64,000 nt of DNA from Ascochyta rabiei (lineage: Eukaryota; Ascomycota; Dothideomycetes; Pleosporales; Didymellaceae): NCBI RefSeq assembly GCF_004011695.2, contig NC_082424.1, positions 434,001-498,000 on the forward strand, read 5' to 3'. A model generated the notes under the pieces. It ran no database searches. It was not told where the DNA came from and saw only the letters and a program-made list of their open reading frames with translations. Both the position numbers and the translations under genes were made by a program. Shown here one piece after another: positions 1 through 64,000 of this stretch; position 1 is the stretch's first letter; each line of letters starts with the position of its first letter.

Positions 1-979
1 AGTCTGAAAGACTTCCCCTTGCCCATGCGTTCCTCGCCCAATCCGCGGGACTTGACGCCACCCTCCCGCAGACGCGCAACTGCGATGGCACGCTCACGTT
101 CGGTGAGGCGCGAGCTTGTAGCTGGGAAGTCGAGGAGGATGAAGGATGCGACACCAGCCCAGATGATGGTAGCAACGCCTTCGACGATGAAGAGCCTAGC
201 CTTTGATCAGTTTCTGCGACGCAAAGTCTTGATGTGGATGAACTTACCATCGCCATCCGCGCAGACCTCCGGTGCCCTCCATACCACCGGTGATGGCGCC
301 TGCCAACAAGCCGCCAAAGCATCCGGACAAGATTGCTGCACTCATGTAAATACCGAAGCGCTTCGACTGCTCGTCGCGCTTGTACCAGGACGAGATGATA
401 AGCAGGATACCCGGAGCTGCATGTTTGTTAGCTGTTGTGCTCGTTGGAGAGACGGTAGACCAATCGTACAGAATCCAGCCTCGAACACACCCACAAAGAT
501 GCGGAGCACTACGAGATGGTGGAAGTGGTTGATCGCGGCCATGACGCATGTCAATGCACCCCAGATGGCCATGATGGCTGGGAGATACAGGGACGGCTTC
601 CATCGGACAAGGATCATGTTGGAACCGGGCTCAAACGCCACGTAGGTCACAAAGAAGACGACCAGTGCGATGGAGTATTCGTTCGAGGTCAGCTTGAGGT
701 CGTCTGCCATTCCGGCAATCTTCGCGTTTCCAATGCTGGTGGTGCTGAGTCAGTATACGGCGATGGACCAGAGAGGGATGAGAATCACTTTGTGCGATCC
801 ATGTAACTCAGGAGATACATGAGCCAGATGGTTGGCAGAAGATACAGGTCGATCTTTCTGACCAGCTTCTTCTCCTCCTCGGGCGTCCATGTCAGCTCCT
901 CCGAGACCTCGAAGTGATCCTTTGAAGGATCCATCACTTTGAGGTCGGCGGCGTCGTATGACTTTGGTGTTTCCGACAT
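1..979 (-). CDS. MFS transporter, Dal5/Tna1-like (allantoate permease) family, 5' part only
   Basis: This is the N-terminal part of a plasma-membrane proton-coupled importer of small organic anions. The family includes the yeast allantoate/ureidosuccinate and nicotinate permeases; the actual substrate cannot be read here. Exons are 789-979, 470-735, 248-416 and 1-195, and the gene runs off the left edge. The introns are 53, 53 and 52 bp with GT-AG ends, and all three join in frame. The first junction creates the family motif YMDRTNIGNAKIAGM at the end of helix 1. Later blocks are SSWYKRDEQSKRFG and RGWRWLFIVEG, both typical of the family. The ATG at 977-979 opens a hydrophilic cytosolic tail of about 45 residues before helix 1. 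The gene is transcribed away from the SDR gene, so the two may share regulation. Confidence 0.9.
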
Positions 980-1730
980 GGTACGTTATCCAGTTATGTG
1001 GCGAACCGTTGGGATGAAGAGGTGGCAGGGAGAAAAAGAGGTCGTAGCAGTAGTCAAGAGATCTCTGGTATCTACAGTGCTACTGACAGATGCAGTCGAG
1101 ATGATCGTCCCGATGGAGAGGTTCCGCAAGATCTTTATAGGAAAGGAGCTGGGGACGCATTCAGCTCTCCTCGATGTTCTGAACAAGCTTAGACCACCCC
1201 GGATTCATGGTGTCTTGCTCGACCCCAGAACTTCCCCAGAGGCGGGGAGATGTTGACCGGCTCGCTGGGCAGGGGCCCAGAGTTTCGAACTAGCGAGCCT
1301 CGTCTATTGGCTGACGAGTCGCTTGGTTAGGGCGTAGTGGACGTCCACTTGCCTGGAGCATCTTTCCAGCAAAGCCACGTCTCGAGACGATGACTAGCGT
1401 GCCTCTGAGATGCGGAGAAGTGCTACGGATTAGAGGCGCTAGACCAGGACGATCCACCAGCTCGTTGCGAGGAGCCTCGACGCGCAGCTTGACACAGCGC
1501 CGTGCAGAAACCGGAGCATGTTGAGTTTTGTGACGGGTTGAATTCGGCAACATCTCTCCGTATTCGGTCGCCACAGAGCATGTGGAGTTGGAAGTTGACC
1601 GATACTTAAACGTTCCACTGCCTGGCAAGTACAATGTCGGACCACCAAACACCTTCAGCTTCCCTTCCTTTCGCTACACCTTCCGTTGTACTTTTCACTC
1701 GCCAGAGTTTCTCAATCACACACCCGCAAC
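980..1730. promoter_or_regulatory. Divergent intergenic region between the MFS transporter and the SDR gene
   Basis: These 751 bp hold no convincing coding sequence. Both flanking genes start outward from here, so both promoters must lie in this interval. The SDR start is preceded by a pyrimidine-rich leader (about 1650-1715), a common arrangement in filamentous fungi. I could not assign specific factor sites. Confidence 0.5.
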
Positions 1731-2630
1731 ATGTCTCCTTCAGCCATCGCTCCTGAAGCCGCGCCTTTGTCTACCAATGGCCAGACTAACGGAAATGCGC
1801 CGGAGATTGTCGAGCAAACCGGCATTCCACCTTACCTGTCGACCATGCCAAGCGAGGAGTTTGACTGGAAAGTCTCGCTGAAGAACAAAGTCATTGCTGT
1901 CACTGGAGCGAATCGCGGTATTGGCCTTGGTCTTGCCACAGTCTTTCTGGCAAATGAGGCCGCCCATGTGTACTCGCTGGATCTGTTCGAACCCGGAGAG
2001 GAATTTGCAGCGCTCCAGAAGGCAAACCCAAAACGCGTCCACTACCTGAGCTGTAACGTGACCTCAGAAGAGAGCGTTACCAAGGCAATTGATCAGATTG
2101 TTGCTCAAACTGGTCGCATCGACGGAATGGTTGCCAATGCCGGCATGACAAAGCACCAGTCGGCCCTCGACTTCGACCAGGCTCAGCTCGAACAGATGTT
2201 CAACCTCAATGTCTTTGGCGCGTACTACTGTGCGACTGCGACTGCAAAGAAGTTCATCGAGCTTGGCATCAAGGGCAGCATTGTCTTCACCGCCTCAATG
2301 ACTTCGTACCGACCCAACCGAGCTGGACCGTCTGCACCATACGGCGGGTCCAAGGCGGCCGTTCGCAACATGGCACACACTCTCTCTATGGAATGGGCAA
2401 AGCACGGTATCCGCGTGAACAGCATTTCGCCAGGGTTCGTCAGGACGCAGATGACGTACAAGATCGAGCGCGCTCCGGATTTCGCCGAGAAGATGCATTA
2501 CTACGGGGGCATGCCCAGGTTGGCCGACCCCAGGGAATTGGGAGGCGGATACGTGTACCTGCTCAGTGACAGCGCCTCCTACACAACGGGCATCGACATC
2601 CCAATTGCGGGTATTGTGGGCGCGTGGTAG
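1731..2630 (+). CDS. Short-chain dehydrogenase/reductase, polyol/sorbose-reductase-like
   Basis: This is a classical SDR of 299 aa in a single exon. The Rossmann nucleotide-binding motif TGANRGIGLG is near residue 50, followed by VANAG and the catalytic Ser...YGGSK (Tyr and Lys three apart). The NSISPGFVRTQM block and the C-terminus GIDIPIAGIVGAW are of the type seen in fungal NADPH-dependent sorbose reductase and mannitol/arabinitol dehydrogenases, so reversible ketose/polyol interconversion is the best guess. The substrate is not proved. I chose the ATG at 1731 over the upstream in-frame ATG at 1686 because it has A at -3 and gives a usual family length. The first 45 residues are a Ser/Pro/Asn-rich extension without an obvious targeting signal. 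It is divergent from the MFS gene and upstream of the Zn2Cys6 gene. Confidence 0.88.
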   Translation: MSPSAIAPEAAPLSTNGQTNGNAPEIVEQTGIPPYLSTMPSEEFDWKVSLKNKVIAVTGANRGIGLGLATVFLANEAAHVYSLDLFEPGEEFAALQKANPKRVHYLSCNVTSEESVTKAIDQIVAQTGRIDGMVANAGMTKHQSALDFDQAQLEQMFNLNVFGAYYCATATAKKFIELGIKGSIVFTASMTSYRPNRAGPSAPYGGSKAAVRNMAHTLSMEWAKHGIRVNSISPGFVRTQMTYKIERAPDFAEKMHYYGGMPRLADPRELGGGYVYLLSDSASYTTGIDIPIAGIVGAW

Positions 2631-3325
2631 AAGAAGGCTGGCTGGTTGAAGGTCGTTGCATCGGAAGGAGTTACGGTACAGGTTGATGATTTCGATTCCC
2701 ATAGTATGAAATTCATGGATGATTTTGTTCAATGCGAAAACCGTTTGCCAAGTGACAAGGTTCGCAATGCATGTTGGTGCCATGGTGGTGCGTCTTTCGA
2801 TTGCGAGAGCAGCAGCCCACATGGGCAGGAAAGTGGCCCTGATCAAGCCACGTGTCGAAGAGACGCAGTACATGAAAGCAGCGCCCGATGCATGTCTCTC
2901 AGCATCAAACAGAAACTCTCCTATTTCTCCTATGGCAGCTCTAACTATCACAGTGTGACAACAGCTACCAGGTATGCGGGTTCAGGATGGTAGCGGCTTC
3001 AAGGTTACCCGCAGTTGGGAAATGCTGGGTCCGCTACCAAAGCCAAGCGAGCCGCCATTCCGCCTGAATTTCTGCGAACTGCTCAGGTACTCGAACAACG
3101 AGTCTGTGTGATCATCTCTGAAACCGAAAGCTCATGTACTGAATTCTAGTTTACATCACGTGGCTCAACTCCGCTCCTGCAGAACTGAACTGCCGGCGTC
3201 AAAACTGGTTTGTGTCCCCACACAACACGAGCTCCAGCAAATCAGCCCGTTCGACTGACGCATCTTTTGCTGGTACTCTCGACCTCGAAGCGAAGCCAAC
3301 TCAGCATGCGCAGCCCCATTCCGTA
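2631..3325. other. Intergenic region between the SDR and Zn2Cys6 genes
   Basis: Nothing coding is recognisable in these roughly 700 bp. They contain the SDR 3' end and the promoter of the regulator gene. An open frame runs in from about 3212 into the first regulator exon, but its first codon is GTG, so I place the start at 3326. Confidence 0.5.
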
Positions 3326-5401
3326 ATGCCGGTTACATCAGCATGCGTTCCGAAACCGCGAAAGCCGCGTCCTTCAAGAGCAAAGGGATTGAGAACAACT
3401 TCAGGTTGGTAAGTGAACCCTGGCCTACGTCGGCTGGGTTACGCCAAATTCGTACGCCGGAAAATAGGACGCCCGTCAAGATGATTACGAAACCAGCCAT
3501 GTTGGACCTAGAGCTAATCGAAAATTCAGCTTAACATGCAGATCGCGTCGGATTAAATGTGACGAACAGAGACCACGTTGCGCAACATGCATCAAGTCAA
3601 GCAGAGAATGTCGGTATGCGTCACTCACCGATGCTTCAGCGAGCGCAACAACAGATGGATCGATGCCACCGGCGCAAGCAAGTTCATCGCCGGCACTGGC
3701 CAGGAAGTCGATTATCAGTGATGCTCAGTTTACCAACTCGCCGGAGCTGCACTTCGATTCACCCTTGACGACTGCAAGCATAGCTTCGATGCCATCGCCA
3801 AACTCAGCTCCCTATGAGTGGTACGACCTACTTGCTGAAGATGCAATTCAAAACGTTGCCAAATATAATCTTAATCTGGACGTCGATAAGCCTTGCATTT
3901 CGCAACGACAAAGTCCTGAACCAGAGCCGCCAGCTCTGGATCCTCAATTGCGATCGCCAGACCAAGACAACGACACACGATTGCCATCGCCGAATCAGAA
4001 CCAAAGGCCGCCCTCAACTGTACAAGAACAGTGGAACTCTGTTGAGAGCATACCCCTGACTGAAGATGAGTTGGTACTTTTCCAACACTACGTCGCAGTA
4101 GTAGGTCCAATACTGGATCTTTGCGACCCTACGCAACAATTCTCAACCGCTGTGCCTCGCCTCGCTGTACACAACTTAGGCTTGCTGAAATCCTTGCTCG
4201 CAGTAGCAGCGCGTCATCTTGTTGCGTTGAATCGATCCTCGTTCCCGCAGCCCACTAGCAATTCTAATATAGGGAATCCACTTATCAATGTGGCCACACA
4301 ATACTACTACGAGACTCTTCATTACCTCTCTCAGAACCTGAATCATGGTAGTTACTCAAAGTCTAGAGAAATAATTGCAACAGCCCTTTTGATCAGCACT
4401 TATGAGATGTTCGACGCTGAAGGGCAGTATAACAACGGTGCATGGGAGCGCCATCTGCGTGGAATCTTCTGGATCCAGCGGTCACAGAACAACAATGGGT
4501 CAGTACCACCCTACCTATGCATTGACAACTGTGGTACGGAGTCTGGTATTACTCATGTACACGTTATCTGGGCACCTGCACTCAACATGAAGGCGCGAAG
4601 AGTGCAGACCAAGCATGGCTGATACAAGCGCAGTGAATGCAAGGATCCACTCCGGAGAGCAGCGTGGTGGAGCTGGATCCGTCAGGACTCTTGGGTCGCA
4701 TTTCGCGAGGGCCGCCGAGTTTTGACTATTTGGAGGCCGCTTCAACGGCTAGATGATCTTACGCCTGATGAGCTCTGTCTTAGGATCATCTACATTTGCG
4801 GAAGATGCGTCGACTTTGCTTCCGCCGAGTCAGTGAAGAAGTACGACGTGGGTACTCGAGTAGATCAGGGCAAGAAGCTCACTCAGGCCTTGAACGACTG
4901 GTACAGTATGCTTGGATCTTCGTTTCAGCCAATATACAAACCCGCATTACCGGCACCAGACACCTTCTTCTCGCCAATATGGATCCATCCTCCATCGCAC
5001 GCGGCTGCGATACAGACGTTCCACTTCTCCCGTATCATTGTTACTATCAATGAGCCTTCCCCAGGCGGTATGGAAGACATGCATCACCGCCAACGTCTCT
5101 TAGACAATAGCGTGGAAACCATCTGTGGGATTGCCAGTACGCATCAAGGCAAAGAGATCCCAAGCGCTATGATCAACGTGAAGGCTTTATACGCAGGTGA
5201 GAGGCAGTCTTGTGGACTCGGCTCTTACGCTTGGCTGACATTTCTGCAGCTGGTCTTGCTGTGCGAGACCCTGTCAAACGAGCAGCCGTTGTTCGTCTCC
5301 TGGATCAAACACTCGAAATCACCAAGTTCCCCCAAAGAGCCTTCTACAAGATCTGGCACGATATTGGCAAACAGAACAATAGATTCGAGCTTATTTGCTA
5401 A
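3326..5401 (+). CDS. Zn2Cys6 fungal transcription factor
   Basis: This is a nuclear zinc-cluster regulator of 588 aa. Exons are 3326-3408, 3530-4498, 4634-5196 and 5250-5401. Intron 1 (121 bp, branch-like CTAAT before the acceptor) splits the codon of the first cluster cysteine. After joining, the cluster reads GCLTCRSRRIKCDE, followed by RCATCIKSSREC, giving all six cysteines. A Ser/Pro/Gln-rich linker follows, then the fungal-specific TF domain with its hallmark WWSWIRQDSWVAFREGR just after intron 2. Introns 2 and 3 are 135 and 53 bp and keep frame (NNNG/ECKD and YA/AGLAV). The position between an SDR/transporter pair and an aldolase suggests a pathway-specific regulator of those genes, which is an inference. 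The ATG at 3326 is the first in-frame ATG of exon 1. Confidence 0.85.
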
Positions 5402-6005
5402 ACTGCTATGCGGCTATACACAGTCGCCTCGACTACCTAGAGACCAGGAAATGTCGCTTCGATTACAGGCTCGTGTGTCCACGGAGCTCGATTGACCATT
5501 CCAAGACTGTCGTGTAAATGTACCGAGTGTGCAAGAGTTTCGTACAAGACATGCATGACTAGCAACGTTGGGAGCCGACCTCGTCAAAAGCTTCAGCCGC
5601 GATACGAGGAGCATGACCAAGTGGTCTCGTCGTTCCATCGTTTCGGTTTCTGCACGGCGATGTGGGGATCGCCAACGCGGGGTAGGTGGTGGCAACGATC
5701 CACACCTTTGACCGTCTTGCCTCGAGACGGCGCAGGTTCGGCCTAGCTTTAAGCCTATCCTCGGCAGCAGACAGAGAGCAGGGTATGCGCGTCGGCTATG
5801 CATTTCTGTGGAACTCGACTCGAGCACCAATCATAACGCTTGCATGCCGCAAGACCTCCGTTCACGTCTACCTTCTGGCCAGAAGGCCGCGCTTCGACAC
5901 AAGTCTACAGCTGTTGTGTTTTGGCGCGCCTTTTACCTGTGAGCCCTCGGACTTCTCAAGCCTACACACCGATAACACCATCCGCACAATTCTTTCAAGA
6001 ACAAC
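5402..6005. other. Intergenic region upstream of the aldolase gene
   Basis: These 604 bp lie between the regulator stop and the aldolase start. Scattered open frames show no family resemblance. A CA-rich tract with CACC/CACA runs (about 5960-6003) directly precedes the ATG and is probably the 5' leader. Confidence 0.45.
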
Positions 6006-6973
6006 ATGGCAGGTCTTCAAGAGAATCGTACGCTGCGCATCCTCAATGCTGCAGCCGCAGGCAAATATGGCGTTCTTTCAGCAATTGCGTAAGTCGGTTC
6101 GTAGCAGTCATACGACAGCAGTGCTTACGCGAATACAGCTACAATGTCGAACACCTCACCGCGCTTGTCCATGCCGCTGAAGCACGACGTTCGCCTCTAA
6201 TCATCCAACTCTTCCCGTCAACACTCACGCAACTTCCACTACTTGCGCACGCAGCCGCACAGGCAGTGAAGACCGCGACTGTGCCGCTGTCATTACATAT
6301 CGATCACGCACAGAACGAAGAGCAGATCCGAGAGATCATCGCGACACTGCCAGTCGACTCAGTCATGGTCGACATGTCACATTATGAGGAGGCCGAAAAC
6401 CTGGAGAAAACAGAGCGCTTGACAAAAGAATGCCATGCAAAGGGCATCGCTGTGGAGGCTGAGAGTGGAAGGATAAATGGCGGCGAAGACGGGATCGCAG
6501 ACACGGGGGATCTAGAAGGCAAGGACTCGATTGAATGAACTTGGAAGCACACCACTGACATTTCAGCAGCACTGTTTACATCCCCTGAAGATGTCGATAA
6601 ATTCATCTCTGTCGGGATCGACATCCTCGCGCCTTCTATCGGCAACATCCACGGCGACTACGGGCCTTCGGGCCCTGCAGAAGGACAGATCCACTTCGAC
6701 CGCCTCGAAGCTATCAACAAGCAAGTCAACAACCGCGTGCTAGTCGCGCTGCATGGAACAAACGACTTCCCGGCTGAAGTCATGAAGAGGTGTATACGCG
6801 CCGGTGCGATAAAGCTGAATGTCAATAAGCTCTTGCTAGAAGTGGGGAATGAGGTGCTCAGGAAAAACGCAGCCAGCACGCCACTAGTAAAGCTGATTGA
6901 CCAACAAATGGAAGCCGTACAAGCGGAGACAGAGCGATGGATGGACATTTGTGGAAGCAGTGGAAAGGCGTGA
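6006..6973 (+). CDS. Class II (zinc-dependent) ketose-bisphosphate aldolase family protein
   Basis: This is a TIM-barrel class II aldolase homologue of 289 aa. The family cleaves fructose- or tagatose-1,6-bisphosphate and related ketoses, using Zn2+ held by His and Glu. Exons are 6006-6088, 6139-6518 and 6567-6973. Visible motifs are SLHIDHAQNEEQI (catalytic Asp and Zn-binding His), VMVDMSHYEEAENL, VEAESGRINGGEDG (Zn-site region), APSIGNIHGDYGPSGP (Zn His) and VALHGTNDFP followed by KLNVNK. The usual phosphate-binding GGSG/GASG of the HG-S/T-G loop is replaced by GTND, so the substrate may differ from the classical bisphosphates. Intron 1 is a normal 50-bp GT-AG intron. Intron 2 is 48 bp with a GC donor (AAG/GCAAGG) and a tandem CAGCAG acceptor. 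Cytosolic location is inferred from the lack of any targeting sequence. Confidence 0.85.
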
Positions 6974-7306
6974 TAGGACAGGCTAGTAGAAAGAATGTGT
7001 GTTGCAAGAGGTCCTGTAGACAGGCAGGTTTCTGTGAGCTATTCAATAGAAACCAATATTTGAGAACGATGATCCAACCAGACTTCGCAACTTGGCTTAT
7101 GGCGTTCGTGTCGGCGCAGAAATTCGTCTTCCACCGTGCTATTGTGCTTCGAGCCCCTCCTTGCCCCGCACTTGACAGAATATTTGCAGCATCACCGACT
7201 CCAACAAGCTCTCACATCCACGAAGACGATAAAACTCGGCAGATGGTTTTGCGAATTACGATATAAGTTTTTGTTTTTTGACACTTATCATAGCACCAAC
7301 GAACAT
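6974..7306. other. Aldolase 3' region and tRNA 5' flank
   Basis: No gene is seen in these 333 bp. A T-rich tract (about 7264-7280) lies shortly before the tRNA start. Confidence 0.4.
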
Positions 7307-7442
7307 GGTTTTGTAGTGTACGTTCTTCCCTGATCAATTCAATCCGATCAACCACTAATCCCTAACAGGTAGCGGTTATCACTCCGGATTCTGATCACCT
7401 CAGTATCTTCCGGCAACCCCGGTTCGATTCCGGGCAAGACCT
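7307..7442 (+). tRNA. tRNA-Gln (anticodon CUG) carrying two intervening sequences
   Basis: Read with both insertions removed, the gene gives a 72-nt cloverleaf. The acceptor stem is GGTTTTG (7307-7313) pairing with CAAGACC (7435-7441), with a single T.G wobble. The D-arm is GTG/CAC; its loop TAGCGGTTA lies downstream of the first insertion. The anticodon stem is CCGGA/TCCGG (7384-7388 and 7409-7413) around TTCTGAT with anticodon CTG at 7391-7393. The T-arm is CCCGG/CCGGG with loop TTCGATT. Box B GGTTCGATTCC is intact, and a Pol III T-run terminator follows at 7444-7450. The second insertion, 7395-7407 (13 nt), starts one base after the anticodon, the canonical nuclear tRNA intron position. 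The first, 7318-7368 (51 nt), lies in the D-arm and splits box A; it is listed separately. The gene may be functional or a disrupted pseudogene. Confidence 0.75.
7318..7368 (+). other. Spliceosomal-like 51-nt intervening sequence inside the tRNA-Gln D-arm
   Basis: The insert starts GTACGT, contains a branch-like CACTAATC (7353-7360) and ends AACAG, so it has all the signals of a fungal mRNA intron. Its 51-nt length equals introns 1 and 3 of the biotin carboxylase gene 2.5 kb away. The triplet GTA is present at both borders (7318-7320 and 7369-7371), so it could equally be an insertion with a 3-bp target duplication. Removing it restores a contiguous D-arm (GTGTAGCGGTTATCAC) and an 11-of-11 box A match (TAGTGTAGCGG). 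Confidence 0.65.
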
Positions 7443-7443
7443 C

Positions 7444-7450
7444 TTTTTTT
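7444..7450 (+). terminator. RNA polymerase III terminator of tRNA-Gln
   Basis: A run of seven T residues begins two bases after the discriminator base of the tRNA, as expected for a Pol III terminator. Confidence 0.7.
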
Positions 7451-7613
7451 GCAGCTCCCTGTGGCTGGGGGACGGTGCATCGCCCACCGACGACTAGTAG
7501 CGGTGGTAGAGTCAAATGACTCGTGTCGATTGGGCAGGACTTTGTTTTTGGAGCTGGGTTTTTGGTACGTCTATTTTCGCTCTTCAACGGAGTTCTCGAT
7601 TGTCATTTTGCAC

Positions 7614-9423
7614 CTATGTGAACAACGGATTTAGCTTCCCAGCAACTCTCTCCATGACCCTCTGCGGCAACAGACTCTCATACACATGGTCCACCCACTC
7701 ACAGCACGCCCTCCTTGTGTACGCTGGATCGATAATCTCTTCAATGCCAAAAGCATTCGCCGTTCTTACAGGGTTCATTAGCCGTTTGTACTCGTCCTCC
7801 AACTCCTTGTACCTCTCGTCTCTCTTCTCTTTCCCCTCTCTCCGCTCAATCTCCTTGAGCTCAAATGAGTGTCCGACCTCAATACCGCCCTCGAGTGGCA
7901 ACGACCCCCAGAGACCAGACGGCCACGCAACGCGCATCCTCGGATCACGACAGTCCAGCATGATGCCGCCCGCTACGCCGTACACGCGGCGCACAACGAC
8001 GCTGAAGATGGGCATCGTGGTAGCGTAGTACGTCGTTGCGAGCGAAATACCGTGGCGCATGGTCGCCGTGCGCTCTGCTACGGTCCCGATGGCGTACCCC
8101 GGTATATCGACAAATTGAATCAGGGGAATGTTGAACACGTCCAGGAACTTCAGCATGCGCGTTCTCTTTTGGCTCCCGAGGGCATCGAGCGCTCCGGCAT
8201 TGACTTCGCAGTTTAGAGATACGATACCGACTGGTCTCCCGTCGAACCGGGCCAGCCCGACGATGGCGGTCGTGCCCCATAGTGCACCGATTTCGAAGAA
8301 CGAGGAGCTGTCGACAACAGAGATTATGATGGTGCGGGGGTTGTACATCCTGTTTTTTGCCCGCGGTATGACGGTACGGAGGTTCTCGCAGACGCGATCG
8401 ATGGGGTCTGAGCATTTGATGGTTGGCGGTAGTTGAGTGCCAATGTTGGGTAGGTAGCTGAGTACGGTACGCAGCTGTTCAAAACATCCTGCTTCATCTG
8501 GGGCGAGATTATCGATGGTACCGTTGGTGCAGTGCATGGCTGGCCCGCCTAGATCGGTGAATGATAATCCTTCTTCGAATGTTGCGTTGGCCACGACGCT
8601 GGGTCCTGCGTTGAAAAGAGAGCCGATGTCTGCAGCCATGACTGAGAAGTGACAGGCGACCACTCTTGCGGCTCCGAGACCGATAGCTGGACCTACAACG
8701 GCGCCCAGGTTGGAGATTCCCAGATTCAACTGCTGCACAACTTGGGAGAAGGAAGGCAGTGGAGGCACGTAGGAAAAGCCAGTCGAGCGAATCGTAGTCA
8801 CAGAGCCACCGCCGGAAGATCCATCGACAAGCTTGACAATCGGCAACTTGAGAGCTATTGCGAGCTTCTCCATGTATATCTGAAGTTGTATCAGCACACT
8901 GTGAAAGAGTGGGTGTCGCTGTACTCACCGTCTTCTCCATCAACGCTCCATCAGCATGTCCAGCTCTGATTGAAAAATCGTCTGCCGTGAAAACTACCTT
9001 TCTCCCTCTCAATTTTCCAAACCCCTGGACGTTGTTCGAGGGCACATACTCAACCGGCTCTTCCTTACTCGGTCCCGTCTGCCTCCACTTGACTGTCCCA
9101 CTTACGCTGCCCACCTCCTGAAAGCTTCCTGCATCGAGCAACTGCTCAACTCTCTCCCGGACCCACAGCTTGCCTGCCTGCTTTTGCCGTACATAACCCC
9201 TGTTCTTCGGGTCCGGTGTTGCAGCGATCTTGCGTAGAGCGGTGATTTGACCCAGGATATCTGAGTAGTCGGCAGGTAGGTCTGAGTCTGCTCCTTTCCG
9301 ACGTCTGCGCTTGGGTGTGTTGGGTGTGATGTGCGCGCTGACTTGCGCGAGACGGTCGGTTGCTGTTGTGGAGGGCGTTGACGCGTCCTTGGGCGTAGAC
9401 GGGGGTTGTTTGTCACCGGCCAT
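7614..9423 (-). CDS. Acyl-CoA carboxylase, carboxyltransferase (beta) subunit
   Basis: This is a 586-aa biotin-dependent carboxyltransferase of the propionyl-/methylcrotonyl-CoA carboxylase beta type. It moves CO2 from carboxybiotin to an acyl-CoA. Exons are 8929-9423 and 7614-8879, separated by a 49-bp GT-AG intron. The splice yields the family block MEKTIYMEKLAIALK, followed by KLVDGSSGGG (acyl-CoA oxyanion-hole region). A second crotonase-like half contains FVDIPGYAIGT and YGVAGGIM. The C-terminus has the charged helix and the RRACCEWVDHVYE segment. The N-terminus is Pro/Thr/Lys-rich, with a basic KRRRRK patch and no typical mitochondrial presequence, so cytosolic action is possible. The gene is divergent from the biotin carboxylase/BCCP gene across a 454-bp promoter, strongly suggesting that the two products form one enzyme. 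The acyl substrate cannot be decided. Confidence 0.88.
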
Positions 9424-9877
9424 TTATGCGAGAAACAGCGGACGTACAACTTGAAGTGAATAGAAGTGAGAGCTCCTGCGACGGAGCAGTTCTACGGCTC
9501 ACATTGGAACGAACGATGGTGACGGGAGCGACAGGTTGAAGTCTGGGGAAGGAAAGCTGGGGAACCGAGGCACAGCAAAGCTCCCCGCGCGTCTAACCTC
9601 GTTCATCGCACTCCCGCTCCACGATCAGGGCACTCATGATTAGCATGTCTTCGAACCATGAACACCTTCAGACTCCGTTGATATCGGTGCATCTCTTTGA
9701 AAGCAGTGCCTTTCTTCGGCTTTGTTGAAGTCTAGTCTACATATTGGATTATTTGCTGCCTCACGAAGTCATTTACGACTCTCCTACGCGATTCACACAA
9801 TAGGAATAACTTAAAACCATTGTCCCAATTAGGCTCCAATCTTTTATCATTTTACAAATATTGGAGAAGAAGTCAAG
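9424..9877. promoter_or_regulatory. Bidirectional promoter of the carboxylase subunit genes
   Basis: Both carboxylase subunit genes start outward from these 454 bp. The right half becomes AT-rich before the biotin carboxylase ATG. Co-expression of the two subunits is the natural expectation. Confidence 0.6.
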
Positions 9878-11990
9878 ATGTCGAGGCCACCACAGAGATC
9901 CATCAAGCGTTTGCTCATTGCAAACAGGTTCGTAAGAGCGCCTGAATCCTTCGCTCTAAGCTGATCACAATCGAACAGAGGCGAAATAGCAGCTCGAATC
10001 ATCTCGTCAGCTCGAGAACTCGATATCGAGACTTACAGCGTTTACATTTCGGGCGATTCATCACATGCCGCAAAAGCCACTCATGCACTCGAACTACCCT
10101 CTGCGGCAGCATTCATGGAAATTGATACCCTGATCGAGATTGTAAGGAAACATCAAATTGACGCAGTCCACCCAGGTTACGGATTTCTTTCCGAATCTGA
10201 AGTATTCTCGGAGAGAATGTGGAGAGAAGCTGGCGCTGTAGTTGTTGGACCCGGATGGGACATCTTGGCCAATACTGGTGACAAACTGAAGGCGAGACAG
10301 CTTGCTGAGCGATGTAGGTATTTTCAAAAGAGATGCTGTTAGGATGCTAACCTCGACCACAGCTAATGTTCCTGTATCACCGGCACTGCAAACACCCACC
10401 AATAACGTTGAAGATGTGAGGCAGTTTGCTGCAGAGATCGGCTATCCAATCATGGTCAAGGCCGTAGATGGCGGTGGCGGCCGAGGAATTAGACTGATTC
10501 GCACTGAAGAACAATTGGCTTCTTCAGTCAAGAGAGCAGTCGAGGAGAGTCCATCGAAGCAATTGTTTGCTGAGAAGGCAGCAGTCGACGGCTTTAGACA
10601 TGTCGAGGTCCAAATCATCGGTGATGGGAGCGGCAACGTAACGCATTTGTGGGAAAGGGAGTGCAGTATCCAGCGGCGTTATCAGAAGGTGGTGGAGTTG
10701 GCACCGAGCATTGTTTCAGATCGGAAGCTGATTGCGAGAGTGATTGAAGACGCACTGAAATTGGCTAGAAGCGTAAGTAGCAAGATCTTTGGAAGAGTTT
10801 GCTTGTGTTGACAATCCCCATAGGTCCACTACTTCTCGCTCGGCACCTTCGAGTTTCTCGTCAACCCAGACACAAAAGAACACTACTTCTTGGAAGTGAA
10901 TCCACGGCTACAGGTCGAACACACAATCACAGAGAGCATCTCCATGACCGACTTAGTAAAAGCTCAGCTCCTACTTGCACAAGGCGCATCGCTGGAAACT
11001 TGCGGATTACCCACTACGGTCCGTAATCCTGAGGAGCCTCCACCATCACATTCAATTCAACTCCGCATCACTGCCGAAAACGTCGAGAGTGACTGGTCAT
11101 TATCTATTGGCAAGATCACTGGCTTCCAGTTCCCTGCGGGCAACGGCATCAGGGTCGATACGCACATGATCAGCGGTCGCCCAGCTATAGTTTCCGCAGA
11201 CTTCGACAGCCTGATCGCCAAGCTCGTCATCACTGCATCTTCGTGGGAGGGCGCTGTTCGAAAAGCCCAACGCGCACTGGAAGACACGCAAATCAGCGGC
11301 GTGAAGACCAACATTACCATACTCCGCGCCATCGTCCTACATCCTGACTTTATGCACGGCAATTGCGACACGCAATGGCTAGAGCGCACGCAAAGCTCCC
11401 TTATAGCAGCGCGCCATAACTTCGTAACTCCTACAAACCCACTCCTGGACTCTTCTCAGACTACATTGTCAACCCCAGCAGTCGGCACAGCAAATACGCT
11501 CTTCCGTAAAGGCGATGCTTGGTCCTTGACTCTCACACCCGCGCACAATACCACCACCACCGCTACCCAAGCGCCACCAGCACACCACCTCGAGCTGACC
11601 AAAGTTCTCCGTAACGACTTCCCGGCTTCCCTTGCGGCAGAGATACTCTTCACCACCCCATCGTCCAGCACTGCATACACACTCACCCTCGCCTCGACAT
11701 CCGCATCCGCCTCAGCAACAACGTCGCAGCACCGACGCGCCGACCCGTCGGATGCAAGGCATGTTATGATTCCGTTCCCAGGGAAGCTGGTCGAGGTGCT
11801 GGTTGACGAGGGGGATGTGGTAAGGGAGGGCGATGTGGTCTGCGTGGTGCAGCAGATGAAGATGGAGTTGGAGGTGAGGAGTGCGAGGAGCGGCAGGGTG
11901 GGGTGGATTCTGGAGGTTGAGGAGGGTGGGGAGGTGGATGTGGGGTGGTTGGCGGCTGTTGTTGAGTCTGATACTAAGGGGAAGCTGTGA
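9878..11990 (+). CDS. Biotin carboxylase / biotin carboxyl carrier protein fusion (acyl-CoA carboxylase alpha-type subunit)
   Basis: This is a 653-aa ATP-grasp biotin carboxylase fused to a C-terminal biotinyl domain. It carboxylates biotin with ATP and bicarbonate and would feed the divergent carboxyltransferase. Exons are 9878-9927, 9979-10313, 10363-10772 and 10824-11990, with introns of 51, 49 and 51 bp, all joining in frame. The N-terminus has RLLIANRGEIAARI and HPGYGFLSE. The ATP-grasp shows VDGGGGRGIRLI, HVEVQIIGDGSGNV, ERECSIQRRYQKVVE and EVNPRLQVEHTITE; the last resembles pyruvate carboxylase more than typical MCC/PCC. The biotinyl lysine lies in QQMKMELEV, about 45 residues from the end. 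The linker between (about 470-570) is low-complexity Thr/Ser/Ala-rich. There are only 17 residues before the first conserved strand, so no clear mitochondrial presequence. Confidence 0.9.
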
Positions 11991-12114
11991 GGGGGGTTTC
12001 GTGAGACCAATTTGTGCACCTTGAGAGGTAGACGTGTAGCGGTCCGAGAACTCACACTTTGTTCTTATTGCACCAAGTGCTGCGTTTAGAGTGGGTATAT
12101 CGCACCTCGTCGAA

Positions 12115-13509
12115 TCAGTCAAACGTGATCTTCTTACTCGCGCCCTTCACACCCCCGAGATCAATCTTCAATTTCTTGCTCTCCTTTGCCGCCTTCGCCG
12201 CCGCCCACGACGGGTGCAGCGTCCCCAGATCGTCCTTCTTCGGTGCAGCTGCCGTTCGCTTCTGGCCCAGTGGCGCCGCATTCTCTCCACTGATTATCGG
12301 TCCCCTACCGCCCTTGGCCTTAAGACCCTTCTCCGCCGCCCTCCTGTCCTTCCTGTTGCTACCTCGTGCTGCTTCGTTGCTGACAGCGCCCCGCTTGGCA
12401 TCCCAGCCTTGCTTGCGCTCGTTCTTCTCCACATGTTTGGCTGCTTTGCCGTATTTTGCCTCGGCGATTTTCTGACGCGCGCGCTGACCGCGACGATTCT
12501 TGCGCGGTTTTTCGTCGAGCGAGGAAGCGGACTCGTCGCCCGAAAAGTAGGCGGCGTGATTAAGAGCAGGAAGAAACTCGGAGGCTGTAGGTTTGGATGC
12601 GATTTTGGGGATTTTGGGGTTTCTTTCGGTGGTTATGGAGACGGACGTTTCAGATTCGGGGGCAGATTCGGAGCCCGAGAGGTCGGAGGGAGGTGCTATC
12701 GAACGGTTTGCGGGTATGTCTGAGTTTGAGTTGCTGAAGCCATCGAAAGATTCAGCTTCAGAAGAGTCGCTCGCAACTTCGAGGTCAGCGTCTGGATCGT
12801 GCTCGCTGTCACTGTCGCCTATACTGGGTGGCCGCTCGTCATCAGACAAGTCTCCGTCGCTCTCGTCTCCAGAAGATGGCGCTGCTATCCGCGCGCTGAA
12901 TAGTTTGGCTGCAACACCGTCCTCGTCGCTGATATCCAACATATCGACATCCGCCTTCTCCCCAACCTTCCGCTTCTTCTCCTTCTCTCTAACTTGCGCT
13001 TTCCCAACACCTTCAGTCTTCATGGCACTCGCTTCACTACCAACGATTTCCTTCAGGTCGTCGATCAGAGCATCTACCTCCTTCTTCACCGCAACCACCT
13101 TATACAACCTCGCCAGCACATTCAGCCGCGCAGCATTGTTATCTCCTTTTTCAATCTCTTTCACGCTCTCCGGCAGTGCCTCATGATCCTTCAAGCTCTT
13201 CACTTTGGCAATCGTCCTCCTCACATGCTGCTCGGCAACTTTTTCCAGATCCAGCGCCTTCAGCACCCTGTATTCATCGTCGATACGCGACAGCGCTTTT
13301 GTGTCTCTCTTTTGAGATGCTGTCTTCTTGCGGCGACTGTGCTTTTGGCGCTCGAATCCTGCGCCGAGGCGGAGGGCTGCTACAAGAGACTTTTGCGCGG
13401 CGGTAAGGCGGGCGAGGATTTGCTTCTGCTGGCGTTTGAAGAGTCGGTCGGAGGCCGTTTGAGTGTCAGAGAGCGCTGGCGAGGCTTCGGAACGCTTGCG
13501 TTTGGCCAT
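12115..13509 (-). CDS. BUD22: Bud22/SRFBP1-like ribosome biogenesis protein
   Basis: This 464-aa lysine-rich protein resembles the BUD22 family, whose yeast member works in the nucleolus in 40S subunit maturation (18S rRNA processing). The N-terminal third is a charged helical region (SRIDDEYRVLKALDLEKV, HVRRTIAKVKSLKDHEAL). The middle is acidic and Ser/Asp-rich. The C-terminus carries basic clusters (KNRRGQRARQKIAEAKYG) and the family signature LHPSWAAAKAAKE...KKITFD at the very end. I chose the ATG at 13507-13509 (MAKRKRSE) because it has AAG before it and the 56 upstream in-frame residues look like translated leader. It is a single exon, tail-to-tail with the biotin carboxylase gene, leaving only 124 bp between the stops. 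Confidence 0.85.
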   Translation of the reverse strand: MAKRKRSEASPALSDTQTASDRLFKRQQKQILARLTAAQKSLVAALRLGAGFERQKHSRRKKTASQKRDTKALSRIDDEYRVLKALDLEKVAEQHVRRTIAKVKSLKDHEALPESVKEIEKGDNNAARLNVLARLYKVVAVKKEVDALIDDLKEIVGSEASAMKTEGVGKAQVREKEKKRKVGEKADVDMLDISDEDGVAAKLFSARIAAPSSGDESDGDLSDDERPPSIGDSDSEHDPDADLEVASDSSEAESFDGFSNSNSDIPANRSIAPPSDLSGSESAPESETSVSITTERNPKIPKIASKPTASEFLPALNHAAYFSGDESASSLDEKPRKNRRGQRARQKIAEAKYGKAAKHVEKNERKQGWDAKRGAVSNEAARGSNRKDRRAAEKGLKAKGGRGPIISGENAAPLGQKRTAAAPKKDDLGTLHPSWAAAKAAKESKKLKIDLGGVKGASKKITFD

Positions 13510-14469
13510 CTTGCACGGTTTAGGCTTTTGGAATGGTGATGTTTTGAAGGAGGGAAATTTTTGGGATACGGAAGGTGCAATCGATAAGCGCTCGGCTACA
13601 ACTGCCGTCTGACGAAAGTTTGGGTGCTGGTCTGTGCCCGCTGCACGTTCGAGGCTCACCACTTGTCGTTCTTGCATGATTCAAGAATAAATAAATGAAG
13701 CTCAAACATCAATCAGGACATTAAGAATGGATAGCTCTTTCTAAGAATTGCCTATCTCCTGGGAAGTCTTCTCGTTAACGTTGTGCTACAAAGCTCTATT
13801 AACCGAATCGCGGACAAAATGATCCTTCACGTCCATTATAAGAGGCTGTCTTCTAAGAATGGAGATTGGGTTTTGAGTCCTCAGTCATACGTTCGAAAAG
13901 CCAAAGATTCAAGGTCATCGTGTTTGGAGATGATCACACAATATTTATGCACATTGGAAGATATTTTCAAACAGTATGTCGAAAGGAACATATGCACATT
14001 CTTTGTTTGATTAAAACTTTTTTCAAAGGTTTCCCGTTGCCCATCGAGTGAGCATAAATGTTTTCGATCATCTGCATTGCAAATTGAACCCTCTCTCTTC
14101 TGCAACATTTTGAACCTGCGTGTCAAAGCAGGAAAAGCAGACTCGAAATGGATGTGTTTCAACGCTTTGGGCATGAGAACATTGCTTATTGGGGGAAAGT
14201 TAGCTGGTTTCCAGATGTTTCCTGATGTTTGGTTTGTGGATGATATAAGATTTGGGTGTTTATAGTTACTCCCTAAGGTGCTAGATGGTCCGAGTGGGCG
14301 AAGATGGATTCCATAGATGGTTGATGATGTTTTCAGTGTTCCGTCCCCATGAAAAAGGAAAACCGTAATTTCTAGGAGCGCTATACGCTGAAATGGGAAG
14401 AATGAGAAACCTTAACCAAATGCTGAACCGCACTGTCAAGTTGCAGCAGAAGGCGTCCTAAATCTGATT
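13510..14469. other. Intergenic region upstream of BUD22, no gene seen
   Basis: This AT-richer stretch of 960 bp contains only short open frames without recognisable features. The BUD22 promoter lies at its left end. Confidence 0.45.
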
Positions 14470-14979
14470 CTAGCTAGCACAGGAGTTTGCTGTCTTCATA
14501 GCTTTGCCTGCTGCTTTGGCTATGTATTTTGCATGCGAAAGGCACTTGTGCGACTCATGTCCCCGCGCTGCAGACTGGCGAGACTTCACTCCCGAGTTAG
14601 TACAGTGCTTACATGGCTTTATCGACGCACGGCAGTGCTTCTTAATATGCCCACGTTTATTGAAGCGGAGAAAATACGTCGCTGAGCCGTAGGACCACTC
14701 GGTGTTCTTGCTAATCTGCTCAATGTGGTCTACGACGTCGTGGAGTGACTTGTGCTGATCGATCTCAAACTGAGCGGAGAGTACCATCTGTACTGCAGTA
14801 ATAACTGTCATGCCAATATCGTTGCATGCAGTGTGTTTCTCGCGGTACTGAAAGCGCAGTATGTTCTTCACTAGGTTCTCCAGGCCGACTGGTTGACCAG
14901 ACCAGTAGCCAGTCGAACGCGCCAGGTCTTGGGTGTCGATCTGCTTGACAAGAGTCCCTAAATCGAAGTAGCCAAAGCC
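14470..14979 (-). pseudogene. C-terminal part of a Gfd2/YDR514C-like RNase H-fold (DEDDh) protein, probably a remnant
   Basis: An open frame of 169 codons (169 residues plus stop) starts at a possible intron acceptor (ATCACAG, minus strand) and reads GFGYFDLGTLVKQIDTQDLAR, GLENLVKNIL, then HTACNDIGMTVITAVQMVL. The spacing of the DTQDL Asp and the H-x-A-x-N-D motif resembles the last two active-site segments of Gfd2-like 3'-5' exonuclease folds. The tail is Cys/His/Lys-rich. An upstream FDIET segment (about 15105-15120, minus strand) could be the first catalytic motif, but it is followed by an in-frame stop and I could not build an intact 5' exon. Either a gene with unresolved introns or a decayed copy fits. 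The family call is moderate. Confidence 0.4.
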
Positions 14980-17900
14980 TGTGATGTGTCTGTGTGTTGT
15001 AGTATATAAGAGTGGAAAAGAGGGGCATATAGATTTTCAAAGGCGCAGAATTCCTCAACCGCAGTGCTAGTAGAAAACAAAGGCGTCGTGAACATTGTTG
15101 GCAAGGCGCCGTTGTGCAGTCTCAATATCGAAGTCGATCAATGAAGCTCAACATACTTTCATCTGGTCGAGCACGAGCCCACAAGAAAACATGAATTGAT
15201 TAGGTTTGCAAGTTGTCCTCGGTCAATACTAGGTTATAAGAGGATTCGGCAGTTCTGGTATGCTGCTTAATGAATGATGTTGGGCGCAATATTTCGATTA
15301 TAAACTGAGATCCATCGAGTTTAGTAAAACGATCGATCTTGACGTTTGGTGATGTGCTGGAATGCTGGAGCATGTATTTCTATCAATGGAAACATTATTG
15401 TGCTGGTACCATGGTGGCCGTATAGATAGCAAGGACGAATTAGAACCGAATTATCGTGCATCATATACCAGCGAAAAGGTGTCTGTAGACCGGATGTGAG
15501 CATATAGCCAACCTCTGGATTTGGATATAACATTGATGGAACTGAAGTAGACCTCATCAAGTAGTACGATTAAAACATGCCACTAGCGATTGTGGAACCC
15601 TGTTTTAGCTGTTGTCTGGTTTTCTCGGCTCAAATGCTGGATCAGGTAACAGGAGACTCGACCCAACCGCAACTCAAGGACTTGTTTCTCGTTCAGATGG
15701 AACAGGACGTGCGCGCGTGATCAGATGCCTTAGACCTCCGCGAAGTTTTGTGGTCGTAGCTAGTAAGAACGGACCACTCTATGCCAACAAATGTCGAGAA
15801 AAGGTACCAGACTAACTCTTTGCAAAATCGTGCTGTTTGTTCTCTTGATACCAGTGCTTGCTAGCTGGGTACTGGCAACAAGCAACTGTGAACACGGTCC
15901 TTTTGAACGCGAGTACCACTAGCTCGAGCGGATCAATACCTTCAATCTTGCTGTATGTTAACGGAGATATCAGACTATGCAGTGATGAGCTTCCTGGTTC
16001 ATTCAGGGAAGCTACGATGTCTCACAGTGCGATGCTCTCTAGGGCAGAAGCGAAACATGTCAATGCACACAAAACGGTGCTCAGGAGAAATCGACTCAAA
16101 AGCACAAATGGTTCGGGTGTGAATGAGACAACATATGAAAGAGCCAAATTTAAAAACATTGGCAGCTCAGTATAGAAATGAGAGTGATGATCTAGTTTGT
16201 ATTGGGCATGTTGTTGACGTTCTAAAACCACGAATGTGCAGTCGGTCATCGCATGATGCACATGCGGTCCCGGTGTCTTTCAATCTCGGGTTGTGTCGAT
16301 AATCGTAACTTTCTGTACTGGCGAAGACATCCCAGAGAAATTTAGCGCTTGAAGTATTGGTTGGCAGTCTGGACGTCTCGCGATGTTTCGTTGGGTGATG
16401 TGGGCGGCTTTACTAGCAAGTGGATTGTAGACTTCTGCACTCTCATTGGCCAAGCACCCTGTCAAGTCTGCACCACGATTGACGTCTCACAACATCAATC
16501 GTTATTTGGCAACAGTTAGACTGCGATACATACGCGGTTAAGCTGAGTCTTGAGCTTGAGGTATGATGGTTGACTGATGGTATTATCACGTCGTTAGAGC
16601 CATTGATCTCTTATTGCGTTTGACAAAACTTGAACAGCCATGAGCAGTAAAAGCCAAGTAATAGGGTCACTGCAAGATTCCATCTCTAGCCACCTCATTG
16701 GTAGGGCGGGGTAAGGCCCGATGAACGAACAAAATGCAGGAGCGCCATGGAAAGCATAACAATCCTAAATGGGTAAAGTTTGTTATGCGGAAGAAATTCG
16801 AACAACAACCACTAGCATGATTGGCAACGAAGCGTGGTATGTATCGCGTAGCCTGCGGTTGCCGAAACCACCACATTGCCGCAATCAATTTAACGTGTAA
16901 CTGGGCGACTTCGAAAGATAAACCAAGCAATCTGAGACATGGAGTCTGCGGCGTTGATTGGTCTACGGCCTGCTTGAAGTGCGTACCAGATATGTACACA
17001 ACTGCTAGCTGCAACCCAATGCATCCACTTGGGAGCATTACGAAGGATAAGTCGTGAACTGCTCTGCCAGAAGCCCTGTCATGCTGATGATGCGTACACG
17101 CCCTTCATTGGATCACGACCCCCAGCATCCTCGCGAGCCTCAGGAACGGATCGTTCGTTCTAGAAAGCGGTGGTACAAGTTCCAAGAAGCTGATGATGAT
17201 AAGCGCCAGCTTAGTCGCCCGGAAACCGTTCTGAAAGCCTCAAGTTCTCAAGCTCGCCCTCATCCATGACTCCTATCTCTTGCAAGTATCAATATCCTTT
17301 CCATCATGGCAGCATCCTCTCAGGTGATACATGAAACTCACAACACACCTAGCATCCCTGAACAGCTCAACGTCCAAATGGTATGGTGTTGGAGTAGGGC
17401 GCAAGCAGAAAGCTTCATCGTGGGTGATCGGCCGCATTTCAGGCCACTCAGAGACCGCCACGTGGGGTAGTTGTTGTTCGATATTTGTGTTGGCCCAGAA
17501 AACTGACACGACTATTTACTCAGTACTAGAACAAGCTGCCAGGCCCACTCGCCTCTTTGTCGACCGAGAAAACGAAATTGCAGTTTCTACAGAACGCGGA
17601 GTGCGACAAAACGACATGAGGTTCTGCAATGAAAACGCGCGCTGCTATACTCGAAGAACAAGAATGGTACCCTACCTTGACATGGTCTTCTTGACAGGTG
17701 ATACAGCTTCGTCTCCTGCGGATACCTTCCTTGGCTTTCTTTGCGCGAACGCAAACCTCCAAGAATAATTGCTGAAGACGCTTGCGTATATCCTCGGAGA
17801 TTGCGCTAACAGACGAGCAACCACGATACATATCAAAAGAGCATGAGAGATTGGGTCTCGAGCAAACGAGTGGAGCCCATAAGAAAACGCAGATGGAGGA

Positions 17901-18550
17901 GTATACGTGGTGTCGGGAGGGGTGCCGTCTACTATGTTCAGCAATCGAGAAGGCTGATACCTCAGCACGGGCCTTGATGTTTGCAAGGGTTGCTGAAACA
18001 GGACTAGTGTCATTACGTGCAGCTGCGAGCCCAAAAAATTACCCCTCGCGTGTCACGACAACACTTCATCGATCTTCCAAAGCCGCCAACACATTGCAGC
18101 CGTTGCTGCTCCGGATGTTTGCAGGAGCACTCTCACGTACGGTCGGCAACTGAGCCTTCGAGCTTGAAAGCGGGACGCCGTGCCTTACCCGCTGGGCCGT
18201 GCACGACCACTCTTTACCTCTATTTGCGGCTACGCGACGTTCACGGATTGGACAGCTTCAGCGCCCATCAATGGCACAGCGGCTATCATCGCCAACTGCA
18301 AGGATGCAGCCTATCATGCAGTTTCGAAACAATATGTCCATTGTCGAAATTATAAAGTGGAGATATTGAAAGAAGCGATTGTAAGAGGTACCGCCCGGCA
18401 AGCTCCTTCTCACTATCGACCAGCCAGTGTCAATGTTCACTGTGTCATACCAAACCCAGACGCCGAAAATGAATGGACTCGATCCGAAAAAGAAACAACT
18501 CCAGTTGCACATGAAACGCTCTTAGACGCCTCGTCGCGATCGTCACCAGC
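14980..18550. other. Gene-poor region
   Basis: About 3.6 kb without a convincing gene. The left end may hold 5' exons of the Gfd2-like remnant. A minus-strand frame at 17526-17831 contains a coiled, basic stretch and CITCQEDH (CxxC), which could be a lone exon, but no splice partners were found. I see no transposon signature. Confidence 0.35.
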
Positions 18551-18889
18551 TCAGTGTCCAACTTGCTGCAACCTCCGACTGCGCTCACAGCCGAGCTCGT
18601 AGATCTCGTAGTCTAGTCCCCGAATTATCTCCATGGATTTGTCGATTGAAGCCCGGAACTTGCTGCCATCGCGCTGCCAGCGACTGATGCGTTCGACCTC
18701 GGCGGCCCGGCGGCGCATCTTGGTGTCGATCTTCTCACAGAGCTTGCACTTGGTGCCCGTGGGAATCGTCTGCATGATGAGTTTCATGCCACAAGTTTCA
18801 CCGATGCGGTACTCCTTGGCACAGTGCTGGCGAAAGTGACCCCATTTCCAGTCACCGCATCCGAATCGATGTTGGTCGTAGAAGCACAT
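18551..18889 (-). CDS. Small Cys-rich conserved hypothetical protein
   Basis: This is a 112-aa protein starting MCFYDQHRFGCGDWKWGHF. The first 60 residues contain six Cys and several aromatic/His residues (CGDWKWGHFRQHC, GETCGMKLI, GTKCKLCEK), a pattern that suggests a small zinc-binding or disulfide-rich fold. The C-terminal half is a charged helix rich in Arg/Glu. I recall similar short proteins annotated as hypothetical in many Pezizomycotina genomes but know no function. It is one exon with a clear ATG at 18887-18889 and no signal peptide. It stands alone in an otherwise gene-poor 10 kb, which argues that it is maintained by selection. Confidence 0.6.
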   Translation of the reverse strand: MCFYDQHRFGCGDWKWGHFRQHCAKEYRIGETCGMKLIMQTIPTGTKCKLCEKIDTKMRRRAAEVERISRWQRDGSKFRASIDKSMEIIRGLDYEIYELGCERSRRLQQVGH

Positions 18890-21800
18890 GTTTCAAGTCT
18901 CAAGAGCTGGTCTGTTTGGGGCTTGACCGTTGTTAGCCTTGTCCTACGATTGTTTGGCTGATAAGGTCCGCTGGGTTACCTAGTGCCTCGTCGTTCAAAC
19001 TGCTGGTCGGATTGTGGTAGGGACTCTGAATGTGGTCAGTTCAGGGGTCATAGTAGACTCGACTATCGACAACACATACAATATGGTTGGATGAGAGACG
19101 GCCTGTTATGGAAGCCCAGGTCTTGGGGTAGAGAAAAGAGTAGGCACAAAGGAGTTTGGTGTATCAAGAGATGGAAGCTGCTCAGAGATGTTGGTCTTTG
19201 ACTGGAAGACTGGTCGACTATGAGCTTGGTGTCTCCATTCCCAGGGAGATGTTGTCGCTATTTATGCTCTCAGACAGAGAGTTCTCGCCCACTCGTCGAC
19301 CGCACTTCGTTACGGCCCTTTGCCGCTGTCGAACCAGAGAATGACACCATGGCCTATCCTTCCGTCGAACATGGTGGCACCCCACCTGGCCGCGTCCAAC
19401 GATATCGCCACGATCAACGGATACCGCTCATTCTGCCGCTAGAGCACTGCGGAGACGGGCTGCAATGATACCCTAGACCGTGCTGGCGTTTCCAGCTGCA
19501 GAAAGATATCACATTTGCTAAAGGATCACCGCATTGTGGCTCCAGGAATCGCGCGATCTCGTCCAGTGAATGCAAAAATCCCTCAACTTCCCTGTCTTTG
19601 TGTACCAGACGGCGTCCTTATTGAAATTGCAACGGTCCCTAGACGTACGGTTCGAACCATCGAATGTGTAATAAGGCGGGTTTGCGTGAAGCGAGAAACG
19701 GTCACGTGCTGCGAAAACCATGCCGAGCGATGGACCGGTCCAAGGGCTCTAACAAACGAACGATTCGTTGGTCAATGGCAATTCTTCTGCTGGCAAAATC
19801 AACGTCCAGGAAGCGAACGGGGTCCACGGGCCAAGCTCAAGCTATGGTCTTACCCACGCCCTCCAGGTCTGAATTTTAAGCAGGCATGTCCTTAGACCAT
19901 TGGTCGAAATCTTTACGCACACTGCTTTCAGCCTTTTTGCTGACATTCTTCCCCTCACTCACTTCCCAGACTTCCCATTGCATTCCATGTTTCGGCACTT
20001 CCCAATTTGTGGCCTCTTTAGGTCGACCCTAGTCTCTCACACCAAGTCCCGCTAATCGTCATGTGTAGTACCATATCCATCACCGATGGGTTCTCGATGG
20101 ACCCTGACCTCCACTGAACAGTCAAGCCGTTCTTCTTGGCTGTCCCAAATTTGCCAACCCTTCTAGCACGAGCTTAAGGCATTGTCGGCCAGTCACCTTA
20201 TCTATCCATGCTGCAACGGCCAGTCCTGGGTATCACATCCGGTCATTTCATACCTCCACATGCATGGCACGCTAGCAAAGGCCGCATGCATGTTGCATTA
20301 CACCGTCAGCACCCTCTCGTTCAGCTGATCAGTCTCTCCACTCAACAGCTCGGTCTTCCCACGCCCGGCCTATTGTTGACTTGCTAGGCCATGCACGCTG
20401 ACAGGCATGTCTCTCCTAGATAACGGGATGGCGTGAAGTTTATGCGGAACCTAGCCCGTCATTGCATGTCGACTCAATCATCTGGACCCCGGACAGACAC
20501 TAGAACCGGCCAAATCATGCCCCATCGGAGATCCTCTGACGTGGCGAGCACGGTTTGGTTGATTGATGAGGGGAGCATATCCCGAAACTTCATCTTGCCA
20601 TCGGTCATGGGTGTTATGAATCGAACGGCATTGGCTCCTGCACTTGGTACTCTAGCTTTTGCAAAGCACGCATATCCACAGCCCGCAGGAAACGCGTCAC
20701 ACTTAGGCAAGAATCGTCTACTGTTGGGCCACTTCCACCGGTAATCATGTCAGGACTCGAATCTGGGTGGAAGGTGTGCCAATAGCTCCCAAAGTTGTCA
20801 ATATGGTGGCAATGTGGTGCAGCATCTCCCTGTTATAAAGACCGCCACAATCACCGAACGAGATATATCTCCATACTACCGGGCCAATGAATCTCCTCGC
20901 AAGGACATTGAGGTACAGCTTTGCTCGTCTGTCTGACACAGTGCATGATAAGCAGTGTAGTTGTTGGCTCGAAAATCTGCAGCATAACGTGCTGGAATTG
21001 AGGTGTTGTTGCTTCGTCTGAAAGCGGTCTCGCGTCGTGCACAGAGCCACACCAGCCATCATAACAAACACCAGAACTGCGGCCTCGCTGCGGCCGTCAC
21101 CAACCTTGCGAGTAGCACATCAACCAATCGATTTGACGCTGATTTTGCCTTATTGCATCTTGATGACCTTTTGGCGCTCTCTGTCGTCATGTTAACCACG
21201 AAGTTGGTCCCTAAAATGGCCTCGAAGCTGTTTTTGTGACACCAGCTACGATTCACCCTACGACTTGACGTTGGAATTTGCTACAAGGCAGTCCGCATCG
21301 CTATCGACTCACATGACGAGAAGTTTGCGCTGGGTGCGGTGCTCGCGCATAGATTGTGGAGGGGAAAGGAACATGGTCGCACGCAATTTTGATCAGTGGA
21401 CGAGCACAAGCTGTGCGTGTGTGGGTCGGAAACGCGGTCGCCGGACCTAGCACTGTGAGTGGTGGGTTTGGAGGAGCTGCTGGATTGGTGGGCTACGGCT
21501 TGTGAGGTGGGTCGATGTCGGCCTGGCCTGGCTGTGTGCATGTCCCCGCGGTGAGAGCCGAGTTGGTTGGCTAGAGAGGTTGACGTATATGCCATGTATG
21601 CCGAAACCTGAGGTTCAGGGAAGAACGCAGGCAATAGATCGAGGAATACAGGTGTCCATAAGCGAATGCAAGAACCTGTCAACAGTAACACTCAGATGCT
21701 CCTCATTGTGGTCTCGTGGAGCAGTATTGGGTACTGACTATCCTACTCATCGCTTCAACTATAAGGACGAGGCGGGTAAGGAGGCGGGGTCTCAGGCTGA

Positions 21801-24800
21801 AGTTTCTGCCTGGCTATGCTCTTTTTCAGCATGTGCAAGGAAGTGAGGACTTAGGCTCGAAGTTGGAAGGCTGCGAGTATGCACCTATCATCTAGCTGCA
21901 TATGCAAGGCATTAGTCGAGTGAACCAACTCAAATTTGTTGTCACTACGATTAATGTCGGGCTGACATACGGACCAAGGAACTTGCCTAGTTGTGGATAG
22001 TGGGGCTAATCATAAAAGAGATGCTCTGCTCTACCTGTAAGGAAGCATCTGATTTATTTTGAAAACGATGTGTTGACTCTTTGCACCTATACAGCAGCAT
22101 GGCTGACATTGTTAATCGTGCTTAACATGTAGGAGGCCGGATCTGCACGTGACAACTCCGTATGGAGAAAAGCAACAGCAAGAACACATCCAGTCCGCTG
22201 TTCCGCCCTATGACGCAAACTGAGGGGCAAAGATGCGAAATGTCGATACGGAGGTAGAAAACTCATCGAGGCGCCGAGAGGAACTCATACTGGAAATAAC
22301 CGGTCTTCCATGGGCTTGCTACGCTATCCCTATGACGAAACCAGCGACTGCGTCAGCTGTTTTTGATTCAGGAGTTTAGAACCGAGCAAATGCCATAGAA
22401 CAAGCTGTTTTCGAAGGAAACATGTGTGCGGCGAGATGATGAGTGGGATGCCGAGCTTGCTTGCAGCGTCTCGGAAGGGCGCGCCACAAAGTACTGTGTA
22501 TCAATGAGCGGTGTCAATCGGCTCAGTTACAATAGGACCGACACGCAATACTAGATCAATTTCCGATCTTAGGGCCAATTGTGGGGTAGGCGTTCGACGG
22601 AAAACTATAGGAAATGACGTTGTGTAGACGCTCGTGCCATACGAAACGTCCGCAAAGTTGGTCGGCGCGAAAGTGAGCGCTTAACATGTCGCTTGCACAG
22701 ACCATCACCTGTCCCAGTCGGTTACACTTTGCGCTGTGCATCTGCGACGTTTTTCCCGAAGCCGTTGGGCATTTAGGTCCGAAGCGAGCCCGCCTTAGGT
22801 TGTCTAGACGTGCAGCAGCATGCGTACTTAGTGTCTTCCCTTTTAAGAGAGGATGGCAATTATTCCTGGGCCCTTGGAGATCGATGCATGCCGAAAGCGT
22901 TGATTCAGGCGTATCTTTATTCCGAAAAACCTTCCTGCGAGCAGTAAGCAGTGAGCAGTGAGCGACGACTCAGAAATACCCTTAGAAGCAATGCTTTGCT
23001 GCTGGAGCTACAAGGTCCGTGTGATTGTGTAGCGTGCAGCTGTGCGGATTCCGCGGCATATCCGCGATGCACAAAGCCAGAAGAAACAATCAGAGCTCCG
23101 TCTTCATACCGAAATAAATCGGTTTGTTCGAACCGCTTAGGAGAGACTCGGCGTAACCGGCGTGTGATTTCAACAGGATACTGGGAGTCAGCGGGACATT
23201 GTATAGCTGCATAAGCCCGTGATGCAAGATTGTGGGTAGCTTGGTTCTGTCAGCTCTAAAAAGCGCCCCTCGGCTCGTCTCGACATATTCGGTACAAGTG
23301 ATGTTGCCTTGGGCACTGGGGATGAGTTGGGGACTTGGGACTGCTCGTGATTTAGACGCACCAAGGACCGTGGCAGATGAAGAGCATCCACACCTCTGCT
23401 TCGATGCAAGCTGAACGATATAGCATCTTTTGACAGATCGTATTTCAGTCAGATTCAAATTGACGCGTCACAATGGAACGTTACGCAAGCGTCCAACACA
23501 GCAACGTGTAGTTCACGTCCAAGCTCCGATGACTAATCTTTTTTCGTGAGTATGCTTTGAGCTGCGTTCAACCCTTCCTTCAGGCAACTTCTTTAAGCAG
23601 TCGCTTTAAGCCTTTGGACAAAAAGCTTACGAAACAGGAACGCTTGAAGAAGATGAACAAGCAGTTTTTATGATTCACAGCTTTTGTCACGGCTCGTTGT
23701 CCAACAACTACTCACACCACATACACGTGCATTGACTGTCTGTCGAAGCTCTAACCGACTGATCATTATCATATCAGAAGATTCTCTATCCCAAACCCAA
23801 CTCTGGTTGGAACCGATTTGGGGATTATTTCTCGCGAGAAGATCACGTGAGAAGCTCTGTCGCGACGTGTCCGAGCTCTAGTATCTAGGACCTTAATTAT
23901 CGCCGTGCGGCCCAAAACAGAGCTGCCAGTACATTTGGAGCCTGACAACCAGCGCAACTTTGATTTGGACGTGTTGTACCATATTTGTTGGTCAAGAGTA
24001 GACTCCCTACCACATCATGGCCAATACGATTTCAGAGATGGTCTTGTTCAAGATCGAAAGCCTACAGTCCATCAAGAAAAGACTGATGTCTGCTAGTGAT
24101 GCTATGGCCGATTTGCAGCGTATATGCCATTCCGGGGATCAGATTCATTACGGAGATAAAGTCTTGCAGCTATCGTTCTCACCAATGCCACAAACTCAGC
24201 CTACTGGCAACTGAGTGATCATCCGAGCTCACGGCCTGGTCTGGTCTGATTGGAAGCCCGGTGCAGCAGACAACAAAAAGCTGACATACTGGAATTTATA
24301 CAGGTCAAAAAGTGCAGGCCGGCAAAAACAACTCTATAGCTGTCCTATATCAGCCAGTCTCTAAGCTACAGATCCAGAAAATCTGCAGGTACCTCGCTGA
24401 ATTACGTTGTTAACCAACTCAAGGCCGGGATTTATTTATCTTCCATTCAATCACAGTCGTAGCCTGGAGAAATTGATTGCTGTGAGTTTTGAGACGACCA
24501 CTCATGTGGTGCGGAACGAGACGGCGGAGTTTCACCCCCGATGCTCCTTCTTTACAAATGTCATTGAGAAGGAATCGATCTTCCCACTGGACTGCTACAA
24601 TGATGTCAAAAAGGTACTTCAGAGTTGCTGGACTACTGTACAGTGGGAAAGAGCAAAACAGTCTCCGCTTTCAGTTGTCGACTAGCTGCGTTCTCATCGC
24701 ACTATATCTGCACATGATGCTCAATTACTTCTGTTCTTAATACACTTTACTCCAGCATCTTCACAAGACATTCAACACAATTTTGACCGTGACATGCAGT

Positions 24801-25631
24801 ATCAGTTTCTAACTCCGCCCATTTGCTCAGCCTCCCCCAAATTATCTCTACTACGTTTTTCGACGATGTTTCCCATCGCGGTGCTCATCTGCTCTGCCAT
24901 CCTGTAGCCATGTTTCCTATCGCGTGACACGGAATCGAGGAACAAGAAGGTACAATGCATATATTTCAATGCCTGCTCTTTGAAACCCGTAAGTGTCCAC
25001 CGTGCTTCTTACTGACAGGTCCAGGCCCTAGCCGCTAACGTCGTCAATCGCAAACGGTAAATGTGGATCACGGTTATCGGTATCGCGTAGAATACAGGAG
25101 CACGCCCGAATAGCGATATGCACACGTTCAACGGCGGGCGCCCTGCTTTCAATCGGCGGAAATGCAGATACGCTGTAGTCGTGTAGTGCCTACGTCAGAA
25201 AAAAGGGAGAACGACAGGGAGATGTTGTTCGAGCCAGAAATGCAAGAGTGCAATGCTTTGGTGACGCACGAACATGAGGAAAGTGATTCTGGTGAAATGT
25301 CATAAAATAAACATGCGAGTGGCTTTGATGGGAAACTACAACACCGATTTAGAATTCTTGACAAGCTGACTCGGGGGGAAAGGAAATAAGAACGACCGAA
25401 GTTACGGAGAGCTTCACTTTCTTTGAGTCGATAGGCCACCTGGTTCTCCGGTCTCTGGCTCTGGGATACTGGTTTGATGAATCACGACAAAGTGCCAGCA
25501 GGCTATATGCGTGTCTCAGCAGACTGAACAATGTGGAAAGCCTTCTAAAATAAATCAGTCAATTGCTTATCGCACACACCGTAACGCTACACCTTCATGA
25601 AATATAACCAACACCACATCTGCGACACACA
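18890..25631. other. Long gene-poor region, nothing recognised
   Basis: About 6.7 kb in which all six frames give only short open frames without motifs, signal peptides or family resemblance. The most protein-like pieces are on the plus strand at 24017-24214 (a short helical Ser/Met/Ile-rich frame) and 24407-24685. Neither joins plausibly to neighbours. Base composition is near genome-average and lacks the TA excess of the RIP-affected right end, so this is not obviously decayed repeat DNA. It may hold regulatory sequence, non-coding RNA or lineage-specific genes with many introns. Confidence 0.4.
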
Positions 25632-27402
25632 TCACATCTTCTCCACCTCCCTCAACCTAACCCTCAACCCCCCCTTAGGCTTTGCGGTGATACCCCCCTG
25701 GATCTTCAATTCCCAATCGCCATCCTCAAATTCAATCTCAAACCTACCGACCAAACTGGCAACAAGACATGCAAACTCCGCCTTCGCGAAGTCTTTGCCG
25801 ATGCAGCTGCGCGGGCCGTGCAAAAACGTGGTGATGGCGTAGTTGCTTTCCGCGCCCCCCGTGTTGGCGTGATTGCCGAGCCAGCGCTCAGGCTTGAACT
25901 CGCGCGCATCGGCGCCCCAGAGGTGCGTCGATGTGTTGACGGCCCAGGGGCAGATGACGACGGTGGTGCCGCGTGGGACGAAGGCGCCGCAGATAGTTGT
26001 GTCGAGCGCGGTTTCGCGCATCGTGAGGGGTACGGGGGGGAAGATGCGCATGGTTTCCTGCAGGACTGCGTTGAGGTACGGAAGCCGGTCGATGTCAGTG
26101 CTTGAGATGGAATCGTTTGGGTCTGACAGGACGGGGAGCTGGGAGCGGAGTTCCTCGCGCAGACGTTGCTGCGTTTCTGGGTGCTTGCATAGGCAGTAGA
26201 TGGCCCAGCACATGGCTGAGGCGGTAGTTTCGTGCCCGGCTGCGAGGAAGGTCATTAGCTGATTCACGAGGTCCTCGTCGCTGAAGCCGCCTGATTCCAT
26301 GGCCACAGACAAGATGTCGTGGGAAAGCTTCTCTCCTTTCTGGATCTCGGCGCGTTTTGCGGCGATGAGATCACGGGAAACCTTCTTGATGGTACCAATC
26401 GCGTTGCCGATCTCGTCATTGCGTTTCAATGGTAAGTTGACAGCCAGCCAGTGGGGTAGCATGCCCATGAGGACCTGAACGATCTGAGCGCCCCGATTGT
26501 TGGCAAAGATCTGCTGATAAGTCGTGAAAAGCTCATTCTCCGGGTCCCTCAACGAGTCAAAGTCCTTGCCCATTCCTGCGGAACCGATAATGTCGAGGGT
26601 TGCACGAGAAGCCCATTCTCGGATTTCGATAACGACTGAGCCATCGGTAGCTGCTTCAACAGTCCTGACAATGCGGTCCGTCATCTCTTGGCTCTTTCCC
26701 CAGAAAATCGGATAGAGGTCCTTGACATGCCTAAACGCAAAGGCCGGCATGAGTAGTTTTCTCTGGCGCTGTATCACGTCAGTGTCGATTTACATACAAC
26801 TTTCTCAACGCCCCCTTTTAAACGTGATTGGCGGAGACACTTACCTTGTGCTCATCCCCCTCAGCCAACAAAATCCCCACCCCCAACAACCGTCCCAAAC
26901 CCTTCCTTAGCCGCTCCGGCTTCACAAACTCATAGTTCCTCTGCACCAACACTTCGCCCAACGCCTTGGGATTCGTGACTAAAATACGCGAACTGTTGAA
27001 CAAGTTGCGGTAATAGATCACGCCCTCATTCGGCACAGTATCGATCCACTCCCGGTGCGGCTCGCCCGTGGGGTCACGGAACATGCGCGGGAAGTGGCCA
27101 AAGATGACATGGCCGCCCTACAGCAACAGCCGTGTTAGCATCGTATAAACGCCGTGGGCTCAGTGTTCCTGGAGATGTGGGTTATTACATACACTCGGCT
27201 GCGGCAGATGGCGAAGCGGACTCAGGAAGAACGGATATATGAGCACATTGTAGAACGCCTGGGCAAAGTACTGCAGCGCGAACAGCGCCGATATACTCTT
27301 CACGTAGCTTCTGTTTCCCAGGAGTAACTCAGGCGCATATCGCGCGCTGAAGAAGGTGAGCGCGCATGCGGAGAGCGCGAGGAAGCGCTTTGGAATCGTC
27401 AT
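25632..27402 (-). CDS. Cytochrome P450 monooxygenase
   Basis: This is a 539-aa microsomal P450. Exons are 27193-27402, 26845-27117 and 25632-26768, with introns of 75 and 76 bp, both phase 0. The N-terminus (MTIPKRFLAL...) has a hydrophobic anchor of two short helical stretches for ER insertion. After intron 1 comes GGHVIFGHFPRMFRDP. The I-helix oxygen-binding motif is AAGHETTAS, the K-helix ExxR is ETMR, PERW is present, and the heme loop is FLHGPRSCIGKDFA, with the Cys ligand near residue 480. All residues needed for activity are there. Fungal P450s of this type hydroxylate hydrophobic substrates or xenobiotics, but the CYP family cannot be named here. The upstream minus-strand neighbour is an ABC exporter; the two are separated by about 1.07 kb and are probably independent. 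Confidence 0.92.
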
Positions 27403-28468
27403 CGTTTTTTCTGCGGTGACAAAACCGTGACGCGGGATTGGCTCGATGGCACACAAAGACGGGCAGAGCAAGGCTACAACACCGAACAACAGTGAACAGG
27501 CAGCTAAGCAAAAGGCATGTAGGATGTGTAGAGCTGTATGTGTGTGTGAGTAAGAGGAGAAGTGGGAAAAATTAAGCCTCAAGTACCAATCCCGCTCCAG
27601 CGCTTCCCAACACCAGACGCCTCTCGTTTCTGCCATGAGGCGACGTGCGTCCCGGGAGCAAGCCAGTCCGCGTAGTCCGTGCACGGACGGTCGGACGGTC
27701 GGACCGGTCGGTGGCATGGTTGCCCCGCTGCCTTCAACCTCATGACGGTCTTTCAGCGCACCTCCAAGGCCGCGGACGGAGTTGCTGTCTTGAGACGACA
27801 CACGATGCGCGGGCGAGGTTTCGTGCGCGAAACGAAGATTTTTGCAGTATTGCATGTCGTCGAGCGTTTGATGGCAGCCTGACTAGCCACCACGTGGTCG
27901 AACGAAGAGGTGATGTGTTGCATCTAATTGCGTCGACGAATCGCCCTTTCAAGATCGGAGACTTGTGATAATCTACACCGGAGATACATGTAGCGAAGCA
28001 TCAACGGTCGGCGTCTCCATTGCGTTGAACGCCTTGATAACATGGCGTCAGCCGAGCTTTGAACCGAGCGAGGATCTTGTGATGCCAGGTGTGGGCTGGC
28101 AATTGTGTGTGTTGACTGTATTGAAATGTGATAGATTAAGGTCTTGAAATGGCTGGCTGCCTTTCTTCCTTCAGGGCATCTGGGACTTCCCTGTGATCCA
28201 GTCACGTCTCCGAGTCTTGTTCCCAGAAGGAGACATAAATGCATGAGTGAATGCTCACACCAGAACTGATGTTGGATTCGAATATTTGAGCATCCTCAAT
28301 TCGATACACGCGGAGCTGTGATACCTGCCGGGGCATATGGAAATCCAGCGCTGTCCAATCACGGTGACGGACATATACTCGCAGGATCGAACGATCGACA
28401 AAAGATAAAAAAAGATGATTGAGGTATCCACACACCATTCTGGAAATAGCTTTCTCTGCCATTACATC
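27403..28468. promoter_or_regulatory. P450 promoter and ABC transporter 3' region
   Basis: No coding sequence is recognised in these 1066 bp. A short GC-rich tandem, GGTCGGAC-like units (about 27684-27712), lies 280-310 bp upstream of the P450 start and could be a regulatory cluster. Confidence 0.4.
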
Positions 28469-31123
28469 CTACTTCCGCCTTCCAACCGCTTCCCCATCCC
28501 CAGCCTCGCTCCGCCCCGTCGTAGTCGCCGTATCCTCTTCCGCGGGCGTGATATCAATCAACGACGCACCGGCATCCCCGCCCTCGTCGATCGAATTCGC
28601 CTTGGACGGAACCTTTGAATTCGCATTCGACATGTGTCCCGCAGTCTGCTTAGTCCAGAGCTCGTTATACTTCCCACCGACAATACCGACGAGCTCCTGA
28701 TGGCTTCCGCGCTCGACAATCTCGCCCTTCTCGATGACGAGGATCTGGTCCGCGTCGACGATGGTGCTGAGACGGTGGGCGATGACGAAGGTGGTGCGGC
28801 CTTTGCTGAGCTTCCGGAAAGCTCTTTGGATGAGCGCTTCAATGCCGGAGTCGATTGCCGACGTTGCTTCGTCGAGAAGTACGATTTTGGGGTTCTTGAG
28901 CAGCACACGTGCGATGGCGATGCGTTGCAGTTGACCGCCTGAGAGGCGGACGCCGCGCTCGCCCACTTTGGAGTTGTAGCCGTCTGGGAAGCCAACGATG
29001 TCATCGTGAATGGCGGCAGCGCGGCATGCGTCTTCGATTTCGCCATCGGTGGCTTCGAGGCGCGCGTAGCGTACGTTCTGGCGAATAGTCTGGTTGAAGA
29101 GAACTGGATCTTGAGGAACAAGGCCAAGCGCATCTCTGAGACTGGACTGGGTGACAGAACGCAGATCCTGGCCATCAATCATGATAGACCCGCCGGTCAC
29201 GTCGTAGAAGCGGAAGAGCAGCTTGAGCATAGTCGACTTGCCGCCACCCGTTTCGCCAACAAAAGCAATGGTCTGCCCGCCCTCAGCTCGCAGATCGACG
29301 CCTCTGATGATTGTTTTGCGCTCGTCATATGCGAACTCGACATCCGTGAACTCAACAACGCCTGCTTTGACAACCAAGTCCTTCGCGCCGTCCTGATCGG
29401 CAACAGAAGGTTTGGTCTTCAGCATCTGCAATAGCCGCTCAGCATCAATAAGAGAGCTTGAGATATGCCTGTAGCTGTACGACAAAACATACAGAGGACT
29501 GGTCATAGTGTGCCAGTACATGATCAGTGTAACGAGTGCTCCCACCTTCTTCTGCCCATTCACAATCTGCGACATACCGAAGACACAGCAGGCTGCAAAA
29601 CCGAAAGTTGTGAGCATATCTTGCGCAGCATGGCCGCCCATGGAGCGGAAGTAATACGCATACTGAGCGTTAATAGTGTTCATGATGTTGGATGCGTAGC
29701 GCGAGTGCTCGTAGTCGAGACGATTGAAGTACGCGACTGTCTGCCAGTTGTGCACAGTCTCGTTGACCGTCGAGCTTTCGGTTCGTTGTTTCTCAACATA
29801 GTCTCTTCGCTTCGGTTGCGAGAGAGTCGTGAAGTACCATCCAATGCAGGTATAAGCAGCCCCCATAAACAAGATTATGAATGCCATGTAAGCATCGAAC
29901 AAATGCGTGACGTAGTACATGGCGACGACGAGATCCAGGAGAATGGGCGAAATATCGAAGAGGACCATCTCCACCAGTGAGTTAAGCGATGATGCTTGCT
30001 CGACTGCCTTCAGAACCTCTCCCGAGTCCTTGGAAGTGTGGAAGTCCATGGAAAGGCCGAGTACATGCTCGTACGCCAGAAGAGTGATCCGTCGGTAAGC
30101 CGAATTCGATATGACCATGCTGGCGATGCCATCAATGAAGCCAAGACCAGCGTAGCTGCCTATCCACTGGAACAAAATCCACAAACCGATGTCTTTCCAG
30201 GGCATCACGCCCGTGTCTTGGGTTAGCTGGTCTGTGATGATACCAAGCTGGCGAGGCGTGAGTAAGTTGAGGGCGCGTTCTGCAAGCATGTGAACGAGAC
30301 GAACGCCCAAAGCCCCCATGACCTTCCAGTCATTTTTGGGGAACAAGTACGGTAAGAATACAGCAAATGACTTGAGATAGCCAAACCAGCCACCCTCCTC
30401 CTCCAGACGCTTCGCCTGCTGCTCTTTGAGTTCCTTGTCCTTGTCTTTCGGTGTCTCCTCCTCATCATCCGACGGAATCTGCTCAACGGTACCATATCCC
30501 GCACTACCATTTTGGGCCGCGGCGCTATCAGCTGTTTCCGGTAGCAGTGGTTGGCTCTCCTCGTCGATGCTCTTGTCCGCGTGCCTTGTGAGCGTGATGA
30601 CGAAGCTATCAAGCAAGAGGAACAGAGAAACAAGGCCCCTGATGCACCCGAGCACAAATGGTAAGTTACCTGATCTATCCTTCTCGGGTATGGAGGCCGC
30701 GCTCATGAGACAAGTCGTAGTTTCGAAGGCGAAATGCAGGACAAAGGCGCCGAAGTAGGGATGCCATCTGAGAGACTTGGACGTCCATATGAAATAGGAT
30801 ATAGGCCCCCATACTAGGATGGAACCTAGACAACAGATGGCCGCTGGCTCTGGAGGTGTGTATTGTGCGTCTGCAAGTGATCGGCTGAAGTAGTAGAGCA
30901 CTTCCGTTATATACGAAACAAGTATGAGGAAAACGATGGCGAGCACGCCTCTTCTTCGCTTGTAAGACACTGCTATTGGCTTTTGCAGTATGCACAGGCT
31001 GAATGCCGTTGCGCCCAGAAAGAAAAACCCAACAAATGGAGCATGTACGTAGTCGAGAAGCGCCATAGCTGGATACAGGGATGCTGGCGGAGCATCCATC
31101 ATGGCCATGTCCCTTGTCGTCAT
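28469..31123 (-). CDS. hmt1: ABC half-transporter, heavy metal tolerance (Hmt1/ABCB6) type
   Basis: This is an 884-aa single-exon half-transporter. An N-terminal block of about five hydrophobic segments (residues 15-190) forms the extra TMD0 typical of Hmt1/ABCB6. An acidic cytosolic linker (PSDDEEETPKDKDKE) follows, then a six-helix ABC membrane domain and one nucleotide-binding domain. The NBD has Walker A VGETGGGKST (about residue 620), Q-loop LVPQDPVLFNQTI, signature LSGGQLQRIAIAR (about 724), Walker B KIVLLDEATSAID and switch His in VIAHRLSTI. In fission yeast and worms, Hmt1 moves glutathione- or phytochelatin-linked metals into vacuoles or endosomes; a similar vacuolar role is inferred. 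ATG at 31121-31123; no introns seen. Confidence 0.88.
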   Translation of the reverse strand: MTTRDMAMMDAPPASLYPAMALLDYVHAPFVGFFFLGATAFSLCILQKPIAVSYKRRRGVLAIVFLILVSYITEVLYYFSRSLADAQYTPPEPAAICCLGSILVWGPISYFIWTSKSLRWHPYFGAFVLHFAFETTTCLMSAASIPEKDRSGNLPFVLGCIRGLVSLFLLLDSFVITLTRHADKSIDEESQPLLPETADSAAAQNGSAGYGTVEQIPSDDEEETPKDKDKELKEQQAKRLEEEGGWFGYLKSFAVFLPYLFPKNDWKVMGALGVRLVHMLAERALNLLTPRQLGIITDQLTQDTGVMPWKDIGLWILFQWIGSYAGLGFIDGIASMVISNSAYRRITLLAYEHVLGLSMDFHTSKDSGEVLKAVEQASSLNSLVEMVLFDISPILLDLVVAMYYVTHLFDAYMAFIILFMGAAYTCIGWYFTTLSQPKRRDYVEKQRTESSTVNETVHNWQTVAYFNRLDYEHSRYASNIMNTINAQYAYYFRSMGGHAAQDMLTTFGFAACCVFGMSQIVNGQKKVGALVTLIMYWHTMTSPLYVLSYSYRHISSSLIDAERLLQMLKTKPSVADQDGAKDLVVKAGVVEFTDVEFAYDERKTIIRGVDLRAEGGQTIAFVGETGGGKSTMLKLLFRFYDVTGGSIMIDGQDLRSVTQSSLRDALGLVPQDPVLFNQTIRQNVRYARLEATDGEIEDACRAAAIHDDIVGFPDGYNSKVGERGVRLSGGQLQRIAIARVLLKNPKIVLLDEATSAIDSGIEALIQRAFRKLSKGRTTFVIAHRLSTIVDADQILVIEKGEIVERGSHQELVGIVGGKYNELWTKQTAGHMSNANSKVPSKANSIDEGGDAGASLIDITPAEEDTATTTGRSEAGDGEAVGRRK

Positions 31124-32430
31124 GTGGGTGGGGTGAAAGGAGATGTGTTGCTGGAGCTACTGCAGCGTGTAAGACAGACGTCAAGCCTACAGCCTAAGGC
31201 GTCGACTGCAGACCGGGGACAGGTCGATCTTTATAGTGGGACCAGGCTTGTGCAAAGCTTAGTCGATGATTTGTCGGGCTTTTCGCGAGGGTTGGTGCCT
31301 GGACTGTCAAATCGCGGTGAGGACGTCTATTCTGGGTTGATGTTCAGCACCGCCACAGCGTTTCGCGATGTCTGCAAGAAAAAACTCGGCAAATAGATCC
31401 GAATGCGACAGGGCGCGAAAGAGAAAGGCAGAGCGCGGCGTAATCACGGAGCTGGCGTCTGGGATCGATATTCCACCAAAGAGAGAAAATTGCCGACTAC
31501 GTATGTTGTTGCTTGGGCGTGGCGTTTGCCAGCTGAAGGATCTGGTTGCGGAAACAGGGTCGCAAGCGAACGCGCCTGTTGCAATCGATGAAACGCAACG
31601 CCTGCAGTGGTCGGGGATAGCGAGCACCTCGATGAGACGGCGCTACGGGCGCGCTTCTCCGCTGAAGAATCTGCAAAGCATCACTAGCTGAAGGATGCTG
31701 CGCTGCATACCCGCGTGCTAGTGCTGCAGCCTTGCGGAGACTACACCGCTTTTCAGCCCTCTTCATCCATGATAGACTGCCCGCTGCGCACCACCGCTCA
31801 CCTCCAGCCTTGAGTGCTGCGATACGTTGAAGTCACTTACAGAAGCAAGCACAGCGACGACGTCATGACTCCCCTCGTGCCAGGCAACCACAGGAGGAGT
31901 TCAAACGCGCGAACCAGGTTTTCGAAAGCACCGGTGAAGACAAGGTATAGCGTGAGCAACAGCGCTTACGAGATCCAAAGGTTATCGATTGTCAGCGCCT
32001 CGGCGGTACCTGGGTCCAGCTGCATCGTCACGTGCCACCCAAGTACGACGATCACACAGCGCAGTAGCAGGTCTAAATATTGTGAGTCGAGAGATTTGAC
32101 CAGAACCACATGGCATCTGACGGGATATCGACACCGACATTATCTACGAAGAACTCTTGGTATCTCCATACACATTCTTCCAAAAATAGAACGCGAAAGC
32201 AAGAAGAAGAAGAAGAGCAAGAAGAAGAAAGATCAACCTACGTCCCCATCCCACCAGCAGTAGAGAACCTTCCACCACACCAGAATCCACACCAGAATCC
32301 ACGGCAAGACCTCCACCACGTCGACCAAGTGAGCAAACAAGGGTAGGGAGATGGAGAGGGAGAGGGAGGTGTGCATAAAGCGTGACGAGAATCCCCTTAA
32401 TCAGACTCGACTAGATTGTTTTAGACGTTG

Positions 32431-32460
32431 CATTCACATTCACATTCACATTCACATTCG
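32431..32460 (+). repeat. CATTCA hexamer tandem repeat, five units
   Basis: Four perfect CATTCA units and a fifth ending G are directly adjacent. It is a simple microsatellite in non-coding DNA. Confidence 0.9.
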
Positions 32461-32677
32461 CATACAAATTCGCGACGCGACTATTTCGGGGCCCGGCTGT
32501 TTGTTGTTTGCTGTTTGCTGCTGCTGTTGCTGTTGCTGTTGATTCGTTTACGTTTGAATAGCGTGGAGGAGCCCTGCCTTCATTCACTTCACTCGTGGCT
32601 TGGCGATTGGGGGTAGGTGGTGTTGTGTGTGTGGACACTGTGGAGAGGGATTGCGATGTTTGTTCGATTTAATTGAA

Positions 32678-32817
32678 TTCAGTTCAATTCACTTCACTTC
32701 AGTTCACTTCACTTCAGTTCAATTCAGTTCCATTCAGTTCCATTCAGTTCCATTCAGTTCAATTCAGTTCACTTCAGTTCACTTCAGTTCACTTCAGTTC
32801 ACTTCAGTTCACTTCAC
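32678..32817 (+). repeat. TTCAN pentamer tandem array, 28 units
   Basis: The interval consists of 28 head-to-tail pentamers of the form TTCAG/TTCAA/TTCAC with a few TTCCA, often alternating so that a 10-bp unit appears. On the plus strand it is free of stop codons in all three frames, so open frames run through it into the gene starting at 32904. It most likely forms part of that gene's promoter or 5' leader. Confidence 0.9.
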
Positions 32818-32903
32818 ATCACCTCCAGACTTGGTTACTCGCTTGCTCTGCGCCAACAGACTCTCGCCCTTACAGGCACGAACAGAATACAGAGAGCTCC
32901 GCG

Positions 32904-33944
32904 ATGGCGCGCGCTACTACACCCACAGCTACGGGCAGCCTCAGCGTCGCCAATCGCACACCCAGCACACCCAGCGCGCACATGCCGGTGCAGCGCAAAA
33001 CACCGGACCCGAGCACCCCCGGACACCGCCGCGTGTGCTCGCTCCCGCACACGCCAGGCACCAGCCCGCTAACGGCATGCTCGTCCTCGGCCAGCGCCTT
33101 TGCAGTCGTCAAGGTGCACACGGCCAAGTGCTCCGAGTGCGATCAGCGTAACCGCGATGTCATGCGGCGGTGTCCTGGGTGCACATTCCAAGTGTGCAAG
33201 CCGTGCCAGGAGAAGCGGGAGAAGAGTGGGAGGAGCCTAGCGCATGGCAACATGGTGAGTCCGCACGGTGCGACACCAGGGGTAGGAGGGGGCAGCGTAG
33301 TGAGAAGGAGGCCGGTTGGTGTGATGAAAAGTTTTGGAGAACAGAGGGAGGGGAGTGCTGTTGGACAGGAGGCAGAAGGAAGGAGTGAGATCGAGGGCGT
33401 CAGAGGCAAGAGGTGTGCGCCGAATCCAGCAGCGAAGCCGAAATCAAAATCGAAAGCTAGGATGAGGGCATTGACGCCGTCCGACGACTCGTCCGACGAT
33501 GATTTCGCACTGGATCCTGCTTCGCCTACTGCTCACAAGCGGCGCCGCACTGCACTCACCTTGTCGAGTCCTGGCGCCAATGGCGATATTTCTTTGACGA
33601 GCGACAGGCCCAGCTCTCTGCCCAGCTTTATCGACGAGGTCGAGGTCGCGGCGAAACCCAGGGTTGGCGATTCTGTGTCAGCTGGAAGACCTTTCCACGA
33701 GATGAGCACAGATGAGCTTCTGGCGCACTACGACGTGAACACTTGGACGAACCCATACAAAGCTCATCTACTAAGCCGCCACGAGCCGGTGGTGACCAAT
33801 CCCACCATCGAGATCCCAGAGATCGTGAAGCGAGGATTCAAACCGCGACCGAGCGCCGGGGAGATTCAGAAGAGAATCCAGAAGCGGGTGAGGGAGAAGA
33901 TGGGTCTGGCTGCGGCGGCCGAGGCAAAGGACGGCGACGCGTGA
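32904..33944 (+). CDS. Hypothetical protein with a Cys-rich zinc-binding motif
   Basis: This 346-aa protein has a Ser/Thr/Pro-rich, probably disordered N-terminus. A compact cysteine cluster (KCSECDQRNRDVMRRC, CTFQVCKPC) follows at about residues 73-100, of the CxxC...CxxC...CxxC type that binds zinc. Then comes a low-complexity basic/acidic region containing TPSDDSSDDDF and KRRR. The C-terminus (MSTDELLAHYDVNTWTNPYK, IPEIVKRGFKPRPS) looks folded and conserved. It is probably nuclear, judging from the basic patches. I do not recognise a named family. The ATG at 32904 is preferred to any start inside the upstream pentamer array. A 12-bp tandem repeat begins one base after the stop codon, so the C-terminal end may be length-variable between strains. 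Confidence 0.7.
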   Translation: MARATTPTATGSLSVANRTPSTPSAHMPVQRKTPDPSTPGHRRVCSLPHTPGTSPLTACSSSASAFAVVKVHTAKCSECDQRNRDVMRRCPGCTFQVCKPCQEKREKSGRSLAHGNMVSPHGATPGVGGGSVVRRRPVGVMKSFGEQREGSAVGQEAEGRSEIEGVRGKRCAPNPAAKPKSKSKARMRALTPSDDSSDDDFALDPASPTAHKRRRTALTLSSPGANGDISLTSDRPSSLPSFIDEVEVAAKPRVGDSVSAGRPFHEMSTDELLAHYDVNTWTNPYKAHLLSRHEPVVTNPTIEIPEIVKRGFKPRPSAGEIQKRIQKRVREKMGLAAAAEAKDGDA

Positions 33945-33945
33945 G

Positions 33946-34005
33946 GATGGCGATGAGGATGGCGATGAGGATGGCGATGAGAATGGCGACGAGAATGGCG
34001 ATGGG
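33946..34005 (+). repeat. 12-bp tandem repeat (GATGGCGATGAG), five units
   Basis: Five adjacent 12-bp units; the last two carry substitutions. The array starts immediately after the stop codon at 33942-33944, and in the +1 frame it would encode an acidic Asp-Gly-Asp-Glu repeat. The last codons of the CDS (GACGGCGAC) resemble the unit. Confidence 0.9.
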
Positions 34006-34069
34006 TGTGGACGGTGATGGGTGAGAGGCAGTCAAGGAGGAAAGGGCGTGTGGTTGATGATTGCATACT

Positions 34070-34223
34070 GTAGGTATTGCATGATGTAGGTATTGCATAA
34101 TGTAGGTTTTGCATAATGAAGGTATTGCATAATGTAGGTTTTGCATAATGAAGGTTTTGCATAATGTAGGTTTTGCACAATGTAGGTATTGCATCATGTA
34201 GGTATTGCATCATGTAGGTCTTG
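34070..34223 (+). repeat. 16-bp minisatellite (GTAGGTWTTGCATAAT), nine and a half units
   Basis: Nine head-to-tail 16-bp units, with occasional T/A, G/A and C substitutions and no length changes, plus a partial tenth. It lies between two convergent genes. The 16-bp period is not a multiple of three, so it is not coding. Confidence 0.92.
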
Positions 34224-34620
34224 TTGCATATTTGGCGTTTTCAATGGTCATGTCTTGTTCTGGCGCGGTGAGCATTTCGGTGGCAAGCGTGTACTACACG
34301 GCTCAACGGTCATCTGGTCTCGAGCGACTGTAGCTTGTGATGATCGATCAGACACATCAAGCTTTAGCAGTGTTCACCATTGCGGTTGCGGTAAGCCGGC
34401 GAGTGTGCGAAGCGAGACAGAGAAGCAAACAGAGAATTATTGATGTAGCATTGTACCTGATTGTGTAACGCGTGGCCATGCAATGCTGTGACATGGAAGC
34501 GCCAAAGTAGAAAGACGTATTATGGGTATCTGAGAAGATGCAAGACAGGCAATGAAACGGGGGCAACCAGGCTTTGCCTGAAGGGCGCGAAACCGTTGCG
34601 CCACGGTGGGCTCATCAGGG
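34224..34620. other. Intergenic region between convergent genes
   Basis: Nothing coding is recognisable in these 397 bp, which include the 3' flanks of the zinc-motif gene and the LAMTOR-like gene. Confidence 0.4.
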
Positions 34621-35234
34621 TCACTTGCCAAACTGGCGCGTCAGGCCTCCCTGGACAGGCTTGACGGGGTCGTCGGCGTTGTCGTCGTCGCCGCCCAGCG
34701 CGCTGTCGAGCCAGGCGGCCTCGTCCACGTCGGCATCCTCGGTGGGGGCCGGGCGCTTGTTCAGGCCGCGCAGCGAGGGGAAGCGTTTGCTGAAGTGCTG
34801 GGCATAGTCGGTGGTCTCTGAGACGTGCGGCTGGTCTGCATCGGGCTGGGCAGTGGGTTGCACGACGGTGATGAGCTGGCTGCAAGGGATGAGCGATGCG
34901 GGCGAGGCAGGAGGGGCAGCGCAGGCAACGGGGGGCGGTGGTGGTGGGACGCTGGACAGCTTACCTGGACGTGTCGGCACAGATCTGCTCGAGCGCCTCA
35001 CGCTCGCGGCGAATCTCCTCTGGATCGGGCAGTGGGGCGTGTTGGGGGCGGGCGTCGAGGGTGCCGTACTGCGGCTGGTAGCCGTCCCCAAGGAGCTGCG
35101 ATGCGTCCGACGGCTGCAAGGGCGCGTTAGCAGAGAGAGAGAGAGAAGAGACAGATGACAGGCGACAAGCGGATTGGGGTGGCACTCACGTCTTCGTCGG
35201 AGCGCCCGCCCAGGCACGACGAGCAGATGCCCAT
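34621..35234 (-). CDS. LAMTOR1/Ego1-like lysosomal (vacuolar) membrane adaptor
   Basis: This is a 150-aa protein from three exons: 35190-35234, 34965-35113 and 34621-34879, with introns of 76 and 85 bp. Intron 1 has a clear TGCTAAC branch site. The N-terminus MGICSSCLGG gives Gly2 for myristoylation and Cys4/Cys7 for palmitoylation, the anchoring device of LAMTOR1 and yeast Ego1/Meh1. It is followed by LLGDGYQPQYGTLD and a charged helix REREALEQICADTS, matching the short LAMTOR domain. These proteins tether Rag/Gtr GTPases and TORC1 to the vacuole or lysosome for amino-acid signalling, a role inferred here from the anchor, size and helix pattern. The C-terminal half is Asp-rich and likely disordered. 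The first exon encodes just 15 residues and is easily missed. Confidence 0.72.
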
Positions 35235-36585
35235 GGAATGCGACGAGAGCTTGTGGGTGCGAGAGTCACTGTGGAGCGGGGGGGAAAGGCGCCGGCAATG
35301 CGGACGCTTCACGGGCCACGGGCTACGGCTATGCGGTGGGAGGAGTGGATGCGCGCGCGTTTACGGAGACATACCGCAGCGCTCACTCGGGCTGGGTGGG
35401 GGGGAGAGAGAGGCTGTCGCTGCTGTCGCTGCTGGAGCTGGACAGGGAGTTGTCAGCAACTTCACGTCTGTCGTCCGTCGTCACGGCCAGGTCGGGGCTG
35501 GGAGCTGCCAATCTCCGAGCTGGCTGGCTGCGTTTGGTTGGTTGGCCTTGGCGGGGCGGACACTTTGACCCCGCCGCGCCCCACCTCCGCTGCCTCTGCC
35601 TTGAGCTCTCTCTCTGCCCCACTACATCTGAGACCTGTTCTGCGCTCCTCATTCCACGCATCGTCAGTGAGGAGCAAACGGTGAGAAACACACAGTCAGC
35701 CATACACGATCTGCACGATAAGCAGTACTCGAAGCAGTGTTCATGTTCAGTCAGTGTTCGTGTTCAGTACTCGAAGCAGCAAACGGTAAGCACGAAATGG
35801 TAGGCATGAAATGACAAGCACGAAATGACAAGCACGAAATGGCAAGCACGAATGGCAAGCACGAAATGGCAAGCACGAATGGCAAGCACGAATGGCAAGC
35901 AATCGCTCGATGAACACCACCACCACCACTACCACCACCACCACTACCCATCTTCTTCACACCTTGCCTGCCCTTTGCCGTCCATCGCACCAATACTCCT
36001 CTCGTCGTGCTGTTCCTCTTGTCGTCGCTTCTTCTGTCGCTTGTTCTCACTACCGTGCAACGCCAAAGACGCGCTGCCGGTATCTGAAACGCGTCTTCTC
36101 CCTTCACACGCTCTCGATGCCTCCAAGCCTGGTCCATGGTGGCCTGCGAAATGCGTCAACACGCCCCAAGCCCTCGACGGCCTCCTCTCCCTTCCATTCC
36201 GATCCCTCTCGAAGGAGCATGGTGGCCGCCAAGCCCCTCTGATCCACGCTCAACGGGCCCAAGCTACCAGCTTCGCTTCCCTTCGAGCCAACATTCTTAA
36301 CCGGACGTTCCACACAAGGTCACCCTGACCCATCATACTTCACGCGAAACCGATCCAGCCCACCAGCGCTGATCCGGATCAGTACTCCAGTGCTCCCTGC
36401 AAGGCACATTTCTCAACATGGCTGTAATCTTGCATGGCTGGCCGAACACCTACCCGCTGCGAGCTCCACCATGCTCTCTTATAAGTCCACATGGCGGCAG
36501 CCTTTGGCTACAAGTCCACCGATCCCTTCTCGGAACCACTTGAACATCGCGTCAGAGCCACTCTCACTCACTCGAGTGCTCGATC
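35235..36585. promoter_or_regulatory. Divergent intergenic region with short tandem repeats
   Basis: These 1351 bp separate the LAMTOR-like gene from the mucin gene. At about 35795-35905 there is an array of 13-14-bp units (GAAATGGCAAGCAC and shorter variants), and at about 35918-35948 a CCA/CTA-rich trinucleotide run. No gene is recognised. Confidence 0.5.
35795..35905 (+). repeat. 13-14-bp tandem repeat (GAAATGGCAAGCAC type)
   Basis: About eight imperfect units, mixing 13- and 14-bp versions that differ by one A and by G/A at one position, run without interruption through non-coding DNA. Confidence 0.8.
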
Positions 36586-39500
36586 ATGTTCTTCACTCGC
36601 TCGCTCCAGGCTTCGGCCACCCTTCTGTCCTTGTCTGCCCTCTCCGAAGCTTGGGTTCTGCATCGCAACCCAGACCAACACGCCGAGGTGAAGACGCCCC
36701 CTGCGCCCGACACCCAACCCGCCTGGTCATGGAACAGCTTCTTTCCCAAGAGGCAGGGCGATGTCACCTTGGACTGCCCGGACGACCAATTCGCGACCTT
36801 GCTCAGCAACAACCCGGACAGCACCGTCGAAACCTTTTGCAACGACTGGCTCAACATCCCCCCGACGACCGTCATTTCCGAAGTCACGCCCACGGTGTAA
36901 GTTGTATCCAAGCCCAACTACCAAGCCCACCATTGACAGTGACAGCACCGTCACCACCAGCGCATCCACAACCACCACACAGACAAACATCGAAAGGATC
37001 CTCACAACCACAACCCTGGTCGAGACAGCCACAATCTCCGCAATGCCCTCGGTCCGCCGTAGGATGATGGCCGCTGCAGCTGCCCAGGTCGAGTCGATTG
37101 CCTCCTCCATTGTTGAATCCGTCATCGCCAGCGGAACACCCACCTCGGAGCTACCAGCCTCTTCAAAGGCCGCCAACCGTCTTCTCGCTGAACAGGGTCT
37201 GGCCACCGCCTGCTCCTGCAAGATGGTGCAGCCCACTTCTACGGTGACGCAACTCTACACAGTACCTGCTGTTGTAAGTCTTTCCCCGTGCCGAACGTGT
37301 TCTATGCCGTGCTGACAGAACAGACGTCGACGGTCGGTGTTAGGGTCATTCGTGTCATCCAGCAAACCGAGACCAAGACCTACACTTCGACCACCAGCGT
37401 CCGTGCGTCTACTGCTGACACAACTTCCACCAGTGCTTCCGCTGCGAGCTCTGCTGCGGATGCCGCCAGCTCCAGCGCAGTTGCACAGGACAGCTCTAGC
37501 GCAAGCGTTGCCGCCGAGTCCAGCGCAGATGTAGCAAGCAGCTCGTCCGCCGTCTCGAGCAATGCCGCGGAGCCGTCCAGCTCTCCTGTGGTTACAGCCG
37601 CACCCATAGTCTCGGCAGTTGTCTCTGAAAACTCTACTTCCACTGCCACCGAGGGTGTCCCAGTCGTCACTGCTATCCCTTTCTCCTGCGACGAGGACGA
37701 CATCACCAAGGACGTGGACCAAGTCGTTGGTGGAATCCGCTTGGGCTACTCCGTCTACTGTAACACCGAGCTTGTGTCTGCCGACCGTATCGGCAGACCC
37801 ATCAACGTCGAGAGCCCTACTTCTTGCGCCGCTCAGTGTTCGCTTCTCAACGCAAAAAGTGGGCAAGACACGTGCCAGTCTGCTGTCTTCACAGCTTACA
37901 CCGATGGTCGCCGAGGCGGTACCTGCGACCTTCTTTCGGCGGCAGAGTCAAACAACGTCGAGACCGCGCCGGCGCCTGGATCGGTTACCATCATCCACAC
38001 CGGCACCTTTGCCAACGGTGACGAGTGCGCTGCTCTAAATGCCAGCTCCGTCTCCATCGACACATCCGCCCTTATTGCATCCATCACCTCTGCCGGCGTA
38101 GTCATCTCCACCCCCGGCCTTGTTACCCAAAGCTCCGGAGGCGGCGTATCGCGCACCTATGTCTCAGCAAACTCCACAGACGCGTCCGGATATGTTCACT
38201 GGAGCTGGTTCGAACTGTACGCGTCCTCCGCGAGTTGGTATGCTGTTTACGAGACATCGTGGGCATGCTCTGCTACCATCACCCGTACTATTGAGCAGCA
38301 GGCCACCACCGTAATCGAGGGCACCACAATCACCGCCGTTGCCGTTACCACCATCATCGGCAACGGCTACACAACAATCATCTCTGGAGACACCACCACC
38401 ACCATCAGGGGGGGTGGCGGCTCGGCCGGTCCTACATTCGTACCTGCTTCTACCACGGACGGCGAGGCAGGCGTCACAACCTTCTTCTCCACCGCTACCC
38501 AAACATCAACTGGTTCGGATGGCCTTGTCACGCCCACACCGACTGTTGGAGGCGAAGGTAACGTGACGGTCATCGAAGTGTTCTCAACCTTCTTCTCAAC
38601 CGGAACCGCGGGAGTCATCGCACCAAGCGTATCCGTGTCTTTGGGGGGCAGCGTCAGTGGCTCGGAGGTTGTTGAGACAGTCGTCTCTTCTACCGCTACG
38701 ACATTGACCATTTCTGGTTCAAACTCTACCATGCTCTCCACAGGAGCCGACGGCGTCATCACTCCTTCCGTGACACCGATTTTGGAGACCATTGTGTCTT
38801 CTGGCGCCGTCACACTCACTCTCAGCGGGTCCGATGCGACTGCCACGTCGACTGCGGACGAGGGCGTCATCCCCCCACCGCCGTCCGCATCCGCATCGGA
38901 GAGCTCGCCCGTGGTGAGTAGCTTGAGTTCCACTACGGACGAGGAAGAGTGGGAGACCCCGGGGTTCTATGGGCCAAGAACCAGCACGTTGGTCGTTGTC
39001 TCGAGCGATGTCCTTACCGTCACTTCGACAGGACTCAGCGGCGTCGAGACACCGACTGTGATCACTGCAGTTTCGTCTGAGACTGTTGTAGTCATTGTTT
39101 CGAACACCACGCTCTCTGGCAATGCTTCCACTGCCACGTCCACTTCGATCGCCACCTTCAACTCCACAGGCAGCAACGGCATCATTACTCCGACCGTTGT
39201 CACTGAAGTCATCACGACTGCTGCAGGAACTGCGAATTTCACCGTCACTCTAGCTACAGCCACAGCGAACAGCACTGGTCTTGAGGGCATCATTCCTCCT
39301 GAGGGAACTCTTGTGGTCACTGAGACTGCGAACCTTACTCTGCCGCTTCCCACGCCCACAGCACCGGTCATCTCGTTGGGAGGCTCGGACAACTTCACCG
39401 CTTCGGCTGAAACAGCGTTCACAAGCGGCACCGGAGGTTCGGGTGTTATCCCGCCGGCATCTACCAACTCAACGACAGCGGCATCTTCGACTGGTCCTCC

Positions 39501-41352
39501 ATTCAATCCCGATGAAGGAGATCGAACTGGCAGCTACACACGCACAGCCAGCTCGACAAGTGCCAGCGGCTTCATTACGCCCTCGTCGAACGTGACTGTT
39601 CCCGTCGAGACACCTAGCGCAAACACCACTCTGGTGCTTACCGTGCCGCTCTCCACCGGAGTCACGGTAACGGTCGAGATCCCATCGTTGAACTCCAGCC
39701 TGCCCATAACGTCCGCACCCAGCTCCACGGCTGCGCCCACATTCAACACCAGTTCTTCCATCCCGTCCAGCGAGGCAGACCGCTCGGGCAGCTTCTCACG
39801 CTCTATTCCAGTGAACACTACATTCACGCTTACACTTCCTCTGAGCACCGGATCTATCACCGTTGAGATCCCCGTGGTAAACTCGACCATTCCAGTACCC
39901 GAGATCACCCCGTCGCCCCCATCCGAGTCTCAGTCTGAGTCTACTCTAGTTGTCACTGCGACGACCAACATCACGCTTTCTGTCCCTACCGGAAGCGTTA
40001 CACTTGTCACGCTGATCCCTCCGACGACGCGACCCTTTGACAACACGACAGCGCCATTGCCCACACCCACCGGCAACATCACCATTGAGTCGCTGGTGTC
40101 GATCAACTACTCCACTGTGCCATCCTTCTCCACAGGCAACCTCTCCACCATTCTCCCGCCTTCGACACCAACTACGAACATCACCATCGTGGTCGAGACT
40201 CCTAGCGTGCCATCGAATTCGACGACTGTGCCACCTTCTGTGACCCTCCCTCCGGTGTCTCTGAACTCGACCGTGCCAGTGCAGACCCAGAACTCCACCG
40301 TTCCATACAACCCCAGTGAAGGAGACCGCACTGGATCGTTTAGTCGCTCCATGTCGATCTCCACAGGCGTGTCAAGCTCCTCGAATGCGACAACGACTCC
40401 ACCACCGTTCCCTACTGGCAACTCGACGGTCCCTGTAGGACCAACAGCGCCAGTCACCAGCACAACCGAGGCATGCCCTAGTCCGACCGAGTTCTCCTTC
40501 ATCACAAGGGAGGTGATCATCACCACATACACCATCGAGACTGTTCCAGTCGTCGCAGCTACCTGCATCTCCTCTGACGCGTTCCCAACAGCTGTCAACG
40601 GAAGCTTCCCCACCGGCGGCAACGCAACACTCCCTACAGATGCCGTCGCACTCCCCTCTGTGGTAGAGAGCCTCGCCTCGGCGATTGAGAGCCTGACTGC
40701 GACCGAAGCTGCACCTACCTCGTCCGATCTGCCTCCCGTCGTCTCTGAGGTCACAGCGTCAGCCACTTCGGACGTGGATAGTGGAGCTACAGCCGCGCCA
40801 CTCTCCCGTTTCCGCCGCACCGGTACGCTCGCAACGGAGGAACAAATCGCAGCCGCCTGCGCCGACAAGTCCAACCTCGTTCTTTCACCGGCGCTCAACA
40901 TCCAGCCCGACAATTCCACGGAGGGCTGGTTTGTCGGCCCTAGCGAGAACACCATCACCGTCACTTCCGTCACCACGGACAACGGCACCATCGCACAGTT
41001 CCGCTCTGCTTTCCCCGGCCGTACCATCTCGCTCATTCAGCCCCTGACGCTCTGCCCAGGCACGCAGTACGAGCTTAGTGCTCTGACAAGGCAGGCGAGC
41101 AGTTCCAGCCGATGCACCGCTCAGTTCAGGGTTGGCAACGATGTTGTCTTCACAGCCACGCCACAGACGTCCTGGATCAGCGAGACGGAGCGCTTTACTG
41201 CGGGTGCCGGACCCGAAGGCGCGAGCGTCGACCTGCAGATTGTAGGAAGCTGCGCAGGCTTCTTTGGAGCGCCCGTCGGCGCTGATGCGGATGGTTACAT
41301 GGTCCTTGAGGTCGGACCTGTCAGCGTGGTTGCTGATGCCGCAAAGAAGTAA
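36586..41352 (+). CDS. Large secreted Ser/Thr-rich mucin-like cell-surface protein
   Basis: This is a 1557-aa secreted protein in three exons: 36586-36896, 36940-37273 and 37324-41352. Intron 1 can use either of two in-frame acceptors (after 36939 or 36945); intron 2 is 50 bp. A signal peptide (MFFTRSLQASATLLSLSALSEA) is followed by a Cys-containing segment, then an Ala/Ser-rich stretch. Next comes a Cys-rich module (VYCNTELVSADRIG, TSCAAQCSLLNAKSGQDTC) resembling a PAN/apple-like fold. The central 900 residues are Ser/Thr/Val-rich with many N-glycosylation sites and a recurring STGxxGVIxP motif. The last 150 residues form a distinct globular region (GWFVGPSEN, CPGTQYELSALTRQ, DGYMVLEVGPVSV), similar to galactose-binding/CBM-like lectin folds. 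No C-terminal GPI signal is seen. A wall or matrix adhesin role is likely. Confidence 0.82.
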
Positions 41353-42365
41353 GGGTTTGCATGCAGTACAAACACGGTGGTGGATGGATTGAGAATGGAA
41401 GTCGAGGAAGAGGAAGACGAAGAAGAGACCGAGGCCTGAGATAGAAATTGGACTGGAGAACAGGGTGGGTGGTGTTTTTGCTTTGTTCGGCACGAATGTA
41501 CACTCGTGCTTCTTGCTTGGGCCTCCCATTTCGGTATATTGTTAGCATAGTTTTCCGCTTGCTCTCCCACCACCGCCTTTTCTAGCATCTTACGATAGTT
41601 ACGATATGAATACGAAAACGAATATATGCTTTGGATAGAGAAACCCTCGTCCCTGTTGAGTCGTCATCAAAAGTGGACATGTGATATGTCTTTGCTCGTT
41701 AGCATTAGCCCATGTCTGTCTCCAGATGGAGTGTTGTGCAGTTTTAGCACTCACTACATTTCAATCAACACAATGCAACTAACCATCGCCTGTACAACAT
41801 CGAAGCCTACTATTTCCAAGTGCACTGCTTGAACACTCAAGCCCCCGTCCCACTCCTCGCCCAACCACCTACCAGCAAGGGAGCAAAGCAGCCTCGCGTT
41901 TTACAAAGTCCTCCCCTGCAGAAGAGAAGAAGAGTCTGCCTGTAGTCTTTGCAGTAGCTACTCTTGTCTATAAGCTGGTGTTTTTCTCCCTCTTAGGGTA
42001 GCTAGAAGCTGCTTCTCTACGGCTGAGCTTAGAGATAGCGAGACGATGTTGGATTAGCTGGCTAGCTAGTGCTGTGTGTCAGGGAAGGAAGGAAGGAAGG
42101 AAGGAAGGAAGGAAGGCGTGTGTAGTATGTGTGCTTTTACGTCGTATATCTAGGTGTGTAGTGTAAGCGAGCAATAGAGATGCGGATGCGGTGTAGGCGT
42201 AGTGGGCCGTGGAGGTTGTGTCACTGTGTGGGTCGGTGGTGGGAGAGTGCAGGGGAGCGAGAGGAGGCAGGTGGACGGTGTCTGGGACTGCTGAGGTGCG
42301 GGGGCCTGCTCACAGCGAGCGAGCGTGGCAACAGACAGGCTCACACGTGCAGCGGCCAGCACGAA
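41353..42365. other. Intergenic region between convergent genes
   Basis: These 1013 bp have no recognised gene. They hold the 3' ends of the mucin gene and of the methyltransferase gene and a GGAA microsatellite. Confidence 0.45.
42083..42114 (+). repeat. GGAA microsatellite, eight units
   Basis: Eight perfect GGAA tetramers lie in non-coding DNA. Confidence 0.95.
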
Positions 42366-43778
42366 TCATGGTTTCCGCACGCTCCACGCCTGCGCTCGGT
42401 ACGCGTGCCGCGTCAACGCCTCGCTGTCGAATCCGTACTCGGCTTCGCTCCACCGAACCCGCCCCAGTCCCCCTTCTAATGCATCCGGAAACGTAGACAC
42501 CCCGCACTCCTCCCCCAGATCCTCAAACTCAAACCCCATGCCCTCCACCACAGCGACGATCTCGTCGAGGCTGAGCTGCACAAATGGACCCGTGCCGTAC
42601 AGCAGTGGGCCGAGGTTGATCCAGCGCCCGCCCGGCGCGAGGAGGGCGTGGATGGTGTCGAAGTAGGCCATTAGGTTCCGCGCCGTGTCGATGAAGAAGT
42701 GTGTGAGCACAACATCGAATGTGGATTCGTGGCCGCGGAACGCGGTGGTGAAGTCGCCTTCTACGAGCAAAACGGCCGGGTTGGGCGGGGCGTTGGGGAA
42801 GGCGATGGGGCGCAGGAGGGAGGCGGTTGTGGCATGGTGGCTTAACGTGTCGATGAAGGGGTGCATGGTTGCTGGGGTGCGAGCGGAGAGGGTCGAGAGG
42901 AAGCGGTACCCGATGTTCATGTACATGGACCATTCGTTCAGTGTTACCGAGTAGCCGCCCAGGTTGGCGATTTCGGTGCCCAGGCGTCCGACGCCGGAGC
43001 CGGGAAGCAGAATTTTGAGCGGTGTGTTGGTGGGGGGGTTTGCTTTTAGGGCGTTGAGAGTGCTGAGCAGGCAGGGGAAGGCGTCGTTGCGCTCTTTGGA
43101 GCCTTCGTCGGCCCAGTCGCGGACAAAGTGCTTGAGGGTTTGTGACGTGGAGATGCGGTCTGCGACGCGCTTTGCCTTTACGGCGTCCTTGATGTGCTCG
43201 TCCAGTTCTTTCTGCTCGATACCGTAGAAGGCCATGGCGTTGGCAATGATGGCTTTGCAGAGAACCTCGTTGGTGTATATGAGCTCCTCAATATCGTCAA
43301 GTTTCTTCTTATAGTTGACGGCCTTTTCCAGCATCTATGTCAGTGTCAGCGTTGGAAGGTGAGTTGCGGTTTTGAGGCATGCTTTCTTCTGCTTCTTCCC
43401 AACGTTACTGTACATGGTACGCCACCTATTCAGCTCTGCCATGTTGCGCTCTCGGTATTTCGTGAATCCATAGAGAGCCTCGAGTGTTCGATACCGTGGA
43501 TGTGTGGATCCCCATTTTCCAGACTTGCGGTCCATCCGCTTCATCAAGTGTGCCTTCTCTTGCCGATGTCTGGGCGACTCGCTCGGTGCCATCGAGCCCA
43601 CTTGCAGTGGATCTTGTGCGGCATCGTTGTCAATACTCGCATATGCTGCTTCATTTTTGGTGATGGTTTTCTCAGCTGTGAGTGGTGTTGGGACAGCTGT
43701 GCTCGACACGTCGGTCGCACCAGCAAGGGTGCTGAACCCTGCTAGAAGAAGCAGGCAGGAAGGGATCAGCAATTTCAT
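42366..43778 (-). CDS. N2227-domain methyltransferase (carnosine N-methyltransferase-like) with a signal peptide
   Basis: This is a 454-aa SAM-dependent methyltransferase. Exons are 43383-43778 and 42366-43334. The N2227 domain has YRERNMAELNRWRTMYSNVG at its start, the SAM-binding loop KILLPGSGVGRLGTEIA, NEWSMYMNIGYRFL, VVLTHFFIDTARNLMAYFDT and the C-terminal GGRWINLGPLLYG, as in eukaryotic carnosine N-methyltransferase and yeast YNL092W. That enzyme methylates a histidine-containing dipeptide; the substrate in fungi is unclear. Unusually, the protein begins MKLLIPSCLLLLAGFSTLAG, a good signal peptide, so the enzyme may enter the secretory pathway. The intron (43335-43382, 48 bp) appears to start GC rather than GT (AAA/GCATGC) and ends CATAG. 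The joined frame gives KKQKK/MLEKAV, which fits the domain. Confidence 0.78.
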
Positions 43779-44170
43779 CTTGGAGGGTCTTCTGCGGCCA
43801 AATGATTTATTGTCAGTAAATGTGTGCATACAAGTGAGTAATCGATTTTGCTGAGCACCCTGATGGACGCCAAGCACTCATTTGTGGGTATTATCTAGGC
43901 GTGCAAAGGACCGCAATTGTTGAAGCATGCTGCCCCAGGGGTTAGCACAGGACACATGATCGAAAAGAGGACGAGTCAGGCAATGAACAAAGACCATCAG
44001 TCAACGACCAAAAAAAAGAAAAATTCTGGCGGAGGAAGCTCGCTGTCCGGAAAATGCTGGTCTATTGACGAGAGCTCTAGAAAGCTCTATATGGTATACA
44101 CTGGATTCGCCGCCCAATGCTGGTAGTGGTACAAATGATAGGAGATCGTTAGGGGTGATGGAATACACTT
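43779..44170. other. Intergenic region between the methyltransferase and COX15 genes
   Basis: These 392 bp carry the methyltransferase promoter and the COX15 3' region. An A-rich run (about 44010-44022) lies inside. No gene is recognised. Confidence 0.45.
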
Positions 44171-45688
44171 TTACATCTTCTTCTGTGCGGCCTTGGCGGC
44201 TTCAACACGCGCATTGATATGCGGCACGGCATGGGTCCGAGAGGCGCCCTGCTTCATGACCTGGTTCAGGATGGCGCGGCGGGGCATTGAGATCCTGCTG
44301 TACAGAACCACTGCGCCGGTGAGCAGAGCCAAGGCACCTGCCTGGTGTGCAGAAGCGAGCCATGTTGGGACCATGTAGATGAGCGTGGTGATGCCCAGCG
44401 TGACCTGCAGCGTGACGAGGTGGACCATGCCAAAGACGCCCTTGTTCGCATCTGTGGGGATGGTGGTGCGCACACGCTTGGCAAAGCGAGTGTAGGCGAA
44501 GAGAGCCATGATGGCGGTGAAGGTGGTGGTGGCCAAGATGCGGTGGTCGAGCTGGACGAGCGAGGGGTTCTCGAGAGCGTTGCGCCAGTAGAGATCGGAC
44601 TGGTCTGGGACGTGGCTGTACCATGGATCGAAGAGCTCTTTCTTGGGTGGGGTGAGAGCAAGACCCATCCAGGGAAACTCGTTGTAGATCAGGCCAGCGT
44701 CGAGACCGGCAACGAGGGCGCCGGACATGGCGGTGGTGAAGACAAGGAGGGTCAGGCCAACGACGGAGCGGCGGAAAGTTTTCAGGACGGGAGACTGCAG
44801 AGCCTTGATGGACTCGGCAGCGGCCGCAGGATTGGCCAGCATGCGGTGCTCCTTGAGGATGTTGAGACCGGTGAGGACCATGGAGCAGTAGACGAGGAAA
44901 GCGGTGCCGAGGTGGGCAGTCAGGCGGTACTGGCTGACGCGCGGGTGGCTGCCGGGCTCGAAGAGGTCGTCCTTGAGCCCGCTCTTGACCATCCACCAGC
45001 CGATGACACCTTGGAAGCCGATCATGCCGCAGATGCCGACGAGCTTGGCGGCGGTCGAGGGCGTGACGCGTTTGCGGGCGATGAAGTAGACGGTGGGCAG
45101 GAGGAAGGTGACGCCGATGACACGGCCCCACAGGCGATGAGCCCATTCCATGAAATAGATGTGCTTGAACTCTGCGAGGGTCATGCTGGAGTTGAGCATT
45201 GCGAACTCGGGCGACGACTTGTACTTTGTGTATTCCTCCTGCCACGCCTCGGGGCTGCCAGGCCAGAGCGAGCCGGTGACGGGCTTCCATTCGGTGATGC
45301 TGAGGCCCGATTCGGTGAGTCGGGTGAGGCCTCCGAAGATGACGATGCCGAAGACGCTGGCTGCGCTGCCGAGCAACCAGTATGCGACGCTCTTGGAGGT
45401 GGTCTTGGGGAAGCTGCTCGATTGGGTGTCGTCGTGGGTCTCGCTCTTAGCCGCAGCTTGGACAATGGCAGCACGGCCGGCTGCCTCGATGGTCGCGCTG
45501 CTGCGCAATGGCAGGGTCGACTTCCAGCGTATCGACCGCAGCACGGCGGGGCGGGGTGCAGCGCATGGCGAGATGGACACGGCGGCACGGATGGGCGAGT
45601 GGATGCACGGTTTGGCGACGAAAAGCCGTCTGGACAGGCGCGGGGCCGCGGTGGGCAGCTGCGGGAAAGCGTGGAAGACGGAGGCCAT
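44171..45688 (-). CDS. COX15: Heme A synthase, mitochondrial (COX15)
   Basis: This is a 505-aa single-exon protein of the mitochondrial inner membrane. It oxidises heme O to heme A for cytochrome c oxidase. The first about 60 residues are Arg/Ser/Ala-rich without acidic residues (RLSRRLFVAKPCIH, LRSIRWKSTLPLRSS), a clear mitochondrial presequence. Then come the conserved VFGIVIFGGLTRLTESGLSI block, MTLAEFKHIYFMEWAHRLWGR (heme-ligand His in a helix), FQGVIGWWMVKSGL, RLTAHLGTAFLVYC and, later, LDHRILATTTF, all characteristic of COX15. Eight hydrophobic helices can be counted. It is divergent from the BTB gene. Confidence 0.97.
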   Translation of the reverse strand: MASVFHAFPQLPTAAPRLSRRLFVAKPCIHSPIRAAVSISPCAAPRPAVLRSIRWKSTLPLRSSATIEAAGRAAIVQAAAKSETHDDTQSSSFPKTTSKSVAYWLLGSAASVFGIVIFGGLTRLTESGLSITEWKPVTGSLWPGSPEAWQEEYTKYKSSPEFAMLNSSMTLAEFKHIYFMEWAHRLWGRVIGVTFLLPTVYFIARKRVTPSTAAKLVGICGMIGFQGVIGWWMVKSGLKDDLFEPGSHPRVSQYRLTAHLGTAFLVYCSMVLTGLNILKEHRMLANPAAAAESIKALQSPVLKTFRRSVVGLTLLVFTTAMSGALVAGLDAGLIYNEFPWMGLALTPPKKELFDPWYSHVPDQSDLYWRNALENPSLVQLDHRILATTTFTAIMALFAYTRFAKRVRTTIPTDANKGVFGMVHLVTLQVTLGITTLIYMVPTWLASAHQAGALALLTGAVVLYSRISMPRRAILNQVMKQGASRTHAVPHINARVEAAKAAQKKM

Positions 45689-46436
45689 CGAGGGCGGCAG
45701 TGGGTGAAGAGCGAGGGCTCAGCGGCCGGCGAAATCCAGAGGTTGGAGTCGATATATGACACTTGCATCAGCGATTAGTGGTTCGACAGTGGCACGCACG
45801 GTTCGCAGGGAGGGCGTGCGCAGGGAGTAAGACCCTGGCTCGTAGTGATGGTCCCACATGGTGCATGGTGGCGATGGTAGACTGCCATGCGCGCACGTGT
45901 TTCGATAGGGCATGCTCACCAGCACACCTCCAACAGGCAAGAGGTATGGGTGGGTGCTTTGGATATCGTTCAGGAAGACAATGGGGATTGGGAGCAGCAG
46001 CTTCCTCGCGACTTTGACAACGGCGAAATCAAAGTGCCATGGTCGCGCCCACGTGACTGCATAGGTAGCATATACAACGTGAAGGACACGCGCCAATACC
46101 AATCCATCTTAGTGGCGCCAGTGCGACGTTGTGACAGGCGGCGGAACCAAGCTCACGAGGCCACCGGCGATCAGCCTCTGAGGCACCTCGGTGGATCTCA
46201 CCGTGTTGGCGTGTTGGCGTGTTGGCGTGTTGGCGTGTCGGCGTGTCAGCAGGTTGACGCTGCATGACGCGCTCGTGCTGCCCCAACCGTCCTGCTTTTC
46301 ACTCTCCCTCGTTCGCGACGTTTGTTCGGTTTTGCGCGAGTGCGTGCGTCATGCGTGACCCCGTCATCGCAGCCACGGCCCTAGATAACCCCACTGCGGG
46401 CCTCACCACCTCGGTGCGCAGAGTCGTACCGCGAGC
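45689..46436. promoter_or_regulatory. Divergent promoter region between COX15 and the BTB gene
   Basis: These 748 bp contain both promoters and an 8-bp tandem repeat 190-235 bp before the BTB start codon. No coding sequence is recognised. Confidence 0.5.
46202..46249 (+). repeat. 8-bp tandem repeat (CGTGTTGG), six units
   Basis: Four perfect CGTGTTGG units are followed by CGTGTCGG and CGTGTCAG. The array sits in the presumed promoter or leader of the BTB gene. Confidence 0.92.
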
Positions 46437-49400
46437 ATGAACGTTCCCGACGACGACACCGCCGCCGGTCACGAAGGCCATGACGACCATCACGAGCGCC
46501 GCCAGCACCAGCACCCGCACCCGCACCCGCACCAGCACCAGCACCAACACCAACACCAACACCAACACCAACACCAGCACCCACACCCACACCCACACCC
46601 ACACCCACACCCACACCCACGCTCGGCCAGCGAGCAGAGCCGCAGCGAGACATGGCCGCGCACGCCAGGACACGCCGCTGGCAGTGCGGCCATGGCTCGC
46701 TCACCCCACGTGAGTCTGTTCTCACCGGGCGTACCTGTCGTGTCGCCCTCGCCCTCGCCCTCGCCCACCGCCTCGCCAGACGCTGCCCTCGGCCACGCCC
46801 GGCCTCATGAGGGCAGTCCCTCCCGTCCACTGTCGTCGCTCGCAGCCGTGGCCAGCATGACAAAACGCACGTCGCGTCTCAAACTCGCAGACGACGTCCA
46901 GAAGAGCGCCGACGACCCCACCACGCCCCTCGACACGCCTGGCCGGAAGCGCACTACCATCGACCTCGTTGGCTACGAACACGCTGCCATAAATACCCTC
47001 AGTCGCCTCTTCACCGATGGCTCCAGCATGGCCCACAGCCGCGCCCCCTCGTACAACCAAGCTACAGGGCCGCTGTACCTGCGAGGTACGTCTGCTTGCC
47101 TACGAGCATGCCGCCGCCCCCACGCGGCCAATGCTGCGCTGCACCAACACGGCTAACACTGAGCAGCTTCCAACGATGCAGTCCCCTTGCCGGACCACCT
47201 GTACACCCGAGGCCTCCTCCAGGGACGCCACTCAGACATCTGCGTCATCGCATTCGGCAAGCGCTACAACCTGCATCGCCTGCTGCTGGACCGCGCCCCC
47301 TTCTTCACCACCGCGCTCTCGGAGCCCTGGATCGAAAGCCAGTCGACGGAAGTCACGCTGCACCCAGAAGAGATCGACCACAGCATCACCCAACCGGCCT
47401 TCGAGCTGGCCATCCAGAGCATCTACGGCGTCGACATCTCCAAGGCCATTGACGCCGAGGCTGTCGGCCTGTTCGCCACAGCCTGCTGGTTGGAGATGCA
47501 GGACCTCATCGACTCTGCCATCGACTCCATCCTCCGCCAGATGGTGCCCGAGACGCTGGCCCCCCTGATCCGGTTGGTCACGCTCAACTACTATGGCCGC
47601 TCTGGAGAGCGCATCCTCGAATCTGCAAAGGCCATGCTCAGCAGGAACGGCTGGGAAATGGCTCTGCGGAACTGGGACGATATGCCAGGCGACATTATCC
47701 GCGAGCTCGTAGGTTCCGATGGCTTCTTCGTCGACAGCGAGTGGGACCGCTGGGTGCTCGCCAAGCGTTTACTCGACCGCCGCCTGAGACAGGTCGCCGT
47801 CGACGCTGGCCTGATGCAGCGCGGTCAGAAGCCTGTCCCCAAGGCCCCGCAGTCGATGCGCTTCATGGCCGTGCGCTTCGATGGCGTCTATCGCCAAAAT
47901 GCCCTGACGGCGACGCACTTTGCCTCCGATGCCCAGGCAGAGTGGATCACAGTATACACAAACCCTGACATTGAGCGCCTGCTCGTCCTGCTCGACGAGG
48001 GTATACACTACATTCACATGGAATACGAACAGCTCGAGTTCATCCGCAACGCTCGCGACGTCTTTGGTTTGCCCGTAATGCCTGAGAGGGTCATCTCAAA
48101 TGCTCTATGGCAACAGCTCGCCCTGCGCCAGACGGTGCTCAATGCCGACGAAACCGCACAGGTGCTTGGCCTGTGTCAGGCACCACCAGGGCTGGAAACA
48201 GCTGATGTTGCTCAGCCAGACGAAGGCGGCGCTGCCACAAAGGGCAAGCAGAAGGCTATCGAACCCGCCGAGGAGCCAGAGATCGAGTCGGAGAGCTGGG
48301 ACGGAAACGGCAAGCCACGCAAGTTTTGGATACCAAGCTCCGACTGCAACATCGTGCTAGGCAACGGCGCTGATCCTGTCGTGACGACATCCAACACGTT
48401 CCAACGCCATGCCACGCGCCTGTCTGCTACGATCCAGCCAGAAGACGCACAGTGGGCGACCGACTTTGCTTCCACCCCATCCACTTTGGCCAATCCCAAC
48501 ACCCGCAACTACCCACAGAGGCCTCTGTCAGCAGGGGGGAGCAACGCTGGTCAGCCAAAGTCCCTTGCTTTCAGCGAGTTTCCACCCTTCCGCTTCGCAG
48601 CCGAGTTCCCCAACCCCCGCTTTCTCAAGGAGAAGAAGCGAGTCTATTCGAGAACAGTCTCGTACGCTGGGTCTTTGTGGAACATCTACATTCAAAAGGT
48701 CCGCTCTGCCAAGAGCGTTCAGCTCGGTGTCTACCTGCATCGGGCCAAGGAGCGCGAGATAGACGAGACCGCGCAAGATGGCGGCATGAATCCACAGAGC
48801 AACGGCACTGTCGACGCTCGAATCGGTCAGCTCGAGCGTGAGATGCTCCTGCGTAGTGAACAAAGGGAGCGTCGACGCAGCACTCGCGTCACCATGCAGG
48901 ACAACACTGTCGAAGACGACACAAGCGGCAGCGGCGGCGACCCTGACTCAACGCTTGTCTCGACTGGCTCGCGAAACCCGCAGCTCTCTAGCAGCAATCT
49001 GGGTCGGCGTCGAAGTGTGCCTACGGCTCGACTCTCCAGTCGCGGTATCCACACGCTCGCGACGTCGCCGTCCGACACACAAGGTCACGACGCTACCCCT
49101 ATTTCCTCGGCTTTCACTTACTCCTATCACGATTCCGAGGACTCCGACGAAGACGAGATGGACTCGGCATACATGAATCCCTCACTCACGCCTCTCGCCC
49201 GGCGAACACGACTCAGCATGCCAACGCTACCGCCTTACGTAGACAGTCGCCCCACCATCAAAACCTACTTCAAGATCTACAGTCCCTCCAAGGGCGGCCG
49301 CATGCTGAGCATCTACGAGAGCGCCCCCGACGAGTTCAATTTCAGCCAAAGCTGGGGCTGGAAGAGCAGCACCCTGATGCTGGACGAGGTCGCCATCAAC

Positions 49401-49496
49401 GGCGCTGCCGGCGACTCCCCACCAGCGTCGGGGTCTGTGCCATCAAAGAAGGGCGACGGCAAGCTGCGCTTCATGGTCGTTATTGGGAATCTGTAG
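46437..49496 (+). CDS. BTB/POZ domain protein with a His-rich N-terminus
   Basis: This is a 992-aa protein from exons 46437-47085 and 47167-49496 (81-bp intron). The N-terminus is low-complexity: alternating His-Gln and His-Pro pairs over about 40 residues (from residue 22), then Ser/Pro-rich sequence with KRTSRLKLADD. Right after the intron begins a BTB/POZ domain (GRHSDICVIAFGKRYNLHRLLLDRA, AIQSIYGVDI) and a BACK-like helical extension (LIRLVTLNYYGRSGERI, WDDMPGDIIRELV). The C-terminal half is a large, partly conserved region found in fungal germ-cell-less-like BTB proteins. It includes FPPFRFAAEFPNPRFLKEKK and a C-terminal KTYFKIYSPSKGGRM block. BTB proteins usually act as Cullin-3 adaptors or transcriptional cofactors; which applies is unknown. 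Confidence 0.85.
46497..46622 (+). repeat. CAC-based coding repeat for His-Gln / His-Pro pairs
   Basis: In-frame hexamers CACCAG, CACCAA and CACCCG/CACCCA encode an uninterrupted block of HQ and HP dipeptides. The block is homogeneous enough to be prone to length change. Confidence 0.85.
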
Positions 49497-51335
49497 CGTG
49501 TGGTGGCATGCACACCCCTTTCTTTCGTTTCTTTCCCATTCAATCGCGCGACATCGCCGTGGATCACCACGGTGGTCCGTCCATGCATCCCCATTCCAGC
49601 ATTCTGTCCAACACCAACTGCATTTCACCCGGCGTCTGAGCTTCCTGTTCCTCCTTCTAGATATACCCAGCCTTCTCATACCCTAACATAGCACACCTAT
49701 CACGAAACTTGGCAGCGCGCCTTGAACGGACTACTTTACACAAACATACTTGAACGTTTTCACTGCCGAAGAGTAGTTACATGGATACATCCAGTCATCA
49801 TTGCAATACCATACTCTCTATAGCCCTGCCTTGACTACCTCCACCCTCATCTCCAAGCCCGTTGCATCTTACCTAGCATCTCATCGCCAAGCCTCCAGGA
49901 GGCAGCCGGCACGTAGCAGCGTCCACTTCCAACCAAGCATAGCACAGCACGACACGGCTACAAGTTCGCTTTTCCTGACCAATGGCCCTCCCCATCTATC
50001 TGAGTGGGCATCGATAGCCTTTTCCTTTTCCTTTTTTTTTTTTTCCCTTTTTTTTTAAATTGTCCTCGCCAGACGCGCCGGAGTCGGGTCCTGATACTCA
50101 TCTTCCACGTCTTCCCATTTCCCTGGTTCTCTATCTTGAGGATTGGTCTGGCCTTGCATACCCGCTTGCTACACGCCTGCTGCATCAAAGAGTGCGGTCA
50201 TTACGTCGTGTCTTGGAGAGTACTGGTGTAAACATGTAGACGCGTTACGACATCCTTTTGTTGCGACGTAGATCAGATGCAGATGTACTTATGCCCTTTC
50301 GAGCGTGTCCTCCCCTGACAGAACCACGCCTTCCTTCAAGCGACAGAGGCAAGATCAGCCAGGTAGGCACAGACAGCAGCTAGCCGAGCTGTTGGGTTCG
50401 CGCGAACCCCAATTAGCGCCGCTGCTTGCTGAATCAAAGGTCGGCCGTTTGTTTGGGCGGCGGTGCTGTGTTGGGGGTTGAGCACTGCCCGGTTGCGGAC
50501 TGCGGGATGCGGGCGCTGTCGTCGCTCGAGGGCGGCTGCAGAGCTGGTTGCGGACTGCGAGATGCTGGTGCCTGAAGGCGCTGTTGGATGGTAGAAGGTT
50601 CGGTGCGTTGAATCGTGCTGCTGCTAAGTCGCACTCTGTGTGTGCCATGCCTGTAGATCCTGCGTCGATGGGGTGGACATGGGTAGGGTTTAAGCTTCTG
50701 CCTTGCTTGTTTGAGTCTCGTGATTTTCCTCTTCGAGGTAGAAGACCAGGCTATAGAACGACACTTCTATCAGAGGGACAAGGATTTCTAGGGTTTCCTT
50801 GAGTATCGGAGGAAGGGATTCTAGGTTGCATCGCTGTAAAAGGGCGCGTTACTACTAGGAATGGTGGTGTGAGGTGAAAATTACATCTTCACTTGTCTTG
50901 CAATGACGTCTGGGAGGTTTACTCCATAGATCCTCGTAGACGTCGTTCAGATCAATGAATCAATCTATCGTACGGAGAGGCGGCCACTGCTTGCTGGGTG
51001 AATTGCCGTGGGGCTTTCAACCCCTGAGGTGACGGCTATCAGGACGGACACTTCTTCGTGAATATCTAAGTGCTGCATGTCGCGTTGATGGTGGATGCGT
51101 GTACGTACTGACGTCTGACAATTGGTACACAATTAGGATTTGAAAGTAGGTTGTGTGGCTTTGATATAGGCTCTAGAGGCTCTTACGTTGGTGTGTGAAA
51201 AGTGTTGTCTTTTATTGAATGTTTTCATTCAGTGCAGGGGTGCTGAATCAGAGTACCAGGACTATTAAGGTTGGCCAAATCCCAACGTGGATACCCTGGC
51301 TTGACCTCGTCTTAGTCAACGTCGAAAGAAGAAGC
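49497..51335. other. Intergenic region, no gene recognised
   Basis: These 1839 bp contain no convincing gene. Two pure T runs sit at about 50031-50056. Short GC-rich palindromic pieces (CGGGCGCTG-like, around 50440-50590) give mirrored open frames but nothing familiar. Confidence 0.45.
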
Positions 51336-52213
51336 CTACGCGGATCCATGCTCCCTCTTTTCCGTCCCAACCTCACCCTCCTCCTTGTTGCTTCCCACAC
51401 TTCCCCCGCTCCCCTGCTCCAACACAGCACCGTCCTCAGCCTCCCATCCAAACTTCCTCACCCGGCGACTCTTCGCCACAGCACCGCCCTCGTAGAACAG
51501 CCAATCAACCTCCTCGAGCGATAGGTTCGCCGTCTCAGGGTAGCAGAAGAAAACCAGGGGAATGAAGCTAAAATTCAGCGCCATGAAGATCAGGTAACCT
51601 TTCCAGGCCAGCGAGTTGAGCAACGTCGGCGTGATCATGACGACGAAGAAATTCCACAACCAATTCGCTGAGATAATTGGACTTTGTCAGTATGAGGTTA
51701 TTACGTATGCAAAGACTCGACTCACCCGACAGCTGTGCCTTTTGCGCGGACGTGGAGAGGCAGAATCTCCGGGACGTAGACCCACGGGATGCAGTTCATG
51801 GTTGCGCCAAAGGAGAGCATGTACTGTCGTTAGAGTCAGCGATACTCTCGAGATGAGACGACTGTGGCTATAGCGGTGATGGTGATGGTGGTGAAGGAGC
51901 TTACCGTGAAGAAAAACGCCACGCTCGCGCTCGCGGTCGCCTTCGCAACTGGGTCGTCTGAACCACGCTGCTGGAACGACAGCAGCACAGCAATCATCAG
52001 CATGCTGAACCCGCATCCGAAAGAACCCCACATCATCGGCTTTCGTCGTCCCGTCTTGTCGAGCGTGAAGGTCGGGTACAGTGATCCGATGGGAAACATG
52101 CAGTTGATCACACCCCCCATCAACAGACTTAGATTCCGATCCAGCCCAACGTTGAGCTGAAGTACGGACGTTATGTAGTACACAATTAAATTGTTGACAA
52201 AGGTCTCTTTCAC
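51336..52213 (-). pseudogene. Sugar transporter (MFS), 5'-truncated by transposon sequence
   Basis: This is the C-terminal half of a sugar/hexose transporter. Exons are 51905-52213, 51726-51823 and about 51336-51667. They contain NLIVYYITSVLQLNVGL, LDKTGRRKPMMWG (the D-x-x-GRR loop of MFS sugar porters), VPEILPLHVRAKGTAVG, NWLWNFFVVMITP and the terminal YPETANLSLEEVDWLFY. The first six helices are absent: recognisable coding stops at about 52190-52213, exactly where AT-rich Copia-derived sequence begins. The last junction is out of phase if the good CAG acceptor (51668-51670) is used; only a weak AAG acceptor 14 bp upstream keeps the frame. Truncation plus this makes function very unlikely. 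The loss of the 5' half is probably due to transposon insertion or deletion. Confidence 0.72.
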
Positions 52214-53055
52214 ACCTCACTCTTGGCGTTTTAAGCCTCAGGTTTCAAACCTATTTGCAGTCTTTAGGACTATCTGTGCTATTCTTAGCATATCTCTCTA
52301 AGCAGGTATATATACCTGCTTAAATCCTAGATAGAAGAATTAATATATTAGTTTAACAGGTTATAAGCCTATTTCTTCTACTTTACACTTAGAAATTTTA
52401 TATTAGTTTTACTTTAATTTTATACCTTTAGTAAGACACTGCTATTAATTTATATACAAAAATAACAACAAAATAGAGCTATCCTCTTTTAATTAACTTT
52501 AAGGTAAGCGCAATGCCTACGCTTAGAAACAATAATTTAAGGTTGCTGCCCTTAGTAAGGGTTACTAGGATATATTTACTAGTGTGTTCTTTACCTTTAA
52601 GATACTAGATCCTATTAACTATAGCCTCTATAGATTAGGAGCTACTATTACTATGTCTAAATTAGAAGACAGTCTATAAGACAGCTAAAAGGATTATAAG
52701 AATCTGTTAAAGAAACAGCAGGGTTATAGCACGCTTAGACTAGAAGATGTCCTAAAAATTATTAAAGAAGCAGCTAATAAAGGATAAAAGGGTCTAGACT
52801 TTAGTAGCTGCATATTCCTTTATAAGTTTAACCTTAAGGAATATAATAAGAGCTATAAGATTATAGCTATAGTAATAGCTCTTCTTCTTATATAGGTTTA
52901 TCTATTACTATATAGTTAGCTTAAAGCATTTACTAACCTAAAGAAAGCCTATAATTACCTTATCTTAAGGTACAGTATTACTAACGCATAAGCCTATAAA
53001 ATAGCTAAAAATTAGTTTAGTGTTATTACTATTATATACTATTACACCGCTTAGG

Positions 53056-53248
53056 TGTAAGGGCACTGTAGGCAGGCAATAGAGCAGAGCGATATGGGAT
53101 GAAATAATAGGTGATATTGAGAGATAAGACGAATCCTTGATGGATGAGTCTTCAGGTGTGTGGATATTATATACTGGTCGGTGGGTCTCCAGGCTTGGCC
53201 CGGGGTCTGTCCGAGGTATCCCCTGTTGTAGGGAGAACACCTGTGACA
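53056..53248 (-). repeat. 3' LTR of the Gypsy element
   Basis: 193 bp, nearly identical to 60119-60311. Differences between the two copies are transitions (for example GATGGATG against AATAGATA), with most A/T forms in the 5' LTR. Confidence 0.93.
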
Positions 53249-53270
53249 ATAGCCCCCCCCCTTCTGAAGG
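53249..53270 (-). promoter_or_regulatory. Polypurine tract of the Gypsy element
   Basis: On the minus strand a run AGAAGGGGGGGGG and CTAT directly precedes the 3' LTR, the expected site for plus-strand DNA priming. Confidence 0.65.
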
Positions 53271-53667
53271 TTCGTCCCGAACCGTTTTAGGGAATCCCCA
53301 GCGCTATTATTAAGCTCTAGAAAAACCTCCTGTAGAGGGAAAAACTTAGGCAGGAGAAATGTAGTGTGGCCTGGGGTGACTATCCAGCATTAAGTGAGGC
53401 CGGGTAGCTGTTTTAAGAGCAATCCTACAGATGCCAGCTACACTGTCGTCACAACGCTTCCTTAGTGCCCTACTGGGGCGGCACCGCTGTGTTGCCAGGC
53501 GACCAGGTTTTCCTGCATTAAGTAAGGCTGGGTAGCTGTTAAGAGCAATCCTATAGACGCCAGCTACGCCGTTGTTGCAACGCTTCCTTGTTTGCTGGAG
53601 TCTTAACCCAGGTTAAGTCCGCAATTGTTAGCTCTATGGCTTGATGGGTGAGTAGTGGCTTGAACCC

Positions 53668-53920
53668 GACGTCACAAAGGTTAATCGCCGAAGCGGCCTT
53701 TGGCTCAACCTGTGGGGAGCGTGACTGTTAGACGTCACGAAGGTCAACGCCGAAGCGTTCCTTGGCTCTGAAACCTGTGGGGAGCGTGACTGTTGGACGT
53801 CACAAAGGTCAACGCCGAAGCGGCCTTTGGCTCAACCCGTGGGGAGCGTGACTGTTAGACGTCACGAAGGTCAACGCCGAAGCGTTCCTTGGCTCTGAAA
53901 CCCGTGGGGAGCGTGACTGT
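53668..53920 (+). repeat. Four tandem 62-65-bp repeats in the Gypsy 3' non-coding region
   Basis: Units start with GACGTCAC at 53668, 53731, 53796 and 53858 and end GGGGAGCGTGACTGT. Two variants alternate (GCGGCCTTTGGCTCAACC and GCGTTCCTTGGCTCTGAAACC types), so the real period is about 128 bp repeated twice. Confidence 0.85.
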
Positions 53921-54236
53921 CGTTCGTCAGACGTGTAGGGGCTATCCGCTCCCTGCGTCTCGCGAGTGGCAACCGGCACTGGGCCGGGGTCTGCCCTGCG
54001 TGTGGACGTTTTTGTTTATACTCTCCGCGACCCCCTAGGTGGTCAGGTGCCTTGTGCCAGGGATCGAAATCCCTGGGGCCTGAGTGGTGAGTGAGTGAGT
54101 GAGTGAGTCCCCAACCGGTGACGTCCGCGAGAGGATCGCCAGCGGCTCCTGCAGCCTGTTCCTGCGCGAACTGGTCTGCGGGATTCGCTCATTCACGGGG
54201 GATCTCCTCCGCATGCCGGCCTGTGACAGTGAGCTG

Positions 54237-54578
54237 TCAGCCTTGCCATGCCTGACGCCTTGCCTGAACTCTCGCGCAGCGTGGTCCGGCTCCAGCGTGT
54301 TTGTGTTTGCAACGTGAATCTCGGTGTGACAGTATACCTTCGACCTCATACCTGTTGCTAGGCAGAATGTCTTCCGGTATACTGATAGGACCTGGCTGAA
54401 ACCCGCTGTTCTCTAGGGGTTCCCTCCAGCGCTTAAGTAATGATACATTGAACACCGGGTGCACTCTGTCTATTAATGGGGGGAGCTTCAGCCTGTACGC
54501 CAGCTTTCCTATCTTCCTAAGTACCACAAATGGTCCAAGGTAGCGAGCGTCAAACTTCTTTGAAGGACGGCTCGTCAT
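54237..54578 (-). pseudogene. Gypsy GPY/F module and start of a chromodomain
   Basis: The frame contains ARYLGPFVVLRKIGKLAYRL and VHPVFNVSLLKRW, the GPY/F module that ends Ty3/Gypsy integrases. Downstream YEVEGILSHRD is the beginning of a chromodomain, after which the frame breaks. This identifies a chromovirus-type element. Confidence 0.75.
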
Positions 54579-54589
54579 CAGGTTCTTGG

Positions 54590-55560
54590 CCCGCAGGAGG
54601 ACTGAGTCCCCCTTGGCGAAGTGTTGTTCTGACCTCTTTGTATTATACCACCAGGCGTTGCCCTTTTGTGTGTACTCTAAGGCCTCTTTTGCTGTTCTCT
54701 ACATGTTGTGCCAGCGCTCTAAGCGTCCGGCGACCTGCCTACGCAGCTCCGGCGTGGTTCCGTCTTTGTCCCAGACAGCTGGGGGCTTTCGGAGCCAGTG
54801 CTTATTGGGCATCCCGTCAAATCCCTTAGGGTTAGTGCCAAAGGCGACCTTGATGGGAGATTCTCTATGTGCGGAGTGAGCTTTGGAGTTGTAGGCGTAC
54901 TCGGCATATGGCAGGAGGTCTACCTAGTTATCCTGTTAGTAGTTCATGTATATGCGTAAGTACGTCTCTAACTCCTAATTCTGACGCTCTGTTTGCCCGT
55001 CTGTCTGGGGATGGAACGCTGTACTGAGCCGGTGGTCAATTGTCAGGTGGTAGCAAATATCAGACCAAAATTGGCTGGTGAACACTGAACCTCGATCTGA
55101 CAGCAGCGTATCTGGTGGTCCTTGCTTCAAGAAGCTCTGTTTTATTAACAGTTCGGCCAGGCGCTGGGCAGTGATTGTCTTGGTACAGGGTAGGTACCGG
55201 ACGTACTTACTAAACCGGTCTATAAGGACCAGTATAGCGTTGTACTCGTTCCCCTTAGCGTCTATTGACTTTGGTAGGTCTGTTACAAAGTTAAGGGAGA
55301 AGTGCCGCCAGGCAGTATTAGGGACTGGAAGTGGTGTAAGTAAGCCCCACGGCTTGTGCCTCCTGATTTTGTGGAGTTGGCACGCGGGACACCTTCGGAT
55401 GTAGTGATGTACGTCCTTTATTAGCCCTGGCTAATAGTACTTCTTCTTAAGTACTTCGGCGGTCTTATCTACGCCGTAGTGACCTCCCATAGGGTCATTG
55501 TGATTCCTTGATAGGATAGTGTGGCGCAGAGTGATATTATCAGGAATCTAAACTTTCCCA
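54590..55560 (-). pseudogene. Gypsy integrase region
   Basis: Translated through stops, the minus strand shows a CPACQ zinc-finger end, a DRFSKYVRYLPC core strand, SDRGSVFTSQFW and FHPQTDGQTERQN, the signatures of a retroelement integrase. Several in-frame stops make it inactive. Confidence 0.75.
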
Positions 55561-56099
55561 CTCCTGCGTAAGGTCCCACTGGGGTCAACCTCCCAGTGGT
55601 GTTGTGCCTTCTTCGCTCCGCCATCCGTCCTGGTTGTTAGTGACAGCTTTCCGGGGTATAGTACGTCCCGTTGCTGGACCTGCTTGACAAAATCTGCTAG
55701 GATTGCTGGTGTATCTAGGGCAAAAGCGGAATCTCCTTGCGCGGCTTTGTTCGCAAGGTTTGTAGGGGCACCGACTCTGCCGTCTAGGCTACGAAGGAGA
55801 GCTTCTGCGACGTCAAAGTTCGGTCCCCTGGCTTCGGTAACGGGCCGATCCTGACTTTGGTTAATGGATGGAGGATTGGGATCTGTGGGAGACGAATCTC
55901 TATGGCCGACCTGATGCCGGTGGAATTCCTCAGGGACGACTTCGGGTGGTTGCTGGACCCCTGCTGGGTCTGCCACGGGCACGTCAAGCCCAGATGTTGC
56001 CTGTGCATCGTGTTAAGCCCTGGACTCGCGAATTGTCTAGATCTGAAGCTTCTGTTGTAAGGTGGGTAGCATGGCGTCCCGCAGGGCCTGCTGTTCTCT

Positions 56100-56750
56100 A
56101 ACCTTAAGACCTTGTGCGTAATCTGGACGCCTTAATGGGCCGTCTGCCGCGTTTTTAGGTCCCGGCTTGTATTCGACTTCAAAGTCGAATCTTGCTAGCT
56201 CCTCCGCCCATCGGGCTTGTTTAGGAGAGAGCTCCTTTGTTGTTATGAAGTACCTCAGGTTGTTGTGATCTGAGAGTACTCTGATTGTTGCTGGGGCGTG
56301 TTTGAGATAGTGTCTCTATTGCCTAAAGGCTTTGACGATCGCGGACAGTTCTTTATCGTGGGTGTGCCATCTAATGGATGGGCCTGTGAACTTCCGGCTC
56401 CAATACGCCACAGGCTTCATCTAAAGCTCTGTGGCCAGGTTGGACGTTTGGGGTTGCAACAGGATGGCTGCTATAGCGAAATCTGACGCGTCAGTAAGGA
56501 CAATAATAGGCTTGTTCAGGTCAAAGTGCTGAAGCACTGGGGCCCCTGTGAACTTCTCCCTGATCGTGAGGAACGCTGTGCGAGCTTCCTCTGGCCAGTG
56601 CTATAGTTTATACCATTTTGTTGGTCCCTTCTAACTCTTCTTTGGTTTCGCCCCCCCCTCTTCTTGACCGGGGACCCCCCAGTCCTCCTCTGGGCGCTGG
56701 GCGGCCGTCATATGGTCGATGAGCGGCCAGACGATTCCTAAATAGTTGAA
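56100..56750 (-). pseudogene. Gypsy RNase H region
   Basis: The minus strand contains YWSRKFTGPSIRWHTHDKEL, LSDHNNLRYF and KQARWAEELARFDFEVEY, typical of the Gypsy RNase H domain. Interrupting stops are present. Confidence 0.75.
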
Positions 56751-56942
56751 TATAAATTGCTAATAAAAGTTGGCAAAGCCTAAGAACACTTAAATATCCT
56801 TATAACTAGATGGTTTGGGCCATTTGGTGATGGTACGGACCCTCTCAGGGTCCATTACCACACTGTCTGGGGTGATAACAAATCCCAGAAACTCCACTGA
56901 TTTACTGGAGAAGACGTATTTGCTTGCCTTCGCGAACATCCC

Positions 56943-57542
56943 CTACTCAACCAGACGATCTAGGACCTCCTCAACGTGCTTGTTGTGGTCCTCCTCGTTC
57001 TGGGAATAGATAAGGATGTTGTCTAGGTACACCACGCAGATCCTATCTAGTAAGCCTCCTAGGGCTCGGTAGATATAGGATTGGAACATGGCTGGTGCGT
57101 TAGCCAGCCCGAACGGCATAACCAGGTATTTGAAATGACCGTATCGCGTCTTGAACGCGGTCTTCCACTCATCGCCCTCCTTGATCTGGAGCCTGTGATA
57201 GGCGTCACGTAGATCCAGCTTAGTGAAGACCTTCGCTTTCGACAGTTGATCCATCATTTCGCTCACCAGTGGGATAGGATACCGGTTCTTAATGGTTATC
57301 TTATTCAATCCCAGGTAATTGACGTACAGTCTCATAGTACTATCGGGTTTGGGGACGAACAGGATGGGGGCTCCCGCCGGCGACTTGCTTGGGCGGATCC
57401 AGCCCTTCTCCTGTGCTGCCTTGAGGTATTCCCGGAGTATATCCAGCTCTCGGCGGGACAGGTTATAGATTGGGAGGTTGGGAACCTTGGCACCAGCCTT
57501 GATATCTATAGAGTGATTATACTCCCAGTGTGGTGCCAACAC
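56943..57542 (-). pseudogene. Gypsy reverse transcriptase fragment
   Basis: A 199-codon open stretch contains fingers/palm motifs: GWIRPSKSPAGAPILFVPKP, FTKLDLRDAYHRLQI, FKYLVMPFGLANAPAMFQ and the catalytic box YLDN. The last is normally YLDD or FADD. The second Asp codon is AAC at 57018-57020 (minus strand), a G-to-A change that would abolish polymerase activity. Stops bound the frame on both sides. Confidence 0.85.
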
Positions 57543-57569
57543 ACTTGTCTGCCGTTTGCTGAAGGCAAA

Positions 57570-58144
57570 CTACTTGTGATGGAGGTGCTCTGGCACATAC
57601 TTGAGCTCCTCTATATCTGGGGCGTCATCTTCTGGGATAGGGCCGCCGTTGATTCCTACTGCCATAATCCTTAACCATTCGGCGAGGGGCGCGTCCGGCG
57701 TCTGTCCGGCGTCCGTCCGATGGACGTCTGCTGGACCACCTATGCCCAGACTCTCGGGCTGTAGCAGGTATGGCTGCTCGCCTGGCTCCAGATCACTGAA
57801 CAATTGTTCGGCGGTCACCAGCTGGACTCTCTCGACGTTGTCAGTGAACCACTTGTAGGTTCCTGTGGAGAAACGGATACATGGGTCTGCCTCAGCCAGC
57901 CATAGATACCCCAATACTAGGTTGTACCCAACGAATAGTGTGGACCAGAATTTGGTTGGCCTAACTGTTTTGGGTGTTCCCTTGCTGTTGTGGCAGACCA
58001 TCGTTAACTGGTACTGCTCAATCAACGACAGCTTTGTATCGTCTAGGACTACCGCGTTCGGTCGCTGGTCAGTCCCCGCCGGGTTGAGTCCTAGGTCTAT
58101 GGCTACCTGTGCGGCGATAAGGTTCAGTTCCAAGCCTGAGTCGT
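57570..58144 (-). pseudogene. Gypsy aspartic protease region
   Basis: YDSGLELNLIAAQVAIDLGL carries the D-S-G active-site triad of retroelement proteases at its start (58136-58144). The frame continues through GYLWLAEADPCIRFSTGTYK, then toward the RT linker. Confidence 0.7.
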
Positions 58145-58229
58145 ACAGGGCCCGGAGAGTTTTAGGGTTGCCCTCAGAGTTAATCAGCTGGACAGTGACC
58201 GCTATGCGGGTCTGCTTCCCTTTGGTTTC

Positions 58230-60039
58230 TGGCCCCAGTTGTAGGTGGGAAAGGTTGGCGACTAGGGCTTCCTATTTCCCTGGTTGCTTCCACTGGACTG
58301 TTGGTTGCTACCTCCGCGGCCTCTCTAATGGCCCTGTTGCTGATGATAACCACCCCTATTGGATTGTTGGTGGTAATTGCCCCTATGGGACCCCTTGCCG
58401 CCTGACAAATTAGCGTTATTGGTTGCTGGCCGGGAGTCTCCCGGCTGCTTTCCGGCGTCGCTCCCGGAGGGGGTTGAGGCCTGGCTGTGGTGCCTTTTAA
58501 ATCCTCCCCTATTAGGAGAAGAGTAAGGTCTTTTGTTTTGACCGCTGCCTTCAGCCTGGAGGCTTGAGTTTAAGGGGACTGTTGCGGTCTCTGCGTTACA
58601 GAGGGCCCGTTCAAACTCTATCCACTTAGTGATGTGTTCCAGGCTGCTATTGCGCTGGATCTTACGTCAGAGTTTGTGGGGAGTAAGGCTCCATACAAAC
58701 GCTATCTTGAACTTATAGTTATCTGTGCCGTCGTTAAACTTAGCGAAGTTGCGGGGCAGTAGAGACTCCCGCTTGTTCAACTTCATTAGGAAGGTGTTGA
58801 CGGAATCGTCGGCCTTCCACTCATAGTTGAAGTACTTATCGTAGTTCTTGTACCGAGTGAAGACTGGGTCTTGTACAAGCTGCTCCTCCTCTGCACGCAC
58901 GTCGGACCCACGCCGGGTAGCCACCGCCCAGCGTTCGACGAGGCAGGCAAGATAATGCGAGTCCTCAACAACGTCCAACCTAAGCCAAAACTTGGGACAG
59001 ATAACAAGCCTCCATCGACCTAGCAGGTGGACCAGTGGATTAAGGACATAGACACGGCGTTCTAGTACACTTAAGTAGTTAAAGACTCTGTAACCTGCAC
59101 CTATTAGATTATGGGCACTATCTACTATAGTGTCTATTAAGAATTGATCCAACAACGTATCAACGAGGGATCAATCCGAACCTAGGCCAACCTCCGCGCA
59201 GAGGAGGAGCAGCTTGTACAAGACCCAGTCTTTACTCGGTACAAGAACTACGATAAGTACTTCAACTATGAGTGGAAGGCCGACGATTCCGTCAACACCT
59301 TCCTAATGAAGTTGAAGTACTTATCGTAGTTCTCGTACCGAGTGAAGACTGGGTCTTGTACAAGCTGCTCCTCCTCTGCGCAGAGGTCGGCCCAGGCTCG
59401 GATTAATCCCTCGTTAATACGTTGTTGGATCAATTCTTAATAGACACTATAGTGGATAGTGCCCATAATCCAATAGGTGCAGGTTATAGAGTCTTTAACT
59501 ACTTAAGTGTACTAGAACGCCGTGTCTATGTCCTTAATCTACTAGTCCACCTGCTAGGTTAATGGAGGCTTGTTATCTGTCCCAAGTTTTGGCTTAGGTT
59601 GGACGTTGTTGAGGACTCGCATTATCTTGCCTGCCTCGTTGAACGCTGGGCGGTGGCTACCCGGCGTGGGTCCGACGTGCGTCCGCTGCAGGGTCTCCAC
59701 TGCCCGGTTAAATTGCTGCTGCCGGATTTCGATTTCTTGTTTGGGGGCGCCGGACAATTCTGCCTTGTTGAGTGCCTCTAGCAATAACAGGATGGAAGCC
59801 TGTAGCGACTCTATTTGTGTGACGCGTGGCGTTGGGACGTCTGGCGTTGCGATGCCTGCCGCCGTGGTGGCTGACCCGCCCCTGATGTGAGGGTTGAGCG
59901 GTGGCTCCATGGGTGCCGGCGATACCCTGGGCGCGTCGTCGCGGCGTTGCGCATCCGGCTCCTGACCGAGGTCGTCGCGAGGGGGCAACTCCTCCACGTC
60001 GCTAGTGGTTGAGCGGAGGTTGCGTCGTCCTCCAGCCAT
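58230..60039 (-). pseudogene. Gypsy gag region, rearranged
   Basis: The start codon at 60037-60039 opens MAGGRRNLRSTTSDVEELP, a disordered N-terminus leading into a helical region (SLQASILLLLEALNKAELSG, RQQQFNRAVETLQRTHVG); the frame stops at 59554. Between 58895 and 59682 the gene is disrupted by an inverted duplication. A second gag frame (58667-59155) includes WKADDSVNTFLMKLNKRESL, of capsid type. The C-terminal part (58240-58620) is Gly/Asn/Gln/Arg-rich. Confidence 0.65.
58895..59682. repeat. 372-bp inverted repeat with a 44-bp spacer inside Gypsy gag
   Basis: Left arm 58895-59266 is the reverse complement of right arm 59311-59682. Pairing is co-linear without indels: checked positions at both ends sum to 118577. 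Mismatches are few and are transitions. The spacer (59267-59310) and arm bases are also a reversed copy of sequence at about 58763-58810, so the left arm is an inverted extra copy of gag sequence. Confidence 0.88.
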
Positions 60040-60118
60040 TGCTGATGGCTGAGTTTTTTCCTGTCTCTCTGCTGCCAATTGGCTGCCTGTTCTGAGAGGA
60101 AGTATGAAGGATTTGAAT

Positions 60119-60311
60119 TGTAAGGGCACTGTAGGCAGGCAATAGAGCAGAGCGATATAGGATAAAATAATAGGTGATATTAAGAGATAAGACGAATCCT
60201 TAATAGATAAGTCTTTAGGTGTGTGGATATTATATACTGGTCGGTAGGTCTCTAGGCTTGGCCCGGGGTCTGTCCGAGGTATCCCCTGTTGTAGGGAGAA
60301 CACCCGTGACA
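60119..60311 (-). repeat. 5' LTR of the Gypsy element
   Basis: 193 bp beginning TG and ending CA, matching 53056-53248. Element coding starts on the minus strand 80 bp inside it. Confidence 0.93.
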
Positions 60312-63300
60312 TTAGGACTATATTAATGCCATTAAGAATACTACCTAAGATGTTTAAAAGGCTAGTAGTTATTACAATAATCTAATAATTATTAGTAAGA
60401 TTATTTGTAGTCTTATATATTACTTTATATTCTAAGAGTTTATAATATAGTATTATCTTCTACGTAATATAGACCCTAAATTTAAGCAGCTTAACTATGT
60501 TATTACTTAACTTCTAACGTTTAAGTCTAGCTAGTTGTAAGAGTAAGACATCTACTATAATACTTAACGTTCTAATCCCTATAATATAAAACTAAATTAC
60601 TTTTAACGCTATAATAACTATATAGATTATAGTAACAACTATAGTAATTATAGTAATGTCTTCTTATACCTAAATTAGTAGCAGTATAATTAGTTTATTA
60701 ACTGCTAGATTACTCTATAATAAATAATCTATAATAAATACACTAGCTATAGAATCTAGGGTTATATTAAGGCAAATTGCTAGAAGATTTACCCTAAACA
60801 ACGTCCTTAGAATAAACGCTGTCTAAATAATTAGTTTAACTATAGCCCTAACTCTAAGGCTAAGCTAAGTAGTATAGTAGTAATAACAATAATAGATATA
60901 AAGGGCTTCCTTATCTCTTTATAAGGCGTAAAGAACACTACTATTAAAGGTAATAAACTTATTAATCCCCCCTCCTAAACCCTTGCTAATAATAGTCCTT
61001 AGACGGGTAGCCTGAGGGGCTTTTATAGTAAGGGAGAGGAAGGGAGAGAGTACTAACGTACTAGGAAGGAGGGCGTTTATAACCCTTATAGTTGCTACCT
61101 AGAATATATCTACCTAAGTAGTACATTATATCTAGCTACTGTCTTTACTATATAAATTACTCTAAATATAAAAGTATTACCTTTAGCTATTCTAGACTAA
61201 TATCTAATGTAATTACTTAGTAGTTCTACTACAGTTAATAAACTGTGCCTTACAGTAGCTACCTCTACACTTCCTCCTAATGTATAGATCCTAGACTCTA
61301 GTGTAAATATATATATCTGTAATAATACTATAAAGTTTATAACACTTTATACCTTTAATACTAAGGTTAGCACTATAAGCTAGGGTTCTAATATACATAT
61401 TATAGGAGGAGGCACAGTAGAGCTTATACTAGAAGATAGTAATAGTAATATGTTCCTTCTAACCCTATATAAGGTTGCCTATGCTCCTATAAGTTACTGT
61501 AACTTACTCTCTGTTTCTAAGCTTGCTTAAGCTAGAATACTAGGATCCTAGAAAGCTGGTAGTAATGTTATAGAACTATATACTAATAAAGGTTACATTA
61601 TTAGCTGTGCCTACTAGAAGAATAGACTGTACTATCTACAGCTTCTTATTAACAACACTAAGGCTATATAAGTAGCAACACTATTTATAGCTAACGTTAA
61701 TTTTACTAATACAGTATAGAAGGAATATTAATACCTTAGACACTTAAGCCTTTTGCGTATAATACAGTTATGCGCTTAGTCTACTAGCTTAAATATAACA
61801 AAGGAGCAGATTAAAGTAAAACTTAGCTAGATCTGCCTAGTTTATACTACTTTAAGGGCTATTATAAGAATTCTACGTAAGCCTATATAAGTTAGGTATT
61901 ACTAGAAGAGGGAGTCAGTGTATATAGACATATAGGGGCTATATTTAGTTCTTAGCTAGGACTTAACCTAGTATATGTGTTTCTACACTAATAATACAAC
62001 ATATACTACTAAAATTATTTATATTCTAAATTTAGGAGGCTTTCTAGATCTCCTTTGCGCACTTTATAAGAGGGAAGAGACGTAATATAATATAACTATA
62101 TAACGTTATTATATTAATAACTAGTTTAACTAGGGTCTGTTTAAGACCTAGTGCGTAAAGAAGAGGGTTACTATTAAACCTATTGCTCCCTACGCTTACT
62201 ATTAAGTTAGGGTAGCTAAGCAGGTTAACTAGATACTGTGTGAAGGTGCAAGCACTATAATCTACAATAATACTATTAGGGGCTAGATAAGGAAAATTCT
62301 AGAAGAACACAGAAACGTATTTCTCTAAACATCTATACTGCTAGATTCTCTGTAGCTAGAGGCTATAGAATATGCTAGCTAGCTAAAGAATAGGACACTA
62401 ATATAAGTAAATTATAATAAGAAAACACTATAGAAGCTAGAAGAGGGTTATTAACTAGACCTTTCTTATAAGTGTACTTAGGGTAGCAGAGTCTACGTAA
62501 GCTACACTAATAAGAAATAAAGATAAAAGCTCTATAATGCCTGTAGATAGCTAGGTCACTTTATTAGCTGTAAAAACAAGTCTATCTACAGGGTCTAGGA
62601 TTCTAATAGTAAGACTGTTAAGCGCGTTGCATACATAGTTGTAGACAATAGGCAAGGTCTTAATAACCTCTATTAATTATTAGTAATAAGAAGTCTAATC
62701 CTACCCTAACCCTCTTTATAAGAAAACACTGCTGTTTCTAACAGCCTAGCTAATAACAAGGATATAAGATCTAAGCCTAATTTAGATAACTATCTGTTAG
62801 AAGAAAGCCTAGTTACCCTAAGTAGGGGTCCTAGGGCTACCTTAAGATTTTTCCCCCTACTAGCAGCTATAGTAGTATCTAAGTTAGCCTTAAGCTTACC
62901 TAAATCTTTATAAAGCTTTGTTAGGGTAGGTAATAATAACTATACAGGCCTATATACAACTTAACCTCTCTTAGATTATAATTTCTATCTAGGAAACTAC
63001 AACTCTAATAATAAGGATAAGTAACTTAGAAAGGACTGCTTAATCTATTTTAACTTAAATAGAATATAAGATCTTAAGAGGGACTATATAATTCCTTAAG
63101 TAGATTGAGATAACCTAAATAAAGAGGAATCTAGTAAAATAGAATCTACTAAATTAGTGCCTAACTTACTAATAGACACTATATTATGCTATAAAACAGA
63201 CAACATACCTGTTCTAATCTGTTTTTAAGGCTGTGTTACAGCAAATAAGGTACTAGCCTCTAACTCTAACCTAGATCCTAATAGCTTTCTGCCTCTATAA

Positions 63301-64000
63301 AGGCGTAGTTACCCTATTACAGGTGCTACAGCTAAAGAAAAACGCTGTAGTAATAAGTAGTGTAATACACTATATATAGGAGTATATAGTAACGCATAGG
63401 GTCTAGATAGCAAATTACTCTATAAGAACTATAAACATTATTTTAATAGGAATCTAAATAAATAGTATGTCTTAGGTTAGAGAAAGAAACCTATAACCTA
63501 GGGTTTAGCGTTAGAAGAGGATGTTCCTCTTTCTTACAAAAGAAAGGAGGGAAATTAAGAAATAAAGCTCTAGGTAAGGGTCTCTAACTACAAAAGATGC
63601 TAGTCCTGTTTTAACTACAGTTTAAACTATTAGAAGATTAAAGGAGATAGATGCGCTTAATATAAAAGAGTAGAGAGGGTTTGTTATCCTCTATAACTTA
63701 GTATAAGCAGTAAGCTCCCTAACTCTTATAAGTTTAGTAATATACTTATTATAGATAAGTAAGAACTTATATATAGCAATTACTGCTATATATATTAGTT
63801 AAGGAACTGCTACTATAATACAAAACTGCCTATTAACCTAGTACGTCTCTGCAGTTCCTGCGCCCTACTAAATTTGTACTGCTGTTCCTAGGAGGAGTAT
63901 AACTAAATAAAAGCATACCTAGCTTGTCTTAATTGCTAGAGCTAAAATACAATTTATAATAGAAACTAACCCTATAGATGTTATATAAATATAGTACACT

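Follow-up and report, generated by a model that had tools for sequence, protein, structure and literature searches.

The window, a stretch of 64,000 nucleotides from Ascochyta rabiei, contains a tRNA-Gln(CUG) gene that is divided into three exons (Table 1). Two interruptions of different kinds separate these exons: an insert with the signals of an mRNA intron lies in the D-arm, and an ordinary tRNA intron lies between nucleotides 37 and 38. The joined exons amount to 72 nt. The splitting of the gene by an insert carrying GTACGT, CTAAT, and CAG had been proposed from the sequence alone, and its coordinates hold when checked letter by letter. The same applies to the 3-bp GTA at both borders of the insert, which permits the cut to slide by 3 nt. 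ARAGORN recognizes the gene exclusively in its insert-free form, where it calls a tRNA-Gln(ctg) with a 13-nt intron; this agrees with the earlier claim that a 72-nt tRNA-Gln(CUG) is left once both interruptions are taken out. The unspliced gene of the window is recognized as a tRNA neither by ARAGORN nor by Rfam at the gathering score. The case for this anatomy is very strong.

Table 1. Features of the tRNA-Gln(CUG) locus, introns of protein genes in the window, and further loci of the genome referred to in the text.
Feature	Location	Positions	Strand	Remark
tRNA-Gln(CUG) gene	window	7307-7442	+	three exons; checked letter by letter
TATA-like element TATAAG	window	7262-7267	+	45 nt 5′ of the tRNA; from sequence
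Exon 1, GGTTTTGTAGT	window	7307-7317	+	acceptor 5′ strand through nt 11; identical in four Gln(CUG) genes
mRNA-type GT-AG intron in the D-arm	window	7318-7368	+	51 nt; homologous inserts in 4/4 Gln(CUG) genes
5′ splice site GTACGT	window	7318-7323	+	from sequence
Block TTCTTCCCTGATCAATTC	window	7323-7340	+	common to four Gln(CUG) inserts with 0-2 mismatches
Branch site CTAAT	window	7355-7359	+	adenosine 10 nt from insert end
3′ splice site CAG	window	7366-7368	+	from sequence
Exon 2	window	7369-7394	+	remaining D-arm, anticodon stem/loop to nt 37; anticodon CTG at 7391-7393
Ordinary 37/38 tRNA intron	window	7395-7407	+	13 nt; sequence and ARAGORN on the insert-free gene
Exon 3	window	7408-7442	+	anticodon stem 3′ strand, variable loop, T-arm, acceptor 3′ strand; from sequence
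Box B GGTTCGATTCC	window	7421-7431	+	intact; from sequence
Seven-T run	window	7444-7450	+	Pol III terminator; from sequence
mRNA intron of a protein gene	window	8880-8928	-	49 nt; GTGAGT..CTGAT..CAG, read by eye
mRNA intron of a protein gene	window	10314	+	49 nt
mRNA intron of a protein gene	window	37274	+	50 nt
U6 gene, continuous	C14, L063	1501-1600		
U6 gene, first insert	C9, L064	1540-1605		66 nt; GTATGT..CAG
U6 gene, second insert	C9, L064	1643-1695		53 nt; GTGAGT..CAG
tRNA-Leu(CAA) gene	C9, L168	1676400-1676660		four exons
Asp-like tRNA	C11, L172	1337260-1337500		short extra stretch in the T-arm

Querying the genome with the DNA of the joined tRNA locates four tRNA-Gln(CUG) genes, situated on contigs C1, C7, C14, and C20, and a pattern spanning the anticodon to the T-arm likewise leads to four places on these same contigs. 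All four genes are interrupted after the same eleven nucleotides. The inserts of C20 and C14 are 51 nt long and contain GTACGT, CTAAT, and CAG, that of C1 measures 59 nt (GTACGT, CTAAT, TAG), and that of C7 measures 58 nt (GTACGT, CTGAC, TAG). Herein, the mature exons are identical in 72/72 letters, and the joined genes differ at a single position, located within the 37/38 intron of C7. The flanks of the four loci are unrelated. The inserts are 73–96% identical, and the diverged ones keep the 5′ splice site, the branch site, and the AG end. Membership of the 51-nt insert in an introner-like family, as had been considered, finds no backing: the 18-nt block occurs only at the four Gln genes and, with two mismatches, at two further places, equal in number to those of the reversed control (2), and no large set of near-identical copies of the Gln insert in unrelated genes was seen.

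Intact tRNA-Gln copies elsewhere in the genome, which the sequence-only reading had named, combined with the lack of a joined transcript, as an observation that would speak against it, were not found at the DNA level: among the genes read from the Rfam tRNA, DNA, and pattern searches, there is no uninterrupted nuclear tRNA-Gln. A pattern of the unbroken Gln D-arm matches 34 places of the genome with one or two mismatches and none exactly, these counts referring to bare pattern matches. The mitochondrial contig carries its own Gln tRNA; a mitochondrial tRNA of this type should not serve the cytosol. As far as the DNA goes, the reading of 7318–7368 as an mRNA-type intron is supported, and the gene of the window represents one case of a wider pattern.

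This pattern extends across the genome (40.9 Mb, 23 contigs), which was searched with the Rfam tRNA model and with T-arm patterns, the T-arms then being paired with acceptor strands. The Rfam model gave at least 61 matches, with 63 of 1588 candidates scored. Since this census is incomplete, uninterrupted copies may have escaped it, and tRNAs with other T-loops are possibly absent, there being no nuclear Phe or Trp gene among those read. At least 35 inserts were identified, distributed over at least 28 nuclear tRNA genes of 16 contigs, seven of these genes containing two inserts each. Another 82 nuclear tRNA genes (70 + 12) are uninterrupted; 28/110 of the genes read are, thus, interrupted. The interrupted genes comprise those of Gln (four with anticodon CTG, one with TTG), Pro (four AGG, three TGG, two CGG), His (three), Cys (two), Ser(GCT) (three), Ala(CGC) (two), Leu (one each of TAG, CAG, and CAA), and Met (one). 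For several anticodons, every synonymous gene read carries such inserts. When the exons are joined, ARAGORN calls a tRNA in 28/28 cases and the expected isotype in 25/28, as opposed to any call at all in just 4/28 unspliced precursors. The same tRNA exons were found neither in viral contigs nor in prokaryote genomes, as expected for a fungus. One protein encoded in the window shares 87% identity with a protein of Didymella pomorum and at most 79% with those of other named Pleosporales among the matches listed, which points to Didymellaceae or close kin.

The inserts occupy the D-arm, the region near position 26, the anticodon itself, the variable arm, and the T-arm. Within the D-arm, they follow nt 10 in Ser(GCT), Leu(TAG), and Leu(CAG), nt 11 in Gln, Pro(AGG), His, and one Pro(TGG) gene of C9 (C9a), nt 15 in Cys, Leu(CAA), the Ala gene of C3, and the Pro(CGG) gene of C12, nt 18 in the other Pro(TGG) gene of C9 (C9b), and nt 19 in Met. 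Sites at nt 23–26 are used in Pro and Ala genes. Both Pro(CGG) genes (L080, L148) are cut between the first and second letters of the anticodon, a Leu(TAG) gene (L093) is cut in the variable arm, and the Leu(CAA) gene (L168) is cut within box B, at the point where the T-stem meets the T-loop. The latter gene consists of four exons, with GT-AG introns in the D-loop and in box B and a 49-nt 37/38 intron. Such sites bear on the notion that the insert is simply retained, giving a tRNA with a long D-loop. In the Gln genes, the GTA repeat does let the first letters of the D-stem pair in the unspliced RNA too, but inserts in the anticodon, the variable arm, and the T-arm would hardly be tolerable in a working tRNA, and uninterrupted twins of the Leu(CAG) and Met genes exist; the probability of retention is practically negligible.

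Two further structures may be described here. Directly upstream of the Pro(CGG) gene at L148, on the minus strand, another tRNA-like gene is represented by a T-arm and the 3′ strand of an acceptor, which end 3 nt short of the Pro(CGG) gene. The Asp-like tRNA sequence of C11, perhaps a decayed gene, has a short extra stretch in its T-arm and is devoid of GT-AG signals.

Empty sites reveal what the genes look like in uninterrupted form. The Leu(CAG) gene of C12 becomes identical with the uninterrupted Leu(CAG) gene of C4 in 81/81 letters upon removal of its 55-nt insert, and the Met gene of C17 without its insert matches the Met gene of C10 in 105/106 letters, the mismatch being situated within the 37/38 intron. 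In addition, L155 is the empty counterpart of the first site of L147, L148 that of the first site of L080, and L066 and L071 are empty at the second site of L069 and L082; L078 and L167 exhibit mutually empty sites. The four Pro(AGG) copies, once joined, are identical in 86/86 letters, whereas their first introns agree in only 65–83%. Mature exons are, thus, identical in Gln(CUG) and Pro(AGG) while the introns drift, and the relaxed exons typical of pseudogenes were not observed in either.

These data have to be set against the view that the insertions killed their genes, leaving tRNA pseudogenes, and that the functional tRNAs come from uninterrupted genes that have escaped notice. According to PMC4090602, eukaryotic tRNA genes with insertions in the D-arm are, as a rule, supposed to be pseudogenes, the Asp-like gene of this genome has a decayed appearance, and the incompleteness of the census leaves room for further copies. 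In Gln(CUG) and Pro(AGG), however, the mature exons stay identical as the introns drift, and decay would not preserve the GT, CTRAY, and AG signals; this view would also require all genes read for Gln, Pro, His, and Cys to be dead. A simple gene-killing insertion, which the sequence-only reading had kept as its alternative, is extremely unlikely, given that 28 tRNA genes spread over 16 contigs, among them all those read for four amino acids, contain this type of insert.

All 35 inserts begin with GT, with GTAAGT in 18, and 33/35 end with AG (CAG in 24, TAG in eight, and AAG in one). A CTRAY motif with its adenosine 10–12 nt from the insert end is found in 33/35; the second insert of Pro(CGG) C12 and the insert of Met contain ATAAC and TTAAC instead. 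Insert length ranges from 48 to 68 nt with a median of 52 (n = 35). With the cut borders given, the combination of GT, CTRAY at 9–14 nt from the end, and YAG is present in 30/35 inserts versus 4/105,000 shuffles. The two ends other than AG (CTG and CAT) belong to two of the three Pro(UGG) genes, C8 and C9a, and are set by tRNA structure. In these genes (L078 and L079, on C8 and C9), the inserts share the same site and have a normal GTAAGT and CTAAC despite their ends, which are possibly unusual 3′ splice sites or signs of decaying genes.

For comparison, introns of protein genes were inferred by joining open frames, which yielded 22 introns versus two in reversed sequence. Since this set was picked by the same motifs, only length and branch distance are independent comparisons. 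The median length is 55.5 nt (47–90) in the inferred mRNA introns versus 52 nt in the inserts (Mann–Whitney p = 0.21), and the median branch distance is 12 versus 11. The earlier statement that the insert equals neighboring mRNA introns in length holds for genes of the window (49, 49, and 50 nt) but not for all other inferred introns, which are longer and reach up to 90 nt. The host gene of the intron at 8880–8928 presumably encodes a protein resembling the methylcrotonyl-CoA carboxylase beta subunit. Ordinary 37/38 introns have a median length of 15 nt, and GT..AG occurs in 0/51 of them (51 genes). In GT/AG ends, branch site distance, length, and the restoration of a functional RNA upon removal, the inserts correspond to U2-type spliceosomal introns.

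The insert borders were set manually, guided by uninterrupted paralogs and tRNA structure, with the GT-AG idea already in mind, which is a weakness of these counts; the bias spares the Leu(CAG) and Met inserts, which have empty-site twins, and the two Pro(UGG) inserts with their structure-forced non-AG ends. An automatic excision scan by a crude cloverleaf score was rejected, as many products tied and the cuts were unreliable. For the Gln genes, the top product of this score is a near neighbor of the GT-AG cut and not the cut itself.

To our knowledge, GT, CTRAY, and AG at fixed spacing play no role in cutting by the tRNA endonuclease. This matters for the proposal that the inserts are extra tRNA-type introns at noncanonical sites, cut by that enzyme at a bulge-helix-bulge motif, as in nucleomorphs or Cyanidioschyzon. 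The endonuclease does meet the same RNA, many interrupted genes also having a 37/38 intron, and PMC4090602 describes noncanonical introns throughout the tRNA body, sometimes several per gene, in nucleomorphs, red algae, and Crenarchaeota. In their many positions and occasional multiplicity, the inserts are similar to these; the introns described there, however, rely on a bulge-helix-bulge or are very short, as opposed to the mRNA-type signals and 48–68 nt of the inserts. At least three of the four pairs of the central helix can form at 10/33 insert sites, a control that is only moderately sharp because ordinary 37/38 introns show the helix in just 27/51 cases. A full bulge-helix-bulge is present at 0/35 insert sites (random placements, 4/6588), and 0/35 inserts are located at position 37/38. 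Together with a set of spaced signals that would be irrelevant to the endonuclease, this makes endonuclease-type introns very unlikely. Ordinary eukaryotic 37/38 introns, which are cut by the endonuclease (PMC4090602) and are present in the same genes, including that of the window, differ from the inserts by being shorter, by their position, and by having neither GT-AG nor a branch site.

A precedent for the inserts is found in the U6 genes of this genome. The Rfam U6 search gave two genes, of which the C14 copy is continuous and the C9 copy contains two inserts; without both, the C9 copy equals the C14 copy across 101 nt. Introns of the mRNA type are known in fungal U6 genes, including those of Schizosaccharomyces pombe and others, and the spliceosome can therefore act on a Pol III RNA. 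Like the inserts, they are short GT-AG introns in the Pol III gene of an essential RNA. Unlike them, the inserts reside in many tRNA genes, whose boxes A and B are internal and whose RNA is also handled by a second splicing system. Rogers et al. reportedly described mRNA-type introns in fungal nuclear rRNA genes in 1993. These are likewise GT-AG introns in a noncoding RNA gene of fungi, but rRNA is a Pol I transcript and a large host RNA. What is unusual is not the look of the introns themselves but the genes that host them and the double processing. Judged from anatomy, copies, and conservation, the insert of the window is very probably a spliceosomal intron, its host being a live Pol III tRNA gene, and belongs to a set of at least 35 such introns spread across 28 nuclear tRNA genes.

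Transcription of a gene with a divided box A requires a look at the promoter, using the consensus TRGYNNARNGG. Joined genes (27 tested) and uninterrupted genes (66) match seven or eight of the eight specified positions, as opposed to only four to six in 22/27 interrupted precursors. For inserts after nt 11, GTAAG provides A14 and R15 of box A. In Leu(CAA), with its divided box B, the G preceding TTCGA comes from the AAG that ends the insert. TATA-like elements are present upstream of 18/27 interrupted and 42/66 uninterrupted nuclear tRNA genes, and T-runs follow 25/27 and 62/66, respectively. The TATA-like element of the window is ordinary for this genome because such elements are similarly common in uninterrupted genes; for the same reason, the idea that it specifically makes up for the divided box A was discarded. 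The flanks of interrupted genes look like those of live Pol III genes, and residual boxes, TATA-like elements, and T-runs may sustain transcription. A further motif, ATCAA, occurs in the 30 nt upstream of nuclear tRNA genes (16/27 interrupted, 21/66 uninterrupted) and is perhaps a start-site signal.

From this arrangement, we infer the following pathway. Pol III would transcribe the gene via box B and the residual box A, perhaps aided by the TATA-like element in front of the gene. The spliceosome would then recognize GTANGY, CTRAY, and YAG and excise the 48–68-nt intron, as suggested by the anatomy and by the U6 precedent. The full cloverleaf would form only after this excision, whereupon RNase P, the tRNA endonuclease acting on the 37/38 intron, and the ligase could follow. 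The endonuclease subunit Sen54 contacts the D-arm, as stated in PMC4090602; hence, a D-arm insert should have to go before the 37/38 intron. Precursors lacking the D-arm insert and retaining the 37/38 intron would, thus, be expected, with few of the reverse kind.

For four amino acids, all genes read are interrupted: 5/5 for Gln, 9/9 for Pro, 3/3 for His, and 2/2 for Cys, with no uninterrupted nuclear gene among them. A search for unbroken Pro and His D-arms with at most one mismatch gave three places, each in a gene that is interrupted further on. The dedicated D-arm searches were confined to Pro/His and Gln, and copies with unusual T-arms were possibly missed. With all the genes read being interrupted, decoding of Gln, Pro, His, and Cys in the cytosol would rely on mRNA splicing. 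It is likely, in our judgment, that 28 of the 110 nuclear tRNA genes read, or around a quarter, give transcripts that are matured by the spliceosome first and by the tRNA endonuclease second. These genes include all those read for the four amino acids, and some of their introns are located within the anticodon or even within box B. Translation capacity would in this way depend directly on mRNA splicing.

Introns of nuclear tRNAs are generally assigned to an endonuclease and a ligase of their own. The spliceosome is seen as acting on Pol II transcripts, U6 and some rRNA genes being the rare exceptions. An earlier report of spliceosomal introns in tRNA genes was not found in the open-licence PMC literature. 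In A. rabiei, the spliceosome appears to be necessary for a large number of essential tRNAs. This bears on how the spliceosome recognizes substrates without a cap or a Pol II tail, on how introns enter noncoding genes, on how a Pol III promoter can cope with the division of box A or B, and on why isoacceptors of some fungi may escape tRNA finders. If true, translation in this fungus would be tied to splicing.
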